Shown: one piece after another, positions 1 to 64,000 of the stretch | Numbering within the stretch: the stretch's first letter is position 1 | Layout: each line of letters starts with the position of its first letter | Origin: Terriglobia bacterium | GTDB taxonomy: Bacteria > Acidobacteriota > Terriglobia > Terriglobales > Acidobacteriaceae | NCBI GenBank assembly: GCA_020072585.1 | Contig: JAIQGL010000017.1 | Span: 62,001 to 126,000 of the forward strand | DNA: 64,000 nucleotides | Direction of reading: 5' to 3' | Made by a program: the position numbers and the translations under genes | The notes under the pieces: model-generated | The model's input: only the letters and a program-made list of their open reading frames with translations | Told to the model about the DNA's origin: nothing | Databases searched by the model: none

Positions 1-1753
1 GCTGCATGTGCGCGTGTTTCTGAGCCGATATCGGGGGTATGCGCAGTGTCCGGAGTGCGGCGGCGGCAGGCTGCGGGCCGACGCGCTGCAAGTAAAAATC
101 GAAGGCAAGAATATCCGCGAGCTGACGCAGCTCACGGTGGAAGCAGCGGCGGAGTTTTTCAAAACGCTCAGGCTCTCGCGCGAGCAAACGGAGATCGCAG
201 GAAAGATTCTGGAGCAGGTCCAGGAACGCCTAAAGTTCCTGAACGATGTTGGTCTGGAATATCTGACGCTGGACCGGCTGGCGTCAACGCTGAGCGGCGG
301 CGAAGCACAGAGAATTCAGCTGGCAACTTCCCTGGGCTCGCGGCTGGTGGGCGCTCTGTATGTGCTGGACGAACCTTCGATTGGACTGCACAGCCGGGAC
401 ACGGCGCGGCTGGTAACAATCCTGCATGAGCTGCGGAATCTGGGGAACACAATCCTGGTGGTGGAGCATGATCCTGAGGTGATGCGCGCAGCGGACCTGA
501 TTCTGGACCTGGGGCCGGGCGCGGGTGAAAATGGCGGACGCGTGATGGCGTCAGCTACCTATGAGCAGATCAGGCAGATGCCGCAGTCGCTGACGGGAAG
601 ATACCTCAACCAGGAATTGCGCATACAGATTCCGCAGAACCGTCGCACGCCAGGCGTGCCCATGATCCGCATTGAAGGCGCGCGGGCCCACAATCTGAAA
701 AACATCAATCTGGAAATTCCCCTGGGCATGCTGGTGGCGATCACAGGAGTTTCGGGGTCGGGCAAATCCACGCTGGTGCATGACGTGCTCTACCAGGCGC
801 TGGCGGCGGAGAAAGGCATCACCGCGGGTCCGGGGCCGGCAGCGAACGGATTTAAGCGCGTCACTGGCGGCCAATATATTGCCGACGTGGTCTTAGTTGA
901 CCAATCGCCCATCGGCCGGACTCCCCGCAGCAATCCGGTGACATACATAAAAGCGTTTGATTCGATCCGTGAGGTATTTGCATCAGTCGCTGAGGCTCAT
1001 AAGCACGGATACGGCGCCGGATTTTTCTCGTTTAATATTCCGGGCGGCCGCTGTGAGACGTGCCAGGGCGACGGCACTGTGACGGTCGAAATGCAGTTCC
1101 TGGCCGACGTGGAGCTGGTTTGCGAAGATTGCAAAGGCACACGATACAAGCCTGCAATCCTCGACGTGCGCTACAAAGGGAAAAATATTCATGAGGTGCT
1201 GAACCTCACGGTGCGGGAAGCGCTACAGTTTTTCTCCGGACATCCGAAGATCACTGACAAGATGCGGGTGCTCGAAGAAGTTGGTCTCGGCTACCTGCGG
1301 CTGGGGCAGTCAGCCACCACGCTCAGCGGCGGTGAGGCGCAGCGCATGAAGCTGGCGGCACATCTTGTCCCCACGGGCCGTGTCCAGGGTTTTGATCCTG
1401 CCACGCCGGAAGAAAAAGAGCAGCGCAAGAAAGCGCGCGCCGGCAAAGGTGCGCTCTACATCTTTGATGAGCCCACCACGGGTCTTCACTTTGACGACGT
1501 CAGCAAGCTTCTCGCCGCATTCCGCAAACTCATTGATGCAGGCGGATCCGTGCTCTGCATCGAGCACAATTTAGATGTGGTAAAGGTTGCGGATTGGGTG
1601 ATTGACCTTGGCCCTGAAGGCGGAGGCCGGGGCGGACAGATTGTTGTGGCCGGACCGCCTGAAACCGTGGCAAAATCCCAAAACTCCTATACCGGAAAGT
1701 GGCTGGCGCGCATCTTACAGAACGAGAACTCTGGTTCCAATGGGCATCAATAA
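1..1753 (+). CDS. uvrA: UvrA excinuclease subunit, 3' part (5' end outside window)
   Basis: C-terminal ~583 residues of UvrA, the ATPase that scans DNA for bulky lesions and loads UvrB in nucleotide excision repair. The reading frame is already open at the window edge. Visible are a CPECGG zinc-module half near the start, the first ABC signature [12 protein letters not shown] with Walker B/D-loop [11 protein letters not shown], then a second Walker A ([10 protein letters not shown]), a second zinc module (CETC...CEDC), a second signature [12 protein letters not shown] and [14 protein letters not shown]. These are the end of ATPase domain I and all of domain II. A charged insertion ([10 protein letters not shown]) lies between the second signature and Walker B. 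The missing N-terminus would hold the first Walker A. Its last 14 bases overlap the next gene, so translation is probably coupled. Identification is very secure. Confidence 0.96.
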
Positions 1754-3038
1754 AGTCATCGCGGCTGCGGTGCTGGCAGGCTGCATCATGCACGCCACGG
1801 CACAAACGCGACTGCCGCAGAAGCCGCGTCCGCATCCAGCCACGGAAGACCGCTCTGCTGACGACCTGAAAGACGCCGAATCCCTGTTGCAAAAACAACA
1901 GTATCCACAGGCGGAAGAAAAGCTGCTGGAACTTGTGCGCAAACAGGCTGAAAATCCGCAAGCGTGGTTTGATTTGGGATTTGCTCAGAGCCATCTCAAC
2001 AAAAACGCGGAAGCGACCTCCTCTTACAAGAAAGCCACCGAACTCGACCCAAAATGGTTTGAGGCGCAGCAGAACCTTGGGCTCACTCTGGCGAAGTCAG
2101 GCGATCTTGCCGGCGCGGCAAGCGCATTGAAGACCGCAGTCACGTTAAAACCCAATGTTGGCGGCCACCAGGCCCTTATAGGGGCGTGGCTCTCTCTTGC
2201 TCAAGTAACCGAGGACAGCCAGACACAAGAGTCCCTGGCCGCATACCAAAAAGCCGCGGAGCTCGATCCCGCGAACACTGAAGCACAACTTGGCGTAGCC
2301 CGCATGACCGAACGCGCCGGCAATCCTGCCCTTGCCGAGCAGCAATACTTAAAGCTGGCAGAATCAGGAAACAGCGAGAGCATTGCGCATCTCATCGGCC
2401 TCTACCTGAGGCAAAAGCACTTTGCCGACGCTGAAACCTGGCTGCGCAGATACATGACCGCAAATCCGCAGAACGCTGCGGCGCAACTGCAATTGGGAAA
2501 GCTGCTTGCTGCTGAAGGAAAAACGCAGGAAGCGATTGCGGCGTTAGAGCCGCTGTACAAAACCTCTCCTGACCCTAAAAGCGCCCGCGAGCTGGCAAAT
2601 TTATATCTGGAAGCAAAACAATATCCCGCGGCAGCCACACTCTTGCAGGCGCTCGTCGGGCAAGCTCCCGAAGACGCCCAGCTTCATCTCGACTACGGCA
2701 CCGCTTTGATGCACCAGCTCAAGTATCCTGAAGCGCAGGCAGAGTTGCTCAAGGCGGTCCAGCTCAAGCCCGGCCTAGCAGACGCGTATTTTGACCTGGG
2801 CTATGCAGCGCAGCAAAACAAGAATTATGAACTTGCGATCCGCGCGCTGGATGCACGCGCAAAGCTTCAGCCGGAAACTCCGGCCACATATTTTCTGCGG
2901 GCCACGGCCTACGATAGTTTAAGGATGTATAAACCTGCCGCGGAAAACTATAAGCTATTCCTGGCAGCCGCAGCCGGCAAGTTTCCTGACCAGGAGTTTC
3001 AGGCACGTCATCGTTTGAAAGCGATTCTGCCGGACTAG
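1740..3038 (+). CDS. TPR-repeat lipoprotein
   Basis: Predicted 432-residue exported protein made almost entirely of tetratricopeptide repeats (recurring A..L...L...P....A...LG patterns such as 'AWFDLGFAQSHL' and 'AYFDLGYAAQQN'). Such solenoids scaffold protein-protein contacts; no catalytic domain is seen. The ATG at 1740 is chosen because it is followed directly by a signal peptide, [15 protein letters not shown], whose LAGC fits a lipobox with Cys15 as the lipidated residue. A longer frame open upstream runs inside uvrA and is an unlikely N-terminus. An alternative reading is a signal-peptidase-I site after ATAQ. The gene overlaps uvrA and is followed closely by two small exported proteins, suggesting a shared transcript. 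The exact function is unknown. Confidence 0.85.
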   Translation: MGINKVIAAAVLAGCIMHATAQTRLPQKPRPHPATEDRSADDLKDAESLLQKQQYPQAEEKLLELVRKQAENPQAWFDLGFAQSHLNKNAEATSSYKKATELDPKWFEAQQNLGLTLAKSGDLAGAASALKTAVTLKPNVGGHQALIGAWLSLAQVTEDSQTQESLAAYQKAAELDPANTEAQLGVARMTERAGNPALAEQQYLKLAESGNSESIAHLIGLYLRQKHFADAETWLRRYMTANPQNAAAQLQLGKLLAAEGKTQEAIAALEPLYKTSPDPKSARELANLYLEAKQYPAAATLLQALVGQAPEDAQLHLDYGTALMHQLKYPEAQAELLKAVQLKPGLADAYFDLGYAAQQNKNYELAIRALDARAKLQPETPATYFLRATAYDSLRMYKPAAENYKLFLAAAAGKFPDQEFQARHRLKAILPD

Positions 3039-3080
3039 ATTCTAGCGAACCAGGGTGATTTCAACCGGACTACTTTAAAG

Positions 3081-3533
3081 ATGCGAAAAATCTTTCCCAT
3101 CGTCATCGTTGTTCTGCTGGCCCTCACGGCGCGTGGTGGCGACGAAAAAACCATTGATCAGCTTAAGGCAGAAGCCGAACATGCCGAAGCCGGACAGCAA
3201 GGCAGGCTCTATGCTGAACTCGCGGGCCGGCTTGTCTCCGTTGCCGACAAACAATTTACCGACGGTGAGTCAGTCAAGGGGCACGCCACCGTGCAGGAGA
3301 TCCTGCAATATGCCGGCAAGGCGCACGATCTTGCCATCCAGACGCGCAAGAAAATGAAAGAGACGGAGAAGGCACTCCGCCAGTGCAGGCGCCTACTCGA
3401 AAATATGCGACGCACCCTGGCTGCTGAAGACCGCCCTGCCGTTGAGGCCGTGGAAAAGCAACTGGAAAAGCTTACGGAAGATGTTCTGGAATCCATGTTC
3501 GCTCCGCCCAACCCGAAGAAGGACCAAAAATGA
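3081..3533 (+). CDS. Small exported coiled-coil protein, unknown function
   Basis: 150-residue protein with an N-terminal hydrophobic signal (MRKIFPIVIVVLLALTARG), then an almost wholly helical, charged body rich in E/K/Q/A with heptad-like spacing (for example QTRKKMKETEKALRQCRRLL). It ends in a proline/lysine tail. I do not recognise a named family. Its stop overlaps the start of the next gene in an ATGA junction, so the two are almost certainly co-translated. Both have the same architecture, a signal plus a helical bundle, and may form a periplasmic pair. Confidence 0.75.
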   Translation: MRKIFPIVIVVLLALTARGGDEKTIDQLKAEAEHAEAGQQGRLYAELAGRLVSVADKQFTDGESVKGHATVQEILQYAGKAHDLAIQTRKKMKETEKALRQCRRLLENMRRTLAAEDRPAVEAVEKQLEKLTEDVLESMFAPPNPKKDQK

Positions 3534-4087
3534 AACTTGCCGCCAAGATTGTCTTCCTGTTATTGCTGTTAAGCCTTGCTGCCAGCGCAAGAAAGCGCGA
3601 CCCATTGACTGAAGCCGAGGCTGACCAACTCCGCGAAGTGGCCATGGAGCCCTACAAACGCATTAAGCTGCTCATCAAGTTCACTGAGGCGCGGCTGGCG
3701 TCCATTGATCAGGTCCGCGTGGATCCCAAGCTTGGAAATGATCGCGGCAGGCAGATCCACGATTTGCTGGAAGACTTTACCAATCTGGTGGATGAAATCA
3801 ATGACAACCTGGACCAGTTTGAGGCGCGCAAATTCGAAAAAGACGTGGTCAAGGAATACCACAAGGGATTGAAGGAGCTGATTGAAGCGGATGAGCGTTT
3901 TGATCAGAGGCTTAAGACCCTCAAATCAGCCACCGAGTCTGACCCTGTAGCCCAAAAACTGCTGCCCGATTTCCGCTTTGTCCTGCAAGATGCGCAGGAC
4001 GCGCTTAAATCCAATGCAGATACAGCCCGCGAATACATGGAAACAACGCACACAGAAAAAAGCAATGTTCCGGAGAAGAAGAAATAG
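3530..4087 (+). CDS. Exported helical protein, unknown function
   Basis: 185 residues with a clear signal peptide (MKLAAKIVFLLLLLSLAASA) followed by a helical, strongly charged mature part. The stretch from about residue 80 to 130 (DLLEDFTNLVDEINDNLDQF and following) looks like an antiparallel helical bundle. There are no Cys pairs, metal motifs or catalytic signatures. It starts inside the stop of the preceding gene (ATGA), indicating translational coupling. Together with that gene and the TPR lipoprotein it forms a small envelope-protein cluster downstream of uvrA. Not recognised beyond this. Confidence 0.75.
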   Translation: MKLAAKIVFLLLLLSLAASARKRDPLTEAEADQLREVAMEPYKRIKLLIKFTEARLASIDQVRVDPKLGNDRGRQIHDLLEDFTNLVDEINDNLDQFEARKFEKDVVKEYHKGLKELIEADERFDQRLKTLKSATESDPVAQKLLPDFRFVLQDAQDALKSNADTAREYMETTHTEKSNVPEKKK

Positions 4088-4180
4088 AGTGAGGCAGAAT
4101 CACATTACAAAGAATTTCCATGACCTTCGTATGATTCGCCTTTGTTCGCGTACATTCGCGGCCACCGCTTCCAGAGCCAG

Positions 4181-4879
4181 ATGACTTCCCCCCTCTCCCA
4201 TATTTTTGAGCAGGCGTATCGTGATCTTCGTCCGCGCACTCCCATACCGGAATTTGAAATCCGCTTCTATCGTTTTGCCAACATCAACAACACTATTCGG
4301 CTTCGGCAAGGACGCATCTTTGTCCGCATCTCTGATCTGCTGGAAGGCGCGCCGGAACCGGTGCTCTACGCTCTCCTTCACATACTGATCGCCAAACTTC
4401 ATCGCAAACCCATAGATTCTGCCCATGCAACGCGCTATCGCAAATTTACCGGCAGCCAGGCCATGGCCGCCAAGGCACACCTCATCCGCCAGATGCGCGG
4501 ACGCAAACGCATTGAGGGCCCTAAAGGAAAGCATTACGACCTTGACCAGGTCTTTGACGACCTGAATCTGCGTTTTTTTCACGGCCTGATGGCGCGCCCG
4601 CAAATGACCTGGAGCGGCAACCACTCCCTGCGCAGCCTGGGACATTACGATCCCGCGCACAACACCATCGTCGTCAGTCGCGTCTTTGATGGTCCCCGCG
4701 TACCACGTTACGCGATTGAGTATCTCGTCTATCACGAAATGCTGCATCTGCGGCATCCGGTGAAACTGCGCGGCAGCAGACGGCTGGTGCATCCGGCGGC
4801 CTTTCGGGAAGAAGAAAAGCTGTTTCCGCAATTGGAGGAAGCAAAGGAATTTCTGAAGCGCCTGGGCAGCCTGGATTAA
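4181..4879 (+). CDS. SprT-like / M48-type zinc metalloprotease domain protein
   Basis: 232-residue protein with a zinc-protease motif HEMLHLRHP near residue 185 (HExxH with a preceding hydrophobic helix YAIEYLVY), typical of SprT-like and YgjP-type domains. Upstream, LDQVFDDLNLRFFHGLM...WS..HSLRSLGHYDP matches the usual SprT-like start (helix, then an antiparallel sheet ending in 'LG.YD'). The N-terminal 90 residues are a helical extension. The ATG at 4181 is preferred; an in-frame TTG at 4142 would add 13 basic residues. No signal peptide is visible, so a cytoplasmic or DNA-associated role is plausible. It is convergent with the GH57 gene, 15 bases away. The family-level call is good; the substrate is unknown. 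Confidence 0.8.
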   Translation: MTSPLSHIFEQAYRDLRPRTPIPEFEIRFYRFANINNTIRLRQGRIFVRISDLLEGAPEPVLYALLHILIAKLHRKPIDSAHATRYRKFTGSQAMAAKAHLIRQMRGRKRIEGPKGKHYDLDQVFDDLNLRFFHGLMARPQMTWSGNHSLRSLGHYDPAHNTIVVSRVFDGPRVPRYAIEYLVYHEMLHLRHPVKLRGSRRLVHPAAFREEEKLFPQLEEAKEFLKRLGSLD

Positions 4880-4894
4880 TTTCTACGCCAACGC

Positions 4895-7129
4895 TTACGG
4901 CTTTGCATACGGCAGAGCGCTCAATTCACTTTCCGGCGCAACCCGAACTTCCATGGCGCCTTCCTGGGGCAGCGCATCCAGCGGCAACCCATCACGCCAT
5001 AAAGAGAACCGCACGCGGAGCAAGTCACCCGGGCCAGCCTTGAGCAGCCTGAGTGGCGTCTGGCATTCAAAGATCGATTCAATCCCGGCCTGTATGGAGA
5101 TTGTCTGTTCTGGCTGGTCTCCGTTTGTGGCAAATTTCCAACTGCGGAGATGACCTTCTGAAATATCGGCCTCCAGACGGAAGGGATGTCCTGCGCCGCC
5201 CGCGCCTGGCTTTATGGTTTCCATCGCTACCACCAGTTTCGTGTCGCGGCTGGCCCATTCCTGCGGGTGCTCCATGAAATCCACCCGGCAATAGAAGTTT
5301 TCTTCATCGATTCCGGCATAGCCTGTATCCAGAAGAAAAAGCTTGCCATGCATGGCGGAAGAATGGCGATCAGCAACGTGGGAAGCCGCGCCCAGCCACT
5401 CAAAGTAGCCGATATTCCGTCCATCGATCGTTGGTCGAATATAGGTGGTTTGCGGTGTGAACTGTGGCTTGGCATGGGCGCCGGCAATTGGTTGCGCCAG
5501 CACGTCTGGCGCGGACCCGCCCAGAGCAAGATACACATTGGAGAGATGCTTCCGGTACAACTCATCAAAATCGCGATCGTTGGCCGAGTGATGCTCGGGG
5601 CCATACCACCAGTTCCAGTCGCTGCCCTCGGCGATGAGCAGCTCCTCATACGCCAGGGCCGCCTGCTCGCGGGAGACTTTTCCCACGTTCTCAGTGAAGA
5701 AGTCCCTGGCTGCGGAAAGGTGGTCCCAGGCCGTATTGTCTTCCGTTGCGCCGATCCATACGTCAAAGTTGGCGTTGATCCATGAGCCTGGATGGATTGA
5801 GCCCAGTTTCTGCGGCGCCGGCTCGCGCTCAATAGCTTCTGACACTGTCAGGGCCGCTATCTGTGGATCTTTTTGTATCCCATCATAGAGCCACCGCAAG
5901 AACTCACGCCCCGACTGCGGATAAAATTCCCATGCATTCTCGCCATCAAGAATAATGGGCACCACCGCCGTCCGGCCTTTTTGTATTACGGGCTCTGCCG
6001 CCTGCTTCACACGCCGCAGAAAGTCTGCCGCGGCCTCTTTGGCAGGAACACCGGAGTACACGAATCCAATCAGGTCTGAGAGTGAATGGTCGCGGAACAA
6101 CATGCTCATCTCCGCTGTTCCCTGCTCCCAGCGGAAAATCTGGTAGAGCTGCTCCGCGCTGCCGCCAGACAACCTGCCATTACTATCGCGCTGAAAAATC
6201 GTCCCCAACGAACGGCCCAGGACACCCTCATCGGTTGCCATCCACTTGATTCCCAGTTCATGGGCGATCGTGAGACCTTCATTGGAAACACTTCCCTCTG
6301 AGGGCCACATCCCCCGCGGACGCGCTCCAAACAACTGCTCATGCAGCGCCATGCCCCGCGCAATCTGGTCGCGTGCATCTTCAGGATGGCTGAAGCGGCG
6401 CGCCGGGAGCGGCAGGCCGCTGTGTGAAGCGGAACCCTGGTCGGTATCACAAATCAATGGCAGGATCGGGTGATAGAAGGGTGAGGTTGAAATCTCGATT
6501 ATGCCGCGTTTTCCCGCTGCGGCATAGGCCGGCAAGACTTTTGCTATCAAGTCTTTCTGGATCCGGATCACCTGCTGCTGGTCTTCCAGTGAATATCCGC
6601 GGCCTTTCATGATCAGCTCGTGAACCTCTGGATCATTGAGAAAGAATTCATCCATCCATGCGATCTGCGAGAGCACCTGAAGGTCCGTAATGTCGGCATG
6701 CGTCATGCGCCTTGCGCTGGCGGGCGCTTCCTGCGGGCGGCTGTGGAACTCCTGCCATAATTCGCGGTAGCGCGGATATCTGCCAATCAGGTTGTCGGCA
6801 TTGGCTTGAAACAGATACTGGATCGCGAACATCCGCTCCGCCAGGTCCATATCAGCGGCCGGCAACGCTGCCACTTTCAGAAAGGGATCGCGCGCGGTCC
6901 CTGCAACGTATTCCTGCAACTGCGTGATCAGTGAGGGGACCAGGTTAAAGGTCTGGTGCAGGTCCGGAAACTCATCCAGGAGCTTCACCATGCCGTAATA
7001 GTCCTTGAGCGCATGCAGGCGGACCCAGGGCAGGCGGTATTCTCCGGTGACCAGGTCCTTGTAATACGGCTGGTGCATATGCCAGAGGAACAACAGATGA
7101 ATCGCGGGCGTACCCATTGATTTATCCAT
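4895..7129 (-). CDS. Glycoside hydrolase family 57 protein (alpha-amylase/amylopullulanase-like)
   Basis: 744-residue GH57 enzyme acting on alpha-glucans. Family motifs are seen in order: HMHQPYY near the N-terminus (motif 1), GIIEISTSPFYHP near residue 210 (motif 2), RGMWPSEGSVS near 275 with the presumed nucleophile Glu (motif 3), and ILDGENAWEFYP near 400 with the presumed acid/base Asp (motif 4). About 300 residues follow, ending in a beta-rich domain, as in longer GH57 members. There is no signal peptide, so it is probably cytoplasmic and works on glycogen-like polymers. Start codons at 7138 (GTG), 7129 (ATG) and 7117 (ATG) are all possible. It is divergent from lptFG across about 120 bases that hold two hairpins. 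Family certain, specificity unknown. Confidence 0.92.
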   Translation of the reverse strand: MDKSMGTPAIHLLFLWHMHQPYYKDLVTGEYRLPWVRLHALKDYYGMVKLLDEFPDLHQTFNLVPSLITQLQEYVAGTARDPFLKVAALPAADMDLAERMFAIQYLFQANADNLIGRYPRYRELWQEFHSRPQEAPASARRMTHADITDLQVLSQIAWMDEFFLNDPEVHELIMKGRGYSLEDQQQVIRIQKDLIAKVLPAYAAAGKRGIIEISTSPFYHPILPLICDTDQGSASHSGLPLPARRFSHPEDARDQIARGMALHEQLFGARPRGMWPSEGSVSNEGLTIAHELGIKWMATDEGVLGRSLGTIFQRDSNGRLSGGSAEQLYQIFRWEQGTAEMSMLFRDHSLSDLIGFVYSGVPAKEAAADFLRRVKQAAEPVIQKGRTAVVPIILDGENAWEFYPQSGREFLRWLYDGIQKDPQIAALTVSEAIEREPAPQKLGSIHPGSWINANFDVWIGATEDNTAWDHLSAARDFFTENVGKVSREQAALAYEELLIAEGSDWNWWYGPEHHSANDRDFDELYRKHLSNVYLALGGSAPDVLAQPIAGAHAKPQFTPQTTYIRPTIDGRNIGYFEWLGAASHVADRHSSAMHGKLFLLDTGYAGIDEENFYCRVDFMEHPQEWASRDTKLVVAMETIKPGAGGAGHPFRLEADISEGHLRSWKFATNGDQPEQTISIQAGIESIFECQTPLRLLKAGPGDLLRVRFSLWRDGLPLDALPQEGAMEVRVAPESELSALPYAKP

Positions 7130-7173
7130 TAATAACACAAGCGGGCTTCTGCTAGACTCTGAAGAAGCCTGAG

Positions 7174-7235
7174 ATCCTTCGCGCTTCGGCGCTGGAGGAT
7201 TTCGCCTGCGGGCTCCCGCTGACGCTCACGCCCGC
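7174..7235. repeat. Two hairpins in the GH57/lptFG divergent intergenic region
   Basis: First hairpin (7174-7200): arms ATCCT/AGGAT around a perfect GCGC-TTCG-GCGC stem-loop with a stable UUCG tetraloop. Second (7208-7235): arms GCGGGC/GCCCGC around a 16-base loop. Because both flanking genes read away from this spot, these are not terminators for either. They could lie in the lptFG leader or be an extragenic palindromic repeat. Confidence 0.5.
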
Positions 7236-7255
7236 AAAACGGCTCAAGAAAACGC

Positions 7256-9613
7256 GTGCGCATCTTTACCCGCTACATACTGAAGGAAGTGCTCTGGCAC
7301 GGGCTGATTGGGGCCTCCGTGTTCACGTTCGTGATATTCATGCGCGAACTCACGCGGATCCTTGAAGCCGTGGTGCGGAACAGCGCTCCCTTCCCCAGCG
7401 TGGCGGAAATCTTCTTTCTCACCCTGCCCGCGGCCCTGAAAGTCACAATTCCAATGGGAGTGCTTGTAGGCATCCTCCTGGGCTTGAGCCGCATGGCCGC
7501 GGACAGTGAGGTAACGGCCATGCGCGCCTCCGGCGTGAGCGTGCGCAAGTTCCTGAAAATCATCTCATTGTTTGGCGTAGCCGCGTGGATTCTTGCGCTG
7601 CTGAATACGGTAGTCATCGAACCCCGGTCCGCGGCGGCCCTTGCACGCCTACAGCACAAACTGGCGGCCACGCAGATTTCTTTTGAGATCCAGCCCCACG
7701 TTTTTTATGAAGGCTTCAAGAACCACGTGCTCTATGTTGAAGACGTAACCAGCGCTTCCGGCGTGGCCGTGTGGAAGAACGTTTTTGATGCCGACATCAG
7801 CACTCCCGGCACTCCCAAGATCACCATCGCCAAAGAAGCCGTGGTCCGCGCCATCGGCAACGAGTCAATCCGCCTGCATCTGGTCGACGGCGAAACGCAT
7901 GACACCAATTCCCGCACGCCCGACCAGTACACGATCACCACCTTTGAAGAAACCGATATTTCCATCAGCCTGCCGCCTGTCGATAAGCCGGCCCAGGACG
8001 TGGTCCCGGTAGCGCAATTGAGTACACCCGAGCTGTTCAAACAGAAATACAACCCCAATAAAGAATTTGCCCGCTGGTACTGGATTGAATTCAACCGCCG
8101 CCTCGCCCTGCCTACTGCTTGTCTTGTCCTGGTGCTGATCGGGATCCCCCTTGGTCTTTCCGCCAAGAAAGGCGGCAAAGGCGCCGGCTTTGTACTGACC
8201 ATCGTCCTGGTTTTTATCTATTACTTCATCTCCATCATTGGCGTTTCGCTCGCTCGCGGAGGCAAAATCTCCCCGGTGCTTGGCGTGTGGATGGCCAACA
8301 TCATCTTTGCCATCATCGGTGTGGTTCTTCTGTCGCGCACAGATAAAATACCCATTGAACTTGGCCTCGGCCAGATGCTGTTGGGACAATTCAAAGGCTC
8401 GCTGGCAAAACTCTTTACTCCGAAGGGTGACGATCCAGCCTACGGCAGCCGCCGGCGCGGACGCCTTTTTAGCACCCGTTTCCCCCTCATTCTTGATGAC
8501 TACGTTCTGCGCACCTTTGTCAGCTATCTGCTGCTGATACTTTCCAGCCTGCTGGTGCTGTTCCTGGTATTCACCTACTTTGAGCTGCTGTCAGACATTG
8601 TGCGGAAAAAAATCCCTCTCCTCACCCAGATGGAATACCTGCTGAACTTTGTGCCTTCAGTTCTGTATCAGATCACGCCGCTGGCTGTACTGCTGACCGT
8701 GCTTGTCATGTTCGGCCTGATGCAGAAATCCAACGAGATCACCGCCATGAAAGCTACGGGCGTGAGCATTTATCGCACGGTGGTGCCCATTCTGGCGATC
8801 GCCACCACGCTGGCTGCCGGGCTCTTTGTGCTCGACCAGTGGTACCTTCCCTATGCCAACAAGCGTGTGGAAACCCTGCGCAACATGATCAAGGGAAAAC
8901 CGGCCCAGACGTACCTTCGTCCTGACCGTAAGTGGATTTTTGGGGAGAGCAGGAAGCGCAGCGACGGCACCGAGGAAAACCGCAAGATTTATTACTATGA
9001 GGCCTTTGATCCTGACCGCAATACTTTTGGCAGCATCTCCGCTTTTGAGTTGAACCCGCATTCCTTCCAGATGAATAAGCGCATCTATGCCGCACGCGCC
9101 CGCTGGGCGGAGCACCTGCAAAAATGGACTTTTGAAAACGGATGGCAGCGCTCATGGACCAACGCAGCGGGCGCCGATCTACGCGAGGACCTGCGCAAGT
9201 TTGACGTGAGCACCTTCGCCGAGCTCAACGAGCCGCCCAACTACTTCAAGAAAGAGGTGCTGCAATCCTCCGAGATGAATTACGAAGAGCTGCGCCGCTA
9301 TATCTACGATCTCCAGCAGGGTGGCTTTGACGTTGTGCGTCTGCGTGTGCAGTTGCAAAAGAAGATCGCCTTCCCCTTGATCACGTTGGTCATGGCCATC
9401 ATCGCCGTGCCCTTCGCCCTTTCCGGCGGCCGGCGCGGGGCGCTCAGCGGCATCGTCGTGGCGCTGGTCATCGGAGTATCCTATTTTCTTATCTCCAGTC
9501 TGTTTGAAGCCATGGGCAATGTCAGCCAGCTTCCTCCGCTCATCGCTGCATGGTCGCCTGATTTGATCTTTGGCCTGGCCGGCGGCTACATGATCATGAA
9601 GACGCCGTCGTGA
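7256..9613 (+). CDS. lptFG: Fused LptF-LptG lipopolysaccharide export permease
   Basis: 785 residues containing two consecutive YjgP/YjgQ permease units in one chain. Half one (about 1-375) begins MRIFTRYILKEVLWHGLIG and has TM helices, a periplasmic beta domain and C-terminal TM helices. Half two (about 405-785) restarts with LDDYVLRTFVSYLLLI and repeats the pattern; both halves carry the family signature 'E.TAM.A.GVS' (SEVTAMRASGVS, NEITAMKATGVS). In most Gram-negatives LptF and LptG are separate and form a heterodimer with the LptB ATPase to lift LPS from the inner membrane toward LptC/A. Fusion fixes the 1:1 stoichiometry. The GTG start follows a purine-rich AAGAAAA. lptB and lptC are not in the window. 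The call is strong; the linker at about 375-405 is basic (GSRRRGRLF). Confidence 0.93.
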   Translation: MRIFTRYILKEVLWHGLIGASVFTFVIFMRELTRILEAVVRNSAPFPSVAEIFFLTLPAALKVTIPMGVLVGILLGLSRMAADSEVTAMRASGVSVRKFLKIISLFGVAAWILALLNTVVIEPRSAAALARLQHKLAATQISFEIQPHVFYEGFKNHVLYVEDVTSASGVAVWKNVFDADISTPGTPKITIAKEAVVRAIGNESIRLHLVDGETHDTNSRTPDQYTITTFEETDISISLPPVDKPAQDVVPVAQLSTPELFKQKYNPNKEFARWYWIEFNRRLALPTACLVLVLIGIPLGLSAKKGGKGAGFVLTIVLVFIYYFISIIGVSLARGGKISPVLGVWMANIIFAIIGVVLLSRTDKIPIELGLGQMLLGQFKGSLAKLFTPKGDDPAYGSRRRGRLFSTRFPLILDDYVLRTFVSYLLLILSSLLVLFLVFTYFELLSDIVRKKIPLLTQMEYLLNFVPSVLYQITPLAVLLTVLVMFGLMQKSNEITAMKATGVSIYRTVVPILAIATTLAAGLFVLDQWYLPYANKRVETLRNMIKGKPAQTYLRPDRKWIFGESRKRSDGTEENRKIYYYEAFDPDRNTFGSISAFELNPHSFQMNKRIYAARARWAEHLQKWTFENGWQRSWTNAAGADLREDLRKFDVSTFAELNEPPNYFKKEVLQSSEMNYEELRRYIYDLQQGGFDVVRLRVQLQKKIAFPLITLVMAIIAVPFALSGGRRGALSGIVVALVIGVSYFLISSLFEAMGNVSQLPPLIAAWSPDLIFGLAGGYMIMKTPS

Positions 9614-9615
9614 GA

Positions 9616-9660
9616 TGGAATTGCCAAAACCGCCGAAATTGCCAAAGATTGCCAAAATTC
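9616..9660. repeat. ATTGCCAAA-type short repeat cluster
   Basis: Three imperfect copies of a GCCAAA(A/G) unit, each preceded by ATTG or a close variant, lie in the first 45 bases after lptFG. A similar cluster is found at 12364-12396. The rest of the 9614-9782 gap shows no gene; it contains only a GCCGCA-GG-TGCGGC mini-hairpin near 9670. Confidence 0.4.
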
Positions 9661-9782
9661 ATGAGCGCCGCAGGTGCGGCACCAGTTAACCCAGTGAAGG
9701 CAAGCAAATGTGAAGCCGGAACGATGGCGTGGGCGCAAAAACAAAGCTACTGGCCTTGGAGGACGGCACCTAAGCTTTTTAA

Positions 9783-9810
9783 AAGGCTGGCGGAGGAAAC
9801 CGCCAGCCTT
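9783..9810 (-). terminator. Intrinsic terminator of the minus-strand HTH/small-protein operon
   Basis: Perfect 11-bp stem (AAGGCTGGCGG / CCGCCAGCCTT) around a 6-base loop. Read on the minus strand it is followed by TTTTAAAAAGC, a short U-tract. It lies 12 bases beyond the stop of the small protein gene. Confidence 0.75.
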
Positions 9811-9821
9811 GCCAATTGCAA

Positions 9822-10172
9822 TCAGGAGCGGTGGCGCTTGCGATTTGATTTTTCTGGCGCGACACAGAGATGGCCAAAGCGCTCGGCTTCCCGCTCTTCG
9901 CGTCCGGCGAGGAGGCGGAGAAGGTCACGGTTGGCGAGCGCGCGCAAGGCTTCTGTGCGGTTGCGATAGTTGAGCAGGAAGCCGGAGACGAAGGCGCGCG
10001 GAGCATGCTGGCGGTCTTTGGTTTCAAGGCGGTCGAGCGCAGCTAGGGCAACGCCGTATCCGCGGTTGAGGTGGCGGAGCGTTTCAAAGATTTCGGCTTT
10101 AAGCTGGTGGTCAGGGCGGTGGTGCGTGGATTGCGCCGGTGGATTGGAGCGTGTAGCTTTATGAACAGCCAT
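9822..10172 (-). CDS. Small basic protein of unknown function, paired with HTH gene
   Basis: 116 residues with a basic, disordered first 25 residues (MAVHKATRSNPPAQ), a helical core (LKAEIFETLRHLNRGYGVAL, then ALRALANRDLLRLLAGREE) and an RKRHRS tail. No known domain is recognised. The start is fixed by a strong AGGAGG ribosome-binding site 5 bases before the ATG. It is the second gene of an operon behind an HTH protein, and the operon ends in a clear terminator. The same arrangement, with the same start region and intergenic DNA but a different second protein, recurs at 62230-62863. Confidence 0.65.
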   Translation of the reverse strand: MAVHKATRSNPPAQSTHHRPDHQLKAEIFETLRHLNRGYGVALAALDRLETKDRQHAPRAFVSGFLLNYRNRTEALRALANRDLLRLLAGREEREAERFGHLCVAPEKSNRKRHRS

Positions 10173-10195
10173 CGTTGCCTCCTATGTGGGCAGTG

Positions 10196-10218
10196 TTGGT
10201 TAGGGCGCGTTCGGTGTT
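10196..10218. repeat. 23-base intergenic block shared with the second HTH locus
   Basis: A 23-base stretch containing GGTTAGGGCGCGTTCGG is identical to 62497-62519. At both sites it sits just upstream of the RBS of the second gene, between the HTH gene and the small-protein gene. Confidence 0.8.
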
Positions 10219-10250
10219 ACTAGCACCGGGCGCTGCCCGTTACGGTTTGT

Positions 10251-10535
10251 TTATTTCTTTTTGGATTTGCGAGGTCCGTGTGGCACAGCCGCCCTCGGCT
10301 GTGCGTCTTTTTTCTTATCCCTCAGTTTTTGATAACGGGTTTTCCTGCCGTTGGCGATCTTGGGCAGGAGTTTGCGGACGTGTTCGATGTCCTGCTCGGT
10401 CCACACACGAAATTTTCCGCCACCCAAGCTCTGTACCGGCGGTACAGAAATCTTTCCTGCTGTTATGTAGCGCTGGATCGATCGCACATCCAGCCCCAGT
10501 TTTTGGGCAGCTTCGCGTGTAGTGTATTGTTTCAT
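10251..10535 (-). CDS. Excisionase/MerR-type HTH DNA-binding protein (paralog A)
   Basis: 94-residue protein with an N-terminal winged-helix/excisionase-type HTH: MKQYTTREAAQKLGLDVRSI is helix-turn-helix, RYITAGKI is the recognition/wing segment, and FRVWTEQDIEHVRKLLPKI follows, as in HTH_17 and MerR-like domains. The tail is very basic (GPRKSKKK). The ATG at 10535 has AAGGA upstream; an earlier start would run into the promoter. It is a clear paralog of the protein at 62591-62863: both share the block EHVR.LLPKIANGRKTRY and a KKK end, and the DNA of the 3' part is nearly identical. Probably a local transcription regulator, possibly of its own operon. Confidence 0.8.
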   Translation of the reverse strand: MKQYTTREAAQKLGLDVRSIQRYITAGKISVPPVQSLGGGKFRVWTEQDIEHVRKLLPKIANGRKTRYQKLRDKKKDAQPRAAVPHGPRKSKKK

Positions 10536-10545
10536 TCTGTCCTTA

Positions 10546-10574
10546 CCATAAGACAGATTGATTGCATTTGTCAA
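10546..10574 (-). promoter_or_regulatory. Sigma-70-type promoter of HTH paralog A
   Basis: On the minus strand, TTGACA (10569-10574), a 17-base spacer and TTATGG (10546-10551), ending about 10 bases before the start codon. The segment from -35 to -10 resembles the promoter of the second HTH locus (CAATC-ATCTGT in the spacer of both), so the spacer may also be an operator. Confidence 0.6.
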
Positions 10575-10591
10575 TTAGAAATTAGAATTGT

Positions 10592-11449
10592 TTATGCGTG
10601 CTCCGCTACGTAGAGATCCATTAGAATCTTTCGCATGTCATCCACAATTTCGCCCATCCGGTGCGAGTATGTCTTTCGGAATTCATCGTAATTGTGAATA
10701 GCCAAGTCGCCAGCCTCTTTGATCGCCTCAGCCTTCGCCGGTCGGTTCTCTTTTAGTAGCCCAACAGATGCAGCGGCAACAATCATTCTGCTGATAGCCG
10801 AATCTTGCCGACCAACGGATTTCCTCGATTGGCGTTGTGGGCCAACCCTCTCAATCAGGGCAGCTTCGAGGAAAGCTCGGCAGAGAACCGCGCAGGCGAT
10901 ATTCATGCCGAATAAAAAACATCGGTGCACCTCCTCGAAATAACGCGCAACTTTCGGGTTCGTCTGGTATCTCCTCAGATTGTCATAGTCGCCAATTCGA
11001 GTCATGGTGCTGTCCAGCAGCTTTACAAACTGACCAGCGAGCGCGGCATCAATAGCATCGGAGTCGAACGCCAATTGAGTTGCCGCGTTGGGTCGCTTCA
11101 TTGATTTCGCTGTTCTCCCAAGCTCATCGGTGAGGCGCTGGAGATCATCGCGGTGAAATGTCTTCAGCCACTCGAAAATATCAGTGACAGTCGAGTCTGG
11201 AGACAAATTCTCGATACTGATTTTCTTGGCGACGTCACGAGCCCCCCTGGTGACTTTCACCTTAGTAACAAGCCTACGCAATTCTCGGTCAGCGACAGTT
11301 TCCCCGGTATGTCGAGGGGACTCGCACCAAGCCTCAAATGCCTCTCTGCCAAAAACAAGGAAGCCGTGAAAATCGTCCCAATCCTTGTTGTTGAAGTATT
11401 CCAGCACTTGGCTGAGAATCCGAGCGCGTGTTGAGTGGTAGTCAGGCAT
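10592..11449 (-). CDS. DUF4145/HEPN-like helical protein
   Basis: 285-residue cytoplasmic protein. The C-terminal ~130 residues look like a DUF4145-type helical domain: FGMNIACAVLCRAFLEAAL is the R...LE helix, and later AIKEAGDLAIHNYDEF is the 'GN.A.H' helix. Such domains accompany restriction and other defence proteins and resemble HEPN folds, but the HEPN RxxxxH nuclease motif is not obvious here. The N-terminal half is helical without recognised features. A GGAGG lies upstream; GTG at 11452 or ATG at 11449 could be the start. Base composition is more AT-rich than the neighbours. It stands alone in an accessory stretch, suggesting horizontal acquisition. Function unknown. Confidence 0.65.
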   Translation of the reverse strand: MPDYHSTRARILSQVLEYFNNKDWDDFHGFLVFGREAFEAWCESPRHTGETVADRELRRLVTKVKVTRGARDVAKKISIENLSPDSTVTDIFEWLKTFHRDDLQRLTDELGRTAKSMKRPNAATQLAFDSDAIDAALAGQFVKLLDSTMTRIGDYDNLRRYQTNPKVARYFEEVHRCFLFGMNIACAVLCRAFLEAALIERVGPQRQSRKSVGRQDSAISRMIVAAASVGLLKENRPAKAEAIKEAGDLAIHNYDEFRKTYSHRMGEIVDDMRKILMDLYVAEHA

Positions 11450-11659
11450 CACAGCAGCCTCCTCTTTGTGCTGATTCTAACGGAATTGCGGTGTCCAGGA
11501 ATCGGTAGCCCCGAAGGAGAAATTCCAGCCTCAACCAGTAAGCTGGATGAATGGATTCGGTGTTGATGTAACATTCCGTGGCGTCCCATGAGAGGCGTAG
11601 CTTGATAATTGATAGGTTCTCGGCCTGGGACGCTGAAGCACATTTAGTCAGGAGCGAAA

Positions 11660-12052
11660 GTGTTTGAGAGATTCAAACTGCGGAGGATGGAAAAAGGTGC
11701 GTCACGGTGGGGCAGATGGTGTGCCCACGCAATGACCATTAGTTTTTTGGCTGCGAAGCGTAAGTACAAAGGCGTCGCACCAACCTACGCTTGGCTTGCA
11801 AGAAAGGCCCTACTGACCCGGAACCACTGGAAGCAAATTACCGAGACGGACTTTGTGTTTGAAAAGAGCGGCGAAGAAGTCACAATCTCGGACGACATGA
11901 ATCTTCTTAAAGTAATCCACATAGTGATCGACACTGAGTTTGGGCACGACTTGGCATCCTGGGACATTCCTCTTTGGCAGCGTCATATGTACTTGCACCT
12001 GGCACATGAAGAGGCCGACAAGGCAGTGACTAGCGATAAGGCCAACAGCTAG
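11660..12052 (+). CDS. Hypothetical protein in accessory stretch
   Basis: 130 residues, GTG start with an AGGAG ribosome-binding site 5-6 bases ahead. No signal peptide. The N-terminus is basic (MFERFKLRRMEKGASRWGRW); the middle has mixed helix/strand character (ETDFVFEKSGEEVTISDDMN) and a HLAHEEADKA helix near the end. Lower GC than the core genes. I do not recognise a family. The 210 bases before it hold no other supported gene. Confidence 0.6.
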   Translation: MFERFKLRRMEKGASRWGRWCAHAMTISFLAAKRKYKGVAPTYAWLARKALLTRNHWKQITETDFVFEKSGEEVTISDDMNLLKVIHIVIDTEFGHDLASWDIPLWQRHMYLHLAHEEADKAVTSDKANS

Positions 12053-12153
12053 AAATGTATTGCTCGGCGGCTGTGCTCCACGATTCCAGAGGAGGGAGCA
12101 TTGGCCTTTTTCGGATTGACCAATGGGCGAAGAAAAGGTAGAATATGCGGCAT

Positions 12154-12181
12154 CTAGCAGCTAGCAACTGGCAACTAGCCA
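12154..12181. repeat. Four tandem copies of a 7-base repeat
   Basis: CTAGCAG, CTAGCAA, CTGGCAA and CTAGCCA follow each other without gaps, in the non-coding stretch between 12053 and 12416. Confidence 0.7.
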
Positions 12182-12221
12182 AACCATAAAAACCAAGGGC
12201 TAAAGACAGGGCGGTGAACCG

Positions 12222-12329
12222 ATGAAGGTGAGCGGATTTGACGTGATTTGGGGTCGGTTCGACGCGATTGGGACCTGGTTTGAGGGCGAATCGCCGGGAT
12301 CGAATGAGGTAAGCCCTTTGGAATCCTAG
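12222..12329 (+). CDS. Possible 35-residue small ORF
   Basis: ATG frame of 35 codons (MKVSGFDVIWGRFDAIGTWF...) preceded by GGGCGGTGA as a weak RBS and ending just before the next gene. No homolog is recognised and the composition does not prove coding. Listed because it is the only candidate in the 12053-12416 gap, which otherwise shows only repeats. Confidence 0.25.
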   Translation: MKVSGFDVIWGRFDAIGTWFEGESPGSNEVSPLES

Positions 12330-12363
12330 TTGGGGCCATGGGGGGGTGGGGCAGGAGCTAAAA

Positions 12364-12396
12364 AAGATTGCCAAAATCGCCACAATTGGCAATCGC
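12364..12396. repeat. Second ATTGCCAAA-type repeat cluster
   Basis: ATTGCCAAAATCGCC is followed closely by ATTGGCAATCGCC, an inverted and imperfect copy of the same unit. It matches the cluster after lptFG and lies just before the C...CxxH protein gene. Confidence 0.4.
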
Positions 12397-12416
12397 CGGA
12401 ATTGGAAAACGTGAGC

Positions 12417-13217
12417 ATGAGAGACAGATACAGTTCGGACCATCGAGAGGAGCAGCCCAAGATGCCGGAGGCGCGGTATGCCTATTACCGGCGCTGCCAG
12501 ATATTCCGCAGGGGTGGCAAGCAGTGCAAAGCCCCGGCGGAGAAAGGCTCACAGATTTGCCATGCGCATGCCGGGCAGCTGGCGATGGCCGTGCGGCGGG
12601 AACGGGAGCGGCAGGCAGTGCTGGCGGAGGCGGTAGCGGAGATGCGCCGCCAAGGCAGGCCGGAATGCGAGATGGCAAACCTGTTCACGGATTTCAAGGG
12701 CATTCAGGTGACGCTGGCGGTAATGGCCCAGGCGCTGATTGATGGCAGGATCGATTGTAAGACAGCAGGAAGACTGGTGGTGCATCTGCAGACGATGTCA
12801 AAGCTGCTGTGGATGGTTTACCGCAAAAACAAATCCACCACGGAGGCACGGAGACACAGAGGAAAAACCGGGTCGCCGCAGATTTGCGCAGAAGAACGCA
12901 GATTGAGCACTGCGCACACGGTACCAGCGCTAAAGCGCCATGTTCTAAAGGATGTTTTCGCGGCCATAAATGGCCGCTCTTCCACCGAGACCCTAACCCG
13001 GCCTGATGGGCCGCTCTTCCAGCATGAAAGCAACAGCAGACTGAGCAGTAAAAGGGAGCAGGCGGGATTGCGGGTGGCGCAAACGGCGTTACCATTCGCT
13101 ATCGCGCGCGATACTCATGCAGAAGATTTGCGAGTTGTGTTCGACGCAAAGGTGCGAACATTCCCAGAGAGCCGCGCAGGTTGCAGGGACGGGCCAGGGC
13201 AGACGCTGGCGGCATGA
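12417..13217 (+). CDS. C...C...CxxH zinc-knuckle-like protein, acidobacterial dispersed family
   Basis: Up to 266 residues. Near the N-terminus lies RCQIFRRGGKQCKAPAEKG followed by SQICHAHA: a C-x8-C-x10-C-x2-H arrangement that could bind zinc. A basic/helical region follows, then IQVTLAVMAQALIDGRIDCK with TAGRLVVHLQTM. From memory, similar 'C.A....G..C..H ... I..AL......R.....A..LL..LQ' proteins are scattered in Acidobacteria genomes with no assigned function. ATG 12462 behind GAGGAG is an equally good start. From about residue 140 the protein reads through an interspersed DNA repeat (12835-12862, 'CACGGAGGCACGGAGACAC' type) and becomes low-quality sequence, so the original gene may have ended earlier and been extended by an insertion. 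Confidence 0.55.
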   Translation: MRDRYSSDHREEQPKMPEARYAYYRRCQIFRRGGKQCKAPAEKGSQICHAHAGQLAMAVRRERERQAVLAEAVAEMRRQGRPECEMANLFTDFKGIQVTLAVMAQALIDGRIDCKTAGRLVVHLQTMSKLLWMVYRKNKSTTEARRHRGKTGSPQICAEERRLSTAHTVPALKRHVLKDVFAAINGRSSTETLTRPDGPLFQHESNSRLSSKREQAGLRVAQTALPFAIARDTHAEDLRVVFDAKVRTFPESRAGCRDGPGQTLAA

Positions 13218-13377
13218 AGTAAAAATCCAAAGAACGCTTTCAGAAGCGGCATGGCTTGTACCGCCAGAAAAAGACGGTCGCCAAGAAGACAATCTTTGGA
13301 CAACCTGAACAAGATGGGTGCGATTGAGGAGGCGATTATCCGCTTCTTTCCACCTGTTAAAATCATCTATTACGTTC

Positions 13378-15129
13378 ATGGGCAAAAACCTCAAACCGCT
13401 CTGGCCCTATCTCAACAAGTACCGCGTCACCCTGTTCTGGGGCGCGATTACGGTGCTGTTCAATAACGGCCTGTGGGTGCTTTCGCCGCAGGTAGTCCGC
13501 CGCGCCGTGGATGACCTGAACCGCCACGGCATCACGCAGCAAAAGATCCTGCTTTATTCCCTGCTTCTAGTGGGCCTGGCCCTGGGCAAGGGTGTTTTTC
13601 AATTTCTTACCCGCTGGCTGGTGATCGGCGTCTCGCGCGAAATTGAATACGATCTGCGCAATGACATTTTCCGCCACCTGGAATCGCTCTCTTACTCGCA
13701 TTACCAGAAGAACCGCACCGGCGACATCATGGCCCGCGCCACCAATGACCTGAACGCCGTGCGCATGCTGCTTGGGCCGGCCATCATGTATACGGCAAAC
13801 ACGCTGGTGTTTACGGCCGTCGCGCTGGTCTTTATGTGGCGCATCAGCCCCAAACTCACGCTGTATGCGTTCGCGCCTCTGCCCATCGCCAGCATCATCG
13901 TGCAATACATCGGGCGCAAGATCCATGAGCGCTTTGAAAAAATCCAGGCGCAGTTTTCAGACATTTCCGCCCGCGCCCAGGAGAACTTTTCCGGCGCCCG
14001 TGTCGTTCGGGCTTACGCGCAGGAAGAAGCCGAGATTTCTCTGTTTGAGAAGACCAATCAGGAATACGTGAATCGAAGCCTGCCTCTGGCCCGCCTGACG
14101 GGAATGCTCTGGCCCACGCTGGAAATGCTGCTGGGATTTGCCCTGGTGCTTGTGCTGTGGCTTGGTGGCCGTGAAGTGCTCATGGGCCGGATCAGCCTGG
14201 GTGACTTTGTGGCCTTCAACACGTACATCGTGATGCTCACCTGGCCGATCATCGCTCTGGGCTGGGTCATCAACATCTTCCAGCGCGGCACGGCCTCCAT
14301 GGGACGCATCGATGAAATCCTGGTGGCCCAACCGGAGATTACTGACGCCGGGGTGGCGCCCGACCTTAAGAGCGCAGTGACGGTGCGTGGCGATATTGAA
14401 TTTCGCCATCTTGATTTCAGCTATGACAGCGTGCCGGTGCTGAAAGACGTGAATCTCAAGATTCCCGCCGGGAGCAGTCTGGCGATTGTCGGCCCCACCG
14501 GCTCCGGCAAGACCACGCTGGTCAGCTCGCTCCCGCGCATCTATGACACAGCGCCGGGCTCCCTATTGCTGGACGGCCGTCCGATTCGCGAATATCCGCT
14601 GGAAGCTCTGCGCCAGAACATTGGCTTTGTTCCCCAGGAAACTTTTCTCTTCAGCGACACTGTTCGCGAGAATATTGCCTTCGGGGTTGAGGGCGCTACG
14701 GATGAGCAAGTCCATCGCGCCGCCGAAGCTGCCAATATCGCCGCCGACATCGAAGGCTTTCCTGAGGGCTACAGCACGCTCGTCGGGGAACGTGGCATCA
14801 CGCTCTCTGGCGGACAAAAGCAGCGCAGCGCCATTGCCCGGGCCATCATTCGCGATCCCCGCATCCTCATTTTGGATGACGCGCTCTCCAGCGTCGACAC
14901 CTACACGGAAGAAAAAATCCTGGACCATCTGCGCCAGGTCATGCATGGCCGCACCACTATTTTTATCTCTCACCGTGTCTCCACCGTCCGCAATGCTGAC
15001 CGCATCGCCGTGCTGCATGAAGGACGCGTAGTTGAGCTGGGCACACATGAAGAGCTTCTTTCGCGCAACGGCTACTACACTGACCTTTATAACAAGCAGC
15101 TGCTGGAAGAAGAACTGGCGCGGGTCTGA
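13378..15129 (+). CDS. ABC exporter, fused TM + ATPase half-transporter (MsbA/MdlB-like)
   Basis: 583-residue type IV ABC exporter. Six TM helices (about 1-310) are followed by an ATPase domain with Walker A GPTGSGKTTL near residue 372, Q-loop VPQETFLFSDTVREN, signature LSGGQKQR near 474, Walker B ILILDDALSSVD near 497 and H-loop FISHR. A half-transporter would act as a homodimer exporting a lipid, drug or secondary metabolite. ATG 13378 begins 'MGKNLKPLWPYLNKY', the usual cytoplasmic elbow helix. It is followed after 2 bases by a methyltransferase and then an overlapping FAD oxidoreductase, so the three form one operon and the exporter may move their product. Family certain; substrate unknown. 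Confidence 0.9.
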   Translation: MGKNLKPLWPYLNKYRVTLFWGAITVLFNNGLWVLSPQVVRRAVDDLNRHGITQQKILLYSLLLVGLALGKGVFQFLTRWLVIGVSREIEYDLRNDIFRHLESLSYSHYQKNRTGDIMARATNDLNAVRMLLGPAIMYTANTLVFTAVALVFMWRISPKLTLYAFAPLPIASIIVQYIGRKIHERFEKIQAQFSDISARAQENFSGARVVRAYAQEEAEISLFEKTNQEYVNRSLPLARLTGMLWPTLEMLLGFALVLVLWLGGREVLMGRISLGDFVAFNTYIVMLTWPIIALGWVINIFQRGTASMGRIDEILVAQPEITDAGVAPDLKSAVTVRGDIEFRHLDFSYDSVPVLKDVNLKIPAGSSLAIVGPTGSGKTTLVSSLPRIYDTAPGSLLLDGRPIREYPLEALRQNIGFVPQETFLFSDTVRENIAFGVEGATDEQVHRAAEAANIAADIEGFPEGYSTLVGERGITLSGGQKQRSAIARAIIRDPRILILDDALSSVDTYTEEKILDHLRQVMHGRTTIFISHRVSTVRNADRIAVLHEGRVVELGTHEELLSRNGYYTDLYNKQLLEEELARV

Positions 15130-15131
15130 CC

Positions 15132-15812
15132 ATGAAGCGCGTCGTGGTGGAAGAACTGTTAGATACCGATGCCGGCACGCCCCACGAAGTAAACTCTTCC
15201 CTGCAAGACCTGCGCATGTTCAACCGCTGGTTTGGCGGTATTCACACCATAAGCAGCCTATTGCGCCGGGTCGCACGGCAAAGTCAGTTGAAAGAACTTT
15301 CCTGGGTGGACGTCGCCGGCAGTGAAGGGTATGTAGCCACGCAGACGCAGCGCGGGCTGGCGCAATCTGGAATCTCTCTGCGAACAGTCATCCTGGATCG
15401 TGCTCCAACACATCTCGGCACAGTCCATCCTGGCGTTTGCGGCGATGCTCTGGCACTTCCCTTTCGTGACGATAGTTTTGATGCTGTAGGCTGCTCCCTT
15501 TTTCTGCATCATCTGGAGCCGGAGCAAATCGTCCGCTTCGCCGGTGAAGCTCTCCGGGTCGCTCGCCATGCGGTCCTGATCCATGACTTGCAGCGTCACC
15601 CTCTCCATTTGGCGCTGAGCTATCTTGGCTTTCCTCTCTACCGCAGCCGCATCACACGGCATGATGCGCCTGCCTCCGTGCGCAGGGCATACACTGTGAA
15701 AGAGATCGGCAATATGCTGGGGCAAGCCACCGCCGCGAGCAACATTGAAATCAGAACGTTCTATCTTTTCCGCATTGGGGTAATTGTTTGGAAGCGACCC
15801 AATATGACCTGA
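15132..15812 (+). CDS. Class I SAM-dependent methyltransferase
   Basis: 226 residues. The Rossmann-type methyltransferase core shows a degenerate SAM-binding motif I (LSWVDVAGSEGYVA, with V-D-V-A-G in place of the usual D-x-G-x-G), an acidic residue ending strand 2 (TVILDRAP), and DALALPFRDDSFDAV with SLFLHHL, typical of UbiE-like small-molecule methyltransferases. A large variable C-terminal half probably binds the acceptor. The start lies 2 bases after the ABC exporter stop. The 3' end overlaps the FAD oxidoreductase by 25 bases. In other bacteria this methyltransferase/oxidoreductase pair often neighbours a type III polyketide synthase; none is present here. Confidence 0.82.
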   Translation: MKRVVVEELLDTDAGTPHEVNSSLQDLRMFNRWFGGIHTISSLLRRVARQSQLKELSWVDVAGSEGYVATQTQRGLAQSGISLRTVILDRAPTHLGTVHPGVCGDALALPFRDDSFDAVGCSLFLHHLEPEQIVRFAGEALRVARHAVLIHDLQRHPLHLALSYLGFPLYRSRITRHDAPASVRRAYTVKEIGNMLGQATAASNIEIRTFYLFRIGVIVWKRPNMT

Positions 15813-16867
15813 TCGTAGTCGGCGCGGGACCCGCCGGCTCGGCTTGTGCTATGAGCGCCGCCCGCATGGGCGCTAAAGTGCTGCTGCTGGAAAAAGACCG
15901 TTTCCCCCGCCAGAAGGTCTGCGGCGAATTTGTCTCCTCTGAGTCTCTGGCGCTTCTGCACGGACTGCTGGATGACAATCGGTTTCATTCGTACCCACAG
16001 ATGTTTACGTCGCGAATATTTCTGGATAATACGACCGTTACGCTTCCTGTCTCCCCACCTGCACAAAGCATTCCGCGTTTCGAGCTTGACGCTGCCCTGT
16101 TTCAGGCGGCCCAACGTGCCGGCGTTACTGCAAAAGAGAATGTCACTGTATCTGATGTGCGACGGAGCGAAATATTCCGCGTTGTGACTGAAGAAAATAC
16201 CTTTGCCGCCAAAGCAGTAATCAACGCCACCGGACGCTGGTCAAAGCTGACACAATTTAACGTCGCCGGCAAAGAGAAGTGGCTGGGCATGAAAGCCCAT
16301 TTCGCAGAACCTGCGCCATCACAATCTGTGGATCTTTATTTCTTTCCCGGCGGCTATTGTGGGGTTACGCCGGTAGGCGCGGATTCGGTAAATGTTTGTG
16401 CCATGGTCCGGGCCGATGTTGCTCACACGTTGGAAGAAGTCTTCGCCAAAGAAGCACGACTCTGGCAGCGCAGTCGGCCCTGGGAGCCGCTATTCCCCAC
16501 AGTTACCACTTCGCCGTTGTATTTTCGCGAACCAGTTACGGAATCAGATGGCCTGTTACTCGCAGGTGATTCCGCAGGCTTTATCGATCCCTTCGCTGGT
16601 GACGGCATCTCGCTTGCGCTACAGAGCGGAACTCTGGCGGCAGAATCCATCTCTCTATTCCTCCGCGGCGCCTGTGCCCTGCAGCAAGCACAGCAGCAGT
16701 ATCAGGAAGCTTATCGCAAACGATTCTCTCCGGCATTTCGCAACGCTGCCCGTCTGCGTAGCGCACTAGGCGCGCCCAGATGGGTGCGCGGCGCAGCGCT
16801 AACGTTGGCCAGGATTCCTGCTGTGGGAAAGATGCTGGTGCGGGCGACGCGGGCTCACCCAATTTAG
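15788..16867 (+). CDS. FAD-dependent oxidoreductase, geranylgeranyl-reductase family
   Basis: 359 residues. N-terminal dinucleotide-binding motif DLIVVGAGPAGSACAMSAAR with E-K at the end of strand 2 (LLLEKDRFPRQKVCGEF), the CGE signature of GGR-like/halogenase-like flavoproteins, and the second FAD motif GLLLAGDSAGFIDPFAGDGI near residue 260. Members reduce isoprenoid double bonds or hydroxylate aromatic polyketides. The start is a TTG that overlaps the methyltransferase; no better start is visible because the Rossmann strand begins at residue 6. It closes the exporter-methyltransferase-oxidoreductase operon. Substrate unknown. Confidence 0.85.
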   Translation: MEATQYDLIVVGAGPAGSACAMSAARMGAKVLLLEKDRFPRQKVCGEFVSSESLALLHGLLDDNRFHSYPQMFTSRIFLDNTTVTLPVSPPAQSIPRFELDAALFQAAQRAGVTAKENVTVSDVRRSEIFRVVTEENTFAAKAVINATGRWSKLTQFNVAGKEKWLGMKAHFAEPAPSQSVDLYFFPGGYCGVTPVGADSVNVCAMVRADVAHTLEEVFAKEARLWQRSRPWEPLFPTVTTSPLYFREPVTESDGLLLAGDSAGFIDPFAGDGISLALQSGTLAAESISLFLRGACALQQAQQQYQEAYRKRFSPAFRNAARLRSALGAPRWVRGAALTLARIPAVGKMLVRATRAHPI

Positions 16868-17020
16868 GTGCTGCTTTTTGACTACCACGATCCATCGTTG
16901 CCAGTTTTGCCCCTGCGGCGTATGGCGAGCCCGAGAAGGTAAGCATCACTCACTTGTTGATGTCCTAAGATTTGTTTCTTTAATTGGTTCTGTAGCAGTA
17001 GAGTTGTCCCGTAAAAATTC

Positions 17021-20000
17021 TCAGTGCGTAGGCGAAGCTGCCTTTACTCTGCGCATTACACGGCGTGTTACTGCGAGCAGGTCGGCAACCTCAAAGGGTT
17101 TGACCAGGCAAAATACCTTGGTCGCATCCACAAAAGCGCGCACGCCTGGATCAGAGACGTTGGAAAGCACCAGCACCGTCCGGGGCACCATTTCTGGACG
17201 GTTCTCCTCCAGCCAATGGAAAACCTCTTCACTTGACCATGTTCCCGGGATTTTGCTGTCAAGCAATAGAACATCAAAGTCGTCATTCTTCAGGGAGTCC
17301 ACGGCTTCAGCGCCAGAGCTGACGGTGAACACCTTGAGGCCTGCGGCCGCAAGCACTTCGCGTTCAAAATCAAGCACTGCCTCTTCATCATCCACCAATA
17401 GCACGGTGCCTTCAAGCCGGGATTCGCGCCGCGCCACAATGCGGTCTCGTTCTGTCACCGGCTTCTCCCCCACGGCAATCGGCAATCGCACCTGCAATAG
17501 TGCCCCGCCGTCAGGATGGTTCTGCGCGGAGATTTCTCCTCCATGCTCCTTCACAATGCCATAGCAGATGCTCAAACCCAGGCCCGTACCTTTGCCCACA
17601 CCTTTGGTGGTGTAGAACGGATCAAAAACATGCTTCGGATCAAAAATGCCCGGGCCGGAATCATGGAAGGAAGTAATCACGTTTCCATTCTCCGTGGCGA
17701 TGCGGATGCGCAGACGCCCACCGCGCCCGCCATCCATCATGGCGTCCGCCGCATTGTTGATGATGTTGAGGTAGACCTGCTCAAGCTGGTGCGGATCAGC
17801 CACCACTGAAGGAAGCACCGGTTCAAACTCCCGCTCCACTTCAATGTTATTGACTTTCAAATCGTAGTCGCGGAGCGCGATGGTATCTTCAATTACGCTG
17901 CGCAGGTCCACGTGCACGCGCTTAGGCTTGTGCTGGCGGGCAAAGGAAAGCAGGTTCTGCACGATCCTCTGTGTGCGCTGGGCCTGCTTGCGCAGTTTGA
18001 CGATGAACTCTCCCACACGCGGTTCCAATTGTTCGCTTTCCAGCAACTGCGTGTACCCCAGGATCGCCGTCAAAGGATTGTTCAGCTCATGGGCGACACC
18101 CGATATCAACTGCCCGACCGCGGACATTTTTTCGCTCTGCAACAACTGCTCCTGAGTCCGCCGCAGGTCTTCATATGCTTGTCTGGTTTCGTTATAGAGC
18201 TGGACTTTTTCGATGGTCGTAGCAAGCTGGCGGCCCACGGCAATCATCACGCCTTGCTCTGAGCGCGTAAATTCCCGGGCAACGCGGCTGCTGGAAGCAA
18301 GCACGCCCAAAATTTTTTCCTTGCGCCAGAGCACAACCCAGAGCCAGGAGTGCAGGTTTTCAAGTTCCACTGCCCTGTGCAGCACTTCTGGCAGTCGCGG
18401 CAGGTGCTCCTGATCAATCACTTCAGCGTGGCTGGCCTTTACCGCGGCGATAAATTCCGCCGGCAGCACCACGCTTTCACTCTCCGTCGACCACGAGCTG
18501 CGGTGCCCGTAGGAAGACTTCTTGGTGAGCGTGTTCGTCTCTTCATCGAACAGATAGACCGCCGCCGTGTCAGTGGAAAACAGCTCCACCATCTGTAGCA
18601 TGATGAGTTGCAGTATTTCGTCCAGATCAAAAGACTGGTTGAATGTGACCGCGATATTGTTCAATACATAGAGCTCGCGGTTGCGCCGGCGAATCTCGTC
18701 TTCCGCGCGCTTCATTTCCGTTACATCCAGCACAACGCCCTGGTAGCGCTCGATTGTGCCATTGGGAGAGCGCGTGGCAAAGCTGCTTTCAATCACGTGA
18801 ATTTTGCGGCCGTCCTTACAGCGCAACACGATCTCAAAATTTCTGACAAAACCCAGGCGGGCAATTTCACTCAAAAATTTATTGCGGTCCTCCATGTCCA
18901 CATAGACTGACTGCGCAACGTCCAGTTTGAGAATCTCCTCTTTGCTGTCATACCCCAGCATGCGCACAAAAGCCTCATTGCAATCCAGGATATGGCCTTG
19001 CGGATTGGAGACAAAAACGCCTTCATGCATGTGATTGAAGAGTGATGTAAACCGCTCCTCCGCCGCTTTGGATTCCGTGATGTCCTTGATGACGTGGACC
19101 GTGCCTACCCGTGTGTGGTCCTCACCCGTGTAGGCCGAGGTAGAAACCACGGAGTACCCGCCAAAGCATGGATCTTCCTCGCCGCCGCATTCCAGGTGCG
19201 CGCAATAAGGGCAGCCCTTCCAGTTCGTAATGGCCCCCGGCAGGACTTCCTCGCACAGATGCTGCAGCACATCTTCGCGCGAGCGTTGCAACCGGCCCAG
19301 CAATACGCTATTGGCCCGCAGGATGCGGAATTCCAAATCATGGACCAGAATGTAATCCGGGATGGAATCAAAGGTGCTCGCCCACTCATTGCGTGAGTGC
19401 ACCAGTTGCTGCAACAGCTTGCGGTTTTCCTCCGCGAGCCCAAGTTGTTTGGCTGCGGCCTTCAGGAACTCTTTCTCCCGCATGGTATAGGCGCGAAAAC
19501 CGGGCATGCCCAGAACAAACATCCCCACGCGAGAATGCTTGCCTTCCACCGGCACCAGCAAAAAGTGATGGATCCCCTCGCTGATGAGCGCCTCGCGGAC
19601 TTCCGGCGATGATTCCTTCGTCTGCACGATGTAAATCTCTCCCTCGCGCAGTGCAAAGCCGCTTATGCTTCGTGACGTCTCTATCGTCGCCACCGTGTCA
19701 ATAAAAGCTTGTGACAGCCCGCGGTGGCCCGCCATCACGAGGCTTTCGCCTCGCAGAATCCTGAACCATGACGCTTTTGCCCGGGTAATCTTCCTGAGCT
19801 CTTCCAGGATCATCGCCACCGTGAATTCAAATTCGCGTGAATCAGAGATTTGATGTGTGATCGTGTTCAACGTATCCAGGCGCTGCACCTGGACCCTGGA
19901 ATCGTCCAGCACGATGGTCATAATGCCGATGCCCAAAAGCAGATCGACCAGAATATCGGTGCCCACCACGTAGTGTGCGCTCCCGACCGTATCCAGGTGG

Positions 20001-20479
20001 AGTACCAGCAACATCGCCGCCAGCAGCCAGCGTCCCACGCTCACCCTGCCCCATGCAAAGCGAACAAGCTGCGCTGACGCCACAATGCTCACCGACCAGC
20101 AAAGGATCAAAGCCAGATAGTGCATGGCCGCATACGGCCGCCACAGGGAATAGGCCATCTCAAGAGGCAATGCCACGCACAGGGCCAGGAGTGACGGCCA
20201 CAGTAATTTGCGTTGTGAAACGTAAAAGAAAACGGCGGTTGCAAATAGTCCCACCGCCAAAACATAGGAACCGTAAGCCAGGGAGGTCCACAGAGGCGTA
20301 GGGGTGCGGCCTGAGCTCAGGGCCAGAAAGACCTTAGAGAGGGTAAACATGCTCCAGCCGGCAATCCATGGAACCAGATACTTCTCACGGAAGTTGGCGT
20401 ACAACAGCACAGCGCCCGCCAACAGGATCAGCAGAGTCGACATTTCAGCCAGGAATGCTGATTGGAGGGTGAAGTCCAT
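17021..20479 (-). CDS. Membrane-bound hybrid sensor histidine kinase (GAF-PAS-PAS-GAF-HisKA-HATPase-REC)
   Basis: 1152 residues. Order: about six TM helices (1-200), a GAF-like domain (about 205-345), PAS 1 (about 360-465) with a cysteine-rich loop (GCPYCAHLECGGEEDPC), PAS 2 (about 470-590), a second GAF (about 600-755), HisKA with phospho-acceptor His in HELNNPLTAILGY near residue 795, HATPase with N-box NIINNAADAM and G-boxes DSGPGI and GKGTGLGLSI, and a C-terminal receiver with phospho-acceptor Asp in VLLLDSKIPG. ATG 20479 is used rather than the TTG six bases upstream. It is transcribed divergently from a REC-HD-GYP gene, its likely partner. The cysteine-rich PAS could sense redox state or a metal; that is inference. 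Confidence 0.92.
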   Translation of the reverse strand: MDFTLQSAFLAEMSTLLILLAGAVLLYANFREKYLVPWIAGWSMFTLSKVFLALSSGRTPTPLWTSLAYGSYVLAVGLFATAVFFYVSQRKLLWPSLLALCVALPLEMAYSLWRPYAAMHYLALILCWSVSIVASAQLVRFAWGRVSVGRWLLAAMLLVLHLDTVGSAHYVVGTDILVDLLLGIGIMTIVLDDSRVQVQRLDTLNTITHQISDSREFEFTVAMILEELRKITRAKASWFRILRGESLVMAGHRGLSQAFIDTVATIETSRSISGFALREGEIYIVQTKESSPEVREALISEGIHHFLLVPVEGKHSRVGMFVLGMPGFRAYTMREKEFLKAAAKQLGLAEENRKLLQQLVHSRNEWASTFDSIPDYILVHDLEFRILRANSVLLGRLQRSREDVLQHLCEEVLPGAITNWKGCPYCAHLECGGEEDPCFGGYSVVSTSAYTGEDHTRVGTVHVIKDITESKAAEERFTSLFNHMHEGVFVSNPQGHILDCNEAFVRMLGYDSKEEILKLDVAQSVYVDMEDRNKFLSEIARLGFVRNFEIVLRCKDGRKIHVIESSFATRSPNGTIERYQGVVLDVTEMKRAEDEIRRRNRELYVLNNIAVTFNQSFDLDEILQLIMLQMVELFSTDTAAVYLFDEETNTLTKKSSYGHRSSWSTESESVVLPAEFIAAVKASHAEVIDQEHLPRLPEVLHRAVELENLHSWLWVVLWRKEKILGVLASSSRVAREFTRSEQGVMIAVGRQLATTIEKVQLYNETRQAYEDLRRTQEQLLQSEKMSAVGQLISGVAHELNNPLTAILGYTQLLESEQLEPRVGEFIVKLRKQAQRTQRIVQNLLSFARQHKPKRVHVDLRSVIEDTIALRDYDLKVNNIEVEREFEPVLPSVVADPHQLEQVYLNIINNAADAMMDGGRGGRLRIRIATENGNVITSFHDSGPGIFDPKHVFDPFYTTKGVGKGTGLGLSICYGIVKEHGGEISAQNHPDGGALLQVRLPIAVGEKPVTERDRIVARRESRLEGTVLLVDDEEAVLDFEREVLAAAGLKVFTVSSGAEAVDSLKNDDFDVLLLDSKIPGTWSSEEVFHWLEENRPEMVPRTVLVLSNVSDPGVRAFVDATKVFCLVKPFEVADLLAVTRRVMRRVKAASPTH

Positions 20480-20628
20480 GGTCAATTCAAAAGGATTTCT
20501 TGGTCGAAGTAGGGGTATTCCCTGTATATCACGAATTTCTTGTTTTCGAGCCTTTTTTAGTACCTGTACCGTTGTATTTTAAGGAACTCTGGGTTACATT
20601 AGGGCTCCCCCCAAGGTAAACTTTCCCA

Positions 20629-21744
20629 ATGGCCACAGAGCGCATTCTTGTTGTTGATGACGAAGAGCCGATTCGAGAGATTATTTCGTCTATGCTGAGC
20701 GCCGCGGGGTATAAGACCCGTCAGGCCGCTTCCGGCATGGAGGCGCTGGCCATACTTAACTCCACGGGCGAATTTGAGCTTATGCTGTCTGACCTCATGA
20801 TGGCTGAGCTCGATGGCATCGCCCTGCTTGAGCGTTCCAAGGAAAAATACCCTGACATGCCGGTCATCATGGTCACCGCTGTCCATGACATTTCCGTCGC
20901 TCTGGCGGCCATCCGTAATGGCGCTTATGACTACCTGCTGAAGCCCTTCGAACGCGAGCAGCTTCTCGCCATGGTTCGCCGGGCCCTGGAGCATCGCCGG
21001 TTGAAGCTGGAAAACCGGGCCTACCAGTCAAACCTTGAGTCCCTGGTTGCAGCTCGTACGGAACAGCTCCGTCAGGCCATGACTGATCTGGAGCGCTCGT
21101 ATGACATTACGCTGGAAGCGCTCGGTGACGCTCTGGACTTGAAGGATGCCGAGACGGAAGGCCACTCCAAGCGGGTCACCGCATTTACCATTGCGATTGC
21201 CCGCGCCATGGGGCTCTCCGGCGAGAAAATCCGTGTGATTGCCCGCGGCGCGTTTCTGCACGACATTGGCAAAATGGCCATTCCAGACGCCATTCTGCGA
21301 AAACCGGGCGCTTTGACCGAGGCTGAAACTGAAATCATGCGCGAGCACTGCTTCCGCGGTTACCAGATGCTCAAGAAAATTCCGTTTCTCGCTGAAGCTG
21401 CGGAAATCGTTTATGCACACCAGGAGCGTTACGATGGCACCGGTTACCCGCGCGGGCTGAGCGGCCACGATATTCCCCTGGGTGCGCGCATCTTCTCCAT
21501 TGCTGACACGCTTGATGCTATTACGTCAGACCGTCCTTATCGCGCGGCGCAGACAATCCAGGTAGCGCGTGAAGAAATAGAACGCTTCTCCGGCCGTCAG
21601 TTTGATCCTGAGGCAGTCCGCGTTTTTCTGGAAATGCCGGACACCATATGGGAAGACCTGCGCAAAGAGATCAACTCTCAGATCGACCACTTCACCTATC
21701 CCGTCAAGCCTGTCTCTGTTCTAGCCACTACACGCTCAACGTAG
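20629..21744 (+). CDS. Response regulator with HD-GYP domain (c-di-GMP phosphodiesterase type)
   Basis: 371 residues. A receiver domain (1-120; ILVVDDEEP acidic pair, phospho-acceptor Asp in LMLSDLMM, Lys in LLKPFE), a coiled-coil linker (about 125-165) and an HD-GYP domain (about 165-345). Key residues are present: EGHSKRV, FLHDIGKMAIPDAIL, the downstream HQERYDGTGYP motif and IADTLDAITSDRPYR. Intact HD and GYP residues predict hydrolysis of cyclic di-GMP, controlled by phosphorylation. It is divergent from the hybrid kinase over about 150 bases; the two probably form a two-component pathway linking sensing to motility or biofilm state. Confidence 0.93.
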   Translation: MATERILVVDDEEPIREIISSMLSAAGYKTRQAASGMEALAILNSTGEFELMLSDLMMAELDGIALLERSKEKYPDMPVIMVTAVHDISVALAAIRNGAYDYLLKPFEREQLLAMVRRALEHRRLKLENRAYQSNLESLVAARTEQLRQAMTDLERSYDITLEALGDALDLKDAETEGHSKRVTAFTIAIARAMGLSGEKIRVIARGAFLHDIGKMAIPDAILRKPGALTEAETEIMREHCFRGYQMLKKIPFLAEAAEIVYAHQERYDGTGYPRGLSGHDIPLGARIFSIADTLDAITSDRPYRAAQTIQVAREEIERFSGRQFDPEAVRVFLEMPDTIWEDLRKEINSQIDHFTYPVKPVSVLATTRST

Positions 21745-21829
21745 CGGTCATTTCTTTCGTACACTTGCCTGAGCTGTAATTTTCGCGCAAAGACACTAGA
21801 ATCTATTTTTGGCATAGGAAAGGCTATCT

Positions 21830-22111
21830 ATGGCTGTGCTCACGGATTCAGAAATTCAGGAGGCTCTTGCGTCTCTGGGCGGGTGGCAGCGCAACGGAAT
21901 CGCCATTCAGCGTATCTTCCGTTTTCCTGACTTCAAGGCGGCAATGCAGTTTGTAAACAAGGTGGCGGATGCGGCCGAGAAGGCCAATCATCATCCGGAC
22001 ATCGATATCCGCTATAACACAATCACCATGGCGCTGGTGTCCCATGATTCAGGGGGCGTGACCCAGCGAGACGTGCGCATGGCAGGGACCATCAACAAAA
22101 TCGCGGATTAA
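21830..22111 (+). CDS. phhB: Pterin-4a-carbinolamine dehydratase
   Basis: 93 residues, the full length of the PCD/DCoH family. The signature KANHHPDIDIRYNTI holds the catalytic His pair, and L..W.........I.R.F.F.DF..A..FV matches the family start. The enzyme dehydrates 4a-hydroxytetrahydropterin, recycling the cofactor of aromatic amino-acid hydroxylases; no hydroxylase gene is adjacent here, and stand-alone copies are common. Its stop overlaps by 4 bases the stop of the convergent small membrane-protein gene. Confidence 0.92.
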   Translation: MAVLTDSEIQEALASLGGWQRNGIAIQRIFRFPDFKAAMQFVNKVADAAEKANHHPDIDIRYNTITMALVSHDSGGVTQRDVRMAGTINKIAD

Positions 22112-22332
22112 CCCGCCTGCGGCTCTTCCAGGGCCTCAGACAGGCGGTCCAGGCTCTGCTGGATCGTTTGCAGTTGTTCTTCACAAAACTGGTTGAACTC
22201 TCCGAGCGGATCGCCATGCTCCGCCAGATCATCAAAAAAATGGCGCACTCGGTCGCGGCCGCGTTCGCTGGCAAACACCAGCGCCAGGCCAGTCAGTCCA
22301 AGAACGGTAGCGGGTAAAAACCAGTTCCTCAT
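22108..22332 (-). CDS. Small membrane-anchored protein, unknown
   Basis: 74 residues: MRNWFLPATVLGLTGLALVF is a single N-terminal TM segment followed by a charged helical tail (DRVRHFFDDLAEHGD, then EEQLQTIQQSLDRLSEALEE). The layout resembles YtxH-like envelope proteins, but no motif proves that. ATG 22332 is chosen because AAGGGAA precedes it and the hydrophobic segment starts right after; an upstream in-frame start at 22374 would add 14 residues. Confidence 0.6.
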   Translation of the reverse strand: MRNWFLPATVLGLTGLALVFASERGRDRVRHFFDDLAEHGDPLGEFNQFCEEQLQTIQQSLDRLSEALEEPQAG

Positions 22333-22562
22333 GTCAAGTTCCCTTTCAGGGGGAATCGGCATTTCTACTCTCAAATATGATGCTTCAAAACCGCCTCGAA
22401 TTGAACCTTTGGACAGTTACTTTGGTAATGTCCTGATTCCTGGGTTACGACAAAACGATACGGGTAAACTGCACAAAAAAATCGCCGCCCTGAAGCAGCG
22501 TTTCTGAATGGTCAACGCATCTCACCCGCCAAGCATTTCTAAAATCTCATGAGGTGAACGCC

Positions 22563-23321
22563 ATGAAGGCAAAGTGGGCAGCCTCCGTTTATGCCGCCGT
22601 GTTGATGTTGGCTCTGGGTGCAATGGCCCAGGAAAACGGAAATTCAAACGATCCCGTCCTTAAAACGCGTCCGAACGACAGAAATAATCCGCTACCTCAG
22701 CCAGGGCCTGCGGGCTATCCAGGACAGAGCAATTCCTCTCCGGGTTATGGCGCTTCTCCCATCGTGTCTCCCAACGCCATTCCTGACGGCTCCCGCTTCA
22801 TCGTCAAGCTGAAAGATACGCTTGACACCAGGAAGATGGAGGAAAACAAGCATTTCAAGGCCGAGCTTCGTGAAGATCTGACCACTCCGAGCGGGTTGAT
22901 CATTCCCAAAGGACGCACCATCAAAGGCCACGTAGCCCGGTTCGAACATGGCTATACCGGCTCCAAAATTCAACTGGCGCTGGATGAGATCGAAACCCGC
23001 AAAGGATGGGTTCCGCTGATTGGGACCGTCACTGGCGTTCCCGGAGATCCCTCCATCAAGGCTTCCGGCGAAGAGGGCGAGATCTACCGCAAAGGTCCGG
23101 ACAAGAAGAAAGTAATCACCAACGCAGCCATAGGAGCTGCTGTTGGCGCGGTTTCCGGATCAGTGCTGGCCGGTGGCAAAGGCGCCGCGATTGGAGCTGC
23201 GGCGGGAGCAGGCCTGGGAACAGGAACCAGCTTCCTTTTCAAAGGTGGAGATATGAAACTGGACAAAGGGACGCAGCTGGAGGTCCGTTTGGAGCGCGAT
23301 TTGGTAGTGCCGACCCGCTAA
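22563..23321 (+). CDS. Exported glycine-zipper protein, unknown function
   Basis: 252 residues: signal peptide (AAVLMLALGAMAQ), a Pro/Gly/Asn-rich linker, a beta-rich domain (about 75-165; 'IPDGSRFIVKLKDTLDT...LIIPKGRTIKGHV', similar in style to the periplasmic domain of TrbI/VirB10-like proteins), then a glycine-zipper segment (AAIGAAVGAVSGSVLAGGKG) that could insert in or lie along a membrane, and a final strand with KGTQLEVRLERDL. ATG 22563 follows GAGGTGA at good spacing. A terminator hairpin lies shortly after the stop. Not part of a conjugation cluster here, so a TrbI role is unlikely. Confidence 0.7.
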   Translation: MKAKWAASVYAAVLMLALGAMAQENGNSNDPVLKTRPNDRNNPLPQPGPAGYPGQSNSSPGYGASPIVSPNAIPDGSRFIVKLKDTLDTRKMEENKHFKAELREDLTTPSGLIIPKGRTIKGHVARFEHGYTGSKIQLALDEIETRKGWVPLIGTVTGVPGDPSIKASGEEGEIYRKGPDKKKVITNAAIGAAVGAVSGSVLAGGKGAAIGAAAGAGLGTGTSFLFKGGDMKLDKGTQLEVRLERDLVVPTR

Positions 23322-23347
23322 ATCACTAAAGATGTTCGGTTCACGCT

Positions 23348-23379
23348 GGGCCACAAGGGCGGCCAGCCTTTTGTGGCCC
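23348..23379 (+). terminator. Hairpin after the glycine-zipper gene
   Basis: Arms GGGCCACAA/TTGTGGCCC (9 bp, perfect) around a 14-base loop, 26 bases after the stop. No strong T-tract follows, so the hairpin is clear but termination is less certain. Confidence 0.6.
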
Positions 23380-23523
23380 TTCGTGCGTCGTCCCAAAATG
23401 ACATTTCCAAAGTGTGTGTTTCTGCAAGAGTTAGGTCTTTAATAAAAGACAGGCCTCTGCAAAGTTTGCTTAAGTTTTCAAGTGGCAGCGAGCCTTTACT
23501 GCAAAAACTGTGTCTAAGATTTT

Positions 23524-23688
23524 ATGGCACACCGCTTGCCGCATCGTCGTTCTGATACCGCCGGCCAAAACTTTGGCATTTTCATGCTCGCTGTAGTGCT
23601 TCTTCTGATCTTGCTGATGTGGTATTTCAAGAATCACCAGAGTTCTCAGCTGCCGCAACGGCTGCCGGGCATCCTGTCTTCGGTTTGA
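23524..23688 (+). CDS. Putative 54-residue single-TM protein
   Basis: Short frame with a basic N-terminus ([17 protein letters not shown]), one strong TM helix ([17 protein letters not shown]) and a polar tail ([19 protein letters not shown]). The membrane-protein layout with positive residues on one side argues for coding. No convincing ribosome-binding site is visible, and no family is recognised. It sits alone between the terminator at 23348 and the S10 peptidase gene. Confidence 0.45.
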
Positions 23689-23780
23689 TTTGCCCTTTTT
23701 TTTTCACCCAGCTACACTCACTTGTTTTCCTGATTCACGTCTAAAAACATTCTCGTCTAATTCCTGGGTGGAGTTTCACC

Positions 23781-25364
23781 ATGATGCTGCGTCGCGCCTC
23801 GTCTGTCTTGATTGCTGCCGTATTCCTCTTTTCCCTTTGCGCTATGGGCCAGCAAAGAAACCGTGGCGACCGGCCACCAGCCCCGGCTCCTGCCGCCAGC
23901 CCCACAGAACAAGCGGCCAAGCCCGGCGCCCCAGCCGAGCCAAAGAAAGAGCAGCCTGAACAACCGCCCATCGTCACGCATCATGAAATCCATGCAGGCG
24001 GTAAGACGTTACGTTACACGGCAACCACCGGCATGATGCCGCTTAAGAACAATGACACGGGCGACGTCGAAGCCCATATTTTCTATATCGCGTATACCCT
24101 TGACGGCCAGACCGCCGAGCATCGGCCACTCACTTTCTCTTTCAACGGCGGTCCTGGATCGGCTTCAGTATGGCTGCATATGGGCGCGATCGGTCCCAAA
24201 CGCGTGCGCATGCAGCCGGATGGCATGATGCCTCCGCCTCCGTATCAGCTTGTCGACAATGAATACACCTGGCTGGACCAGACGGACTTGGTTTTTATCG
24301 ATCCTGTAGGCACAGGCTACAGCCGCGCCGTCAAACGCGACCAGACCAGAAAGTTTCTTGGCCTTCGCGGTGATATTGAATCTGTTGGAGAGTTCATCCG
24401 CCTTTATCTCGGACGCTCTGAACGCTGGGCTTCGCCGCTCTTCATGGTAGGAGAAAGCTACGGCACAACGCGTGCCGCCGGCCTCTCCGGTTATCTGGTG
24501 GAGCATGGCATTGCATTCAATGGGATCATGCTGATCTCCAGCATTCTGAACTTTCAAACGACAGACGGTTCTCCAGGCAACGATCTTCCATTCGTGCTCT
24601 TTCTGCCTACCTATTCCTGCGCCGCGTGGTATCACAAGAAACTCGGCCCTGAGTTCCAGCAGAATTTTGACAAACTGCGCTCTGAAGTCGAGCAATGGGC
24701 CGCTGGCCCCTACGCTGACGCGCTGGCCAAGGGTGACCGCTTGACTCCGCAAGAGCGCCAGGACGTGATCGACCATCTGGCGCGATACACCGGTCTAAGC
24801 AAAACCTATATCGACCAAAGCAATCTGCGCATTGAAGAATCGCACTTCACCAAGGAGCTGCTGCGCGATAAACGGGAGACGATTGGCCGGCTCGATAGCC
24901 GCTTTACCGGGACTTCACGCTCTGCCATTGATGAAACCGCCAGCTTTGATCCCAGCATGACCGCGATTCGTCCGCCCTACACTGCCATGTTCAATCAATA
25001 TGTGCGCACCGAACTGGGTTACAAATCAGATCTCGAATACTACATTCTGGGCGGCGGATTCCGCTATGATGAGTGGGACTGGGGCATCTTCCGTGGCGGC
25101 TTTCCGGATACCGCACAATCGCTGAAAGACGCTTTCGACAAAAATCCGTTCATGAAACTTTTTGTTGGATCAGGATATTACGACCTTGCTACGCCCTATT
25201 TCGCTACGCAATACACTCTGAATCACATGGCGCTCAATAGCGCCCAGCATTCTCGCGTGAGCCTGGGTTACTACGGCGCCGGTCACATGATGTATATCCA
25301 GGATTCGTCTCTGGGCGAGTTAAAGAAGGACATTGGGGCGTTCATGACAAACGCGCTCAAATAA
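23781..25364 (+). CDS. Secreted serine carboxypeptidase, family S10
   Basis: 527 residues. Signal peptide (RRASSVLIAAVFLFSLCAMGQ), a Pro/Ala-rich linker to about residue 65, then an alpha/beta-hydrolase of the carboxypeptidase Y family. Seen: FNGGPGSAS (oxyanion region), catalytic Ser in GESYGT near 224, Asp in GSGYYDLATP near 467 and His in YYGAGHMMY near 501. It removes C-terminal residues from peptides outside the cytoplasm. Two ATG codons in tandem make the start 23781 or 23784. Neighbouring M24, M20 and later M16/M19 peptidases point to a peptide-scavenging lifestyle. Confidence 0.92.
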   Translation: MMLRRASSVLIAAVFLFSLCAMGQQRNRGDRPPAPAPAASPTEQAAKPGAPAEPKKEQPEQPPIVTHHEIHAGGKTLRYTATTGMMPLKNNDTGDVEAHIFYIAYTLDGQTAEHRPLTFSFNGGPGSASVWLHMGAIGPKRVRMQPDGMMPPPPYQLVDNEYTWLDQTDLVFIDPVGTGYSRAVKRDQTRKFLGLRGDIESVGEFIRLYLGRSERWASPLFMVGESYGTTRAAGLSGYLVEHGIAFNGIMLISSILNFQTTDGSPGNDLPFVLFLPTYSCAAWYHKKLGPEFQQNFDKLRSEVEQWAAGPYADALAKGDRLTPQERQDVIDHLARYTGLSKTYIDQSNLRIEESHFTKELLRDKRETIGRLDSRFTGTSRSAIDETASFDPSMTAIRPPYTAMFNQYVRTELGYKSDLEYYILGGGFRYDEWDWGIFRGGFPDTAQSLKDAFDKNPFMKLFVGSGYYDLATPYFATQYTLNHMALNSAQHSRVSLGYYGAGHMMYIQDSSLGELKKDIGAFMTNALK

Positions 25365-25478
25365 TCGCTCGGGTCGCCGAGATCGCACGACAGCGCGCGT
25401 CATCAGGAGTATTACGTCAATTTGACCTATCTTGTGAAGGAGCATGAGACGGTATTAGCGCTCCAAACTGGACGAAAG

Positions 25479-25901
25479 ATGAGTGTCGACAAGCATCATC
25501 AGTTAAGAACAAGAGCAAAAGCATTCGCTCTGCGCGTGATTCGTATGTCCCAAGCCCTTCCGCGAACCCGTGAGGCGAACGTCATCAGTCAGCAGATATT
25601 GCGATCTGCAATGGGAATGGCTGCAAATTACCGTGCGGCCGGAAGATCTCGATCTAAAGCTGAATTTGTTGCGAAGATTGGCGTAGTTATTGAAGAAGCC
25701 GATGAAACTGTCTTCTGGCTGGAAATGCTGACCGATAGCGGTCTTGTCAAACCTGCAAAGCTCGAGAGCCTTCAAGCGGAAGCAAATGAACTACTTGCAA
25801 TCTTCGCCGCATCACGCAGAACGGCAAGAGATCAATCGCAGGGACCGCCCCGGATGGCGCGCGATGTCGGCGATGACGCGCGATCACGGCGATCTAACTA
25901 A
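25479..25901 (+). CDS. Four-helix-bundle protein (S23/IVP-like)
   Basis: 140 residues of the four-helix-bundle family first seen as proteins encoded in 23S rRNA intervening sequences, but widespread as stand-alone genes. Diagnostic: LRTRAKAFALRVIRM, LPRT....VISQQILRSAMGMAANYRAA and FVAKIGVVIEEADETVFWLE. Probably RNA- or nucleoprotein-associated; function unproven. ATG 25479 is chosen because the family starts just before 'H.L..R'; a TTG at 25422 is less likely. The C-terminal 25 residues (PPRMARDVGDDARSRRSN) look like read-through of non-conserved DNA. Its end overlaps the end of the convergent M24 gene by 4 bases. Confidence 0.8.
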   Translation: MSVDKHHQLRTRAKAFALRVIRMSQALPRTREANVISQQILRSAMGMAANYRAAGRSRSKAEFVAKIGVVIEEADETVFWLEMLTDSGLVKPAKLESLQAEANELLAIFAASRRTARDQSQGPPRMARDVGDDARSRRSN

Positions 25902-27187
25902 CTTTTCCCAAACGGTTGTTCCAGACTTGGGCTTTGCGGCGTGAACAACTCCGCTCCATTCTCCGTAATGTGCATGTCGTCTTCCAGCCGCACGCCGAAT
26001 TCACCGCGAATATAGATTCCCGGCTCATCGCTGAATGTCATATTCGGCACAAGCAACTGGGTGTTACCGCGGACAAGGTACGGCCACTCGTGTCCATCCA
26101 TGCCAATGCCGTGCCCCAAGCGATGGGTAAAGTGTTTGTAGTCCGGACCGTAGCCAGCGTCAGTAATGACTTTGCGCGCTGCGGCATCCACTGCCTGGCA
26201 CTGCACACCGGGCTTAGCCGCAGCCAGCGCCGCTGACTGCGCCTTGTGCACAATCTCAAAGACCTGCTTCATCTTGTCCGTGGGTTTGCCCAGGACCACG
26301 GTGCGGCTGATGTCGGACTCATAGCCTTCCACGCTGCAACTGCCGTCCATGAGCAGGATAGTGCCCTCGCGAATCACCTGCGGTTTGGCCGAGCCGTGCG
26401 GTAGTGCCGAATTCTCTCCCACCTGGATGCTCGCGCCGCCCGGAAAGCCCTGCTGCGCGTGCGCGGCCTGCACCATTGCGCCAAAATCGTTCTGCGTCAT
26501 GCCCTCCTTGGTGGAAAGGTACGCCGCTTCGTACGCCGCCAGCGTAACTTCATTCGCCAGCTTCATCAACTGGAGTTCGTGCTGGCTCTTGATCATGCGG
26601 CAGCCGGCCGTAACAGGCGTTGCGCTGGTAATGCGCACACCCGGTGCTGCTTTGCCCAGTCCTTCACTAAAGACGTAACGGACCGTCTCTTCCATGCCCA
26701 GTGTTCCCGCGGAAAGTTTTCTCTCTTTCAATCCTTCGGCAATGCGCTGGTAGGGGCTTTCGTCCTCATTCCATGTGCGAACTTCGGCATTGTTCCCTCC
26801 GGGGCCGCTGGCGATCTGCTCGCGCGCCCGGTCTTCTTCAAATGCCGGACAGACATAAAACGGATTGCCCTTGGCCGGTACGATGATGGCAAAAAGCCGT
26901 TCGCTCATCCACCAGCGGATGTTGGTGAAATAGACCAGAGATGTGCCGCCGGTGATCATGATGGCGTCAAGCTTGTTCTCCGCCATCAATTGCCGTGCCT
27001 GCTCCATCCGCTGCTCGCGCTCCGACGTGGTGATGGGTTTGGCTTCAGCCTTGCGCGACTTCAACTTTGCAATTGGCTCCGGCAGTTTGCTGTCTTTACT
27101 CTGGGCAATTACGCTGCCGGGCTGTGCCAGCGTAAAGGCAGTTGCAATTCCTGCGGTTTCAAGAAAATGGCGGCGGGAAAATTTCAT
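25898..27187 (-). CDS. Tat-exported M24 family metallopeptidase (Xaa-Pro peptidase-like)
   Basis: 429 residues. The N-terminus MKFSRRHFLETAGIATAFTL is a twin-arginine signal (SRRHFL), so it is exported folded. The pita-bread catalytic domain occupies the C-terminal half with the expected two-metal ligands: Asp in LMDGSCSVEGYESDISRTVV, His in HRLGHGIGMDGHE, Glu in FSDEPGIYI and Glu in VRLEDDMH. The N-terminal domain resembles creatinase/prolidase. It likely cleaves Xaa-Pro peptides outside the inner membrane. It lies directly upstream of, and on the same strand as, the M20 amidohydrolase gene that follows in transcription order. Confidence 0.9.
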   Translation of the reverse strand: MKFSRRHFLETAGIATAFTLAQPGSVIAQSKDSKLPEPIAKLKSRKAEAKPITTSEREQRMEQARQLMAENKLDAIMITGGTSLVYFTNIRWWMSERLFAIIVPAKGNPFYVCPAFEEDRAREQIASGPGGNNAEVRTWNEDESPYQRIAEGLKERKLSAGTLGMEETVRYVFSEGLGKAAPGVRITSATPVTAGCRMIKSQHELQLMKLANEVTLAAYEAAYLSTKEGMTQNDFGAMVQAAHAQQGFPGGASIQVGENSALPHGSAKPQVIREGTILLMDGSCSVEGYESDISRTVVLGKPTDKMKQVFEIVHKAQSAALAAAKPGVQCQAVDAAARKVITDAGYGPDYKHFTHRLGHGIGMDGHEWPYLVRGNTQLLVPNMTFSDEPGIYIRGEFGVRLEDDMHITENGAELFTPQSPSLEQPFGKS

Positions 27188-27275
27188 CCGTGAATGGCTC
27201 CTTTTAAGCTGACGACTCTCCGCGTATCAGCGCTTCCGCGGTAAGGCATCTCTGTATTCTTCCTAACTTGACTTG

Positions 27276-28643
27276 CTAGTTACCTGACGACGGATTGGTA
27301 AACTTCTTCACGTCCGCCGGAGTTCCTTTGAGCAGATCGCGCAGGATCGTGACTTCCGCCGTCATGCCCACCTTGAGTGAAGGATCGGCCACAGGCGCAA
27401 ACAGCGGCGAGTGGTTGCTGGGTAGTTGTTTGCCTGCCGCCTGCGCTTCCGCTAGCTTCTGCGGATCGGCAACGCCCAGCGTGAAATAAAACGATGGAAC
27501 GCCCTGCTCCACGAAGTACGAATAATCTTCTGAGGTCATGATCGGCTCTTCCGTCACCACGCTTTCCTTGCCCAGGACGCCCTCCAGTGTCGCGGCCAGA
27601 TGCTGCGTAAGCACGGGGTCGTTATAGACGGCCGAGGTGGATTCATACCGCTCCACCAGAGGCATTTTCTCGGCGCCTGCGGCCATGGCCTCAGCTTTTG
27701 CAACACGTTCAATTCCTGCCAGCAGATGCTGACGGACGTCAGGTTTATAAGAGCGAACGGTAAAGCCCATCTGCGCGTCGTCAGGAATAATATTGTTTTT
27801 TGTCCCGGCCTGAATGTAGCCGATTGTGATCACCGCCGCGTCACCCGGCTTGATCTCGCGCGCGACAATGGACTGCACTGTCACCGCGATTCTGGCTGCA
27901 ATCAACACTGGGTCTACCGTAGTATGCGGCTGGGCGCCGTGTCCGCCTTTGCCGTACACGGTGATGCGGACTGAATCCGCGTTGGCCTTGGAATATCCTG
28001 GCGTGATCCCTACCTTCCCGACGGGAAGGCCGTTGGTGTCATGCATGGCAATGCCAATGTCGGGCTTGGGGAAGCGTGTGAACAGGCCATCTTTGATCAT
28101 CTTGTCCGCGCCGGTAATGGTTTCTTCCGCCGGCTGGGCGATCAACATCAGCGTTCCATGCCACGAATCCTTATTGCGCGCCATGATGGCGGCGGTCCCC
28201 CACCATGTTGCCATGTGCACGTCATGCCCACAAGCGTGCATCACGCCCACGTCGCGCCCGCTGTCATCTTTGGTACGGGCTTTGCTCGCATAAGGGAGCC
28301 CGGTCTTCTCTTCCACCGGAAGCGCATCGATTTCCGTACGCAGCATCACCGTGGGGCCGGGGCCGTTCTTCAGAATGCCTACCACGCCCATCCCGCCCAC
28401 GTGCTCCGTGACTTCATACCCAAGAGCGCGCAGACGCGTAGCCAGCTCAGCAGCCGTGCGCGTCTCATGCGACGAAAGCTCCGGGTGCTGGTGCAGATCC
28501 AGATACAGGGCCTGGGCATCGGGAAAAACGGATGTAATCTGCTTATCGAGCGCGGTTTGTGCGGAAGCACGAACCCCAGGCAGACTCAGCATCAACGCTG
28601 AGAGACTCACAAATCTCAAAACAGCACGGCTGATTGCAGGCAT
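27276..28643 (-). CDS. Secreted M20 family amidohydrolase/peptidase
   Basis: 455 residues. The start at 28643 has AGGAG five bases ahead and yields MPAISRAVLRFVSLSALMLS, a signal peptide cut near VRASAQ; the open frame upstream is not needed. M20 (hippurate hydrolase/IAA-amino acid hydrolase-like) features: LHQHPELS, TEIDALPVEE, MHACGHDVHMA and QPAEET with metal-ligand Cys/His/Glu, a dimerisation lid (VYGKGGHGAQPH), and EDYSYF.E..VPSFYFTLG near the end. It hydrolyses N-acyl amino acids or small peptides in the periplasm. It is adjacent to the M24 peptidase on the same strand. Confidence 0.9.
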   Translation of the reverse strand: MPAISRAVLRFVSLSALMLSLPGVRASAQTALDKQITSVFPDAQALYLDLHQHPELSSHETRTAAELATRLRALGYEVTEHVGGMGVVGILKNGPGPTVMLRTEIDALPVEEKTGLPYASKARTKDDSGRDVGVMHACGHDVHMATWWGTAAIMARNKDSWHGTLMLIAQPAEETITGADKMIKDGLFTRFPKPDIGIAMHDTNGLPVGKVGITPGYSKANADSVRITVYGKGGHGAQPHTTVDPVLIAARIAVTVQSIVAREIKPGDAAVITIGYIQAGTKNNIIPDDAQMGFTVRSYKPDVRQHLLAGIERVAKAEAMAAGAEKMPLVERYESTSAVYNDPVLTQHLAATLEGVLGKESVVTEEPIMTSEDYSYFVEQGVPSFYFTLGVADPQKLAEAQAAGKQLPSNHSPLFAPVADPSLKVGMTAEVTILRDLLKGTPADVKKFTNPSSGN

Positions 28644-28743
28644 GGCGGCTCCTTGGTGTGACTGGATAAAGACGGGACTGGATAGACTACCACCGTCATT
28701 CCCGAGCGCACCACAAAGAGTCAGGAACATCCAGGATGCCGGC

Positions 28744-31234
28744 TTATTCGTTGCGGAGCGCTTCAATCGGTTCCACCGCGGCAGCACGCCGCGCTGGAAC
28801 TATAGCTGCTAATGCTCCTACTGCAATCAGGAGAACTGCCACGGCCACATAGGTCCAGCCATCTGTTGCCGGCACCTGATAGAGGAAGCTCTTGACCAGC
28901 CGCGCCGCCCACAAAGCGGAAACTCCCCCAATCACCAGACCAGCAACAATCAGAATCAATCCCTGCTTCAGGAACATCCCCAGAATTCTCTCGCGGGTTG
29001 AGCCAAGTGCCAGGCGAATGCCAATTTCACGGCGGCGATAGCTCACCAGCTGCGCTAGCACCCCGTAGAGTCCGGCAATCACCATGAGTACCGCCATGCC
29101 GGCAAATGCGCCGGTAAGATAGAGTCCCAGCCGCTGGTTGAAATTACTGGCATCCACAATCTGCTGCATGGTCAAAAAGTTATCCAACGCATAGTCCGGG
29201 GCGGTTTGCCGGAAAACGTTGCGCATCGCCGGGGCCACCGCAATGTTGCCGTGGGTCTTCACTTCAAAGAACACAACCGTTTTGATCAGAACCTGATAAT
29301 AAAGAGACGTAGCTGGCACCTGCTCATATGGGACCAGCAGCAGCGGCCGCCGGTTTTTGCGAAACGGAGCTGTCCACCTGATCGCCGATCACGCCCACAA
29401 TGGTGTACGGAGTTACAGCGCCGGTGGCCTTGCCGCCCAGATCAATTTGCTGGCCCAACGGGTCTTTGTTGGCGAAGTACTTGTGCGCCAGCGCTTCATT
29501 GATCACAACCACGAAAGGCGAGGCCGGCCCGTCACTATTGCTGATCATTCGGCCTCGAATGACCGGTGTTCCCATCAATCGCTCATATCCTCCGCTCACC
29601 GCCGTGATGCGTGCCTCTGGTTTGTTGTTTGGGTCCTGGGCCTGTCCCACAATGATGAAGCCGGTATTCATGTTGATGCCGGAGAGAGGCGGAGACGTAA
29701 TCAGCGCTGCCTCCTGTACTCCGGGTAATTGCCGGATGCGTTCCAGCGTAGGCTGATAGAACTGCGTGGCCACGGAAACTGGCACATTGTCAGAGGCCTG
29801 TGACACGCTCATGTTCGCGAATCCAGCGGCATCAGCAGGCATGGCAGTAAATGACGTTACCCGGGTGACATCAAAGCCCAGTTTGGTGTGCTCCAGGTTC
29901 CAGAGCGTGTGAAACAACAAGCCGGTGGCAATCAACAGCACTGTAGATAACGCTACCTCCAGCGCCACCAGCCAGCCGCTCACGCGGGCGCCGATTGAAC
30001 GCGATCCCACGCCGCGAGAGGCTGCCTGCAATGCAGGCTGGGGATCCGTGCGCGCGACAAATAAAGCGGGCACAATCGAGGTAAGAACCGTCGTCAGGGT
30101 CGCGATTCCCGCCAGCGCCAGCACCACGGGCCAATGAAGCGCAATATTCTCTCCACGGGGAATGGTGTCCTGAGGCAACTTGTGTACGGCGGTCACAGCC
30201 ACCCATGCCAAGCCAAAGCCCACAACGCATCCCATGGCGCTCAGCAATCCTCCTTCAACAAACAACTGCCGGACCAGTCGGAACTGTCCTGCGCCCAACG
30301 CGGCTCTGACGGCGAACTCCTGCTGCCGGCCAAGGCATCGCGCAGTCAAAAGGTTCGCAACATTCGCGCATGCAATCAGCAGGACCAGACCCAGAGCAAT
30401 CAGCAGAGCGGAAAAAACCTCACGCACAGATCCAGCCAGAATTTCGTGATAGCTAGTGATCTGAAATGTCGTGTCTTTTCCTTTCTCTGGATCGATCTGG
30501 CGGATGTGTTGCGCAATCGCAGCCAGTTCGGCCTTGCCCTGGGCCAGAGTCACTCCCTCTTTGAGACCAGCCACGATGCTAAAAAAATGACTGCCGCGGT
30601 CCTTTTGCATCTCCGTAGTGGGTTGAATAGGCAGCCAAAGTCCCTTGCGAAGGTCCTGGCCCATGGCCTCAGGAAAACGAAAATCCGCTGGCATCACGCC
30701 CACAACGGTCCTCGGCCGGCCGTTCACGCGGACAGTCTTGCCCGTTATTTCACGGTCAGCGTTGAAGGCCTCACGCCACAGCCCTTCTGAAAGCAGCACC
30801 ACCTGCGGCCCGCCGCTTTGTCCTTCTTCCTCCGTAAAAGTTCGGCCAAGCAGTGGCTGAGCACCCAGCAACTTAAACGTGTTGGGAGTCAGGCCCGGAG
30901 TAACCACGCTTACAGATCCCTCTTTGCCCTGGACCACGCCCACGTCTTCTGAAAAAAGAGCAACATTCTCAAGCTTCTGCGCTTGTTCGCGAACATCGCG
31001 ATATGTCACGTATGAGGAAGAACCAAACCCCTCCGAATCTTCAGGACCAATGAAGACCAGCCGGTCTGAATGCTGGTAGGGCAAAGGCCGCAATAGAACG
31101 CTTTCAATCACGGTAAACATCGCGGTGTTGGCGCCGATGCCCAGCGCCAGCGTGATGACGGCAAGCACCGCAAAGCCCGGCGATTTGCGCAGTTGGCGAA
31201 GGGCGTAACGCACTTCCTGAAGAAAGGTTGGCAT
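28744..31234 (-). pseudogene. MacB/FtsX-type ABC permease, frameshifted (acidobacterial orphan-permease type)
   Basis: The two minus-strand frames (29324-31234, 636 codons; then 28744-29319) together make one ~830-residue permease. Part one starts MPTFLQEVRYALRQLRKSPG and has the MacB periplasmic core and first FtsX domain (ARCLGRQQEFAVRAALGAG). Part two carries the last FtsX domain (SYRRREIGIRLALGSTRERI...VEPIEALRNE). The frame breaks near 29357-29365: reading one A fewer in the five-A run joins SVSQ to RRPLLLVPYEQVPATSLYYQ, restoring a continuous protein. No ATPase gene is adjacent, as in the orphan permeases frequent in Acidobacteria. Either a real inactivation or a sequencing error in a homopolymer. 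Confidence 0.82.
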
Positions 31235-31477
31235 TGGTTGGTCCTTTCACCTTTTTCGGGCTAAGGGTGTTTAAATTTTCCTAAGCATACCAGCAACTAT
31301 TCCGCTCGGCTGTGGCCCTGCTTATTCTTCTTAAAACTCAACCGATCTTAATCATTTTCAGAGGGAAAGCTCCTGATTCTGCTGCTCTGGGGCAACCTGC
31401 AACCAGCAGCAGCTATCTACATCCTCATATTGCTTTCAAGCTTTTAGCCTACCGAAGGCTTGGGCCCTGGAGCTTCC

Positions 31478-32884
31478 ATGTCTGTGTCCCGCATTACTGG
31501 GTGTTTATCTCTGGTTGCAGTTGCATTCGCACTCACCGCCTGCGCCGGTCTTGGCAGCAGCTCGAATCCGGCGCCAACTCCTGCTCCTTCTCCTTCTTCT
31601 GGGAGTTTGAATTCGCTCAATCACATTATTCTTTTCATGCAGGAGAATCGTTCTTTTGACCACTATTTCGGCCAACTCAATGCATACCGGGCAAAACAAA
31701 CGCCTCCGCTTCCTCAGGATGTTGATACCTGGACTTCTGGGACGGACAAGACCCCAACGAATGTTTCAACGCCCAGCTATACCCCTGATACAGGACAGCC
31801 AGGCCCTCCTATTAAAGCGTTTCACATGCAGAGTGCATGCTCGGAGAACCTGAGCCCTTCCTGGAATGAGACGCACCGGATTTGGAACCTGTTTCGTGAG
31901 CCCGGCGCTTTCCCCATGAATGGGAACGCCTTCGTTGAAGGCAAGTTTGCGCATGATGAATTTGTGGCCGGTCTGCCCAACTTCACTGACTTTACGGGCA
32001 AGCGCGCGATGGGGTATTACGACGACACGGATCTGCCTTTTTACTACTTCATGGCGGCGAACTTTGCCATCTCCGATCGCTGGTTTTCTCCTGCTCCCAC
32101 ACGGACGCATCCTAACCGGTTCTACTGGATGGCCGCCACATCGCAAGGGCTAATCACGGCTCCGGATCACCAGATAACAGTAAAAACAATCTTCGAGGTG
32201 ATGGATAACAACCACATCTCCTGGAAAATCTACACCACCGATACGCACACCTATTTCTCATATTTCACCTACTTTAATGCTCACCACGCCAATGTGGTTC
32301 CAGTCAGCCAATACTTTACTGACGTCCAGAACGGGACCCTTCCTCAGGTCGCATACATAGAGACTGGAATCGAGATTAACGAGGTGAGCAGCAGTGGTGT
32401 TGATGAGCACCCGAAAAGCAATATCCAGCTCGGCGCACAATTTGCGGCCAAGCTGATCAACGCTCTCATGAAGAGCCAATCGTGGAAAGACACCGTCTTC
32501 ATTGAAACGTTCGATGAAGGCGGCGGGCTTTACGATCACGTTCCCCCGGCCCCTGTCCCGAGCCCCGATGGCATCGCTCCAATCATGCCGGCCACAAACC
32601 AGCCGGGCGACTTTACCCTGACCGGTTTCCGGGTCCCGCTCATCGTGATCTCACCGTTTGCCAAGAAGAATTTCGTCTCTCATACCCCGATGGACTACAC
32701 TGCCGCACTCAAACTGATTGAAACGCGTTTCAAATTGCCAAGTCTCACCGCCAGAGATGCTGCCATGCCCGACATGAGCGAGTTTTTCGACTTTTCCACC
32801 AGCACCGGGCCCTGGGGCACGCCGCCCATTCCACCTCCGCAACCGGTGAACATGCCGTGTACACAGGGCGTCCCAACAGGATGA
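31478..32884 (+). CDS. Phospholipase C / phosphoesterase-family lipoprotein
   Basis: 468 residues. Lipoprotein signal: MSVSRITGCLSLVAVAFALTAC with lipobox LTAC, then a Pro/Ser linker. The phosphoesterase domain (bacterial non-hemolytic PLC/acid phosphatase AcpA type) starts with HIILFMQENRSFDHYFG, where the metal-binding EN.SFDH motif is intact, and continues with SDRWFSPAPTRTHPNRFY, IETFDEGGGLYDHVPPP-like (metal ligands E/D/H) and FRVPLIVISPFAKKNFVSHTP. It likely releases phosphate or choline phosphate from lipids at the cell surface. Start 31478 has GGAG six bases upstream; an ATG 18 bases earlier is less fitting. Confidence 0.9.
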   Translation: MSVSRITGCLSLVAVAFALTACAGLGSSSNPAPTPAPSPSSGSLNSLNHIILFMQENRSFDHYFGQLNAYRAKQTPPLPQDVDTWTSGTDKTPTNVSTPSYTPDTGQPGPPIKAFHMQSACSENLSPSWNETHRIWNLFREPGAFPMNGNAFVEGKFAHDEFVAGLPNFTDFTGKRAMGYYDDTDLPFYYFMAANFAISDRWFSPAPTRTHPNRFYWMAATSQGLITAPDHQITVKTIFEVMDNNHISWKIYTTDTHTYFSYFTYFNAHHANVVPVSQYFTDVQNGTLPQVAYIETGIEINEVSSSGVDEHPKSNIQLGAQFAAKLINALMKSQSWKDTVFIETFDEGGGLYDHVPPAPVPSPDGIAPIMPATNQPGDFTLTGFRVPLIVISPFAKKNFVSHTPMDYTAALKLIETRFKLPSLTARDAAMPDMSEFFDFSTSTGPWGTPPIPPPQPVNMPCTQGVPTG

Positions 32885-33038
32885 TTACCTCACTCCCCGA
32901 GCCAGGGAATTTTCATCGTCGCCTGTGCTTGCCCCTCGGGACAATTTTGACTGAGGTCACGTTGTTTTGTGGGCTTTTCTGTAGCTAGAAAGTCTTCTTA
33001 GCGCGATCTAAACCAGCTTGCGTGGCCATTGTTCTGCT

Positions 33039-33056
33039 CTGTGATCGCGGTCACAG
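33039..33056. promoter_or_regulatory. CRP/FNR-family-type palindrome upstream of sdh operon
   Basis: CTGTGA-TCGCGG-TCACAG, a perfect inverted repeat whose core TGTGA-N6-TCACA equals the E. coli CRP consensus. It ends one base before a -35 element, with its centre about 45 bases before the predicted start of transcription, an activator-like position. A second identical-consensus site lies before icd-mdh (51422-51437). Confidence 0.75.
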
Positions 33057-33057
33057 T

Positions 33058-33086
33058 TTGACGAGGGCTGATTGAGGTTTCATAAT
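33058..33086 (+). promoter_or_regulatory. Sigma-70-type promoter of the sdh operon
   Basis: TTGACG (33058-33063), a 17-base spacer and CATAAT (33081-33086). The predicted transcript begins near 33093, about 35 bases before sdhC. The rest of the 32885-33127 gap shows no gene. Confidence 0.65.
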
Positions 33087-33127
33087 ATAGAGTTTGCCTC
33101 GCAAATCTGATCGGAGCATAGCAGTAC

Positions 33128-33859
33128 ATGGCTAGTGTTGCCTCGCCTGTCGCGCGCGGAGTCCCGCCGATTCGTGCCGGTCAAGGCCATTCGTTCCTGT
33201 TGCGCCGCTTGCACTCTTTGAGCGGTATTATTCCAATTGGCGCGTTCCTGCTTGAGCATTTCATCTCCAACGCGTTTGCCACCAATGGCCCCAGGGCTTA
33301 TGCCGACCAGGTAAAATTTCTTACCGGACTGCCCTTTGTTCCGATTCTTGAGACAGTTGGAATCTATATCCCGCTGCTGTATCACGCTCTTTACGGCTTC
33401 TATATCTGGTTTCGGGGCGAATCCAACGTGAGCGATTATCCATGGGCGGGAAATTTCATGTATGCGGCCCAGCGCTGGACTGGCGGCATCGCCTTCATTT
33501 ACATCGCCTGGCACACCTACACAATGCGCTTTTCCGGAATCCACCTGCTGACGAATTCGCAGGCCGCATTCCACAAAGTCCAGATGGAGTTGCAGAGCCC
33601 GTGGGCAGGCGCGTTTTATGTGATCGGTATCACGGCTGCTTCGTGGCATTTCGCATACGGTATCTATTTGTTCTGCGCCAAGTGGGGCATCACCGTCAGC
33701 GAAACGTCGCGTAAGTGGATGGGCAGGGTATGCCTGGTGCTGGCTCTTACTCTGATTACCATTGGATGGGTAACGATGGCGGCGTTTTTCAAGCCGCAGT
33801 GGAAAAACATACCGGAGAAGTTACCGCCAGAGCAGAGCGTGGAAAGAAGCGTGCATTAG
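33128..33859 (+). CDS. sdhC: Succinate dehydrogenase cytochrome b558 subunit
   Basis: 243 residues, the single large membrane subunit of B-type succinate:quinone oxidoreductases (five TM helices, two haems b). Histidines likely to bind haem lie in LRRLHSLSGIIPIGAF, FLLEHF, LLYHALYGFYIWF, IAWHTYTMRF and SWHFAYGIYLF. It anchors SdhA/SdhB to the membrane and passes electrons to quinone. First gene of the sdhC-sdhA-small protein-sdhB operon, with a strong promoter and a CRP-like palindrome just upstream. The length matches the family. Confidence 0.93.
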   Translation: MASVASPVARGVPPIRAGQGHSFLLRRLHSLSGIIPIGAFLLEHFISNAFATNGPRAYADQVKFLTGLPFVPILETVGIYIPLLYHALYGFYIWFRGESNVSDYPWAGNFMYAAQRWTGGIAFIYIAWHTYTMRFSGIHLLTNSQAAFHKVQMELQSPWAGAFYVIGITAASWHFAYGIYLFCAKWGITVSETSRKWMGRVCLVLALTLITIGWVTMAAFFKPQWKNIPEKLPPEQSVERSVH

Positions 33860-33863
33860 AAAC

Positions 33864-34001
33864 TTAACCATAAAGGATTTAGGAAGTTGCGCAGCTCGTG
33901 TTTTCAATTCTCAAATGACGCTGTATCACGATTCAGTTGAAGAAAAATTAAACAGGACGAAAAGATTTTCTTAGCGTTTCCTTCGTGTCCTTTGTGGTTA
34001 A
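33864..34001. repeat. Inverted 'TTAACCACAAAGGACACGAA'-type element between sdhC and sdhA
   Basis: Left arm 33864-33886 (TTAACCATAAAGGATTTAGG...) and right arm 33978-34001 (...CTTCGTGTCCTTTGTGGTT) are imperfect inverted copies separated by about 90 bases, filling almost the entire gap between sdhC and sdhA. The right arm ends 9 bases before the sdhA ATG, leaving AAGG as the ribosome-binding site. The layout resembles a small non-autonomous (MITE-like) insertion. Confidence 0.6.
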
Positions 34002-34010
34002 TAAGGTTTT

Positions 34011-35801
34011 ATGGCAATAAATCCCAAAATAATCGTAATCGGCGGCGGGCTTGCAGGCCTGGCAGCGACCATTAAAATTGCTGAAGCAGGCGGTCACGTC
34101 GATCTGTTTTCCATTGTGCCCGTGAAACGGTCGCATTCCGTATGCGCGCAGGGCGGCATCAATGCCGCCAAAAACCTGAAAGGTGAAGGCGACACAACCT
34201 GGCAGCACTTTGATGACACGATCTATGGCGGTGACTTCCTGGCTAACCAGCCGCCGGTCAAGGCCATGTGTGACAGTGCGCCCGCCATCATCGATCTACT
34301 GGACCGAATGGGCGTCACGTTTAATCGCACGACTGAAGGTCTGCTCGATTTTCGCCGTTTCGGTGGCACCCTTTTCAATCGCACCGCATTTGCGGGAGCC
34401 ACCACCGGCCAGCAGCTTCTGTACGCACTTGACGAGCAGGTACGCCGCTATGAGTCCGAAGGCCGGGTCACCAAGTTCGAGCACTGGGAATTCCTGAGTG
34501 CGGTGCTTGATACCAACCGCGTCTGCCGCGGCATCTGCGCCATGGAGCTCCGCAGCATGGAAGTACGGACCTTCCCGGCGGAAGCTATCATCATGGCAAC
34601 AGGCGGCATCGGCGCGATTTTTGGCAAGTCAACCAATTCAGTGGTCTGCACCGGTTCGGCCCAGTCTGCTCTGTACCAGCAAGGCTGCTTCTACGCCAAC
34701 GGCGAATTCATCCAGGTGCATCCCACTTGCATCCCGGGCGAAGACAAGCTGCGGTTAATGTCGGAGTCGGCGCGCGGTGAGGGCGGCCGCGTATGGGTGC
34801 CCAGAACCAAAGGCGATAAACGCGATTGGAAGAGCATTCCCGAATCCGAGCGCTGGTATTTTCTGGAAGAGTGGTATCCCAAATACGGCAACCTGGTGCC
34901 TCGTGACGTGGCTACCCGCGCCATTCACAAGGTTGTTTTCGAGAATGATCTTGGCATTGATGGACAGCCCATGGTCTATCTTGACCTGACGCACATTGAT
35001 CGCGAGACGCTCAACCGCAAGTTGGAAGGAATCTTGGAGATTTACGAGAAGTTTGTGGGCGACGATCCGCGCGACGTCCCCATGAAGATCTTCCCCGGCA
35101 TGCATTACACCATGGGCGGACTGTGGGTGGATTTCAACCAGTCCACCAACATCAAAGGTATCTTTGCGGCCGGCGAGTGCGAATATGGTTACCATGGCGC
35201 CAACCGCCTCGGCGCAAATTCTCTCGTTTCCTGTATCTACGGCGGCTTTGTTGCCGGCCCGCAGGCCGTTCTTTATGCCAAGAACAATATCAAGTCATCA
35301 GCCGGCGCCACCAGCACTGTATTTGATGCTGAGCGCAAACGCCAGGAAGAAGCCAACGCCGGCTTGCTGAGTTCAAACGGTACGGAAAATCCGTTCCGTC
35401 TCTGGCGCGAACTGGGTGAGTTGATGACGCGCAACTGCACCGTCATTCGCTACAACAAGAACCTGCAACAGACTGACGCCAAACTGGTTGAGTTCCTGGA
35501 ACGTTTCAATCACATCAACCTGAGCGACAAGAGCCAGTGGGCAAACACATCCTTTGTCTTCACGCGGCAGCTTTATAACATGCTGCAACTTTCCCGCGTG
35601 ATCGCACAGGGTGCGGCGTTGAGAGACGAGTCACGCGGCGCGCATTACAAACCGGATTTTCCTGACCGCGATGACAAAAATTTCCTGAAGACCACGAAGG
35701 CTTATTTCGCTCCGGATGCCGATGAGCCCAGGTTTGAATTTGAGCCTGTAGATATTTCACTGCTGCCGCCAAGACCGCGGCGGTATGACATGGCGAAATA
35801 G
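34011..35801 (+). CDS. sdhA: Succinate dehydrogenase flavoprotein subunit
   Basis: 596 residues. FAD-binding start IIVIGGGLAGLAATIKIAEAGG; RSHSVCAQGGINAA contains the His that binds FAD covalently in this family. Substrate-site residues lie in HPTCIPGEDKLRLMSESARGEGG, and GMHYTMGGLWVDFNQ...GLFAAGECEYGYHGANRLG-like (here IFAAGECEYGYHGANRLGAN) completes the site. It oxidises succinate to fumarate in the TCA cycle at the inner membrane. The small AAGG ribosome-binding site is supplied by the tail of an inserted repeat. Length fits B. subtilis-type SdhA. Confidence 0.96.
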   Translation: MAINPKIIVIGGGLAGLAATIKIAEAGGHVDLFSIVPVKRSHSVCAQGGINAAKNLKGEGDTTWQHFDDTIYGGDFLANQPPVKAMCDSAPAIIDLLDRMGVTFNRTTEGLLDFRRFGGTLFNRTAFAGATTGQQLLYALDEQVRRYESEGRVTKFEHWEFLSAVLDTNRVCRGICAMELRSMEVRTFPAEAIIMATGGIGAIFGKSTNSVVCTGSAQSALYQQGCFYANGEFIQVHPTCIPGEDKLRLMSESARGEGGRVWVPRTKGDKRDWKSIPESERWYFLEEWYPKYGNLVPRDVATRAIHKVVFENDLGIDGQPMVYLDLTHIDRETLNRKLEGILEIYEKFVGDDPRDVPMKIFPGMHYTMGGLWVDFNQSTNIKGIFAAGECEYGYHGANRLGANSLVSCIYGGFVAGPQAVLYAKNNIKSSAGATSTVFDAERKRQEEANAGLLSSNGTENPFRLWRELGELMTRNCTVIRYNKNLQQTDAKLVEFLERFNHINLSDKSQWANTSFVFTRQLYNMLQLSRVIAQGAALRDESRGAHYKPDFPDRDDKNFLKTTKAYFAPDADEPRFEFEPVDISLLPPRPRRYDMAK

Positions 35802-35805
35802 TCAG

Positions 35806-35916
35806 AAATCACAAAGGGCACGAAGGAACACGAAGGGTGAATAAAGGGTCGCACATGAACATCTCTGAAGCACGTCCAAGCAAACCCCTGGTGATCCTTG
35901 GCGTCCTTTGTGGTTA
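35806..35916. repeat. Second inverted 'CACAAAGG' element between sdhA and the small membrane gene
   Basis: Left arm 35806-35827 (AAATCACAAAGGGCACGAAG...) and right arm 35895-35916 (TCCTTGGCGTCCTTTGTGG...) are inverted, imperfect copies that fill the sdhA-small-ORF gap. It is the same sequence family as the element at 33864-34001 but with an unrelated middle. Confidence 0.6.
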
Positions 35917-35923
35917 GAAAAAA

Positions 35924-36121
35924 ATGGACCAGCAACAGCGCACGACATCGCCGAAGTTTTACAAGAACGCCGCCATTTTGTTCTACGTCATCGGCTTCAT
36001 CTTGTTGTGGCAGGCGATTGTGCATCGTGACTGGGCCTACGGTGCATTTGCGGGCATCACGTTCTTCAACGCCTTTATGACCACCCTGAAAGTTATTTCG
36101 TTACGGGAGACAAAACAGTAA
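35924..36121 (+). CDS. Small two-TM membrane protein within the sdh operon
   Basis: 65 residues: MDQQQRTTSPKFYKN then two hydrophobic helices (AAILFYVIGFILLWQAI and AYGAFAGITFFNAFMTTLKVI) joined by a short VHRDW loop. It overlaps sdhB by one base (TAATG junction), so the two are tightly coupled. Its position between sdhA and sdhB suggests an accessory or extra subunit of the succinate dehydrogenase complex or an assembly factor; that is inference. No named family recognised. The ribosome-binding site is weak (GGTTAGAAAAAA). Confidence 0.75.
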   Translation: MDQQQRTTSPKFYKNAAILFYVIGFILLWQAIVHRDWAYGAFAGITFFNAFMTTLKVISLRETKQ

Positions 36122-36867
36122 TGGCAAAGACCGTCATCCTCAAAATCAAACGCCAGGAAAGCCCTAAGGCCGCTGCGCGCTGGGAAGAGTTTGAACTTAC
36201 CTGGAAACCGGGGATGAATGTAATTTCCGCCATGATGGAGATCGCGGCTAATCCAGTTACGCGTGACGGCAAGACCACCACTCCCATTGCCTATGACTCC
36301 AATTGCCTGGAAGAGGTCTGCGGCTCCTGTGCCATGCTCATTAACGGCAGGGCGCGCATGGCATGTTCCGCGCTGGTGGATAAACTTGACCAGCCGATCC
36401 GCGTGGAACCCTTCAGCAAGTTCCCCATCGTCCGCGACCTGGCGGTGGACCGCAGCGTGATTTTTGAAAACCTAAAAGCGGTGAAGGCGTGGGTACCGGT
36501 GGACGGTACGTATGATCTCGGCTCCGGATTGCGCATCTATCCCACCGAACAGGAAGAGGCTTATCCAATCTCGCGCTGCATCTCCTGCTGCTGCTGCATG
36601 GAAGCTTGTCCTCAGTTCAATGAGGACACAGGCTTTGTCGGCGCAGCGACGATCGCCCAGGTGAGGCTATTCAACCAGCATCCCACCGGCAAGGCGCTGA
36701 AGCACGAACGACTTCAGGCGCTGATGGGCGATGGCGGCATACAGGAGTGTGGCTTTGCGCAAAACTGCGTTCAGGTCTGCCCCAAGGACATTCCGCTCAC
36801 CAAAGCCATTGCCGATACAGGCCGTGAGGTCATAAAGCAGGCGATCAAGGATTTCTTCCGCGGCTAA
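36121..36867 (+). CDS. sdhB: Succinate dehydrogenase iron-sulfur subunit
   Basis: 248 residues with all three cluster motifs: [2Fe-2S] CLEEVCGSCAMLINGRARMAC, [4Fe-4S] CISCCCCMEACP and [3Fe-4S] CGFAQNCVQVCP. Electrons pass through these from SdhA to the cytochrome b subunit. The middle motif has two additional adjacent cysteines (C-I-S-C-C-C-C), where Gly-Val or similar is more usual. The stop codon TAA interlocks with the stop of the convergent gene (CTAA), with no visible terminator between. Confidence 0.95.
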   Translation: MAKTVILKIKRQESPKAAARWEEFELTWKPGMNVISAMMEIAANPVTRDGKTTTPIAYDSNCLEEVCGSCAMLINGRARMACSALVDKLDQPIRVEPFSKFPIVRDLAVDRSVIFENLKAVKAWVPVDGTYDLGSGLRIYPTEQEEAYPISRCISCCCCMEACPQFNEDTGFVGAATIAQVRLFNQHPTGKALKHERLQALMGDGGIQECGFAQNCVQVCPKDIPLTKAIADTGREVIKQAIKDFFRG

Positions 36868-37667
36868 TTCTGCCGCGCGACCATCGCTTTCTTCAGGTCC
36901 TGGCCAATAAGCCGTGAGCGCTCTTCCACTATCTCCACGAACGATTTACTGACCTGCGTATAAAATCCCTTGAGCGGCTGGCTGCCAAGTTCTTTGGCGT
37001 ATTGCTGAAGTTCCGGCCGGGTTACGCCGTGATAGGTCACGCTCATGGAAAGCTCAATATTGTTTTGCATTTCGGTTTTCAGTTCTTTGCGCTGCGACTC
37101 CAACCGGGCCAAAATCTCCGGTGGCGCTCCGGCGCCGGTCATGATTCCCCGCATCATGGCCATGAAGGTATCCGTTGCGTAATCGCTGATGCCCACGCTG
37201 GCGTCCACTGCATCCAACGCCTCAATCCGATCATCCGTGGGCGGAACGGTGCTGGCAATCCTGACATATCTCTTGAGTTTCTGTTGTCCTTCGGCCGTAT
37301 TCGTTGCGGCCTCCAGAACAAGCATCTTTGCCACGAGCGGTTCTTGCAGCCGCTGGACCGTTAGCGCCATTTCTTCAGGGTTGCAGCGGGCGACCATACG
37401 CTGCTGTATCTCTTTGCGCAACAAATCGGCGTTGAATTCCTTCAGCATGATAGGCCGGAAGATACTGATGAATTCCTCCGCGGATTCCCTGCCGCGTATC
37501 TGATTCATGAATGAGTCTGAAGAAATAACATCCATCAGGTGGTCAATCGACTGGTTGAATCCGCTTAGTTCGAGAGCCTGATGGGTCAGCGCAGCGCAGT
37601 CGGTAGTTTGCGCAGACGCTAATCCGCACGTGAGCAGCAAGAACAAAAATCCAAAACTATGTTTCAT
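36864..37667 (-). CDS. Exported helical protein, DUF2059-like
   Basis: 267 residues. Signal peptide MKHSFGFLFLLLTCGLASAQ, then an all-helical mature domain; blocks such as ELSGFNQSIDHLMD and IFRPIMLKEFNADLLRKEI, with a later YHGVTRPELQQYAKELGSQPLKGFYTQV, resemble the DUF2059 pattern (pairs of helices ending in 'F...P.G......'). Its role is unknown, likely periplasmic. The 3' end interlocks with sdhB on the opposite strand. About 110 bases separate its start from the CdsA-like gene, with no clear shared regulation. Confidence 0.7.
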   Translation of the reverse strand: MKHSFGFLFLLLTCGLASAQTTDCAALTHQALELSGFNQSIDHLMDVISSDSFMNQIRGRESAEEFISIFRPIMLKEFNADLLRKEIQQRMVARCNPEEMALTVQRLQEPLVAKMLVLEAATNTAEGQQKLKRYVRIASTVPPTDDRIEALDAVDASVGISDYATDTFMAMMRGIMTGAGAPPEILARLESQRKELKTEMQNNIELSMSVTYHGVTRPELQQYAKELGSQPLKGFYTQVSKSFVEIVEERSRLIGQDLKKAMVARQN

Positions 37668-37775
37668 CTAAAGGCCTTTTGCAAAGGAAATTGCGCCTTA
37701 GCGTATTGCAGATGGCCTTTAACGACAACGTAACTTTAGTTTGCGAATTTGTTCTGTCATCCGGGTTCAGCTCGT

Positions 37776-38747
37776 TTATCGGAACAAAAGCGGATGCTGC
37801 GCGACAAAAATCCAGCGCGTGATATGGAAGAAGAGCGGAGCGGAAAAGCAGATGGAGTCCATGCGGTCCAGAATTCCGCCATGGCCTTCAATTGTGCTGC
37901 CAAAGTCCTTCACTCCGCGGTCCCGCTTGATGGCTGACATGGTAAGGCCGCCGGCAAATCCCATGAGCGCAACTGCCAATGACATCAGCAGCGCCTGCAA
38001 AGGCGTAAACGGCGTCATCCACCACAGAGACATTCCCAACGCTACCGCAGTAGCCACTCCACCGATAAATCCTTCCCAGGTCTTGTTGGGTGAAATGCCG
38101 GGCACAATCTTTCTCTTGCCTATCAGCTTGCCCCAGATGTACTGAAAAACATCACTGAGCTGCGCCACGATCATCAGAAACAAGAGAAGCTTGGCATCCT
38201 GGCGTTGATAGCCGGGAATATTGAGCGTGAGCAGCGCGGGCGCATAGCTGATGCAATACACGCACACCATCAGCCCCCATTGAATGCGTGCAGCACGGTC
38301 CAGAAAGCCGGCAGTTTCACCTGCCAGCGCCAGGCGGATGGGAACGAACAAGAAGGCATAAACAGGAATGAGAATGATGGCCAGCCCGTACCAGCCTTTA
38401 TACCAGAACCAATATTGCAGCGGCGTAAATACAAAGAATGACCAGAAGAGCGTGCGATGATCGGCGCGCGTGGTGCTGATAAGGCTGATGTATTCCCGCA
38501 GAGCCAGCAAGGATACAAATCCAAACAGAAGCATGGACCCGGCAGGACCGATCACGAAGGAGATGGAGAAGATCCCAATCATGATCCACCAGGCACGAAT
38601 GCGGGCATTCAGGTTGTCAATGGTGGCTTTCCGGTCTTCTGACTTTACGCTGCGGGAGAGCGCAAAGCCGACCAGGCTGGCTGCCACCAGTCCTCCGACA
38701 ACTCCGTTCAGGATCAAAAACATCTGGTGATCGACTTTAAAGTTCAT
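37776..38747 (-). CDS. CDP-diacylglycerol synthase family protein (CdsA/YnbB-like)
   Basis: 323 residues, about eight TM helices. The C-terminal CdsA signature is intact: SAIKRDRGVKDFGSTIEGHGGILDRMDS (S..KR...KD.......HGG..DR), with SPNKTWEGF and QLSDVFQY upstream for metal/CTP binding. It transfers CMP from CTP to phosphatidic acid, giving CDP-diacylglycerol. It is the last gene of a three-gene minus-strand operon with 4-base overlaps (CDP-alcohol phosphatidyltransferase, PlsC-like, this gene). That company, more than the sequence, suggests a second, specialised CdsA like E. coli YnbB rather than the housekeeping enzyme. Confidence 0.88.
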   Translation of the reverse strand: MNFKVDHQMFLILNGVVGGLVAASLVGFALSRSVKSEDRKATIDNLNARIRAWWIMIGIFSISFVIGPAGSMLLFGFVSLLALREYISLISTTRADHRTLFWSFFVFTPLQYWFWYKGWYGLAIILIPVYAFLFVPIRLALAGETAGFLDRAARIQWGLMVCVYCISYAPALLTLNIPGYQRQDAKLLLFLMIVAQLSDVFQYIWGKLIGKRKIVPGISPNKTWEGFIGGVATAVALGMSLWWMTPFTPLQALLMSLAVALMGFAGGLTMSAIKRDRGVKDFGSTIEGHGGILDRMDSICFSAPLFFHITRWIFVAQHPLLFR

Positions 38748-39373
38748 GCTTCCCTCAGCGCGCAGACAGCAGCATGCGCTTTTTCCAGGAACGATTCCTT
38801 CGTCTCATCTTTCTCCAGCTTCAGTGGCGGGCCAAAAACTACCCGGCTGATGACCGGTACAGGCAAAAACTCTCCCTTGGGCAGTATGCGGTTCAAATTA
38901 GAAAGATATACCGGCACAAACTGCACGTCGGGCCGCCTTGACCACAAATAGTAAATACCGCTCTTAAACGGTCCCACCTCAAGACCATTGCCCCGTGTGC
39001 CTTCCGGAAAAACGATCAGCGAGTTTTCCGTGCCCAGCGCCTCCAGAAGCAAGTCCAATGTGTTGCGCGCAGCGGCGGTGCGGTCGCCTTCTGCGGTTTT
39101 GCTTCCGCGTTCCACCAGCACGGCGTGGAATGCGTTTACCGCGATTCGCTTTCTCAGCCCGGAATTCCAATAATCTTTTGCTGCTACGGGCCGGGTCAGG
39201 CTCCTGAGTTTCCGCGGCAGGACGGACCAGAGCACAACGAAATCGAGATGGCTGGTGTGGTTGGCGAAATAGACTCTTTGCCGGGTTGCAGGTCTGCAAT
39301 TCACCCAGCGCACTGAAGGACCGGCCAGACCGCGCGCACATGCGGCGATAATGCTTGCTGATAGCGCGCTCAA
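38744..39373 (-). CDS. 1-acyl-glycerol-3-phosphate acyltransferase (PlsC-like)
   Basis: 209 residues. Catalytic motif NHTSHLD (H-x4-D form) near residue 40 and the substrate motif FPEGTRGNG near 120 identify the glycerophospholipid acyltransferase family; VYLSNLNRILPKGE follows as motif IV-like. It would acylate lysophosphatidic acid or a related lysolipid at the cytoplasmic membrane face. Both ends overlap neighbours by 4 bases (ATGA), so all three enzymes of this operon are made together: acylation, CDP activation and head-group transfer. Confidence 0.88.
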   Translation of the reverse strand: MSALSASIIAACARGLAGPSVRWVNCRPATRQRVYFANHTSHLDFVVLWSVLPRKLRSLTRPVAAKDYWNSGLRKRIAVNAFHAVLVERGSKTAEGDRTAAARNTLDLLLEALGTENSLIVFPEGTRGNGLEVGPFKSGIYYLWSRRPDVQFVPVYLSNLNRILPKGEFLPVPVISRVVFGPPLKLEKDETKESFLEKAHAAVCALREA

Positions 39374-40023
39374 CGGGCTTCAAGCTCCCGCGCAATGCGC
39401 GCTGTGCGGCGCCAGATAGTCACCAGGCAGCCAAGATTAATGACGATGAGAGCCGTCCAGAGAATGGTGCCGGCAGAGGTAAATCGGGTTTCAAAGATTG
39501 CCAGCGTGCAAGCAAGCGTAAGAGCAAACATGCGATGCTGCTTGGCCATGGGGCCGATAAAACTTTGTTTGAGCCCGGAAGCTCCACCCAGCATCCGCAC
39601 ATACGCGGTGAAGATAGCAAGGGCCGCTGCAATGAATCCAAGCTCCACGCCGAACGAATGCTTACATGCTGCATAGCCGGCGCCGATAAAAATGACTGCA
39701 TCAGCCACACGGTCCGGCAGGTCGTTATAGATCTCACCGGATTTGGTTTTACGTCCGCCTTCAATGGCAACCATTCCGTCCAGCATATTGCACAACAGAC
39801 GTCCCTGAATTCCTGCAACGGCAAGCACCAGCAGCAACGTACGCTCTCCACCGCTGAACTCAGGCGAAAAATACAGCGCAGCCCCGGCGCACACAGCAAA
39901 GAAAATGCTGGTGACTGAGATAACGTTGGGCGAGGCATGCCACTTGACCAGCAATTGGGCGAGCCGGTTGGCCCACGCTGCCTGACGCGTCTTTAAAGGC
40001 CTTCTGGCAGATTCTGTTTCCAT
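39370..40023 (-). CDS. CDP-alcohol phosphatidyltransferase family protein (YnbA-like)
   Basis: 217 residues with several TM helices. The active-site block reads NMLDGMVAIEGGRKTKSGEI then YNDLPDRVAD. Compared with the canonical D-x2-D-G-x2-A-R-x8-G-x3-D-x3-D, the first Asp is Asn, 'AR' is replaced by A-I-E-G-G-R, and the third Asp position is Asn; the last Asp is kept. As I recall, YnbA-type proteins share this divergence. It joins a CDP-activated lipid to an alcohol head group of unknown identity. First gene of the operon; the start ATG 40023 is preceded by a short untranslated stretch. Whether it is active cannot be told from sequence alone. Confidence 0.82.
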   Translation of the reverse strand: METESARRPLKTRQAAWANRLAQLLVKWHASPNVISVTSIFFAVCAGAALYFSPEFSGGERTLLLVLAVAGIQGRLLCNMLDGMVAIEGGRKTKSGEIYNDLPDRVADAVIFIGAGYAACKHSFGVELGFIAAALAIFTAYVRMLGGASGLKQSFIGPMAKQHRMFALTLACTLAIFETRFTSAGTILWTALIVINLGCLVTIWRRTARIARELEAR

Positions 40024-40138
40024 AATTAGGCGTGAGAATACTCTTGTTATAACATCGGGGCGAAGAGGACAAGGGATTTTCTCTGTAACACTTGTGTCAG
40101 CAGGCGGAGCATTTCAAGTGAGCAATAGGGGTTCATGG

Positions 40139-40324
40139 ATGGCGAAGTCGCTTGGGATCAGCACTGCGATAGCGCTGGTAACCAGTATCGGGTTCTACCT
40201 GTTTTTCAGGATCCATCAGGAACTCTATATCACACCCGCCTACGCCTGGCGGCTGGGAGCTATCGTATTCCTGGTTAGCGCACTCTCCACCATGATCTAT
40301 TTCCGTATGCGGACAGATCGTTGA
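40139..40324 (+). CDS. Small two-TM membrane protein
   Basis: 61 residues: MAKSLGISTAIALVTSIGFYLFF (TM 1), a short HQELYITPAYAWR loop and LGAIVFLVSALSTMIYF (TM 2), then RMRTDR. ATG 40139 follows AGGGG; an in-frame GTG at 40094 would add 15 polar residues. Its stop lies at the start of the open frame leading to the next membrane-protein gene. Unknown function. Confidence 0.6.
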   Translation: MAKSLGISTAIALVTSIGFYLFFRIHQELYITPAYAWRLGAIVFLVSALSTMIYFRMRTDR

Positions 40325-40435
40325 AATGCCCAGACCTTCATCAGCGGACCGCAAACACCGGAGTTTATAGCTCGGCCCTGGGTTTTATGGACCGGGTTCT
40401 TATGGGGTTTTGCCGAAGCTACCCTGTTCTTTATT

Positions 40436-40912
40436 GTGCCGGATGTTCTCCTGACCATGGTTGCGCTCTTTTCATTCCAGCGATCGTCTCGCGTGCTGGC
40501 GTGCATCATGCTGGGAGCGCTTGCCGGAGGCACGATCATGTTTTATCTGGGCGCAAGCAAGCCGGAACAGGCCAAGGTCGTGGTTCTGCGCGTACCGTTT
40601 GTTTCGCCCGCCATGTTTGAGAAGACCGGGCAGAGCTTCCAACGTGACGGAATCTGGGCATTGACCAAGGGCCCAGGAAACGGCATTCCGTACAAGGTCT
40701 ATTGCGTGCAAGCCGGGCGATATTCGGGATTGGCACTCTTCCTGGCAGTCAGCGTGCTTGCCCGTATGGAGCGTTTTGCCCTATTCTGGCTGATTGCGGG
40801 AGTGATTGGCTTCGTCTTCCGGGCAAACATTCGTCGACAGCCGAAGGTCACTGTGGCTGTTTACGCGTGCATCTGGGTTGTCGGCTATGCCTGGTATTGG
40901 AGCGCAATATGA
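40436..40912 (+). CDS. Multi-TM membrane protein, start unclear
   Basis: From GTG 40436: 158 residues, with TM segments (VLLTMVALF, VLACIMLGALAGGTIMFYLG, GLALFLAVSVLA, FALFWLIAGVIGFVF, VAVYACIWVVGYAWYW). The same frame is open back to 40325 and encodes WVLWTGFLWGFAEATLFFIV, which looks like the true first TM helix, yet no ATG/GTG/TTG start exists there. An ATG at 40326 in another frame (MPRPSSADRK...) ends at 40370, so one indel between 40326 and 40370 would restore a normal N-terminus. Either a frameshift or an unusual start. Unknown function. Confidence 0.6.
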   Translation: MPDVLLTMVALFSFQRSSRVLACIMLGALAGGTIMFYLGASKPEQAKVVVLRVPFVSPAMFEKTGQSFQRDGIWALTKGPGNGIPYKVYCVQAGRYSGLALFLAVSVLARMERFALFWLIAGVIGFVFRANIRRQPKVTVAVYACIWVVGYAWYWSAI

Positions 40913-41199
40913 AGTCCAGCAAATCTCAAGATGAGACAAAACCTTAGGTTGCGCGAAGCTAAAACGGGCTGATTACAAAATTTTTTATAGTGAACAAACA
41001 GAGAACTACCGAATTTTGTCAGCCAACCTAAACCATTGATTACCAAAGTCTCTGGCAGTCATGACCTGAGGGTTCAGCAGAATTATAAAATTCAGGTAAA
41101 TTGCTGAGTATCAATTCCTACAGCTCTGGTTTAAAATTTGCCATCTAATGCCGATATTGTGAGTAGTCGGATATTTAGTACTGTTTGGAATTGGACCCG
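40913..41199. other. AT-rich intergenic region without a gene
   Basis: About 290 bases, clearly more AT-rich than the surroundings (for example ACAAAATTTTTTATAGTGAAC and ATTATAAAATTCAGG). It probably holds the promoter of the DUF5715-like/M19 pair; no -35/-10 pair stands out and no RNA gene is recognised. Confidence 0.4.
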
Positions 41200-41895
41200 A
41201 TGGGCGCTAAGAAAATTTTAATCACTTCGTCGATGTTTCTGATGGCAATTGCCGCCACACTGCCGGCTTTTGCCGCCACGCGCTACACCACTCGGCACCA
41301 CCGTGCACATGTTCGTCGTGTGGCATGGAACCCTGTTCTGCGAGGCTCCATGGATTCCATGGTGCGGCAGAATGAAGAGATTGACCGCCTGCAACTGCCG
41401 CGCATCGCGGACAATGATCAATTGCTCGAACTGGAGCGCACACAGGAGCTGATTCCAATCCAGGAAAGCCGCGCTCTGCGCATTAATCCGTCACTCCAGG
41501 CCGACAAGAAATATTGCCGTCCGTGGTGCAATCAGTTTCTCCAGGACATGAGCGAGGCGTATTTCAAGGAGTTCCATACGCCACTACAGGTAAATTCCGC
41601 GGTACGCACCATGGAGCAGCAACAGAAGCTTCGCCGCCACAATCGCAATGCGGCACCGGAAATTGGAGAACATGCGTCTTCCCACCTGGCCGGCATCACG
41701 GTTGATCTTGCCAAGCGCGGATTGACACGCAAACAGCACACATGGATTGAAGCCTACCTTAAGAACCTGCGCGATCAGGGATTGGTAGAAGCCGCGGAAG
41801 AGCGCCGGCAGGCGTGCTTCCATGTGATGGTTTCAGACCGTTATACAGAATGGCGCGAGGCGAACCAACTGGCTGATAAAATTGCCAGAGAATGA
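41200..41895 (+). CDS. Exported DUF5715-like (peptidase M15-type fold) protein
   Basis: 231 residues. Signal peptide MGAKKILITSSMFLMAIAATLPAFA, a basic His/Arg-rich stretch, then a C-terminal domain with VNSAVRTMEQQQKLRRHN, ASSHLAGITVDLAKRGLT and RQACFHVMVSD. S-R-T..Q, SSH..G...D and C-F-H-V-M-V correspond to the arginine/His/Asp/His layout of M15/DUF5715 peptidoglycan carboxypeptidase-like domains. It may trim peptidoglycan peptides. It overlaps the M19 dipeptidase gene by 4 bases, which fits a wall-peptide recycling pair. ATG 41200 is preferred over TTG 41185. Confidence 0.75.
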   Translation: MGAKKILITSSMFLMAIAATLPAFAATRYTTRHHRAHVRRVAWNPVLRGSMDSMVRQNEEIDRLQLPRIADNDQLLELERTQELIPIQESRALRINPSLQADKKYCRPWCNQFLQDMSEAYFKEFHTPLQVNSAVRTMEQQQKLRRHNRNAAPEIGEHASSHLAGITVDLAKRGLTRKQHTWIEAYLKNLRDQGLVEAAEERRQACFHVMVSDRYTEWREANQLADKIARE

Positions 41896-43361
41896 ACCCA
41901 CAACTTTTGCTTGCATGCTTTCTTCTGCTTTCAAGCTTAGCGCTTGCACAACATCCGCAACATAAGAAGCCAGCAAAGGCCGCGCCTGTGACGCGGCCTA
42001 AAGCTGATGCAGCGCAGGCCATCCACCAGTCAGCGCTGATCGTGGATACCCACGCGGACACCCCGCAACGCTTCCTGGACGAAAATTTTGACCTCGGCCA
42101 GACCACCCCCGTTGCTGAAGGGCATATCGATCTTGAGAAGATCAAGCAGGGCAATCTGGGGGCGGAGTTCTTCTCCATATGGGTTGAGCCGGAGTTCAAA
42201 GGCCACTACTCCAAGCGCGCCATGGACCTGATTGACAGCGTTTACCAGCAGGCGGCCCGTCATCCAGACAAAATAACCATGGCATTCACCGCGGATGATA
42301 TTCTCCGCGCACGTGAGCAGCACAAGTTTGCCGCACTGATGGGCATTGAGGGCGGGCACGCCATTGAAAATGATATCCGGCTCCTGCGTGATTTCTACCG
42401 CGTGGGCGTGCGCTACATGACCCTGACCTGGTCCAACACCAATGAGTGGGCTGACTCCTCCGGCGACATCCAGGACCCAAACGTCAAGCACCACAATGGT
42501 ATGACGGATTTTGGCAAGGACGTGGTACGGGAGATGAACCGCCTGGGCATGATCGTGGACATTTCCCATGTTTCCGATGCAACGTTTTACCAGGCGCTGC
42601 TGATCAGCCAGGCGCCGGTGATCGCGTCGCATTCGTCATCACGCGAGTTGACCAATCAGCCACGCAATATGACCGATGACATGCTGCGCGCCATGACCAA
42701 CAACGGCGGCGTGGTGATGGTGAATTTCTATTCCGCATTTATCGACGAAAACTACCGCAGAGCATCTTCTGATCCGGAAAAGGTCAAGCACCGCGATGCC
42801 GAGGTGGAAGCTTTCAAGAAAGCGCATGCCCATCCTGATGGCAGCCCGGTTACATACGACGAATATGCTCCGATTGAGAAGAAATGGGCCGCACAGTTTC
42901 CTCGTCCGCCATTGAAGTCTTTGGTCGATCACATTGATCACATCGCTAAAGTTGCGGGGATTGACCACGTCGGTCTGGGCTCTGATTTTGACGGCGTAAC
43001 TTCCCTGCCAGAAGGAATTGACTCCGCCGCCGACTTACCCAAAATCACCCAGGCGCTGCTACAACGGGGTTACACACGCGAACAGATCCACAAAATACTG
43101 GGCGGAAATTTTCTCCGGGTGATGCATGAAGTGGAAGCCACGGCAAAACGTCTCCAGGCCGAGCACAAGGCATCGGATGCCCTGACCTTCGAAGAAATTG
43201 AATTAATGGTGGGAAACCGGGTGACCGCAGAGCAGTTGATTGGCCGCATCAACGAGCATGGTGTGAATTTTGATCTTACGCCGGAACGGCGTACTCGTCT
43301 CAAAGGGCAAGGAATAGAGGATTCAGCGCTGGAAGCGATTGCGAAGGCGAGAAGAAAGTAA
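41892..43361 (+). CDS. Secreted membrane-dipeptidase-family (M19) peptidase
   Basis: 489 residues. Signal peptide MNPQLLLACFLLLSSLALAQ; zinc ligands and signatures of renal-dipeptidase-like enzymes: VDTHADTPQ, MGIEGGHAIENDIRLL, MTLTWSNTNEWADSS, VDISHVSDATF, ASHSSSRELTNQPRNM and LGSDFDGV. It cleaves dipeptides, including D-amino acid-containing ones. The C-terminal ~70 residues after the barrel are an extra helical region. Overlap with the DUF5715-like gene suggests joint work on wall-derived peptides. A bidirectional terminator follows. Confidence 0.92.
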   Translation: MNPQLLLACFLLLSSLALAQHPQHKKPAKAAPVTRPKADAAQAIHQSALIVDTHADTPQRFLDENFDLGQTTPVAEGHIDLEKIKQGNLGAEFFSIWVEPEFKGHYSKRAMDLIDSVYQQAARHPDKITMAFTADDILRAREQHKFAALMGIEGGHAIENDIRLLRDFYRVGVRYMTLTWSNTNEWADSSGDIQDPNVKHHNGMTDFGKDVVREMNRLGMIVDISHVSDATFYQALLISQAPVIASHSSSRELTNQPRNMTDDMLRAMTNNGGVVMVNFYSAFIDENYRRASSDPEKVKHRDAEVEAFKKAHAHPDGSPVTYDEYAPIEKKWAAQFPRPPLKSLVDHIDHIAKVAGIDHVGLGSDFDGVTSLPEGIDSAADLPKITQALLQRGYTREQIHKILGGNFLRVMHEVEATAKRLQAEHKASDALTFEEIELMVGNRVTAEQLIGRINEHGVNFDLTPERRTRLKGQGIEDSALEAIAKARRK

Positions 43362-43401
43362 GTTCAGTTCAGTCGCTTAGACTAACGTCGCTGGGCAAAA
43401 T

Positions 43402-43440
43402 GAATCCGGTTACAACTCTTGTGAGAGCGCAACCGGATTC
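43402..43440. terminator. Bidirectional terminator between M19 and DUF4097 genes
   Basis: Perfect 10-bp arms GAATCCGGTT/AACCGGATTC with a 19-base loop that contains a smaller CTC...GAG stem. It lies between two convergent genes and is flanked by A-rich and AAATT sequence. Confidence 0.7.
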
Positions 43441-43454
43441 AAATTGCGAATTGC

Positions 43455-44303
43455 CTACTTACTGACGCCGGCCTTCCTGATGTAGATATTCCCGTTGAAA
43501 TTCTTGAACTGCATTTCCTGGCCGCCACCGTTGATGGTGCCGCGCACGTTCTTATCGATTTTTACGCGATACTTACCGCTTTTGCCCCGATCATCCTCCA
43601 CGGTCTGCTGTGGTGCGCTTGGTTGAATCTTGACGTCAAAGTCGCTATAAACCTCGCCGTTGTCAGTTCGCAGGCTCACATTGGCTTTGAGATCGGCTGG
43701 AAAAGTCACGTCGATATCACCATTCAACGAGCTGAAAGCCATAGGTTTCTGCGGATCGATGCGGTTAAATGTCACCAGCACGTGGCCATTTAACGCGTGC
43801 GCCACCACACTGCCACCGATGTTTTTCAGATCGACTTCGCCGTTGACATCGTTAATGTCAAGCTCGCCATCCACGCCGGTAACGAGAATATTGCCGTCAT
43901 TCACCGTATGCAGTGAAAGTGAGGTATGCGTCGGCACCGTGATCGTGAGATCAATCGTGCGCTGATATGAGTCTGTGCTGACGCGAACCTGGTTATTGTC
44001 TGACTCAATGTTCAACCCGGTTGAGGTCATGGGAATGTGTTTCATCCCTTCGCCTCTCCCCCCGCGACCTGACTCTTCGCCACCTCGGGCCTTGGCTTCC
44101 ACCACAACTTCTTTTACCTCAGCCCCTTTCACCGTGATACTGCCGCTGACCAGATGGGCCCGCAGGTTGACCGGACGTGAAGGGTCACTCAAAGGAACGG
44201 TGACCTTGTTGTCTGACTGTGCGCTCAAAGGCTGCGCGAGTGCGACCAAAATGACTGCCGCTACGGAAAGAATGTATTGATAAGTCTTAAAGTAATAGTT
44301 CAT
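43455..44303 (-). CDS. Exported DUF4097-type beta-helix protein 2
   Basis: 282 residues. Signal peptide (YILSVAAVILVALAQPLSAQ), then repeated short strands typical of DUF4097 (putative adhesin/'auto-transporter-like' right-handed beta helix): NDGNILVTGVDGELDINDVN, GEVDLKNIGGSVVAHALNG and SSLNGDIDVTFP. A Gly/Arg/Glu-rich loop (GGEESGRGGRGEG) sits near residue 80. The ATG is preceded by GAGGAAG. It lies 28 bases downstream of the related gene and closes the sigma/anti-sigma operon, so it is probably induced by that ECF system. Confidence 0.82.
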   Translation of the reverse strand: MNYYFKTYQYILSVAAVILVALAQPLSAQSDNKVTVPLSDPSRPVNLRAHLVSGSITVKGAEVKEVVVEAKARGGEESGRGGRGEGMKHIPMTSTGLNIESDNNQVRVSTDSYQRTIDLTITVPTHTSLSLHTVNDGNILVTGVDGELDINDVNGEVDLKNIGGSVVAHALNGHVLVTFNRIDPQKPMAFSSLNGDIDVTFPADLKANVSLRTDNGEVYSDFDVKIQPSAPQQTVEDDRGKSGKYRVKIDKNVRGTINGGGQEMQFKNFNGNIYIRKAGVSK

Positions 44304-44331
44304 AGGTTTGTTCTTCCTCAATTATTCTCGG

Positions 44332-45246
44332 TTACTCATGGCGTTCGAGAACGCGTATGTCTCCATTCAAATTTTCAGCCTTGATTTCCGGCCCCCCCGA
44401 GCCAATGCGTCCACCGGTGTAGCGGTCGGAACGAAAAACAAACTTGGTGCCGTGCATCTCGCCGCTGGCTGGCTTTGCCGGCAGCGAAGCCAGCTCAAAG
44501 TCGCTATAGACAGCGCCATTCATGGTCTTGAAGCGGAAGTCACCCGACAGTCCACGGACAAAATACAGCTCCACGTTTCCATTGATCGTCCCGAAGGCTG
44601 ACGCTTCGCGTGGATTCTCACGGAACGTCACCTTCACCGGGCCGTTCACAGTCTTGGCCTGGCCGGAGCCGGCAACGTTCTGCATCTCAATTCCACCGTT
44701 CACGTTGTGAACAGAGAAGTTCCCGGTCACATCGCGAACATTGACGCGCCCTGAGTTCACTGTCTTCAATTTGACTTCGATATTTCGCGGCACCTGGAGT
44801 TGAAAATCCATCTTCACCCGGTAGCCACGGTCGCCGTGCCAGCTGCCGCAATTGTCATGGCCGTCATTGCAATTGCAACGAAACGGGCCATTCACGTAGA
44901 GCTTTAAAAAATCCGGCTGATCGGTGATGTCCAGCGTAACCTCTTTTTTAGCGGCGTCCATCCTGTCCTTGGACTCCGCGGAGATGGTTTTATTCACCAC
45001 AAGCTGGACCTGATCGCCCTGGCCGCCGGTCACCTCAATGGAGCCAAAGATATTGTCTACTTCAAGAATTTTGTGGGCCGCGGTCAGATTGAAAGTCTTG
45101 CGGATGGTTTCTTTCTCTTGCAGCCGCAGACTTGAATCTGAATCGTCATCGTCTCCGGCCGCGCGAAGCGGGGCACTGACTTGCGGCAATAGCAGCATGG
45201 CCAGCGAGAACATCAGGACCAACGTAAGAAATCTGTGCTTTAACAT
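44332..45246 (-). CDS. Exported DUF4097-type beta-helix protein 1
   Basis: 304 residues. Signal peptide to about residue 30 (PLRAAG), an acidic DDDDSDSS linker, then DUF4097 strands: VDNIFGSIEVTGGQGD, NSGRVNVRDVTGNFSVHNVN, GGIEMQNVAGSGQAKTVNGP and FGTINGNVELYF. A CNCNDGHDNCG loop has three or four Cys that could pair or bind metal. Same family as the following gene, probably a duplication. Surface or periplasmic location is predicted; its biochemical role is unknown. Confidence 0.82.
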   Translation of the reverse strand: MLKHRFLTLVLMFSLAMLLLPQVSAPLRAAGDDDDSDSSLRLQEKETIRKTFNLTAAHKILEVDNIFGSIEVTGGQGDQVQLVVNKTISAESKDRMDAAKKEVTLDITDQPDFLKLYVNGPFRCNCNDGHDNCGSWHGDRGYRVKMDFQLQVPRNIEVKLKTVNSGRVNVRDVTGNFSVHNVNGGIEMQNVAGSGQAKTVNGPVKVTFRENPREASAFGTINGNVELYFVRGLSGDFRFKTMNGAVYSDFELASLPAKPASGEMHGTKFVFRSDRYTGGRIGSGGPEIKAENLNGDIRVLERHE

Positions 45247-45309
45247 GGCTAATCTCCAGTCACTCGTTTTTCCAGATAAGGCATCATTCTTATCTTCACG
45301 CTCCGCAGG

Positions 45310-46128
45310 TTAGTTCAATTGCTGAATTCCCCAGTCCACGCGCTTTTTCACAGTGGGATCTATCCTGGGGTCCTGCTGAAACTTCTTGAATTGCGTCACC
45401 GCGCCCCGGTCATGCAGGTCCACCAGCAGATCAATCAACGCAACCTGCACCAGCGGCGATTGCCGGGTTTGTAGCGCTTCCATCAGTCCGTTGCGGACTT
45501 CAGGCCGTCCGGCATACCGGCTCAAAGCATCGAGTGCCGCCAATCGCACATCAACACTGTTATCAAACTGCAGGGTGTGAAATAGTGCGCCCATCACTTT
45601 GGTATCCGGCTCGGGCAAACGCGTGCTCCAGCTCACTCCTTCCAACCGCTGGCTGGCCGACTGCTGCTGCAACATGGAAAGCGCTACCGTTTGCCGTGTG
45701 GCAGCAAGTTCGTCTTGCAGATCCGCAAGCTTTTTCTGCACGTCGTTGTCGGCACCACGGTCAGACTGTCTCCCGATCAGAAATCCGCAAGCCAGAAAGA
45801 GACATGCCCATACGATTCCCGCGGCTGGAAGCTGTCTCCAGTTACCCAAACCCCAGAGCATGGGAGCTGGAGTCTTGCTCTTCTCCGTTGCGAGACTGCT
45901 TTTCTCCCAGCGGCCTTCCTGGTAACTTTCAAGCATTGCTTTAAATCTTGATTCCAGTGCGGGACTGGGCTGCTCTTCCGGAAATAGCGCCAGGTTCTTC
46001 CATAACGCTGCTTCTTCGCCGCACGTTACGCAACTCGCTAAATGCTTTTCCACTTCCCCTGCCAGCTCCGAACTGAGCCTGCCTTGCAGATAATCCGGCA
46101 GGAGTTCGCCAATCTCTTCACATTTCAT
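45310..46128 (-). CDS. Membrane-anchored zf-HC2 anti-sigma factor with HEAT-like tail
   Basis: 272 residues. The N-terminal zinc-binding anti-sigma domain MKCEEIGELLPDYLQGRLSS...VEKHLASCVTCGEE has the H-x3-C-x2-C motif; one TM helix (AAGIVWACLFLACGFLIG) lies near residue 105. A coiled-coil follows, then a periplasmic region with HEAT-like repeats (SVDVRLAALDALSRY, PLVQVALIDLLVDL). ATG 46128 overlaps the sigma gene stop as ATGA. It would hold the ECF sigma at the membrane until a signal releases it. The HEAT-like tail may be the sensor. Confidence 0.88.
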   Translation of the reverse strand: MKCEEIGELLPDYLQGRLSSELAGEVEKHLASCVTCGEEAALWKNLALFPEEQPSPALESRFKAMLESYQEGRWEKSSLATEKSKTPAPMLWGLGNWRQLPAAGIVWACLFLACGFLIGRQSDRGADNDVQKKLADLQDELAATRQTVALSMLQQQSASQRLEGVSWSTRLPEPDTKVMGALFHTLQFDNSVDVRLAALDALSRYAGRPEVRNGLMEALQTRQSPLVQVALIDLLVDLHDRGAVTQFKKFQQDPRIDPTVKKRVDWGIQQLN

Positions 46129-46754
46129 TGCACACTCCCAGGCCTCGGCCAACCGCCGTCAAGACCTTTGCCTCGTAAAGACTTTCCACTCTCCAGCTGA
46201 TGAAATATCTGCCTCAACTCTTGCAGCGCGCGGTGGACTCGGGTCTTCACCGTACTCACTTCACACCCCAGAAGTTGGGCAATTTCTTCGTACTTGAGGT
46301 CCTGAAACCGGCTCAGTACCAGGACTTCGCGCTTGTCCTCTGATATCCGCATCAGCGCGCTGTGCAACAATATCGCTTGCTGGCTTTGCTGCGCGGTATC
46401 CACCGGCTCAACCGCAGGCGACATTTCAGGTTCCCAGCTTGTCTCCGGCCGGCGCTTGCGCAGGTGGTCAACCCTGGCATTACGTGCGATCTGATACATC
46501 CACGCCCGGAATGCCGTCTCTGGACGGTAGCTGTGGCGATACTTGAGGATGCGGAAGAAGACTTCCTGCACCAGGTCTTCACTCACGGGCCGGTTACCAG
46601 TCAGCTTCAAGTAAAAGTTGAATAAAGGCACGTGATAGCGCTCAAACAACACGCCCAGCATCTCGCCAACGCCGCTCCGCACCTGCGACATCAGCTCCTC
46701 ATCGGAGATCGAATTGTTGATCTTTTCCGGCAGGGCGGCTGTCTGTCCTTTCAA
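46125..46754 (-). CDS. ECF-family RNA polymerase sigma factor
   Basis: 209 residues. Region 2: LFERYHVPLFNFYLKLTGNR then EDLVQEVFFRILKY and FRAWMYQIARNARVDHLRKR. Region 4: REVLVLSRFQDLKYEEIAQLL then VSTVKTRVHRALQELR. Region 3 is absent, as in ECF sigmas. It directs transcription of envelope genes, most likely its own operon. It starts a four-gene minus-strand unit: sigma, anti-sigma, two DUF4097 proteins. The C-terminal 25 residues (KSLRGKGLDGGWPRPG) extend beyond region 4. Confidence 0.93.
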   Translation of the reverse strand: MKGQTAALPEKINNSISDEELMSQVRSGVGEMLGVLFERYHVPLFNFYLKLTGNRPVSEDLVQEVFFRILKYRHSYRPETAFRAWMYQIARNARVDHLRKRRPETSWEPEMSPAVEPVDTAQQSQQAILLHSALMRISEDKREVLVLSRFQDLKYEEIAQLLGCEVSTVKTRVHRALQELRQIFHQLESGKSLRGKGLDGGWPRPGSVQ

Positions 46755-46895
46755 GGGTGATTACCGCGGCGCAGAGAAAAGGTTCCGCGAAAAAAATGGA
46801 TTGTTTAACAATCAGGCCGACAAGCTCGCAGACTTTACTTCTTTCTGCTCTCCATTTCTAATATTCGCTTACGCCCTAACTCAAAGGAGAGATGA

Positions 46896-47711
46896 ATGGT
46901 GATCCGTGCTGCGTTGATTCTACTGTGTTTGAGCCTTGTGGCTGGCGCGCAGAGCAAGCCCGCGCAAACTAAGCCCACGCAGACTAAACCAAAGACCGCC
47001 GCCCCCGGCACTGCCCCTAAAGCAGCACCCAAGACGGCAGCTAAGACCGCGTCAGCTAAAACAGCCCTGATTCACACCACCGCAGGCGATATGAAGTGCA
47101 CCCTTTTTCCTGACCAGGCCCCCAAAGCTGTAGCAAATTTTATTGGGCTGGCAAAGGGCACCAAGCCGTGGAAGGACCCCGTTTCCGGGAAGACGATTCA
47201 TGGAAAACCTTTGTATGACGGCGCAATCTTTCACCGGACAATTCCCGAATTCATGATTCAGGGTGGTGATCCTTCAGGCACCGGAAGCGGCGACGTTGGC
47301 TTTGAATTCCAGGATGAACTCCATGCCGACCTGCTGTTTGACCAGCCAGGACGCCTTGCCATGGCCAATCGCGGCCCCAATACCAACAGTTCGCAATTCT
47401 TCATCACGGAAAAGGAAGTTCCCTTCCTCAATCCCTGCCTTGACCCCAACGGATGCATGGGAGGGCGCCGCGCACCAAACAGCGGCTATACCATCTTTGG
47501 TCAGTGCGATGAGAGCACGGTGGAGTTGGTTAAGAAGATCGCCCGCATGCCCTGTGGAGGCGGCCAGACCTGCACGGGAAATAATAGCCGGCCGCAGGCC
47601 CCGGTAAAAATCGTGCATATCGATATTCAGGGCGCGGGCGGCGCTACCTCAACCAAGCCGGCGGCAAAGAAAACAACGGCCCCAATCAAACCTACGCCAC
47701 CAAAGCAGTAA
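46896..47711 (+). CDS. Exported cyclophilin-type peptidyl-prolyl isomerase
   Basis: 271 residues. Signal peptide MVIRAALILLCLSLVAGAQ, a Lys/Thr/Pro/Ala-rich linker (QTKPTQTKPK, KAAPKTAAKT) to about residue 55, and a cyclophilin domain: FHRTIPEFMIQGGDP, FQDE.......GRLAMANRGPNTNSSQFFIT and YTIFGQ. A 20-residue Cys-containing insert (CLDPNGCMGGRR) and CGGGQTC suggest disulfide bonds, fitting periplasmic folding. The C-terminus is again Lys/Thr/Pro-rich. It lies 56 bases upstream of a cytoplasmic cyclophilin gene, probably a paralog. Confidence 0.92.
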   Translation: MVIRAALILLCLSLVAGAQSKPAQTKPTQTKPKTAAPGTAPKAAPKTAAKTASAKTALIHTTAGDMKCTLFPDQAPKAVANFIGLAKGTKPWKDPVSGKTIHGKPLYDGAIFHRTIPEFMIQGGDPSGTGSGDVGFEFQDELHADLLFDQPGRLAMANRGPNTNSSQFFITEKEVPFLNPCLDPNGCMGGRRAPNSGYTIFGQCDESTVELVKKIARMPCGGGQTCTGNNSRPQAPVKIVHIDIQGAGGATSTKPAAKKTTAPIKPTPPKQ

Positions 47712-47767
47712 ATTCAGGCAAGAGCAGAACAAGCACGGCACGGATCACAATTCGAAAGGAATAATGA

Positions 47768-48298
47768 ATGACACGCCAGCCAGGCACATACGCTGTTTTT
47801 GACACCACTGAAGGAAAGATCGTTTGCCGGATATTTGAAAAAGAGGCCCCCATTACCACCAAGAACTTCATCGACCTTGCCGAAGGCAAGCGCAGCTGGT
47901 CAGACAGGGTGAGCGGCAAGAGCGGCACCGGTCCTCTCTACAATGGCACGATCTTCCATCGTGTGATTCCGGACTTTATGATCCAGGGCGGCGATCCCAG
48001 CGGCACTGGAATGGGCGGCCCGGGATATCAGTTTCAGGACGAAACCAAAGGCTCTCCTTATAAATTTGACAAGCCGGGCAAGCTGGCCATGGCCAATGCC
48101 GGCCCCGGAACCAATGGCAGCCAATTTTTTATCACCGTGGCCGCAACGCCCTGGCTTACAGGCAATCACACCATCTTCGGCGAGGTAGTAGAAGGCCAGG
48201 ACGTTGCAGACAAGATTTCAAAGGTGAAAAAAGGCGCGCAGGACCGCCCGGTAAAAGAGGTTGTGGTCAATTCCATTACGATTGAGCGCGCTGCATAG
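47768..48298 (+). CDS. Cytoplasmic cyclophilin-type peptidyl-prolyl isomerase
   Basis: 176 residues, single cyclophilin domain without signal: FHRVIPDFMIQGGDPSGTG, FQDET........GKLAMANAGPGTNGSQFFIT and HTIFGEVVEG hold the active-site Arg, Phe, Gln and His/Trp-equivalent positions. It catalyses cis-trans isomerisation of Xaa-Pro bonds in folding proteins. It forms a tandem with the exported cyclophilin and is followed 15 bases later by a membrane protein gene, probably on one transcript. Confidence 0.92.
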   Translation: MTRQPGTYAVFDTTEGKIVCRIFEKEAPITTKNFIDLAEGKRSWSDRVSGKSGTGPLYNGTIFHRVIPDFMIQGGDPSGTGMGGPGYQFQDETKGSPYKFDKPGKLAMANAGPGTNGSQFFITVAATPWLTGNHTIFGEVVEGQDVADKISKVKKGAQDRPVKEVVVNSITIERAA

Positions 48299-48313
48299 CT
48301 GAGAAATGAACTG

Positions 48314-48901
48314 ATGGACCCGGTGAAAGTCATCATCTTTGTCGGCGCTTTTCTGCTTTTGCTGCTGCTTGGGCGGAAGCTTTCGGCGGCGAGCGAAATC
48401 CGCCCAACCGCGCCGCCGGAACCGGTTCCGCTGCAACCCGCTACAAATAATGTCAAGAAGGAAAACGAGGTACTGGCGCCGAGTCCCGTAGTAGGTGCGG
48501 ACCTGCCATTTCCAGTTCGGCTGCCGGAGCTGGAAATGGACGACGACGGTAAATTCAATCGTCCGGAATTCCTCAACTATCACTTTGCCACCATCGATCT
48601 TTTGCAGGGACCAAGCAATCCGAAAAGTTTCTTTGACGAGTTCTTTGTCGAAACACGCAACCCCGAAGACCAGCATATCGGCACATACAAATATCTGGTG
48701 GCAACTCCAGCGGGGTTACAGCGCGCCATGGACGAGGAACGCTTGCCTGTCATGTATCTTGAAAACCAAGTCATCATTGTTGCCCAGTGGGACTTAACGC
48801 TCATTCTGAACGCCGCTGTTCAAGAGATCATCAAGACATACCGCGGCTGGCAGGCTTACGCCGAGGAACATGCTCTCCCCGACACTGACGGACAGAACTA
48901 A
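48314..48901 (+). CDS. N-terminally anchored protein, unknown
   Basis: 195 residues. One TM helix at the start (VKVIIFVGAFLLLLLLG), a Pro-rich linker and a mixed alpha/beta domain (about 75-190) with EFLNYHFATIDLLQGPSNPK, EDQHIGTYKYLVATPAGLQ and VIIVAQWDLTLILNAAVQEI. No known family recognised. It follows the cytoplasmic cyclophilin closely. A strong hairpin terminator lies just after. Confidence 0.65.
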   Translation: MDPVKVIIFVGAFLLLLLLGRKLSAASEIRPTAPPEPVPLQPATNNVKKENEVLAPSPVVGADLPFPVRLPELEMDDDGKFNRPEFLNYHFATIDLLQGPSNPKSFFDEFFVETRNPEDQHIGTYKYLVATPAGLQRAMDEERLPVMYLENQVIIVAQWDLTLILNAAVQEIIKTYRGWQAYAEEHALPDTDGQN

Positions 48902-48923
48902 AACTGCATTTGCGCCAAAACAA

Positions 48924-48946
48924 AAACCGGCGCTCGGCGCCGGTTT
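48924..48946. terminator. Bidirectional terminator between 48314-48901 and mdh
   Basis: Perfect 10-bp stem AAACCGGCGC/GCGCCGGTTT with a 3-base loop; A-rich before, T-rich after, so it can serve both convergent transcripts. Confidence 0.85.
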
Positions 48947-48964
48947 CTGTAATCTGGCTCAATA

Positions 48965-49891
48965 CTAGACGCCGATCACTTTCACCAGTTCAGCCACGGA
49001 ATCAGCGCTCTTCTGCAAAGCAGCCTGTTCTTCCGCGGTCAGCTTAATTTCGATAATCTGCTCCAGTCCATTCGAGCCCAGCTTGCAAGGCACGCCGACA
49101 AAGAGCCCCTTAATGCCGTACTCGCCCTCAAGATGGACGGCGCAAGGCAGGATCTTTTTCTTGTCCTTGAGGATGGCTTCCACCATCTCCGTGGCTGCCG
49201 CGGAGGGAGCGTAATAAGCGCTGCCCGTCTTCAGATATTTCACAATCTCTGCACCGCCGTCGCGGGTGCGCTGCAGGATAGCATCAAGCCGGTCCTTGGG
49301 AATCAGTTCGGTGATCGGAATGCCCGCAACCGTGGAATACCGCGCCAGCGGGACCATGGTGTCACCGTGTCCGCCAAGCACGAATGCTGTTACGTTCTCC
49401 ACACTCACATTCAATTCCTGAGCGATGAAGGTGCGGAAGCGTGCCGAGTCCAGCACGCCGGCCATGCCGATCACGCGATTACGGGAAAACTTGCTCAACT
49501 TGAACGCCGCCTGGGCCATTGCATCGAGCGGATTGGAAACCACGATCAGGATGCAGTTCGGCGAATTGGCCACGACTTTGGCAATCACGTCCTGCATGAT
49601 CTTGTAGTTGGTATTGAGCAGATCATCACGGCTCATACCCGGTTTGCGGGCGATTCCGGCGGTGATCACTACAATGTCAGAGTTCGCGGTATCGGCGTAG
49701 TCATTCGTGCCGAGAACGTAAGAGTCGCGTTTCTCCACGGGCATGGCTTCCAGCAGGTCCAACCCCTTGCCCTGAGGCACGCCTTCCAGCACGTCAATCA
49801 ACACTACATTCCCCAGCTCTTTTGAGGCCACCCAGTGAGCGCACGTTGCACCCACGTTTCCCGCGCCTACGATGGTTATCTTTTTACGCAT
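48965..49891 (-). CDS. mdh: Malate dehydrogenase
   Basis: 308 residues of the LDH-like malate dehydrogenase type. NAD site: [17 protein letters not shown] with Asp at the end of strand 2 (VVLIDVLEG), selecting NAD. Substrate/catalysis: the mobile-loop arginine region ([14 protein letters not shown]), NPLDAM, and catalytic His in [11 protein letters not shown]. Interconverts malate and oxaloacetate. ATG 49891 has GGAAGGGA upstream; the longer open frame runs into icd and is not used. It lies 31 bases after icd on the same strand: an icd-mdh operon controlled from the icd promoter. Confidence 0.95.
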
Positions 49892-49922
49892 GCCAAGTCC
49901 CTTCCTGAATTTTTGCTGATGT

Positions 49923-51350
49923 CTAAACTGCTGTTTTCTTGCGCCGGTCCACCATGTTTTCAACCATGTGCGTGGCAAACTCACTGGTCTTGACTTTGGT
50001 TGAACCCGGCAGCAGGCGCTCAAAGTCATACGTCACAAACTTCTGCAGGATCGTGGCTTCCAGGGATGTTTCAATCAGACGCGCTGCTTCAGACCATCCC
50101 ATGTAGTCAAGCATCATGACTCCGGAAAGGATGACCGATCCGGGGTTGATCACATCTTTGTCCGCGTATTTAGGGGCTGTGCCGTGCGTCGCCTCAAACA
50201 CTGCGTGCTGGTCACCCACGTTGGCGCCGGGGGCAATGCCCAAGCCGCCGACCTGAGCCGCACAAGCGTCAGAAATATAGTCGCCGTTTAGATTCGGCGT
50301 GGCCAGAATGTCATACTCTGCCGGCCGGATAATGACCTGCTGGAAGATGGAATCAGCAATGCGGTCATTCACCATGATCTTCTTTTTCCATGCGCTATTT
50401 CCGTGTGACTTGCCGAGCGAATCAAGCACGGTTTTCACTTCCTGCTCAACTTCGCGCCGGAAGCTTTCTGGAGCAAAATCCATTCCAGGTTCGACCATCG
50501 CCGCGTTCTGCTCCACGCTCAGGCTGGGATTCTTGTCTTTGTTGTCCAGGATCCAGCTCTCGCGCTCGGTCACGATCTGGTCGCGGAATTCGTCGCGTGC
50601 CACTTCATAGCCCCATTCACGGAAAGCGCCCTCAGTAAATTTCTGGATGTTGCCCTTGTGCACCAGAGTGACGGATCGTCTCTTGTGCGTGACCGCATGC
50701 TGAATGGCCATGCGCACCAGCCGTTTCGTGCCAAAGATGGAGATGGGCTTGATGCCGATCCCGGAGTCTTCACGAATGTGTTTTTTGGTCCCGGCGAGCA
50801 TGGTGTTATTGAGGAAATCCAGCAGCTTTTTGACTTCAGGGGTTCCCTGTTTCCATTCGATCCCGGCGTAAACATCCTCAGTATTTTCGCGGAAGATGAC
50901 TACGTTGAGCTGGTCAGGATGCTTTACCGGTGAAGGCACGCCCTGGTAATAACGTACCGGGCGGATACAGGCATAAAGGTCCATGATCTGCCGCAAAGCC
51001 ACGTTCAAAGAGCGAATACCGCCTCCAATGGGCGTAGTGAGCGGCCCCTTGATGGAGACATGGAGATCACGCGCGGCATCGACGGAGCCCTGAGGCAGCC
51101 AGTCGTTGAACTTGGTGAAGGCCTTTTCTCCGGCAAAGATTTCATACCAGTGAATCTTGCGTTTGCCCCCGTAGGCTTTTTCAACGGCGCCATCAAATAC
51201 GCGCACTGACGCAGCCCATATGTCACGGCCGGTGCCGTCACCCTCAATGTAAGGAATAATCGGATTGTCAGGAACCTGTAGCTTGCCGCCGGCAAAAGTA
51301 ATAGGACTGCCGCCTGCAGGCAGCGAAACTCCGTTATATGAAGACGCCAT
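49923..51350 (-). CDS. icd: Isocitrate dehydrogenase (NADP-type)
   Basis: 475 residues. Features of bacterial homodimeric [18 protein letters not shown], substrate-binding [20 protein letters not shown] and [66 protein letters not shown] and [15 protein letters not shown] preference is inferred from family likeness. ATG 51350 has GGGGAGGAAG ahead of it. It oxidatively decarboxylates isocitrate in the TCA cycle and is the first gene of icd-mdh, with a CRP-like palindrome upstream. Confidence 0.95.
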
Positions 51351-51389
51351 GCTTCCTCCCCGAAATACATTCACTATGCAAACCTTTTA

Positions 51390-51417
51390 AGTTAACATCG
51401 CAGCGGAGATGGCGCAA
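51390..51417 (-). promoter_or_regulatory. icd: Likely promoter of icd-mdh
   Basis: On the minus strand: TTGCGC (51412-51417), a 16-base spacer and TTAACT (51390-51395). It resembles the sdh promoter in that a TGTGA-N6-TCACA palindrome sits immediately upstream of the -35 element. Confidence 0.5.
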
Positions 51418-51421
51418 ACGC

Positions 51422-51437
51422 TGTGACAGTGGTCACA
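51422..51437. promoter_or_regulatory. CRP/FNR-family-type palindrome upstream of icd-mdh
   Basis: TGTGA-CAGTGG-TCACA, an exact match to the CRP half-sites, four bases upstream of the proposed icd -35. Its centre is about 46 bases from the predicted start of transcription, close to the distance seen at sdh. The divergent gene at 51486 could also respond to it. Confidence 0.7.
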
Positions 51438-51485
51438 ACGCCCAGGCAGCCCTGTTTCCAATCCCCTGAAAGTGAGCGACTCTTA

Positions 51486-52220
51486 ATGCGCTGCAAACAA
51501 ACCGTGTTTACGCTGCTTTTGTTTTTGATCATTTCCGCAACCGTCCGCGCCGCGGACACACCCTACCTCTATAAGGTAAGTCTTGTGCAGGCCGCTCCGG
51601 GGAAACTGCTGGATCTGATCGATCTCTATAAAGCCCGGGCAGCGGAATTGAAACAGGCTGGAGACGAAGCGCCGCTCTGGATGCGCCACAGCCAGGGTGA
51701 CCACTGGGACTTGATGATTCTCTTCCCTGCCGGCAGCTACTCTGACTATTACCAGCCGGCGCGGATAGGCAAGCGCCAAGCAACACAGATCACGAAGCTG
51801 GATGACAAGCTCAAAGAGAACATCGCATGGCAGGAAGACCTGTTTGCCTACGGGCCTCCACTGGCCGATCTGCGGAAGGCGTTTGCCGGCGGCGCCTTCT
51901 TTCACGTGGAGATGTTCGTCTCACTGCCCGGCAAGTTCGCCGATCTGTACAAGGAACGCGAGATGGAAAATGCTTACGCAAAGGCCTTAAAAGAGCCTGA
52001 GAATTTCATCTTTGTGCGGGACCAGGGCGCGGCGTGGGACATATTTACCATCGGCGTCTTTCGTGATCTGAAGCACTATGCAGAAAGCGCGGACGCTTCA
52101 GCCAAAGACCAGGAAGCTGCCGCCAAGACCGCTGGATTTGAAGCTCCCAGTCAGATCGGCCCATATCTGCGGCGATTTATCCGCGAGCACCATGACACGT
52201 TGGCGGTGGCGATTAAATAA
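51486..52220 (+). CDS. Exported protein of unknown function
   Basis: 244 residues. Signal peptide MRCKQTVFTLLLFLIISATVRA, then two similar halves each with a ferredoxin-like alpha/beta pattern (YLYKVSLVQAAPGKLLDLIDLYKAR...WDLMILFP and FFHVEMFVSLPGKFADLYKERE...WDIFTIGVF), as in dimeric alpha-beta-barrel (ABM/NIPSNAP-like) proteins. The two halves look like an internal duplication. ATG 51486 is chosen over GTG 51423, which lies inside the regulatory palindrome. Divergent from icd. Confidence 0.72.
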   Translation: MRCKQTVFTLLLFLIISATVRAADTPYLYKVSLVQAAPGKLLDLIDLYKARAAELKQAGDEAPLWMRHSQGDHWDLMILFPAGSYSDYYQPARIGKRQATQITKLDDKLKENIAWQEDLFAYGPPLADLRKAFAGGAFFHVEMFVSLPGKFADLYKEREMENAYAKALKEPENFIFVRDQGAAWDIFTIGVFRDLKHYAESADASAKDQEAAAKTAGFEAPSQIGPYLRRFIREHHDTLAVAIK

Positions 52221-52247
52221 AACTGCACGAATGAGGCCGCGATCCAC

Positions 52248-53573
52248 TTACTTTGCCATGGCTTTCTCAACTTCGTCCGCCGTACGAGGAAGGTCATGGG
52301 TGAGCATGACGAGTTTGCCATCCTGGCCAACGGCGAACATGTCTTCTATGCGTACGCCAAGCTTTTCTTCAGGAATGTAGATGCCGGGCTCAAGGGTGAA
52401 CACCATGCCTTTTTCCAGCGGCAAAGCTGGATCATTTGCATCATGGACGTTCAATCCCACGTGGTGTCCCAGTCCATGGATGAAGTATTTCCCCAGCGGC
52501 TCACCGTGGAGATCTTTGCCATGAGTGTTGATGTAGTCGAAAGCCACTTTATAGAGAGAATCAGCGTCGGTGCGGCTGGTGGCGAGCTTTGACTTCCCTG
52601 CCTGAAATGCCTGCATGGCGGCTTCCTGCGCGGCCAGGACAATGTTGTAAATCTCGCGCTGGCGGGCCGTGAACCTGCCATTGACCGGCGCGGTACGCGT
52701 GATATCAGTGGCATACATTGAATATTCACCAGCCACATCCATCACCACTATGTCGCCATCCTGCATTACCCCGGAATCTGCCGAGTAGTGCAGTACGGTC
52801 GAATAAAATCCCGAGCCGACAATAGGAGCGTAAGCAGGACGCTCACAGCCGCGCTTGCCAAACTCATATTGCATCAGCGCAGAAATCTCACGCTCACTCA
52901 CACCGGGATGGATGGACTTCAAAGCGGCGCGATGGGCAAATTCCGAGGCTTCAGTAGCGCTGGTAATCATGTGCAGCTCGCCGGCATCTTTCACCATGCG
53001 CAGGCGGGCAATCAGCGTTTTGGCATCGCGGAATGAAACGTAATTGGGAAAGGAGTTACCGCGGCGCAGCCATTCCAGCGGGCCGGTGGAAGGCGTGGTC
53101 TGGCCGTTGGCGCCGAGATCGGAATAGACGACGGCTCGCGGCTGGGGCAGCAGCTTGAGAAGCTCGCTGTGGATTTTGTCGAGGCTCTCAACCTTGTCAA
53201 AGCCGGTCTTCTGCGGTGCCTGAGGATCTTCTGGTCCCAATTTGGGACCAGTCCATTTTTCCTGCGTCACATTATGTTCGGCGAGAAAAAGTATCTCAAC
53301 ATAGGGATTGGAATGGATGAGCAAGGCTGCGCCCGGCTCGAACCATCCCGTGAGATAGAAAAAGTCGTCGTCCTGGCGAAATCCGTAGAGATTGTTTGGG
53401 CCCTCAGCTTCAGTAGGGGCAAACAGGATGAGCGTACCGCCCTCCATCTGCTTTGCCAGGGCAGCGCGGCGGGCATGGTAATCGGCATTGTTCTGCCGCT
53501 CCGTAGCGTTAGCGCAAATGCCGCAAATAACGATCCATGAACATACCAGCAGCGATAGTTTTCGAATGCCCAT
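52248..53573 (-). CDS. Exported Xaa-Pro aminopeptidase (M24B, PepP-like)
   Basis: 441 residues. Signal peptide MGIRKLSLLVCSWIVICGICANA; N-terminal PepP domain (LAKQMEGGTLILFA...FRQDDDFFYLTGW) and pita-bread catalytic domain with metal ligands Asp (VVMDVAGEYSMYATDITRTAPV), His (YFIHGLGHHVGLNVHD), Glu (FTLEPGIYI) and Glu (GVRIEDMF). It removes N-terminal residues preceding proline. Together with the M24 protein at 25898-27187 it gives two exported prolyl peptidases in one window. Confidence 0.93.
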   Translation of the reverse strand: MGIRKLSLLVCSWIVICGICANATERQNNADYHARRAALAKQMEGGTLILFAPTEAEGPNNLYGFRQDDDFFYLTGWFEPGAALLIHSNPYVEILFLAEHNVTQEKWTGPKLGPEDPQAPQKTGFDKVESLDKIHSELLKLLPQPRAVVYSDLGANGQTTPSTGPLEWLRRGNSFPNYVSFRDAKTLIARLRMVKDAGELHMITSATEASEFAHRAALKSIHPGVSEREISALMQYEFGKRGCERPAYAPIVGSGFYSTVLHYSADSGVMQDGDIVVMDVAGEYSMYATDITRTAPVNGRFTARQREIYNIVLAAQEAAMQAFQAGKSKLATSRTDADSLYKVAFDYINTHGKDLHGEPLGKYFIHGLGHHVGLNVHDANDPALPLEKGMVFTLEPGIYIPEEKLGVRIEDMFAVGQDGKLVMLTHDLPRTADEVEKAMAK

Positions 53574-53955
53574 CTCTTCTCCCGCAGCAGCAGCTGACAG
53601 CAGCGGATTCTATCACGCGACGCCGGAGTTCATCGGGGGCAACCTAATACCGGCCGCGATGGCAAAGAGGTAAAACACCGTGTATTCCAGATCATGCGGG
53701 AGGGCCGCACAGCGAAGATCAAGAATTTTTTCCGAGAACGCTACAAGCTGGCGTTCCGGTGTGGAGAGCTCATGAAATGTGGCAATTGATCCCGGATCCG
53801 GCCAAACCAGCCGGTTGCAAACCCCACCCGGGCGCGAATGCCAGCAACAGTAAGCCGTGGGCCAGCATTTTTTAGTTGATTTTCTGCGCGGTTTCGAACA
53901 ATCTAATGCGTCTTCCGAGTTGTCCTTTTTTCTTATTCCAACATTGAGGTGTTCT
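53574..53955. other. Intergenic region between M24B and M16 genes
   Basis: About 380 bases. On the minus strand a short signal-peptide-like frame (MLAHGLLLLAFAPGW, from 53867) and, in another frame, a stretch ending ...YTVFYLFAIAAGIRLPPMNSG can be read; they could be remains of a decayed small exported gene, but support is weak. The M16 promoter must lie here. Confidence 0.3.
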
Positions 53956-55317
53956 GTGACCAGTGTACGTACCAGATTGCTGTGCGCATGTTTCCTCGTC
54001 TTTGCCATCGGGGCGTCTGCGCAATCGAAACTTCCCAAAGTGGAATTCACGGACACCACGCTGGAAAACGGCTTGCGCGTCCTGATCGCACCGGACCATG
54101 CCGCGCCCGTGGTCGCCATCTCCCTTACCTACAACACCGGATCACGCAATGAGAAGCAGGGCCGCACCGGATTTGCCCATTTATTTGAGCACATGATGTT
54201 TGAGGGCTCAGCCAATGTGGGCAAGGGCGAGCACATGCTGCTGGTGCAGAACTACGGTGGTTCACTGAACGGCAGCACGAACAATGACCAGACCAACTAT
54301 TTTGAAGAGCTGCCTAAAAACCAGCTGGATATGGCGCTGTTTCTGGAATCAGACCGGATGAAGGCGCTGAATATCACCCAGGCCAACCTGGACAACCAGC
54401 GCAATGCCGTGCAGGAAGAACGCCGGTTGCGCGTGGACAACCAGCCTTACGGCAAGTCGTTTGAAGAGCTGGAATCGATGGCCTACGATAATTTTCCTTA
54501 CCACCACTCGGTGATCGGTTCCATGGATGACCTGAACGCGGCCACGTTGGACGATGTAAAGGACTTTTTTCGCATTTATTACGCGCCCAACAACGTTGTA
54601 CTGGTCTTGGTGGGCGATCTTGACCCGAAAGAGACCCTGGCCAAAGTGAAAAAGTATTTCGGCAACATTCCCAGACAGCCGGCACCCCCTCCCGTCGACA
54701 TCAAGGAGCCTGATCACGATAAAGAGCGGCGCAAGAGCCTGAATGATGCGCTGGCACGCCTGCCACAGTTCCATGCGGTCTACAACATTGGCCCGGGAAA
54801 CACGCCTGACACGTATGCGTTACAGGTGCTGAGCAGCATCCTTTCCGGCGGACGCAGTGGACGCTTTTACCAGCACCTGGTGCATGACAAGCAGCTCGCA
54901 CTCAATGTGGGAGCGTTTGCCCAGCCGCGACGGGGGCCGGGTCTGTTTAATGTTATCGGTTTGCCGCGCCCCGGAGTGAAGATGGAGGACCTGGAGAAGG
55001 CGCTTGACGACGAAATTGAAGCGGTAAAGAAAGACGGAGTGACGCAGCAGGAGCTGGACAAGGTCCGTACGCAGTATTTGCGGCAGGCGATCCAGACCAG
55101 GAGTTCAACGCTTGGGATAGCTAACCAGCTTGGGACAGCCACTATCTATTACAACGATCCCAACCTCATTAACACCGCATACGAAAAACTGATTGCCGTG
55201 ACCGCCGACCAGGTAAAACAGGCCGCCCAGAAATACCTGGTGCCGGCACACCGCTCCGTTGTAATCACACTGCCCGGCGCCGGCAATGCCGCGCCCAGCG
55301 CCGCCGGAATGCGGTAA
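53956..55317 (+). CDS. Exported M16 zinc protease, catalytic type
   Basis: 453 residues. GTG start with GAGGT five bases ahead; signal peptide TRLLCACFLVFAIGASAQ. The inverted zinc motif HLFEHMMFEG (HxxEH) near residue 80 and the downstream Glu in NAVQEERRLRVDNQPYG complete the metal site. Two M16 repeats follow the usual layout (FRIYYAPNNVVLVLVGDLDP in the first half). It works together with a partner lacking the zinc motif, encoded 9 bases downstream. Confidence 0.93.
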   Translation: MTSVRTRLLCACFLVFAIGASAQSKLPKVEFTDTTLENGLRVLIAPDHAAPVVAISLTYNTGSRNEKQGRTGFAHLFEHMMFEGSANVGKGEHMLLVQNYGGSLNGSTNNDQTNYFEELPKNQLDMALFLESDRMKALNITQANLDNQRNAVQEERRLRVDNQPYGKSFEELESMAYDNFPYHHSVIGSMDDLNAATLDDVKDFFRIYYAPNNVVLVLVGDLDPKETLAKVKKYFGNIPRQPAPPPVDIKEPDHDKERRKSLNDALARLPQFHAVYNIGPGNTPDTYALQVLSSILSGGRSGRFYQHLVHDKQLALNVGAFAQPRRGPGLFNVIGLPRPGVKMEDLEKALDDEIEAVKKDGVTQQELDKVRTQYLRQAIQTRSSTLGIANQLGTATIYYNDPNLINTAYEKLIAVTADQVKQAAQKYLVPAHRSVVITLPGAGNAAPSAAGMR

Positions 55318-55326
55318 GGAGAAACC

Positions 55327-56835
55327 ATGCTGAAGAAATTTTTATTGCTCAATCTCGCGCTTTTACTACTGACAGCAGGACTGTCCGCTCAGGGGCCGCA
55401 AGGCCAGGGTGGTGACTCAAAGCAGCTCCCTTCCAAAGTGCAGCGGCTCAACAAGGCGCCGGTAAACAATGAGATTTTGAAGGTGAAGCTGCCGCATCCG
55501 GCGGAAGTTTCACTGCCAAACGGGCTGACACTCCTGGTATTGGAACAGCATCGTCTGCCAACGGTTTACTTCGGCCTGTGGATCAAGTCCGGCGCGCTCT
55601 CTGATCCCAAGGATTTTCCAGGGCTGGCCTCTTTTACGGCCGACCTGCTGCGCGATGGCACAGCAAAACGCAACAGCACTCAGATTGCCACCGAACTGGA
55701 TGAACTGGGAGCCACGTTTAACTCTGACGCCGGTTTCGGCTCCAACCTTACTACAATCACGGCCTCAGGCCTGAGCCAGTCGGCTGACAAGCTGATGGAC
55801 ATCATGAGCGACATCGTGCTCAATGCCAACTTCCCGGCCGACGAACTACAGAAGTACCAACGCCAGGAAGGCGCGCGGCTTTTCCAGCAGCGCACCAACC
55901 CAGGCTTTCTGGCGCGGGAGCGTTTTGCGCGGGCCGTATATGGCGATTTTCCGGCCGCCGTGCAATCACCGACTTCAGACTCGTTGAAGAAGGCGTCCCC
56001 GGAAGCGCTCAAAGGATTTCGGGATAAATACTATGCCCCGAATAACGCGATTCTGGCCGTAGCCGGCGACCTGACGGTGGCGCAGGCAACCGAGCTGGTG
56101 ACAAAATATCTTGGCTCGTGGAAGAGCCATCCAATTGAGGCGAGCGGCATGGGTGCTGTGAATGGTCCCGCGGCCGCAAAGGTATATCTGGTAAACCGTC
56201 CTGGGTCGGTGCAGAGCAATATTCTTGCCGGCGGGCTTTCGCTTCGCCGTGCTGATCCTGACTATATTCCCCTGGTTGTAATGAACCGGATACTTGGTGG
56301 CGGAGCCGCAGCCCGGCTGTTTTCCAACCTGCGCGAGGAAAAAGGCTACACGTACGGCGCGTATAGCCGTGTGAGCGGGGATTTACATCCGGGATCGTTT
56401 GTAGCCAACACTGAGGTCCGTAACGCGGTAACCGATGGATCACTGCATGAGCTCATGTATGAATTCAAGCGGCTGCGCGATGAAAAAGTGCCTGTAGGCG
56501 AACTGGAAGAATCCAAGCGTTCCATCGTTTCCAGCTTTGCGCTTTCCCTGGAGAGCCCTGCCGGAATCGTCAACGGATGGATGGCGGTGAAATATTACGG
56601 CCTGAGCAATGACTACTGGGACCACTATTCAGACCAGATAGCCAAGGTTGACGCCGACACGGTCCAGCGCATAGCACGTAAATACATTGATCTGGACCAT
56701 TTGCAGATAGTGGTGGTTGGTGATGCCAAACAGGTGCGTGAAGCCGTAGGCAAGTACGGTACTGTGCAGGAATTTGATGCTGAAGGCAACGCAGTTGAAG
56801 CGAAGCCGGCGGATGCCGCGCCCAACACCAAATAG
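55327..56835 (+). CDS. Exported M16-family partner lacking the zinc motif
   Basis: 502 residues. Signal peptide MLKKFLLLNLALLLLTAGLSAQ. At the place of HxxEH it has GLASFTADLL, so it cannot bind zinc. It retains the substrate-binding R/Y block NLREEKGYTYGAYS near residue 340. This is the standard inactive partner of two-subunit M16 proteases, pairing with the preceding gene product to form a closed peptidase chamber outside the inner membrane. A strong terminator follows. Confidence 0.93.
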   Translation: MLKKFLLLNLALLLLTAGLSAQGPQGQGGDSKQLPSKVQRLNKAPVNNEILKVKLPHPAEVSLPNGLTLLVLEQHRLPTVYFGLWIKSGALSDPKDFPGLASFTADLLRDGTAKRNSTQIATELDELGATFNSDAGFGSNLTTITASGLSQSADKLMDIMSDIVLNANFPADELQKYQRQEGARLFQQRTNPGFLARERFARAVYGDFPAAVQSPTSDSLKKASPEALKGFRDKYYAPNNAILAVAGDLTVAQATELVTKYLGSWKSHPIEASGMGAVNGPAAAKVYLVNRPGSVQSNILAGGLSLRRADPDYIPLVVMNRILGGGAAARLFSNLREEKGYTYGAYSRVSGDLHPGSFVANTEVRNAVTDGSLHELMYEFKRLRDEKVPVGELEESKRSIVSSFALSLESPAGIVNGWMAVKYYGLSNDYWDHYSDQIAKVDADTVQRIARKYIDLDHLQIVVVGDAKQVREAVGKYGTVQEFDAEGNAVEAKPADAAPNTK

Positions 56836-56859
56836 ATGTTGTACGGCCCTCCCCCGCAG

Positions 56860-56890
56860 AGCCCGGAGCGATCCGGGCTTTGCTTTTTGC
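56860..56890 (+). terminator. Intrinsic terminator after the M16 pair
   Basis: Perfect 8-bp stem AGCCCGGA/TCCGGGCT closed by a GCGA tetraloop and followed by TTGCTTTTTG. Confidence 0.85.
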
Positions 56891-56955
56891 ATGTGTCAGC
56901 TAAACTCCTGGTAGCAGGATTTAAACCCTGAAGTGCCTGGACAAAGAGATAAAGA

Positions 56956-57810
56956 ATGGATTTGAATGGGGATTCCTCACTCTTGCAAGGCGTAAAGATC
57001 GTCAGCCTGGCGCTGAATGCGCCGGGGCCGGTAGCGGCAGCGCGACTGACGAAGCTTGGCGCTAATGTCACCAAGGTCGAGCCGCCCGGCGGAGACCCTA
57101 CAAGAAATGCCGCGCCCGGATGGTATGAGTCATTGTGCCGGGGGCAGACGGTATTGCGCTTGAACCTGAAAGATCCCAATGAGCGCAAGCAACTGGATGG
57201 TCTGCTGGCAAATGCGGATTTGCTGCTGGCATCATTTCGTCCTTCAGCATTGCAGCGCCTGGGACTGGATTGGGAGAGCCTGCATACGCGGTATCCACGG
57301 CTGTGCTTTGTGGGAATTATCGGACATCCGCATCCACAGGAAGAGCGTACCGGACACGATCTGACGTACCAGGGCGATTTCGGCCTGCTCCGGCCGCCAG
57401 AGATGCCGGCTACGCTTTTTGTGGACCTGGCAGGAGCGGAAAGAGCGGTGAGCATGGCTCTGGCGCTTCTGCTCCGGGTGGCGCGTAGTGGAGTGGCAGG
57501 CTGCTCATGGGTTTCTCTGTATGAATGTGCGCGCGACCTTACAGAACCGGTCAAGGCCGGTCTAACCAAGGCGGGAGGGCTGCTGGGAGGCGGTTATCCG
57601 CTCTATGGGTTTTATCAGGCCAATGACGGATGGATTGCGGTTGCGGCATTGGAGCCGCATTTTGCCAATCGGCTGCTTTTAGAACTTAATCTTAGTAACG
57701 CGGACCGCACCGAACTCGAACGTATCTTCCTCCAGCGTAGCGCTGCGGCGTGGGAGAGCTGGGCCGCGGAGCATGACCTCCCGCTGGTGGCTGTGCGACA
57801 AGCTGGATGA
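56956..57810 (+). CDS. Family III CoA-transferase/racemase-like protein (CaiB/BaiF)
   Basis: 284 residues, shorter than the usual ~400. N-terminal GVKIVSLALNAPGPVAAARLTKLGANVTKVEPPGGD is diagnostic for CaiB/BaiF enzymes, and RTGHDLTYQGDFGLL keeps the catalytic Asp. The C-terminal third ends at VAVRQAG, where full-length members continue, so it is a short version or C-terminally truncated. It resembles alpha-methylacyl-CoA racemase more than CoA transferases proper. About 165 bases precede a dienoyl-CoA reductase gene, suggesting fatty acid or branched-chain lipid breakdown. Confidence 0.82.
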   Translation: MDLNGDSSLLQGVKIVSLALNAPGPVAAARLTKLGANVTKVEPPGGDPTRNAAPGWYESLCRGQTVLRLNLKDPNERKQLDGLLANADLLLASFRPSALQRLGLDWESLHTRYPRLCFVGIIGHPHPQEERTGHDLTYQGDFGLLRPPEMPATLFVDLAGAERAVSMALALLLRVARSGVAGCSWVSLYECARDLTEPVKAGLTKAGGLLGGGYPLYGFYQANDGWIAVAALEPHFANRLLLELNLSNADRTELERIFLQRSAAAWESWAAEHDLPLVAVRQAG

Positions 57811-57976
57811 CCAGCCAGAACTAACATATCAATGCACTCTAGTAGTTTTGTTCTTAGGATCAAAACGGCTTTGGGGCCTGCAGGTTTGCGATTTACCGCC
57901 GATTCCCCCCGCACTGGCCGACAAAGCCGCCTGCCGTGTAGGATGTTTCGTCACCTCAAGGAAAAAGGATGGTACC

Positions 57977-58819
57977 GTGTTCCAAGCGAATTTACTGGCA
58001 GGCAAGAAAATTCTGATAACCGGGGGCGCCACCGGTCTGGGCAAGAGCATGGGAAAGCGCTTTCTGGAATTGGGCGCTTCGCTTTGCATCTGTGGACGGC
58101 GTGAAGAGGTCCTGGCGGAAGCCGCTGACGAACTGCGTAAGGCCACAGGCGGCAAGGTCACGACATTTCCCTGCGATGTGCGCAAAAACGAACTCGTGGA
58201 AGCCATGATCGAGAAGTTCTGGCAGGATGGGCCAATCGATGTGCTGGTCAACAACGCAGCAGGTAATTTTCTTTGCCGCACAGAGGAACTTTCAATCGGC
58301 GCATTTGAGGCGGTGATCGGAATTGTGCTGATGGGCACGCTCCATACCACCATGGCGTGCGGCAAGCGATGGCTGAAGGAAGGACGCAAAGCCACGGTCC
58401 TGAACATCACTACGACGTATGCCGAAAAAGGTTCACCCTATGTTGTGCCTTCGTCAGTCGCCAAAGCCGGAGTGTTGAATATGACGCGCAGCCTGGCCGT
58501 GGAGTGGGGCAAACGCGGCATCCGCTTCAACGCGATCGCACCAGGCCCGGTGCCTACCGAGGGCGCATTCTCCCGACTGATGCCGGTGAAGTCACTGGAA
58601 GACATGGCCAAAAAGCGGAATCCCCTGAAACGTTTTGGCACTCATGCGGAGCTGGCCGATCTGGCGGCGTTTCTGGTAAGCGATTACTCCGGCTACATTA
58701 ACGGCGAGCAGATTGTGATGGACGGAGGCGAACAGCTCCAGGGCTCCAGCGAATTTAACCATCTGGGAGATCTGCTGACGGAAGAACAATGGCAGGCAAT
58801 GAAGCCAAAGAAGAAATAG
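57977..58819 (+). CDS. 2,4-dienoyl-CoA reductase-type SDR
   Basis: 280 residues. Cofactor motif ILITGGATGLGKSMG, an RR pair after strand 2 (CGRREEVL) favouring NADPH, and NNAAGNF. The active-site block ITTTYAEKGSPYVVPSSVAKAG matches the DECR arrangement (Tyr, then Ser and Lys in S..AKAG) rather than the usual YxxxK. It reduces 2,4-dienoyl-CoA during beta-oxidation of unsaturated fatty acids. The GTG start follows AAGGAT; an open frame upstream has no family similarity. Confidence 0.87.
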   Translation: MFQANLLAGKKILITGGATGLGKSMGKRFLELGASLCICGRREEVLAEAADELRKATGGKVTTFPCDVRKNELVEAMIEKFWQDGPIDVLVNNAAGNFLCRTEELSIGAFEAVIGIVLMGTLHTTMACGKRWLKEGRKATVLNITTTYAEKGSPYVVPSSVAKAGVLNMTRSLAVEWGKRGIRFNAIAPGPVPTEGAFSRLMPVKSLEDMAKKRNPLKRFGTHAELADLAAFLVSDYSGYINGEQIVMDGGEQLQGSSEFNHLGDLLTEEQWQAMKPKKK

Positions 58820-58837
58820 GCGAAGGATTTTTTGTGA

Positions 58838-59704
58838 CTATAAGTGCGCTGCCCTGGCCGTCTGTTCTTCTTTCCAGCCGGGCCGGCCAAACACGTAGCG
58901 CAGCTTGAGCCGCAACGTCGGAGCGCAGCGCACATCATTCCAAATATCGACCCATTCGTGGAATGCGATGCGCAGAGGGTTATAGCTGTTGATGTTTTTG
59001 GTCAGTCCGTAGACTGGAGATTCCTGCTCCGGCACGTATGTACCAAACATCCGGTCCCAAATGATGAGAATGCCGGCATGGTTGCGGTCAAGATAGCGCT
59101 GGTTTGAGCCATGATGCACGCGGTGATGCGACGGCGTATTGATGACCCACTCCAGCGGTCCCATGGAGCGGATGAGTTCTGTGTGAATCCAGAACTGATA
59201 GATCAGGCTGATGGCCTGCATGGTGAGCACCATGACCGGCTCAAAGCCCACCAGCGGCAGCCACAGCCAGAAAACAAATGACATGAAGCTGCCGGTCCAG
59301 GTCTGGCGCAGGGCCGTACCCAGGTTATAGCGCTGAGACGAGTGATGGATAACGTGCGACGCCCAGAAGAGCCTGCATTCATGACTGGTGCGGTGAAACC
59401 AGTAATAGGTAAAGTCTTCAGAAAAGAACAGCAGTATCCACGCCCACCATTGATAGCCAATCTTGAAGATGGCAAAGCGGTGGACTACCGTGAAGATCGC
59501 GAACACCATGGTTTTGGAAACCAGGCCCAAAATGACATTACCGGTCCCCATGGTCAAGCTGGCTGCGGTGTCCTTGAGTTGATAGAGGTCGCGACGCATG
59601 ATCGCGTCCAGCACAGCTTCCAGGAGCAGCAGCGCGATGAATCCGGGGACCGCGAGTTGGATCAGATTGGGCATTTGCGGCATGCGTTTCCAAGGAGCAT
59701 CCAT
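58838..59704 (-). CDS. Sterol desaturase / fatty acid hydroxylase family membrane protein
   Basis: 288 residues, about four TM helices and the three histidine boxes of di-iron hydroxylases: WFHRTSHECRLFWASHVIHHSS (HxxxH and HxxHH) and HHRVHHGSN. It probably hydroxylates or desaturates a lipid tail at the membrane. The start is uncertain: ATG at 59782, 59704 or 59683; the last two lie just before the first TM helix (LIQLAVPGFIALLLLEAVL), while the earliest adds an unusual basic extension. Convergent with the dienoyl-CoA reductase gene; divergent from the quinone oxidoreductase. Confidence 0.85.
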   Translation of the reverse strand: MDAPWKRMPQMPNLIQLAVPGFIALLLLEAVLDAIMRRDLYQLKDTAASLTMGTGNVILGLVSKTMVFAIFTVVHRFAIFKIGYQWWAWILLFFSEDFTYYWFHRTSHECRLFWASHVIHHSSQRYNLGTALRQTWTGSFMSFVFWLWLPLVGFEPVMVLTMQAISLIYQFWIHTELIRSMGPLEWVINTPSHHRVHHGSNQRYLDRNHAGILIIWDRMFGTYVPEQESPVYGLTKNINSYNPLRIAFHEWVDIWNDVRCAPTLRLKLRYVFGRPGWKEEQTARAAHL

Positions 59705-59873
59705 CAGCAAGTCTAGCGGAACTTGAGTCGCTGACAAAGCCGGTAATTTTCTGAAAGAGCGGCTGCGCGGCTGTGGGAGCATGCCACTATCCGCACAAAA
59801 CCGGAGTTCGAATTACAATTCCAGTGCAGGTACTTTCTGCGGCCGCAACATCGTGCGGCGCATTCAGGTAAAT

Positions 59874-60845
59874 ATGAGAGCGATTCAAGTAAAAAAAACC
59901 GGCGGCCCTGAAGTGCTAACGCTGGTTGACGTCCCAATTCCCAAGCCGAAGGCCAATGAAGCGGTAGTAAAGATTGCGGCTTCCGGCGTCAACTTTATCG
60001 ATTGTTATTTCCGCGAAGGCCGGTATCCTGCCGCGCTGCCCTTCATTGATGGCCAGGAAGCTGCCGGCACAGTGACTGAAGTTGGCAGCGATGTGAAGTC
60101 GGTCAAGGTGGGAGATCGCGTGGCTTACAGCAACGTGATGGGCACCTACGCAGAATACGCGGCCGTACCAGCAGAACGGCTGGTCCGCGTGCCGGATGGC
60201 ATTACCGACCAGCAGGCCGCAGCGGCGATGCTGCAAGGCATGACAGCTCATTACCTGATCAACACAACCTATCCACTGAAGAAGGGCGAGACCGCGCTGG
60301 TCCACGCCGCGGCCGGAGGCGTGGGATTACTGCTGGTACAGATGGCCAGAAATATTGGCGCGCGTGTGATTGGGACTGTGGGATCAGAAGAAAAAGCCAG
60401 GCTCGCACGTGAGGCCGGAGCGGACGAGGTCATCCTGTATTCACAGCAGGATTTTGAAGCTGAAACCAAACGCCTGACTGACGGCAAGGGCGTGCACGTG
60501 GTCTATGACGGAGTGGGCCAGAGCACGTTTGAGAAAGGGCTGAATGTGCTGCGTCCGCGCGGACACATGGTGCTGTTTGGCGCCGCCAGCGGGCCCGTGG
60601 CGCCTGTTGACCCCATTAAACAATTAATGCAAAAAGGTTCGCTTACTCTCACGCGGCCCAGCCTGATTCACTACGTTTCCACGCGCGAAGAGCTGGAGCA
60701 GCGCGCCGGCGATATCTTCAACATGATTGCCGCAGGCAAGTTGAAGCTAAGGATCGAGTACGTCTACAAACTGGAGCAGGCGGAGCAGGCGCATCGCGAC
60801 CTGGAAGGCAGAAAGACCACCGGCAAGATTCTGCTGGTGACGTAA
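59874..60845 (+). CDS. Zinc-free quinone oxidoreductase (MDR family)
   Basis: 323 residues. The start MRAIQVKKTGGPEVLTLVDV, N-terminal GroES-like domain with NFIDCYFREGRYP and GQEAAGTV, the nucleotide-binding motif VHAAAGGVGLLLVQMA and VVYDGVGQSTFEKGLNVL match E. coli Qor-type NADPH:quinone reductases. The catalytic zinc ligands of alcohol dehydrogenases are absent. ATG 59874 has AGGT close upstream. It is followed 34 bases later by an AhpD-like gene, a possible redox pair. Confidence 0.9.
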   Translation: MRAIQVKKTGGPEVLTLVDVPIPKPKANEAVVKIAASGVNFIDCYFREGRYPAALPFIDGQEAAGTVTEVGSDVKSVKVGDRVAYSNVMGTYAEYAAVPAERLVRVPDGITDQQAAAAMLQGMTAHYLINTTYPLKKGETALVHAAAGGVGLLLVQMARNIGARVIGTVGSEEKARLAREAGADEVILYSQQDFEAETKRLTDGKGVHVVYDGVGQSTFEKGLNVLRPRGHMVLFGAASGPVAPVDPIKQLMQKGSLTLTRPSLIHYVSTREELEQRAGDIFNMIAAGKLKLRIEYVYKLEQAEQAHRDLEGRKTTGKILLVT

Positions 60846-60879
60846 AAAAAAAGCCAGCATTAGATTTTGAGGAGGCCCC

Positions 60880-61281
60880 ATGTCCACCCTTGGATTCATC
60901 GAATACGACAAAGCCAGCCCGGAAGTACGCGCAGTTTATGACGACATCATGGCCACGCGCAAGATCGACAAGGTCACAAACTTCTGGAAGGCGCTGGCGC
61001 ATGATCCTGTAAGGCTGAAACGCACATGGGAAGACACCAAGGAGATCATGGGCGCCGGCGCGCTCGATCCGCTGGTAAAAGAGCTGATCTACGTGGCCGT
61101 GAGCGTGAGCAACCAATGCGACTACTGCATTGCCGCGCATTCCGCCGCGGCACGCAAAAAAGGCATGACCGAAGCGATGTTCAACGAAATGATGGCCGTG
61201 GTCGGTCTGGCCAACCAGAACAACCGTCTGGTGGCCGGCCACCAGGTGGAGGTCGACGAGCAATTCAAAGCGATCGGCTGA
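60880..61281 (+). CDS. Carboxymuconolactone decarboxylase / AhpD-like protein
   Basis: 133 residues of the CMD alpha-helical family. VSNQCDYCIAAHSAAARKKG holds the C-x2-C-x3-H motif of AhpD-type peroxidase-coupled members, implying thiol redox activity. GAGGAGG-like ribosome-binding site (TGAGGAGG) just before the ATG. Neighbouring quinone reductase fits an oxidative-stress role; this is inference. Confidence 0.87.
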   Translation: MSTLGFIEYDKASPEVRAVYDDIMATRKIDKVTNFWKALAHDPVRLKRTWEDTKEIMGAGALDPLVKELIYVAVSVSNQCDYCIAAHSAAARKKGMTEAMFNEMMAVVGLANQNNRLVAGHQVEVDEQFKAIG

Positions 61282-61354
61282 GGTGCATTGCCCCTGATCG
61301 TCCCCATGAACAGCGGCACAGCGGCGCCGCCCGCCGAAGCGGACGGCCCGGAGA

Positions 61355-61570
61355 CTAATCGCGGTCGGGGCGGGAATCGCGGTCTTTGCGGATCTTTTTC
61401 TTGGCCCGTTTCCGTGCCAGTGCTTGCTTCACACGGCGTTTCTCACCGGGCTTCAGGTAATACGAATGCCGCTTTACTTCCTTGATGATGTCTTCCGTCT
61501 GGACTTTACGTTTAAACCGGCGCAGCGCATTTTCCAGCGGCTCGCCTTCCTGTAATCGGACTTCTGCCAA
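61355..61570 (-). CDS. rpsU: 30S ribosomal protein S21
   Basis: 71 residues: (M)AEVRLQEGEPLENALRRFKR then KVQTEDIIKEVKRHSYYLKP and a basic tail rich in K/R. The start is TTG 61570, fixed by GGAGG five bases upstream and by the conserved N-terminus; a longer frame to 61615 has no family support. S21 helps recruit mRNA at the 30S platform. Upstream (61644-61663) lies a tandem duplication of CGCTAAAAAC. Convergent with the AhpD-like gene. Confidence 0.93.
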   Translation of the reverse strand: MAEVRLQEGEPLENALRRFKRKVQTEDIIKEVKRHSYYLKPGEKRRVKQALARKRAKKKIRKDRDSRPDRD

Positions 61571-61737
61571 GCAATCCTCCGTGCAGAGAAATATGGTGCA
61601 CTTTAGAGGATACATCAGAGCAGGCCAAAATGCCGATTCCTATCGCTAAAAACCGCTAAAAACATCCGCCAAAAGCACCAAAGGCGGACAAATGGGCTAC
61701 CTCTCTGCCGACCGCTCCCCTGCTTCTCAGGCCCAGC

Positions 61738-62085
61738 CTATTTGCGTACGAAATTGCTCGTCCGCGTGACCGTGGCGACCTCCATGTCATAGTACTGGTA
61801 CCACTTTTGCCGTCCAATGTTCTGCGCCTCACGATGGCGCATCAGGTTTCGCCACTCCGTCAGCGACGCCTCATCGCGCCACCAGACCACGGTCAGCCGT
61901 TCGCCATCCGCGGACGTGTAGCTCTTCACGTCAATGAATCCCGGGTTCTGGCGCACCAGCGTCTCCATTTCAGCGTTCATCGCCTGGTAGTCCTCGCCGG
62001 CCTGCTCGGTCAGCCTGGAACGGAAAAGGATAATCAGTGAGCCTTCTTTGCTTTGGCCTTGGTCCTGGTTAGGTTGCATGTGCAT
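61738..62085 (-). CDS. Antibiotic biosynthesis monooxygenase (ABM) domain protein
   Basis: 115 residues. ABM dimeric alpha-beta barrel: LIILFRSRLTEQAGEDYQAM, NPGFIDVKSYTSADGERLTVVWWRDEASLTEWRNLMRHREAQ (the typical 'W.d...l..W...peH..a' block) and YYDMEVATV. Members act as small monooxygenases or haem-degrading proteins; the substrate here is unknown. ATG 62085 or 62079 are likely starts. Confidence 0.82.
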   Translation of the reverse strand: MHMQPNQDQGQSKEGSLIILFRSRLTEQAGEDYQAMNAEMETLVRQNPGFIDVKSYTSADGERLTVVWWRDEASLTEWRNLMRHREAQNIGRQKWYQYYDMEVATVTRTSNFVRK

Positions 62086-62184
62086 TGGAGACCAGCAACT
62101 CACTCCTGGTTTCAAAAAAGATGTTTGCCCCAAAAAAACGGATAAACGCGGACCGGAAAGAGTCAAGAATCGCCGATGGGGGGC

Positions 62185-62210
62185 AGGCGGAAGGCATTGG
62201 CCCTCCGCCT
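62185..62210 (-). terminator. Hairpin after the second HTH/small-protein operon
   Basis: Arms AGGCGGA/TCCGCCT (7 bp) around a 12-base loop, 20 bases beyond the stop of the small-protein gene on the minus strand. No T-tract follows. Its position mirrors the terminator of the first locus. Confidence 0.45.
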
Positions 62211-62229
62211 TGCTGTGATGGAAGGAGTC

Positions 62230-62475
62230 TTATTTTCTACGGATTCCTGATGCGCTGGGGATGAGCGGCCAGCGCTTAAGCGGACGCCAGTTGCCGGTTT
62301 TCCAGTCAGCGTATTCGGTATCCAGGGTAAAGCTGGGTTCGATGACGAAGTGCACGGCGGTCTTGTCGCTTTTGGTTTGGCTTTTGGCTTGGCGTTTGGG
62401 GCTGCGGTGTTTTGCGGATGATGGGTCGGCAGGTTGCGTGTGGGCGGAAGAGCGTTTATTTTCAGTAACAGCCAT
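62230..62475 (-). CDS. Small protein of unknown function, second gene of HTH locus B
   Basis: 81 residues: a basic, disordered first half (MAVTENKRSSAHTQP, SPKRQAKSQTKSDK) and a second half VHFVIEPSFTLDTEYADWKT ending RWPLIPSASGIRRK. It shares only the opening 'MAV' and the GGAGG ribosome-binding site region with the equivalent gene of locus A. The proteins are otherwise different, though the operon layout is the same. No family recognised. Confidence 0.6.
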   Translation of the reverse strand: MAVTENKRSSAHTQPADPSSAKHRSPKRQAKSQTKSDKTAVHFVIEPSFTLDTEYADWKTGNWRPLKRWPLIPSASGIRRK

Positions 62476-62496
62476 GTTGCCTCCTAAATAGGCGAT

Positions 62497-62519
62497 TTGG
62501 TTAGGGCGCGTTCGGTGTT
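62497..62519. repeat. 23-base intergenic block shared with the first HTH locus
   Basis: Identical to 10196-10218 and placed at nearly the same distance from the second gene's start. About 70 bases further toward the HTH gene contain AATTGGCAAATAGCAATGGG, loosely like the ATTGCC repeats. Confidence 0.8.
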
Positions 62520-62590
62520 TGCCGCATCGGGCGCGTCCGGTTTCAGCAGTTCGCAATTGGCAAATAGCAATGGGCCATTGCGGTTAGTGG

Positions 62591-62863
62591 TTATTTCTTT
62601 TTGGGTTTGCGAGGCGCAGACGTTTTTGTCTGTGCCTTTTGTTTTTCACGGAGTTTGGTGTATCGGGTTTTCCTGCCATTGGCGATCTTGGGCAGGAGTT
62701 GGCGGACGTGTTCAATTTCAGCGGCAGTCCAAAGATGGAGTGTCATTCTGCCGCTCGTGACAGATTTCGGCGCAGGAACCTTTTTAGCCGCAATATAGCG
62801 GCTCAGTGACGCCTGCGTAATCCCAAGCTTCCTGGCTGCTTCCCGCGTCGAGAATAAATTCAT
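62591..62863 (-). CDS. Excisionase/MerR-type HTH DNA-binding protein (paralog B)
   Basis: 90 residues. HTH: FSTREAARKLGITQASLSRY (helix-turn-helix), wing (VTSGRMTLHLW), then TAAEIEHVRQLLPKIANGRK and a basic tail APRKPKKK. Paralog of the protein at 10251-10535: the C-terminal half is nearly the same in protein and DNA while the recognition helix differs (ITQASLSRYI versus LDVRSIQRYI), so the two may read different sites. Its promoter also resembles that of paralog A. Confidence 0.8.
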   Translation of the reverse strand: MNLFSTREAARKLGITQASLSRYIAAKKVPAPKSVTSGRMTLHLWTAAEIEHVRQLLPKIANGRKTRYTKLREKQKAQTKTSAPRKPKKK

Positions 62864-62872
62864 TTCGACTCA

Positions 62873-62900
62873 ATGATACAGATAGATTGAATTCTGTCAA
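62873..62900 (-). promoter_or_regulatory. Sigma-70-type promoter of HTH paralog B
   Basis: Minus strand: TTGACA (62895-62900), a 16-base spacer and TATCAT (62873-62878), ten bases before the start codon. The spacer contains CAATCTATCTG, close to CAATCAATCTG in promoter A. Confidence 0.6.
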
Positions 62901-62940
62901 GAACTATTTTGCTTTTTTGTCGCTTCGGACTAAGGGAATA

Positions 62941-63024
62941 GCGCCATAGGCGCATTGCGAAGTTAGCCCACCGTGAAACGGTGGGTTGCGGTATGTAAGA
63001 GGATGAGCGCCAGAGGCGCGGCAC
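62941..63024. repeat. Composite palindromic repeat, left of transposase
   Basis: Three hairpins in row: GCGCC-ATA-GGCGC (62941-62953), CCCACCGT-GAA-ACGGTGGG (62967-62985) and GCGCC-AGA-GGCGC (63007-63019). The last runs into the transposase stop codon. A matching but less perfect copy lies on the other side of the gene. Confidence 0.75.
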
Positions 63025-63458
63025 TATCCGAAAACATATTTGGGATCGAATTTCACGCCATGCTTTTTCAAGAGCGTAATAAATTCCTGCTCGAACGACC
63101 TTTTGCGATGATGTCGTTCCTGATTTTCGATATATCTCACAACTGCCGGAACATTTGACGCGCTGACGCTAAATACGCCATAACCCTTCTGCCACGCGAA
63201 GCCCTTACCCATCCATTTTGACGAATATGCCTTAATCAGCAATACGGCCTGCGCCTGAGCCAAGGTCGGCGGCAATTGAATAAGACCATGAACATGATCT
63301 TCCATCCCGCCAATTGCATGCACGAACATCTTGTTCTTCTGGCAAATCGCTGCAATATAGGCCCACAGGCGCGCCTGCAGCTCTTTTGGAATCGACTTGC
63401 GCCGGTCTTTGGTACTGAAAACCAGATGGATGATTGTTTGCGAATAACTGTGGGACAT
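63024..63458 (-). CDS. IS200/REP-associated tyrosine transposase (Y1 family)
   Basis: 144 residues of the Y1 transposase family: SYSQTIIHLVFSTKDRRKSI, the HUH motif in GGMEDHVHGLIQLPP, and catalytic Tyr in VPAVVRYIENQERHHRKRSF with 'Y...Q..HH....F..E' typical of RAYT/IS200 proteins. It cuts single-stranded DNA at hairpin-bearing ends. All catalytic residues are present. Palindromic repeats lie directly at both ends, and no second (TnpB) gene is present, which suits a REP-associated transposase. Confidence 0.9.
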   Translation of the reverse strand: MSHSYSQTIIHLVFSTKDRRKSIPKELQARLWAYIAAICQKNKMFVHAIGGMEDHVHGLIQLPPTLAQAQAVLLIKAYSSKWMGKGFAWQKGYGVFSVSASNVPAVVRYIENQERHHRKRSFEQEFITLLKKHGVKFDPKYVFG

Positions 63459-63502
63459 GAGGGTGTCGCCCCTCCAGGGCTCACTATTCTACTCATAGCT
63501 TA

Positions 63503-63561
63503 CCCATAGTGAAACGGTGGGTTGACGGAATTGAGAATGACAAGGGCCAGAGGCGCGGCAC
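63503..63561. repeat. Composite palindromic repeat, right of transposase
   Basis: CCCATAGT-GAA-ACGGTGGG (63503-63521) and, 24 bases on, GCCAGAGGCGCGGCAC (63546-63561), identical to 63009-63024 at the same internal spacing (within one base). It forms, with the left copy, a direct repeat of about 58 bases bracketing the transposase. Confidence 0.75.
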
Positions 63562-63634
63562 AGAATTCTTTAATCGCGCTTCGCTACGCTGCGCGCGGGC
63601 CTGCGGCGCAAGGAAGGAATCGTTTCTTTGCTTA

Positions 63635-63683
63635 CCCAGCGCTAACCCCTCAGCGCGCAAGCGCGCCTCGGGGACGCGCTGGG
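63635..63683. repeat. Large nested inverted repeat
   Basis: Outer arms CCCAGCGC/GCGCTGGG, middle CCCC/GGGG and inner GCGCGC-AA-GCGCGC form a 49-base cruciform-type structure. It is preceded by other GC-rich repeats (CGCGCTTCGCTACGCTGCGCG). No gene is seen from 63562 to 63818. Confidence 0.65.
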
Positions 63684-63818
63684 CTAACTTCTGGTCGCGC
63701 CTAACGGCGCTTCATCTCCGCAGTTATTGGAGCATCGTCTTTACCGTGCAGTAACGTTAAAGATGTACTCTGATATGTATAACTGGGATAGAGGAAGCGC
63801 AGCAGACGAGGAGAGTGT

Positions 63819-64000
63819 CTATAAACTGAATGCTAGATCTCCAGATGAATTTCCATATTGTTTGCGAATATATCCCTTAATGGTTAGGCTTTTGTCGAAC
63901 AGGGCAAACCGCATAGAAATCTCTTCCCGAGTGCCGTGCTGTTCTTCGCCAAATGAGTTGTCGAATGTAAACCATCCAATTTTTTCCTGTGATGGACGTA
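63819..64000 (-). CDS. 3' end of an unrecognised gene (runs off the window)
   Basis: On the minus strand a frame without stops enters from the right edge and ends at TAG 63819-63821. The 59 visible residues (EKIGWFTFDNSFGEEQHGTR, ISMRFALFDKSLTIKGYIRK, then QYGNSSGDLAFSL) look like a normal soluble domain end with alternating strands. AT-rich compared with the core. No family recognised; the bulk of the gene lies beyond the window. Confidence 0.5.
   Translation of the reverse strand, partial: RPSQEKIGWFTFDNSFGEEQHGTREEISMRFALFDKSLTIKGYIRKQYGNSSGDLAFSL

Follow-up and report, generated by a model that had tools for sequence, protein, structure and literature searches.

A CRP-type operator against the sdh promoter of an acidobacterium and the candidate cysteine-bearing regulator of its regulon

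Introduction

Acidobacteria are abundant soil bacteria. Among regulators with related DNA sites, Rex is a sensor of NADH that uses TTGTGA-type half-sites in an operator of the form TTGTGA-N6-TCACAA, and the sites of FNR are of the TTGAT type. Control of sdhCAB by GlxR was reportedly described by Bussmann in 2009, and Gaston et al. are said to have described, in 1990, a stringent spacing for activation by CRP.

The pairing of R180/E181 of the recognition helix with TGTGA half-sites is a published rule that extends to HcpR proteins, where cAMP is not invoked (PMC1274295, PMC5701242). HcpR, DNR and NnrR proteins are described as devoid of the FNR-type cysteine motif (PMC1274295). A dyad centred near -41.5 occupies the class II activator position, and E. 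coli CRP placed out of phase loses activation, with 1.27-fold at -76.5 versus 105-fold at -71.5 (PMC6301791). The transcriptional response of Acidobacteria to low oxygen has already been measured (PMC11636273, PMC8407424).

The operator and promoter at sdhC

The window, that is, the whole stretch of 64,000 nucleotides analysed here, contains the features collected in Table 1. The dyad upstream of sdhCAB consists of CTGTGA (33039-33044), TCGCGG (33045-33050) and TCACAG (33051-33056), and the single base 33057 lies between it and TTGACG, the -35 hexamer of a promoter with a 17 bp spacer; from the end of the core dyad to the ATG of sdhC there are 72 nt, and the sdhC transcript is predicted to begin near 33093. 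This layout (dyad, one-base gap, TTGACG-N17-CATAAT, sdhC) had been given in a preliminary description of the sequence and proved exact when the window was read again.

Table 1. Coordinates of the operators, promoters and genes at sdh and icd in the window
Feature	Coordinates	Strand	Basis and remarks
Operator dyad CTGTGA-N6-TCACAG (core TGTGA-N6-TCACA, 33040-33055)	33039..33056	.	Upstream of sdhCAB; kept at this place in L042, L072, L071
-35 TTGACG, sdh promoter	33058..33063	+	Sequence; TTGA-type -35 across sdhC loci
-10 CATAAT, sdh promoter	33081..33086	+	Sequence; first base 25 nt after core dyad, versus regulon mode of 21-22 nt
sdhC, succinate dehydrogenase cytochrome b subunit (b558 type; model score 81 bits, under the NCBIfam cut-off of 96)	33128..33859	+	Pfam and NCBIfam
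sdhA, flavoprotein subunit	34011..35801	+	Pfam and NCBIfam
sdhB, iron-sulfur subunit	36121..36867	+	Pfam and NCBIfam
Second perfect dyad, TGTGACCACTGTCACA toward icd	51422..51437	.	Pattern scan; perfect at equal distance in congener G106 (L277)
Proposed -35 TTGCGC, icd promoter	51412..51417	-	Judged by eye
Proposed -10 TAACTT, with TG two bases upstream, icd promoter	51389..51394	-	Judged by eye; TGTTAnnTT in L278, L280, L283
icd, NADP-dependent isocitrate dehydrogenase	49923..51374	-	Pfam and NCBIfam

A regulon of near-perfect dyads

The perfect pattern TGTGA-N6-TCACA occurs 39 times in the source genome (G000; 6.9 Mb in 74 contigs) as against a single occurrence of a reversed control pattern, and the sum over 120 genomes of the family reaches 1295 dyads versus 85 control-pattern matches, which bears out the earlier statement that such a palindrome is unlikely by chance. 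Two perfect 10-base matches are found in the window (33040 and 51422). When up to two mismatches are allowed, the window count of 14 falls below that of shuffled sequences (mean 23.2), so that information resides only in near-perfect matches.

In the three congeners G000, G106 and G050, which carry 39, 39 and 34 perfect sites respectively, 87 of the 112 sites lie at most 300 nt upstream of a predicted start and 25 do not, while four lie more than 90 nt within a predicted gene; genes were predicted here with a home-made caller that scores codons and chooses greedily, so that starts and small genes are possibly wrong. The preliminary description had made its regulatory reading depend on the motif being rarer inside genes than upstream, and this is the distribution observed. 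The large regulon is mostly confined to the family of the source genome: outside it, 134 genomes of the phylum hold 317 dyads versus 53 control matches, with a median of 1 and ten or more dyads in five genomes.

The flanks of the half-sites follow (A/C)TGTGAY, and the form TGTGAY-N4-RTCACA, with the Y and R that adjoin the half-sites of a CRP operator, is present in 88 of the 112 sites of the three congeners. The same flanks bear on Rex, whose half-sites resemble these and for which sdh would be a sensible target as a repressor. Its operator TTGTGA-N6-TCACAA, however, matches none of the 112 sites, a T precedes TGTGA in 20 of 224 half-sites and an A follows it in 2%, and binding of Rex at the sdh site is highly improbable. 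The dyad at sdhC is almost certainly an operator of a CRP/FNR-superfamily regulon. The earlier proposal of a CRP/FNR-family activator, or of a repressor overlapping the -35, is thus sustained as regards the family of the protein by the genome count (39 versus 1) and by the scarcity of sites in genes (4/112).

Two further occurrences of related words deserve mention. Two perfect dyads at G000:C65:6737 and 7049 (L028:3038 and 3350) lie inside one predicted gene of 819 aa; no other site of the source genome reaches more than 90 nt into a predicted gene. In another family of the same phylum, the identical word TGTGAACGCGTTCACA is repeated at least six times on contigs C110, C134 and C149 of G166; its inner sequence is unlike that of the regulon, and it is perhaps a repeat element or the site of another regulator.

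Position of the sites and their targets

The position of the sites relative to promoters was assessed on 116 site-gene pairs within 300 nt, by counting as -10-like any hexamer that agrees with TATAAT in four or more of its six bases and has A as its second and T as its last base. Offsets 21 and 22 after the core dyad hold 40 such hexamers (19 and 21), versus a mean of 2.2 per offset, and 46 of the 116 pairs have one at offset 20-23, whereas 500 mononucleotide shuffles gave 7.5 on average and never more than 15. An offset of 21-22 brings the dyad centre near -41.5, hence to the class II activator position.

Groups of genes that have a site upstream in each of the three congeners comprise a radical SAM/SPASM protein (TIGR04053), acs, a PAS histidine kinase, the CRP/FNR gene itself, a divergent pair beside pckA, and the L001, L009 and L023 groups, which have no Pfam match. 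In the source genome pckA lies downstream of one gene of the divergent pair, the dyad of the PAS histidine kinase overlaps the predicted first codons, three usp genes are close to sites (L012, L015, L018), and the acs site in this genus is class II-like. Both sdhC and icd are preceded by sites in two of the three congeners (G000 and G106), and other targets shared by two of them include a pntA-like transhydrogenase, an ADP-forming acyl-CoA ligase, a ribosome-hibernation-like S30AE/cold-shock protein and a cytochrome c. At L017:2411-4243, two perfect dyads with 81 nt between them separate the diverging genes for a cytochrome c and for the TIGR04053 radical SAM protein; the TIGR04053 group adjoins dyads in all three congeners.

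The candidate regulator

The window is devoid of HTH_Crp_2 genes by profile search. Nine are found in the source genome by Pfam profile matches, and among them only G000:C43:257372-258097 has a dyad (at most one mismatch) near its start. Its product scores above cut-off with both PF00027 (64.4 bits) and PF13545 (67.7 bits), as a member of the CRP/FNR superfamily does. Within 300 nt upstream of its 30 best homolog loci in the family, its own included, a perfect dyad is present in 10 and a dyad with at most one mismatch in 21, the chance expectation being about 0.3 of 30 (31 words of 4^10 over some 305 positions). Across the 120 genomes, the number of dyads correlates with the number of homologs (rho 0.72, or 0.66 with genome size held constant, versus 0.19 for the control pattern), and the three genomes without a homolog have no dyad; exceptions are G054, with a strong homolog and three dyads, and G104, with a best E-value of 5.5e-51 and 22 dyads. 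Up to 12 homologs of the candidate match in the source genome.

Residues were compared by alignment with the E. coli CRP and FNR sequences. The equivalents of the DNA-contacting R180, E181 and R185 of CRP are kept in all 30 homologs, the recognition helix of the candidate being RETVSR, while each of the cAMP-contacting residues E72, R82, S83, T127 and S128 is kept in none of the 30, E72 falling in an alignment gap. Cysteines 13, 16, 25 and 64 are invariant in the 30 homologs and are spaced as Cx2Cx8C followed by an internal Cys64, versus Cys20, 23, 29 and 122 in FNR; these four cysteines also set the candidate apart from the HcpR type, which is marked by control of hcp and by lack of FNR-type cysteines. 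The candidate remains below the cut-offs of the curated models for CRP (NF008732, 63.3 bits for a cut-off of 266) and for Fnr (NF008365, 48 bits for a cut-off of 228), and its helix is not of FNR type either.

The autoregulatory sites, the operator positions, the regulon and the conserved residues are computed results. On these grounds, the sites are most probably bound by the candidate or by a paralog that shares its recognition helix. The paralogs L032, L035 and L036 share the R-E-R residues and are devoid of the four cysteines; since L032 and L036 share the helix without the cysteines, competition between paralogs is possible, and another paralog could be the owner of the sdh site.

Other regulators of the source genome differ in various ways. 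The helices of L037, L038, L039 and L040 are, by eye, of the TRARVSFF/TRSRVNFF type and not RETxSR, and presumably recognize another operator. L034 (G000:C3:162837-163070) is a CRP-like gene whose open frame, of only 127 aa, covers no more than the DNA-binding part; it is perhaps what is left of an L036-like paralog. The region G000:C43:251790-258164 brings together, within about 7 kb, two regulators of the RETVSR type and a usp gene.

Nature of the signal

Control by a cAMP-dependent CRP that sets sdh according to carbon or energy state, as in E. coli or as with GlxR in Corynebacterium, would agree with the perfect CRP consensus of the site, with GlxR and mycobacterial CRP as best PDB matches of the candidate, with the reported control of sdhCAB by GlxR, and with acs, pckA, icd and sdh, which are typical carbon-control genes. 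It is nonetheless improbable, as equivalents of R82, S83, T127 and S128 are missing from the candidate and from L032, L035 and L036, the R-E-x-x-x-R helix is missing, by eye, from L037-L040, and HcpR illustrates that the motif does not imply cAMP (PMC5701242, PMC1274295).

The absence of every cAMP contact checked in the candidate disfavours cAMP, and the four invariant cysteines together with the content of the regulon favour oxygen or redox state, which is probably the signal of the candidate; the N-terminal Cx2Cx8C motif and Cys64 are suggestive of a sensor based on Fe-S or on thiols. Of the three signals put forward in the preliminary description (cAMP, redox or oxygen), the first therefore loses ground, with the cAMP residues in 0/30 homologs, and the other two gain it, with the cysteines in 30/30 and a concordant regulon.

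A related genome, G047, which is probably that of Acidobacterium capsulatum ATCC 51196, has one match to the candidate, with the cysteine head, and ten perfect dyads. Among the genes adjoining these dyads, as predicted by the same home-made caller, the distance is 34 nt for cydA, 7 nt for a usp gene, 99 nt for a multihaem cytochrome c gene and 73 nt for a nitronate monooxygenase-like gene. Next to the regulator is another usp gene, preceded at 29 nt by a dyad with one mismatch. The only -10-like hexamer at cydA is at offset 28, versus 21-22 in the regulon, and no dyad with up to two mismatches occurs within 400 nt of pckA and icd. No more than about 10 kb separates the homolog from cydA, the two usp genes and the multihaem cytochrome c gene.

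In A. capsulatum, cydA is increased at low O2 by RT-qPCR, with transcripts that are high at every O2 level (PMC8407424). At 0.1 uM O2, transcripts of two usp genes rise 7-fold and 56-fold and those of a sensor kinase 84-fold; at low O2 pckA is increased 7.5-fold, icd and acs decrease, and sdh has no clear pattern (PMC11636273). The use of these transcripts as direct proof was rejected, the pckA and icd genes there being without a dyad and the induced usp genes being only possibly the dyad-bearing ones. Given that pckA and icd are without dyads and that acs falls despite a class II-like site, the link between the regulon and oxygen is suggestive and does not amount to proof.

A second site at icd

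The second perfect dyad of the window faces icd. In both G000 and G106, as judged by eye, TTGCGC begins four bases past the dyad and an extended -10 (TGT-TAACTT) stands at offset 27. The TGTTAnnTT string is also found, by eye, in L278, L280 and L283, all of them without a perfect dyad. Dyads at icd in three other genera are imperfect (one or two mismatches) and located 22-23 nt ahead of TATAAT, an arrangement that suggests activation there.

Age of the site and sign of its effect at sdh

An SdhC with 75% identity or more occurs in seven relatives. Three of these have the dyad directly against the -35 (perfect in L042 and L072, one mismatch in L071), and it is missing from this place in four, namely L043 (from the congener G050), L073, L074 and L129. 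In a set of 91 sdhC loci, own included, drawn from two collections in which some genomes possibly occur twice, a dyad with at most one mismatch is found upstream in 11, of which four have it at this place. The presence of the dyad upstream of sdhC in related species, which the preliminary description had made a touchstone, is thus verified in 3/7 close relatives and contradicted in 4/7, G050 included, and in all but 11 of the 91 loci. Ancient control of sdh was rejected, as the dyad at this place is limited to a few near relatives; the site is, by its distribution, a recent gain at the level of a clade.

Such a patchy distribution, with no dyad at up to one mismatch in 80 of 91 loci, would also suit a relic or a chance palindrome fallen near a promoter. 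Against this, the core half-sites are base-for-base the same in L042 and L072 with a changed N6 (L071 having one mismatch), and the site is one of 39 in the genome, so that neutrality is very improbable.

A TTGA-type -35, a spacer of 16-18 bp and a -10 are found upstream of sdhC in 89 of the 91 loci, with or without a dyad, in a scan run without control by shuffling. Loci devoid of the dyad have the same sdh promoter in an alignment of close relatives, L042 being judged apart. In both G000 and G106, the near-consensus -35 of sdhC starts two bases past the core dyad and the -10 is at offset 25. Given this offset in the two genomes, activation of sdh from the class II position was considered and found unsupported.

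Activation from the actual position is a distinct proposal, in which the same regulator at the same site would be productive at -46 with the host RNA polymerase, and sdh and icd would rise with the active regulator. Most of the regulon appears activator-like by its -10 offsets, and the imperfect icd dyads of other genera stand 22-23 nt before TATAAT. In L041, L042, L071 and L072 the -35 keeps a fixed distance from the dyad, 2 nt from the core, also with an 18-bp spacer, which is explicable by a specific contact. Activation by CRP at -49.5 is reported for an E. coli promoter, albeit one that works with sigma28 (PMC2859248). The near-consensus -35 and -10, which are also present where the dyad is absent, make an activator unneeded, however, and the dyad is 3-4 nt off the class II register; activation at sdhC is, on balance, rather unlikely. 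Repression is favoured by the existence of the promoter without the dyad and by the position of the dyad out of class II register, and is given an even chance as the sign of the effect at sdh.

In the repression mechanism proposed here, the protein encoded at G000:C43:257372-258097, under its own control, or a paralog with the same helix, would bind TGTGA half-sites through the three CRP residues. It would have no cAMP pocket, and its Cx2Cx8C motif and Cys64 would sense oxygen or redox state by means of an Fe-S cluster or thiols. At many targets the regulator would sit near -41.5 and act as a class II activator. At sdhC, and likewise at icd, it would lie against the -35, with its centre near -46 and on a different face of the helix, where the active (reduced, low-oxygen) form would hinder the use of the -35 by RNA polymerase and lower sdh and icd expression. 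The whole of this explanation, in which an operator of the CRP/FNR regulon and the cysteine-bearing candidate hinder sdh and icd at low oxygen, is judged fairly probable. A broader proposal is put forward tentatively and may well not hold in full: a family of sensors of oxygen or redox state, with CRP specificity and an FNR-like but differently spaced four-cysteine site (Cx2Cx8C and a cysteine of the beta-roll), would govern a large regulon for low oxygen in acidobacteria of the Terriglobia type. It would activate usp, acs and the pckA region from -41.5 and, through newly gained sites abutting the -35, brake sdh and icd in one clade.

If true, these proposals would provide a candidate master regulator, an operator and a list of targets for the acidobacterial response to low oxygen, and a CRP operator would be served by a cAMP-independent, cysteine-bearing protein. 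They would also mean that a lineage wires the TCA cycle into a regulon network through operator gain, for which the sdh and icd sites offer a clean test case, with an operator gained at a pre-existing promoter.

Comparison with known systems

The DNA motif and the superfamily are known, while the CRP-type reading of DNA with an unusual four-cysteine head and such a regulon was not found in the literature searched. The terms fnr and crp are absent from the main text of the two papers on acidobacterial transcription at low O2 (PMC11636273 and PMC8407424), no title naming such a regulon was found in the literature searched on acidobacterial FNR/CRP regulation, and the search for an Fe-S FNR-type protein with TGTGA sites found only work on Desulfovibrio.

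HcpR1 of Desulfovibrio desulfuricans, a member of the CRP/FNR superfamily involved in nitrosative stress, resembles the candidate in its perfect TGTGA-N6-TCACA site, in a helix with R, E and R at positions 1, 2 and 6, and in that cAMP is not invoked (PMC5701242). HcpR1 also binds its own promoter (PMC5701242), and the candidate likewise has a dyad at its own promoter. For HcpR1, heme is the proposed means of sensing NO, whereas the candidate has four invariant cysteines, and unlike HcpR1, whose targets are nap or hcp genes, the candidate is associated with acs, the pckA region, usp, icd and sdh.

E. coli FNR, an oxygen sensor of the Fe-S type with an oxygen-labile [4Fe-4S] cluster and with three N-terminal cysteines and an internal one, shares with the candidate the superfamily fold and the possession of four cysteines, two N-terminal ones of the candidate aligning with Cys20 and Cys23, and the targets in the related A. 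capsulatum include cydA. In contrast with FNR, the third cysteine of the candidate comes after eight residues and the fourth is Cys64, aligned to Arg72 of FNR, and not Cys122; its helix has R where FNR has V, and its DNA site is of the TGTGA and not of the TTGAT type.

GlxR of Corynebacterium glutamicum has the same DNA consensus, TGTGANNTANNTCACA (PMC4254451), and is among the closest solved structures of the candidate by sequence. It is activated by cAMP, whereas the candidate is devoid of the cAMP residues tested, and it has no aligned Cx2Cx8C head, the match starting from residue 40. Finally, E. coli CRP is like the present system in operator sequence, in DNA-contact residues and in the class II geometry of many targets, and differs from the candidate, which has no cAMP pocket and carries a cysteine head.
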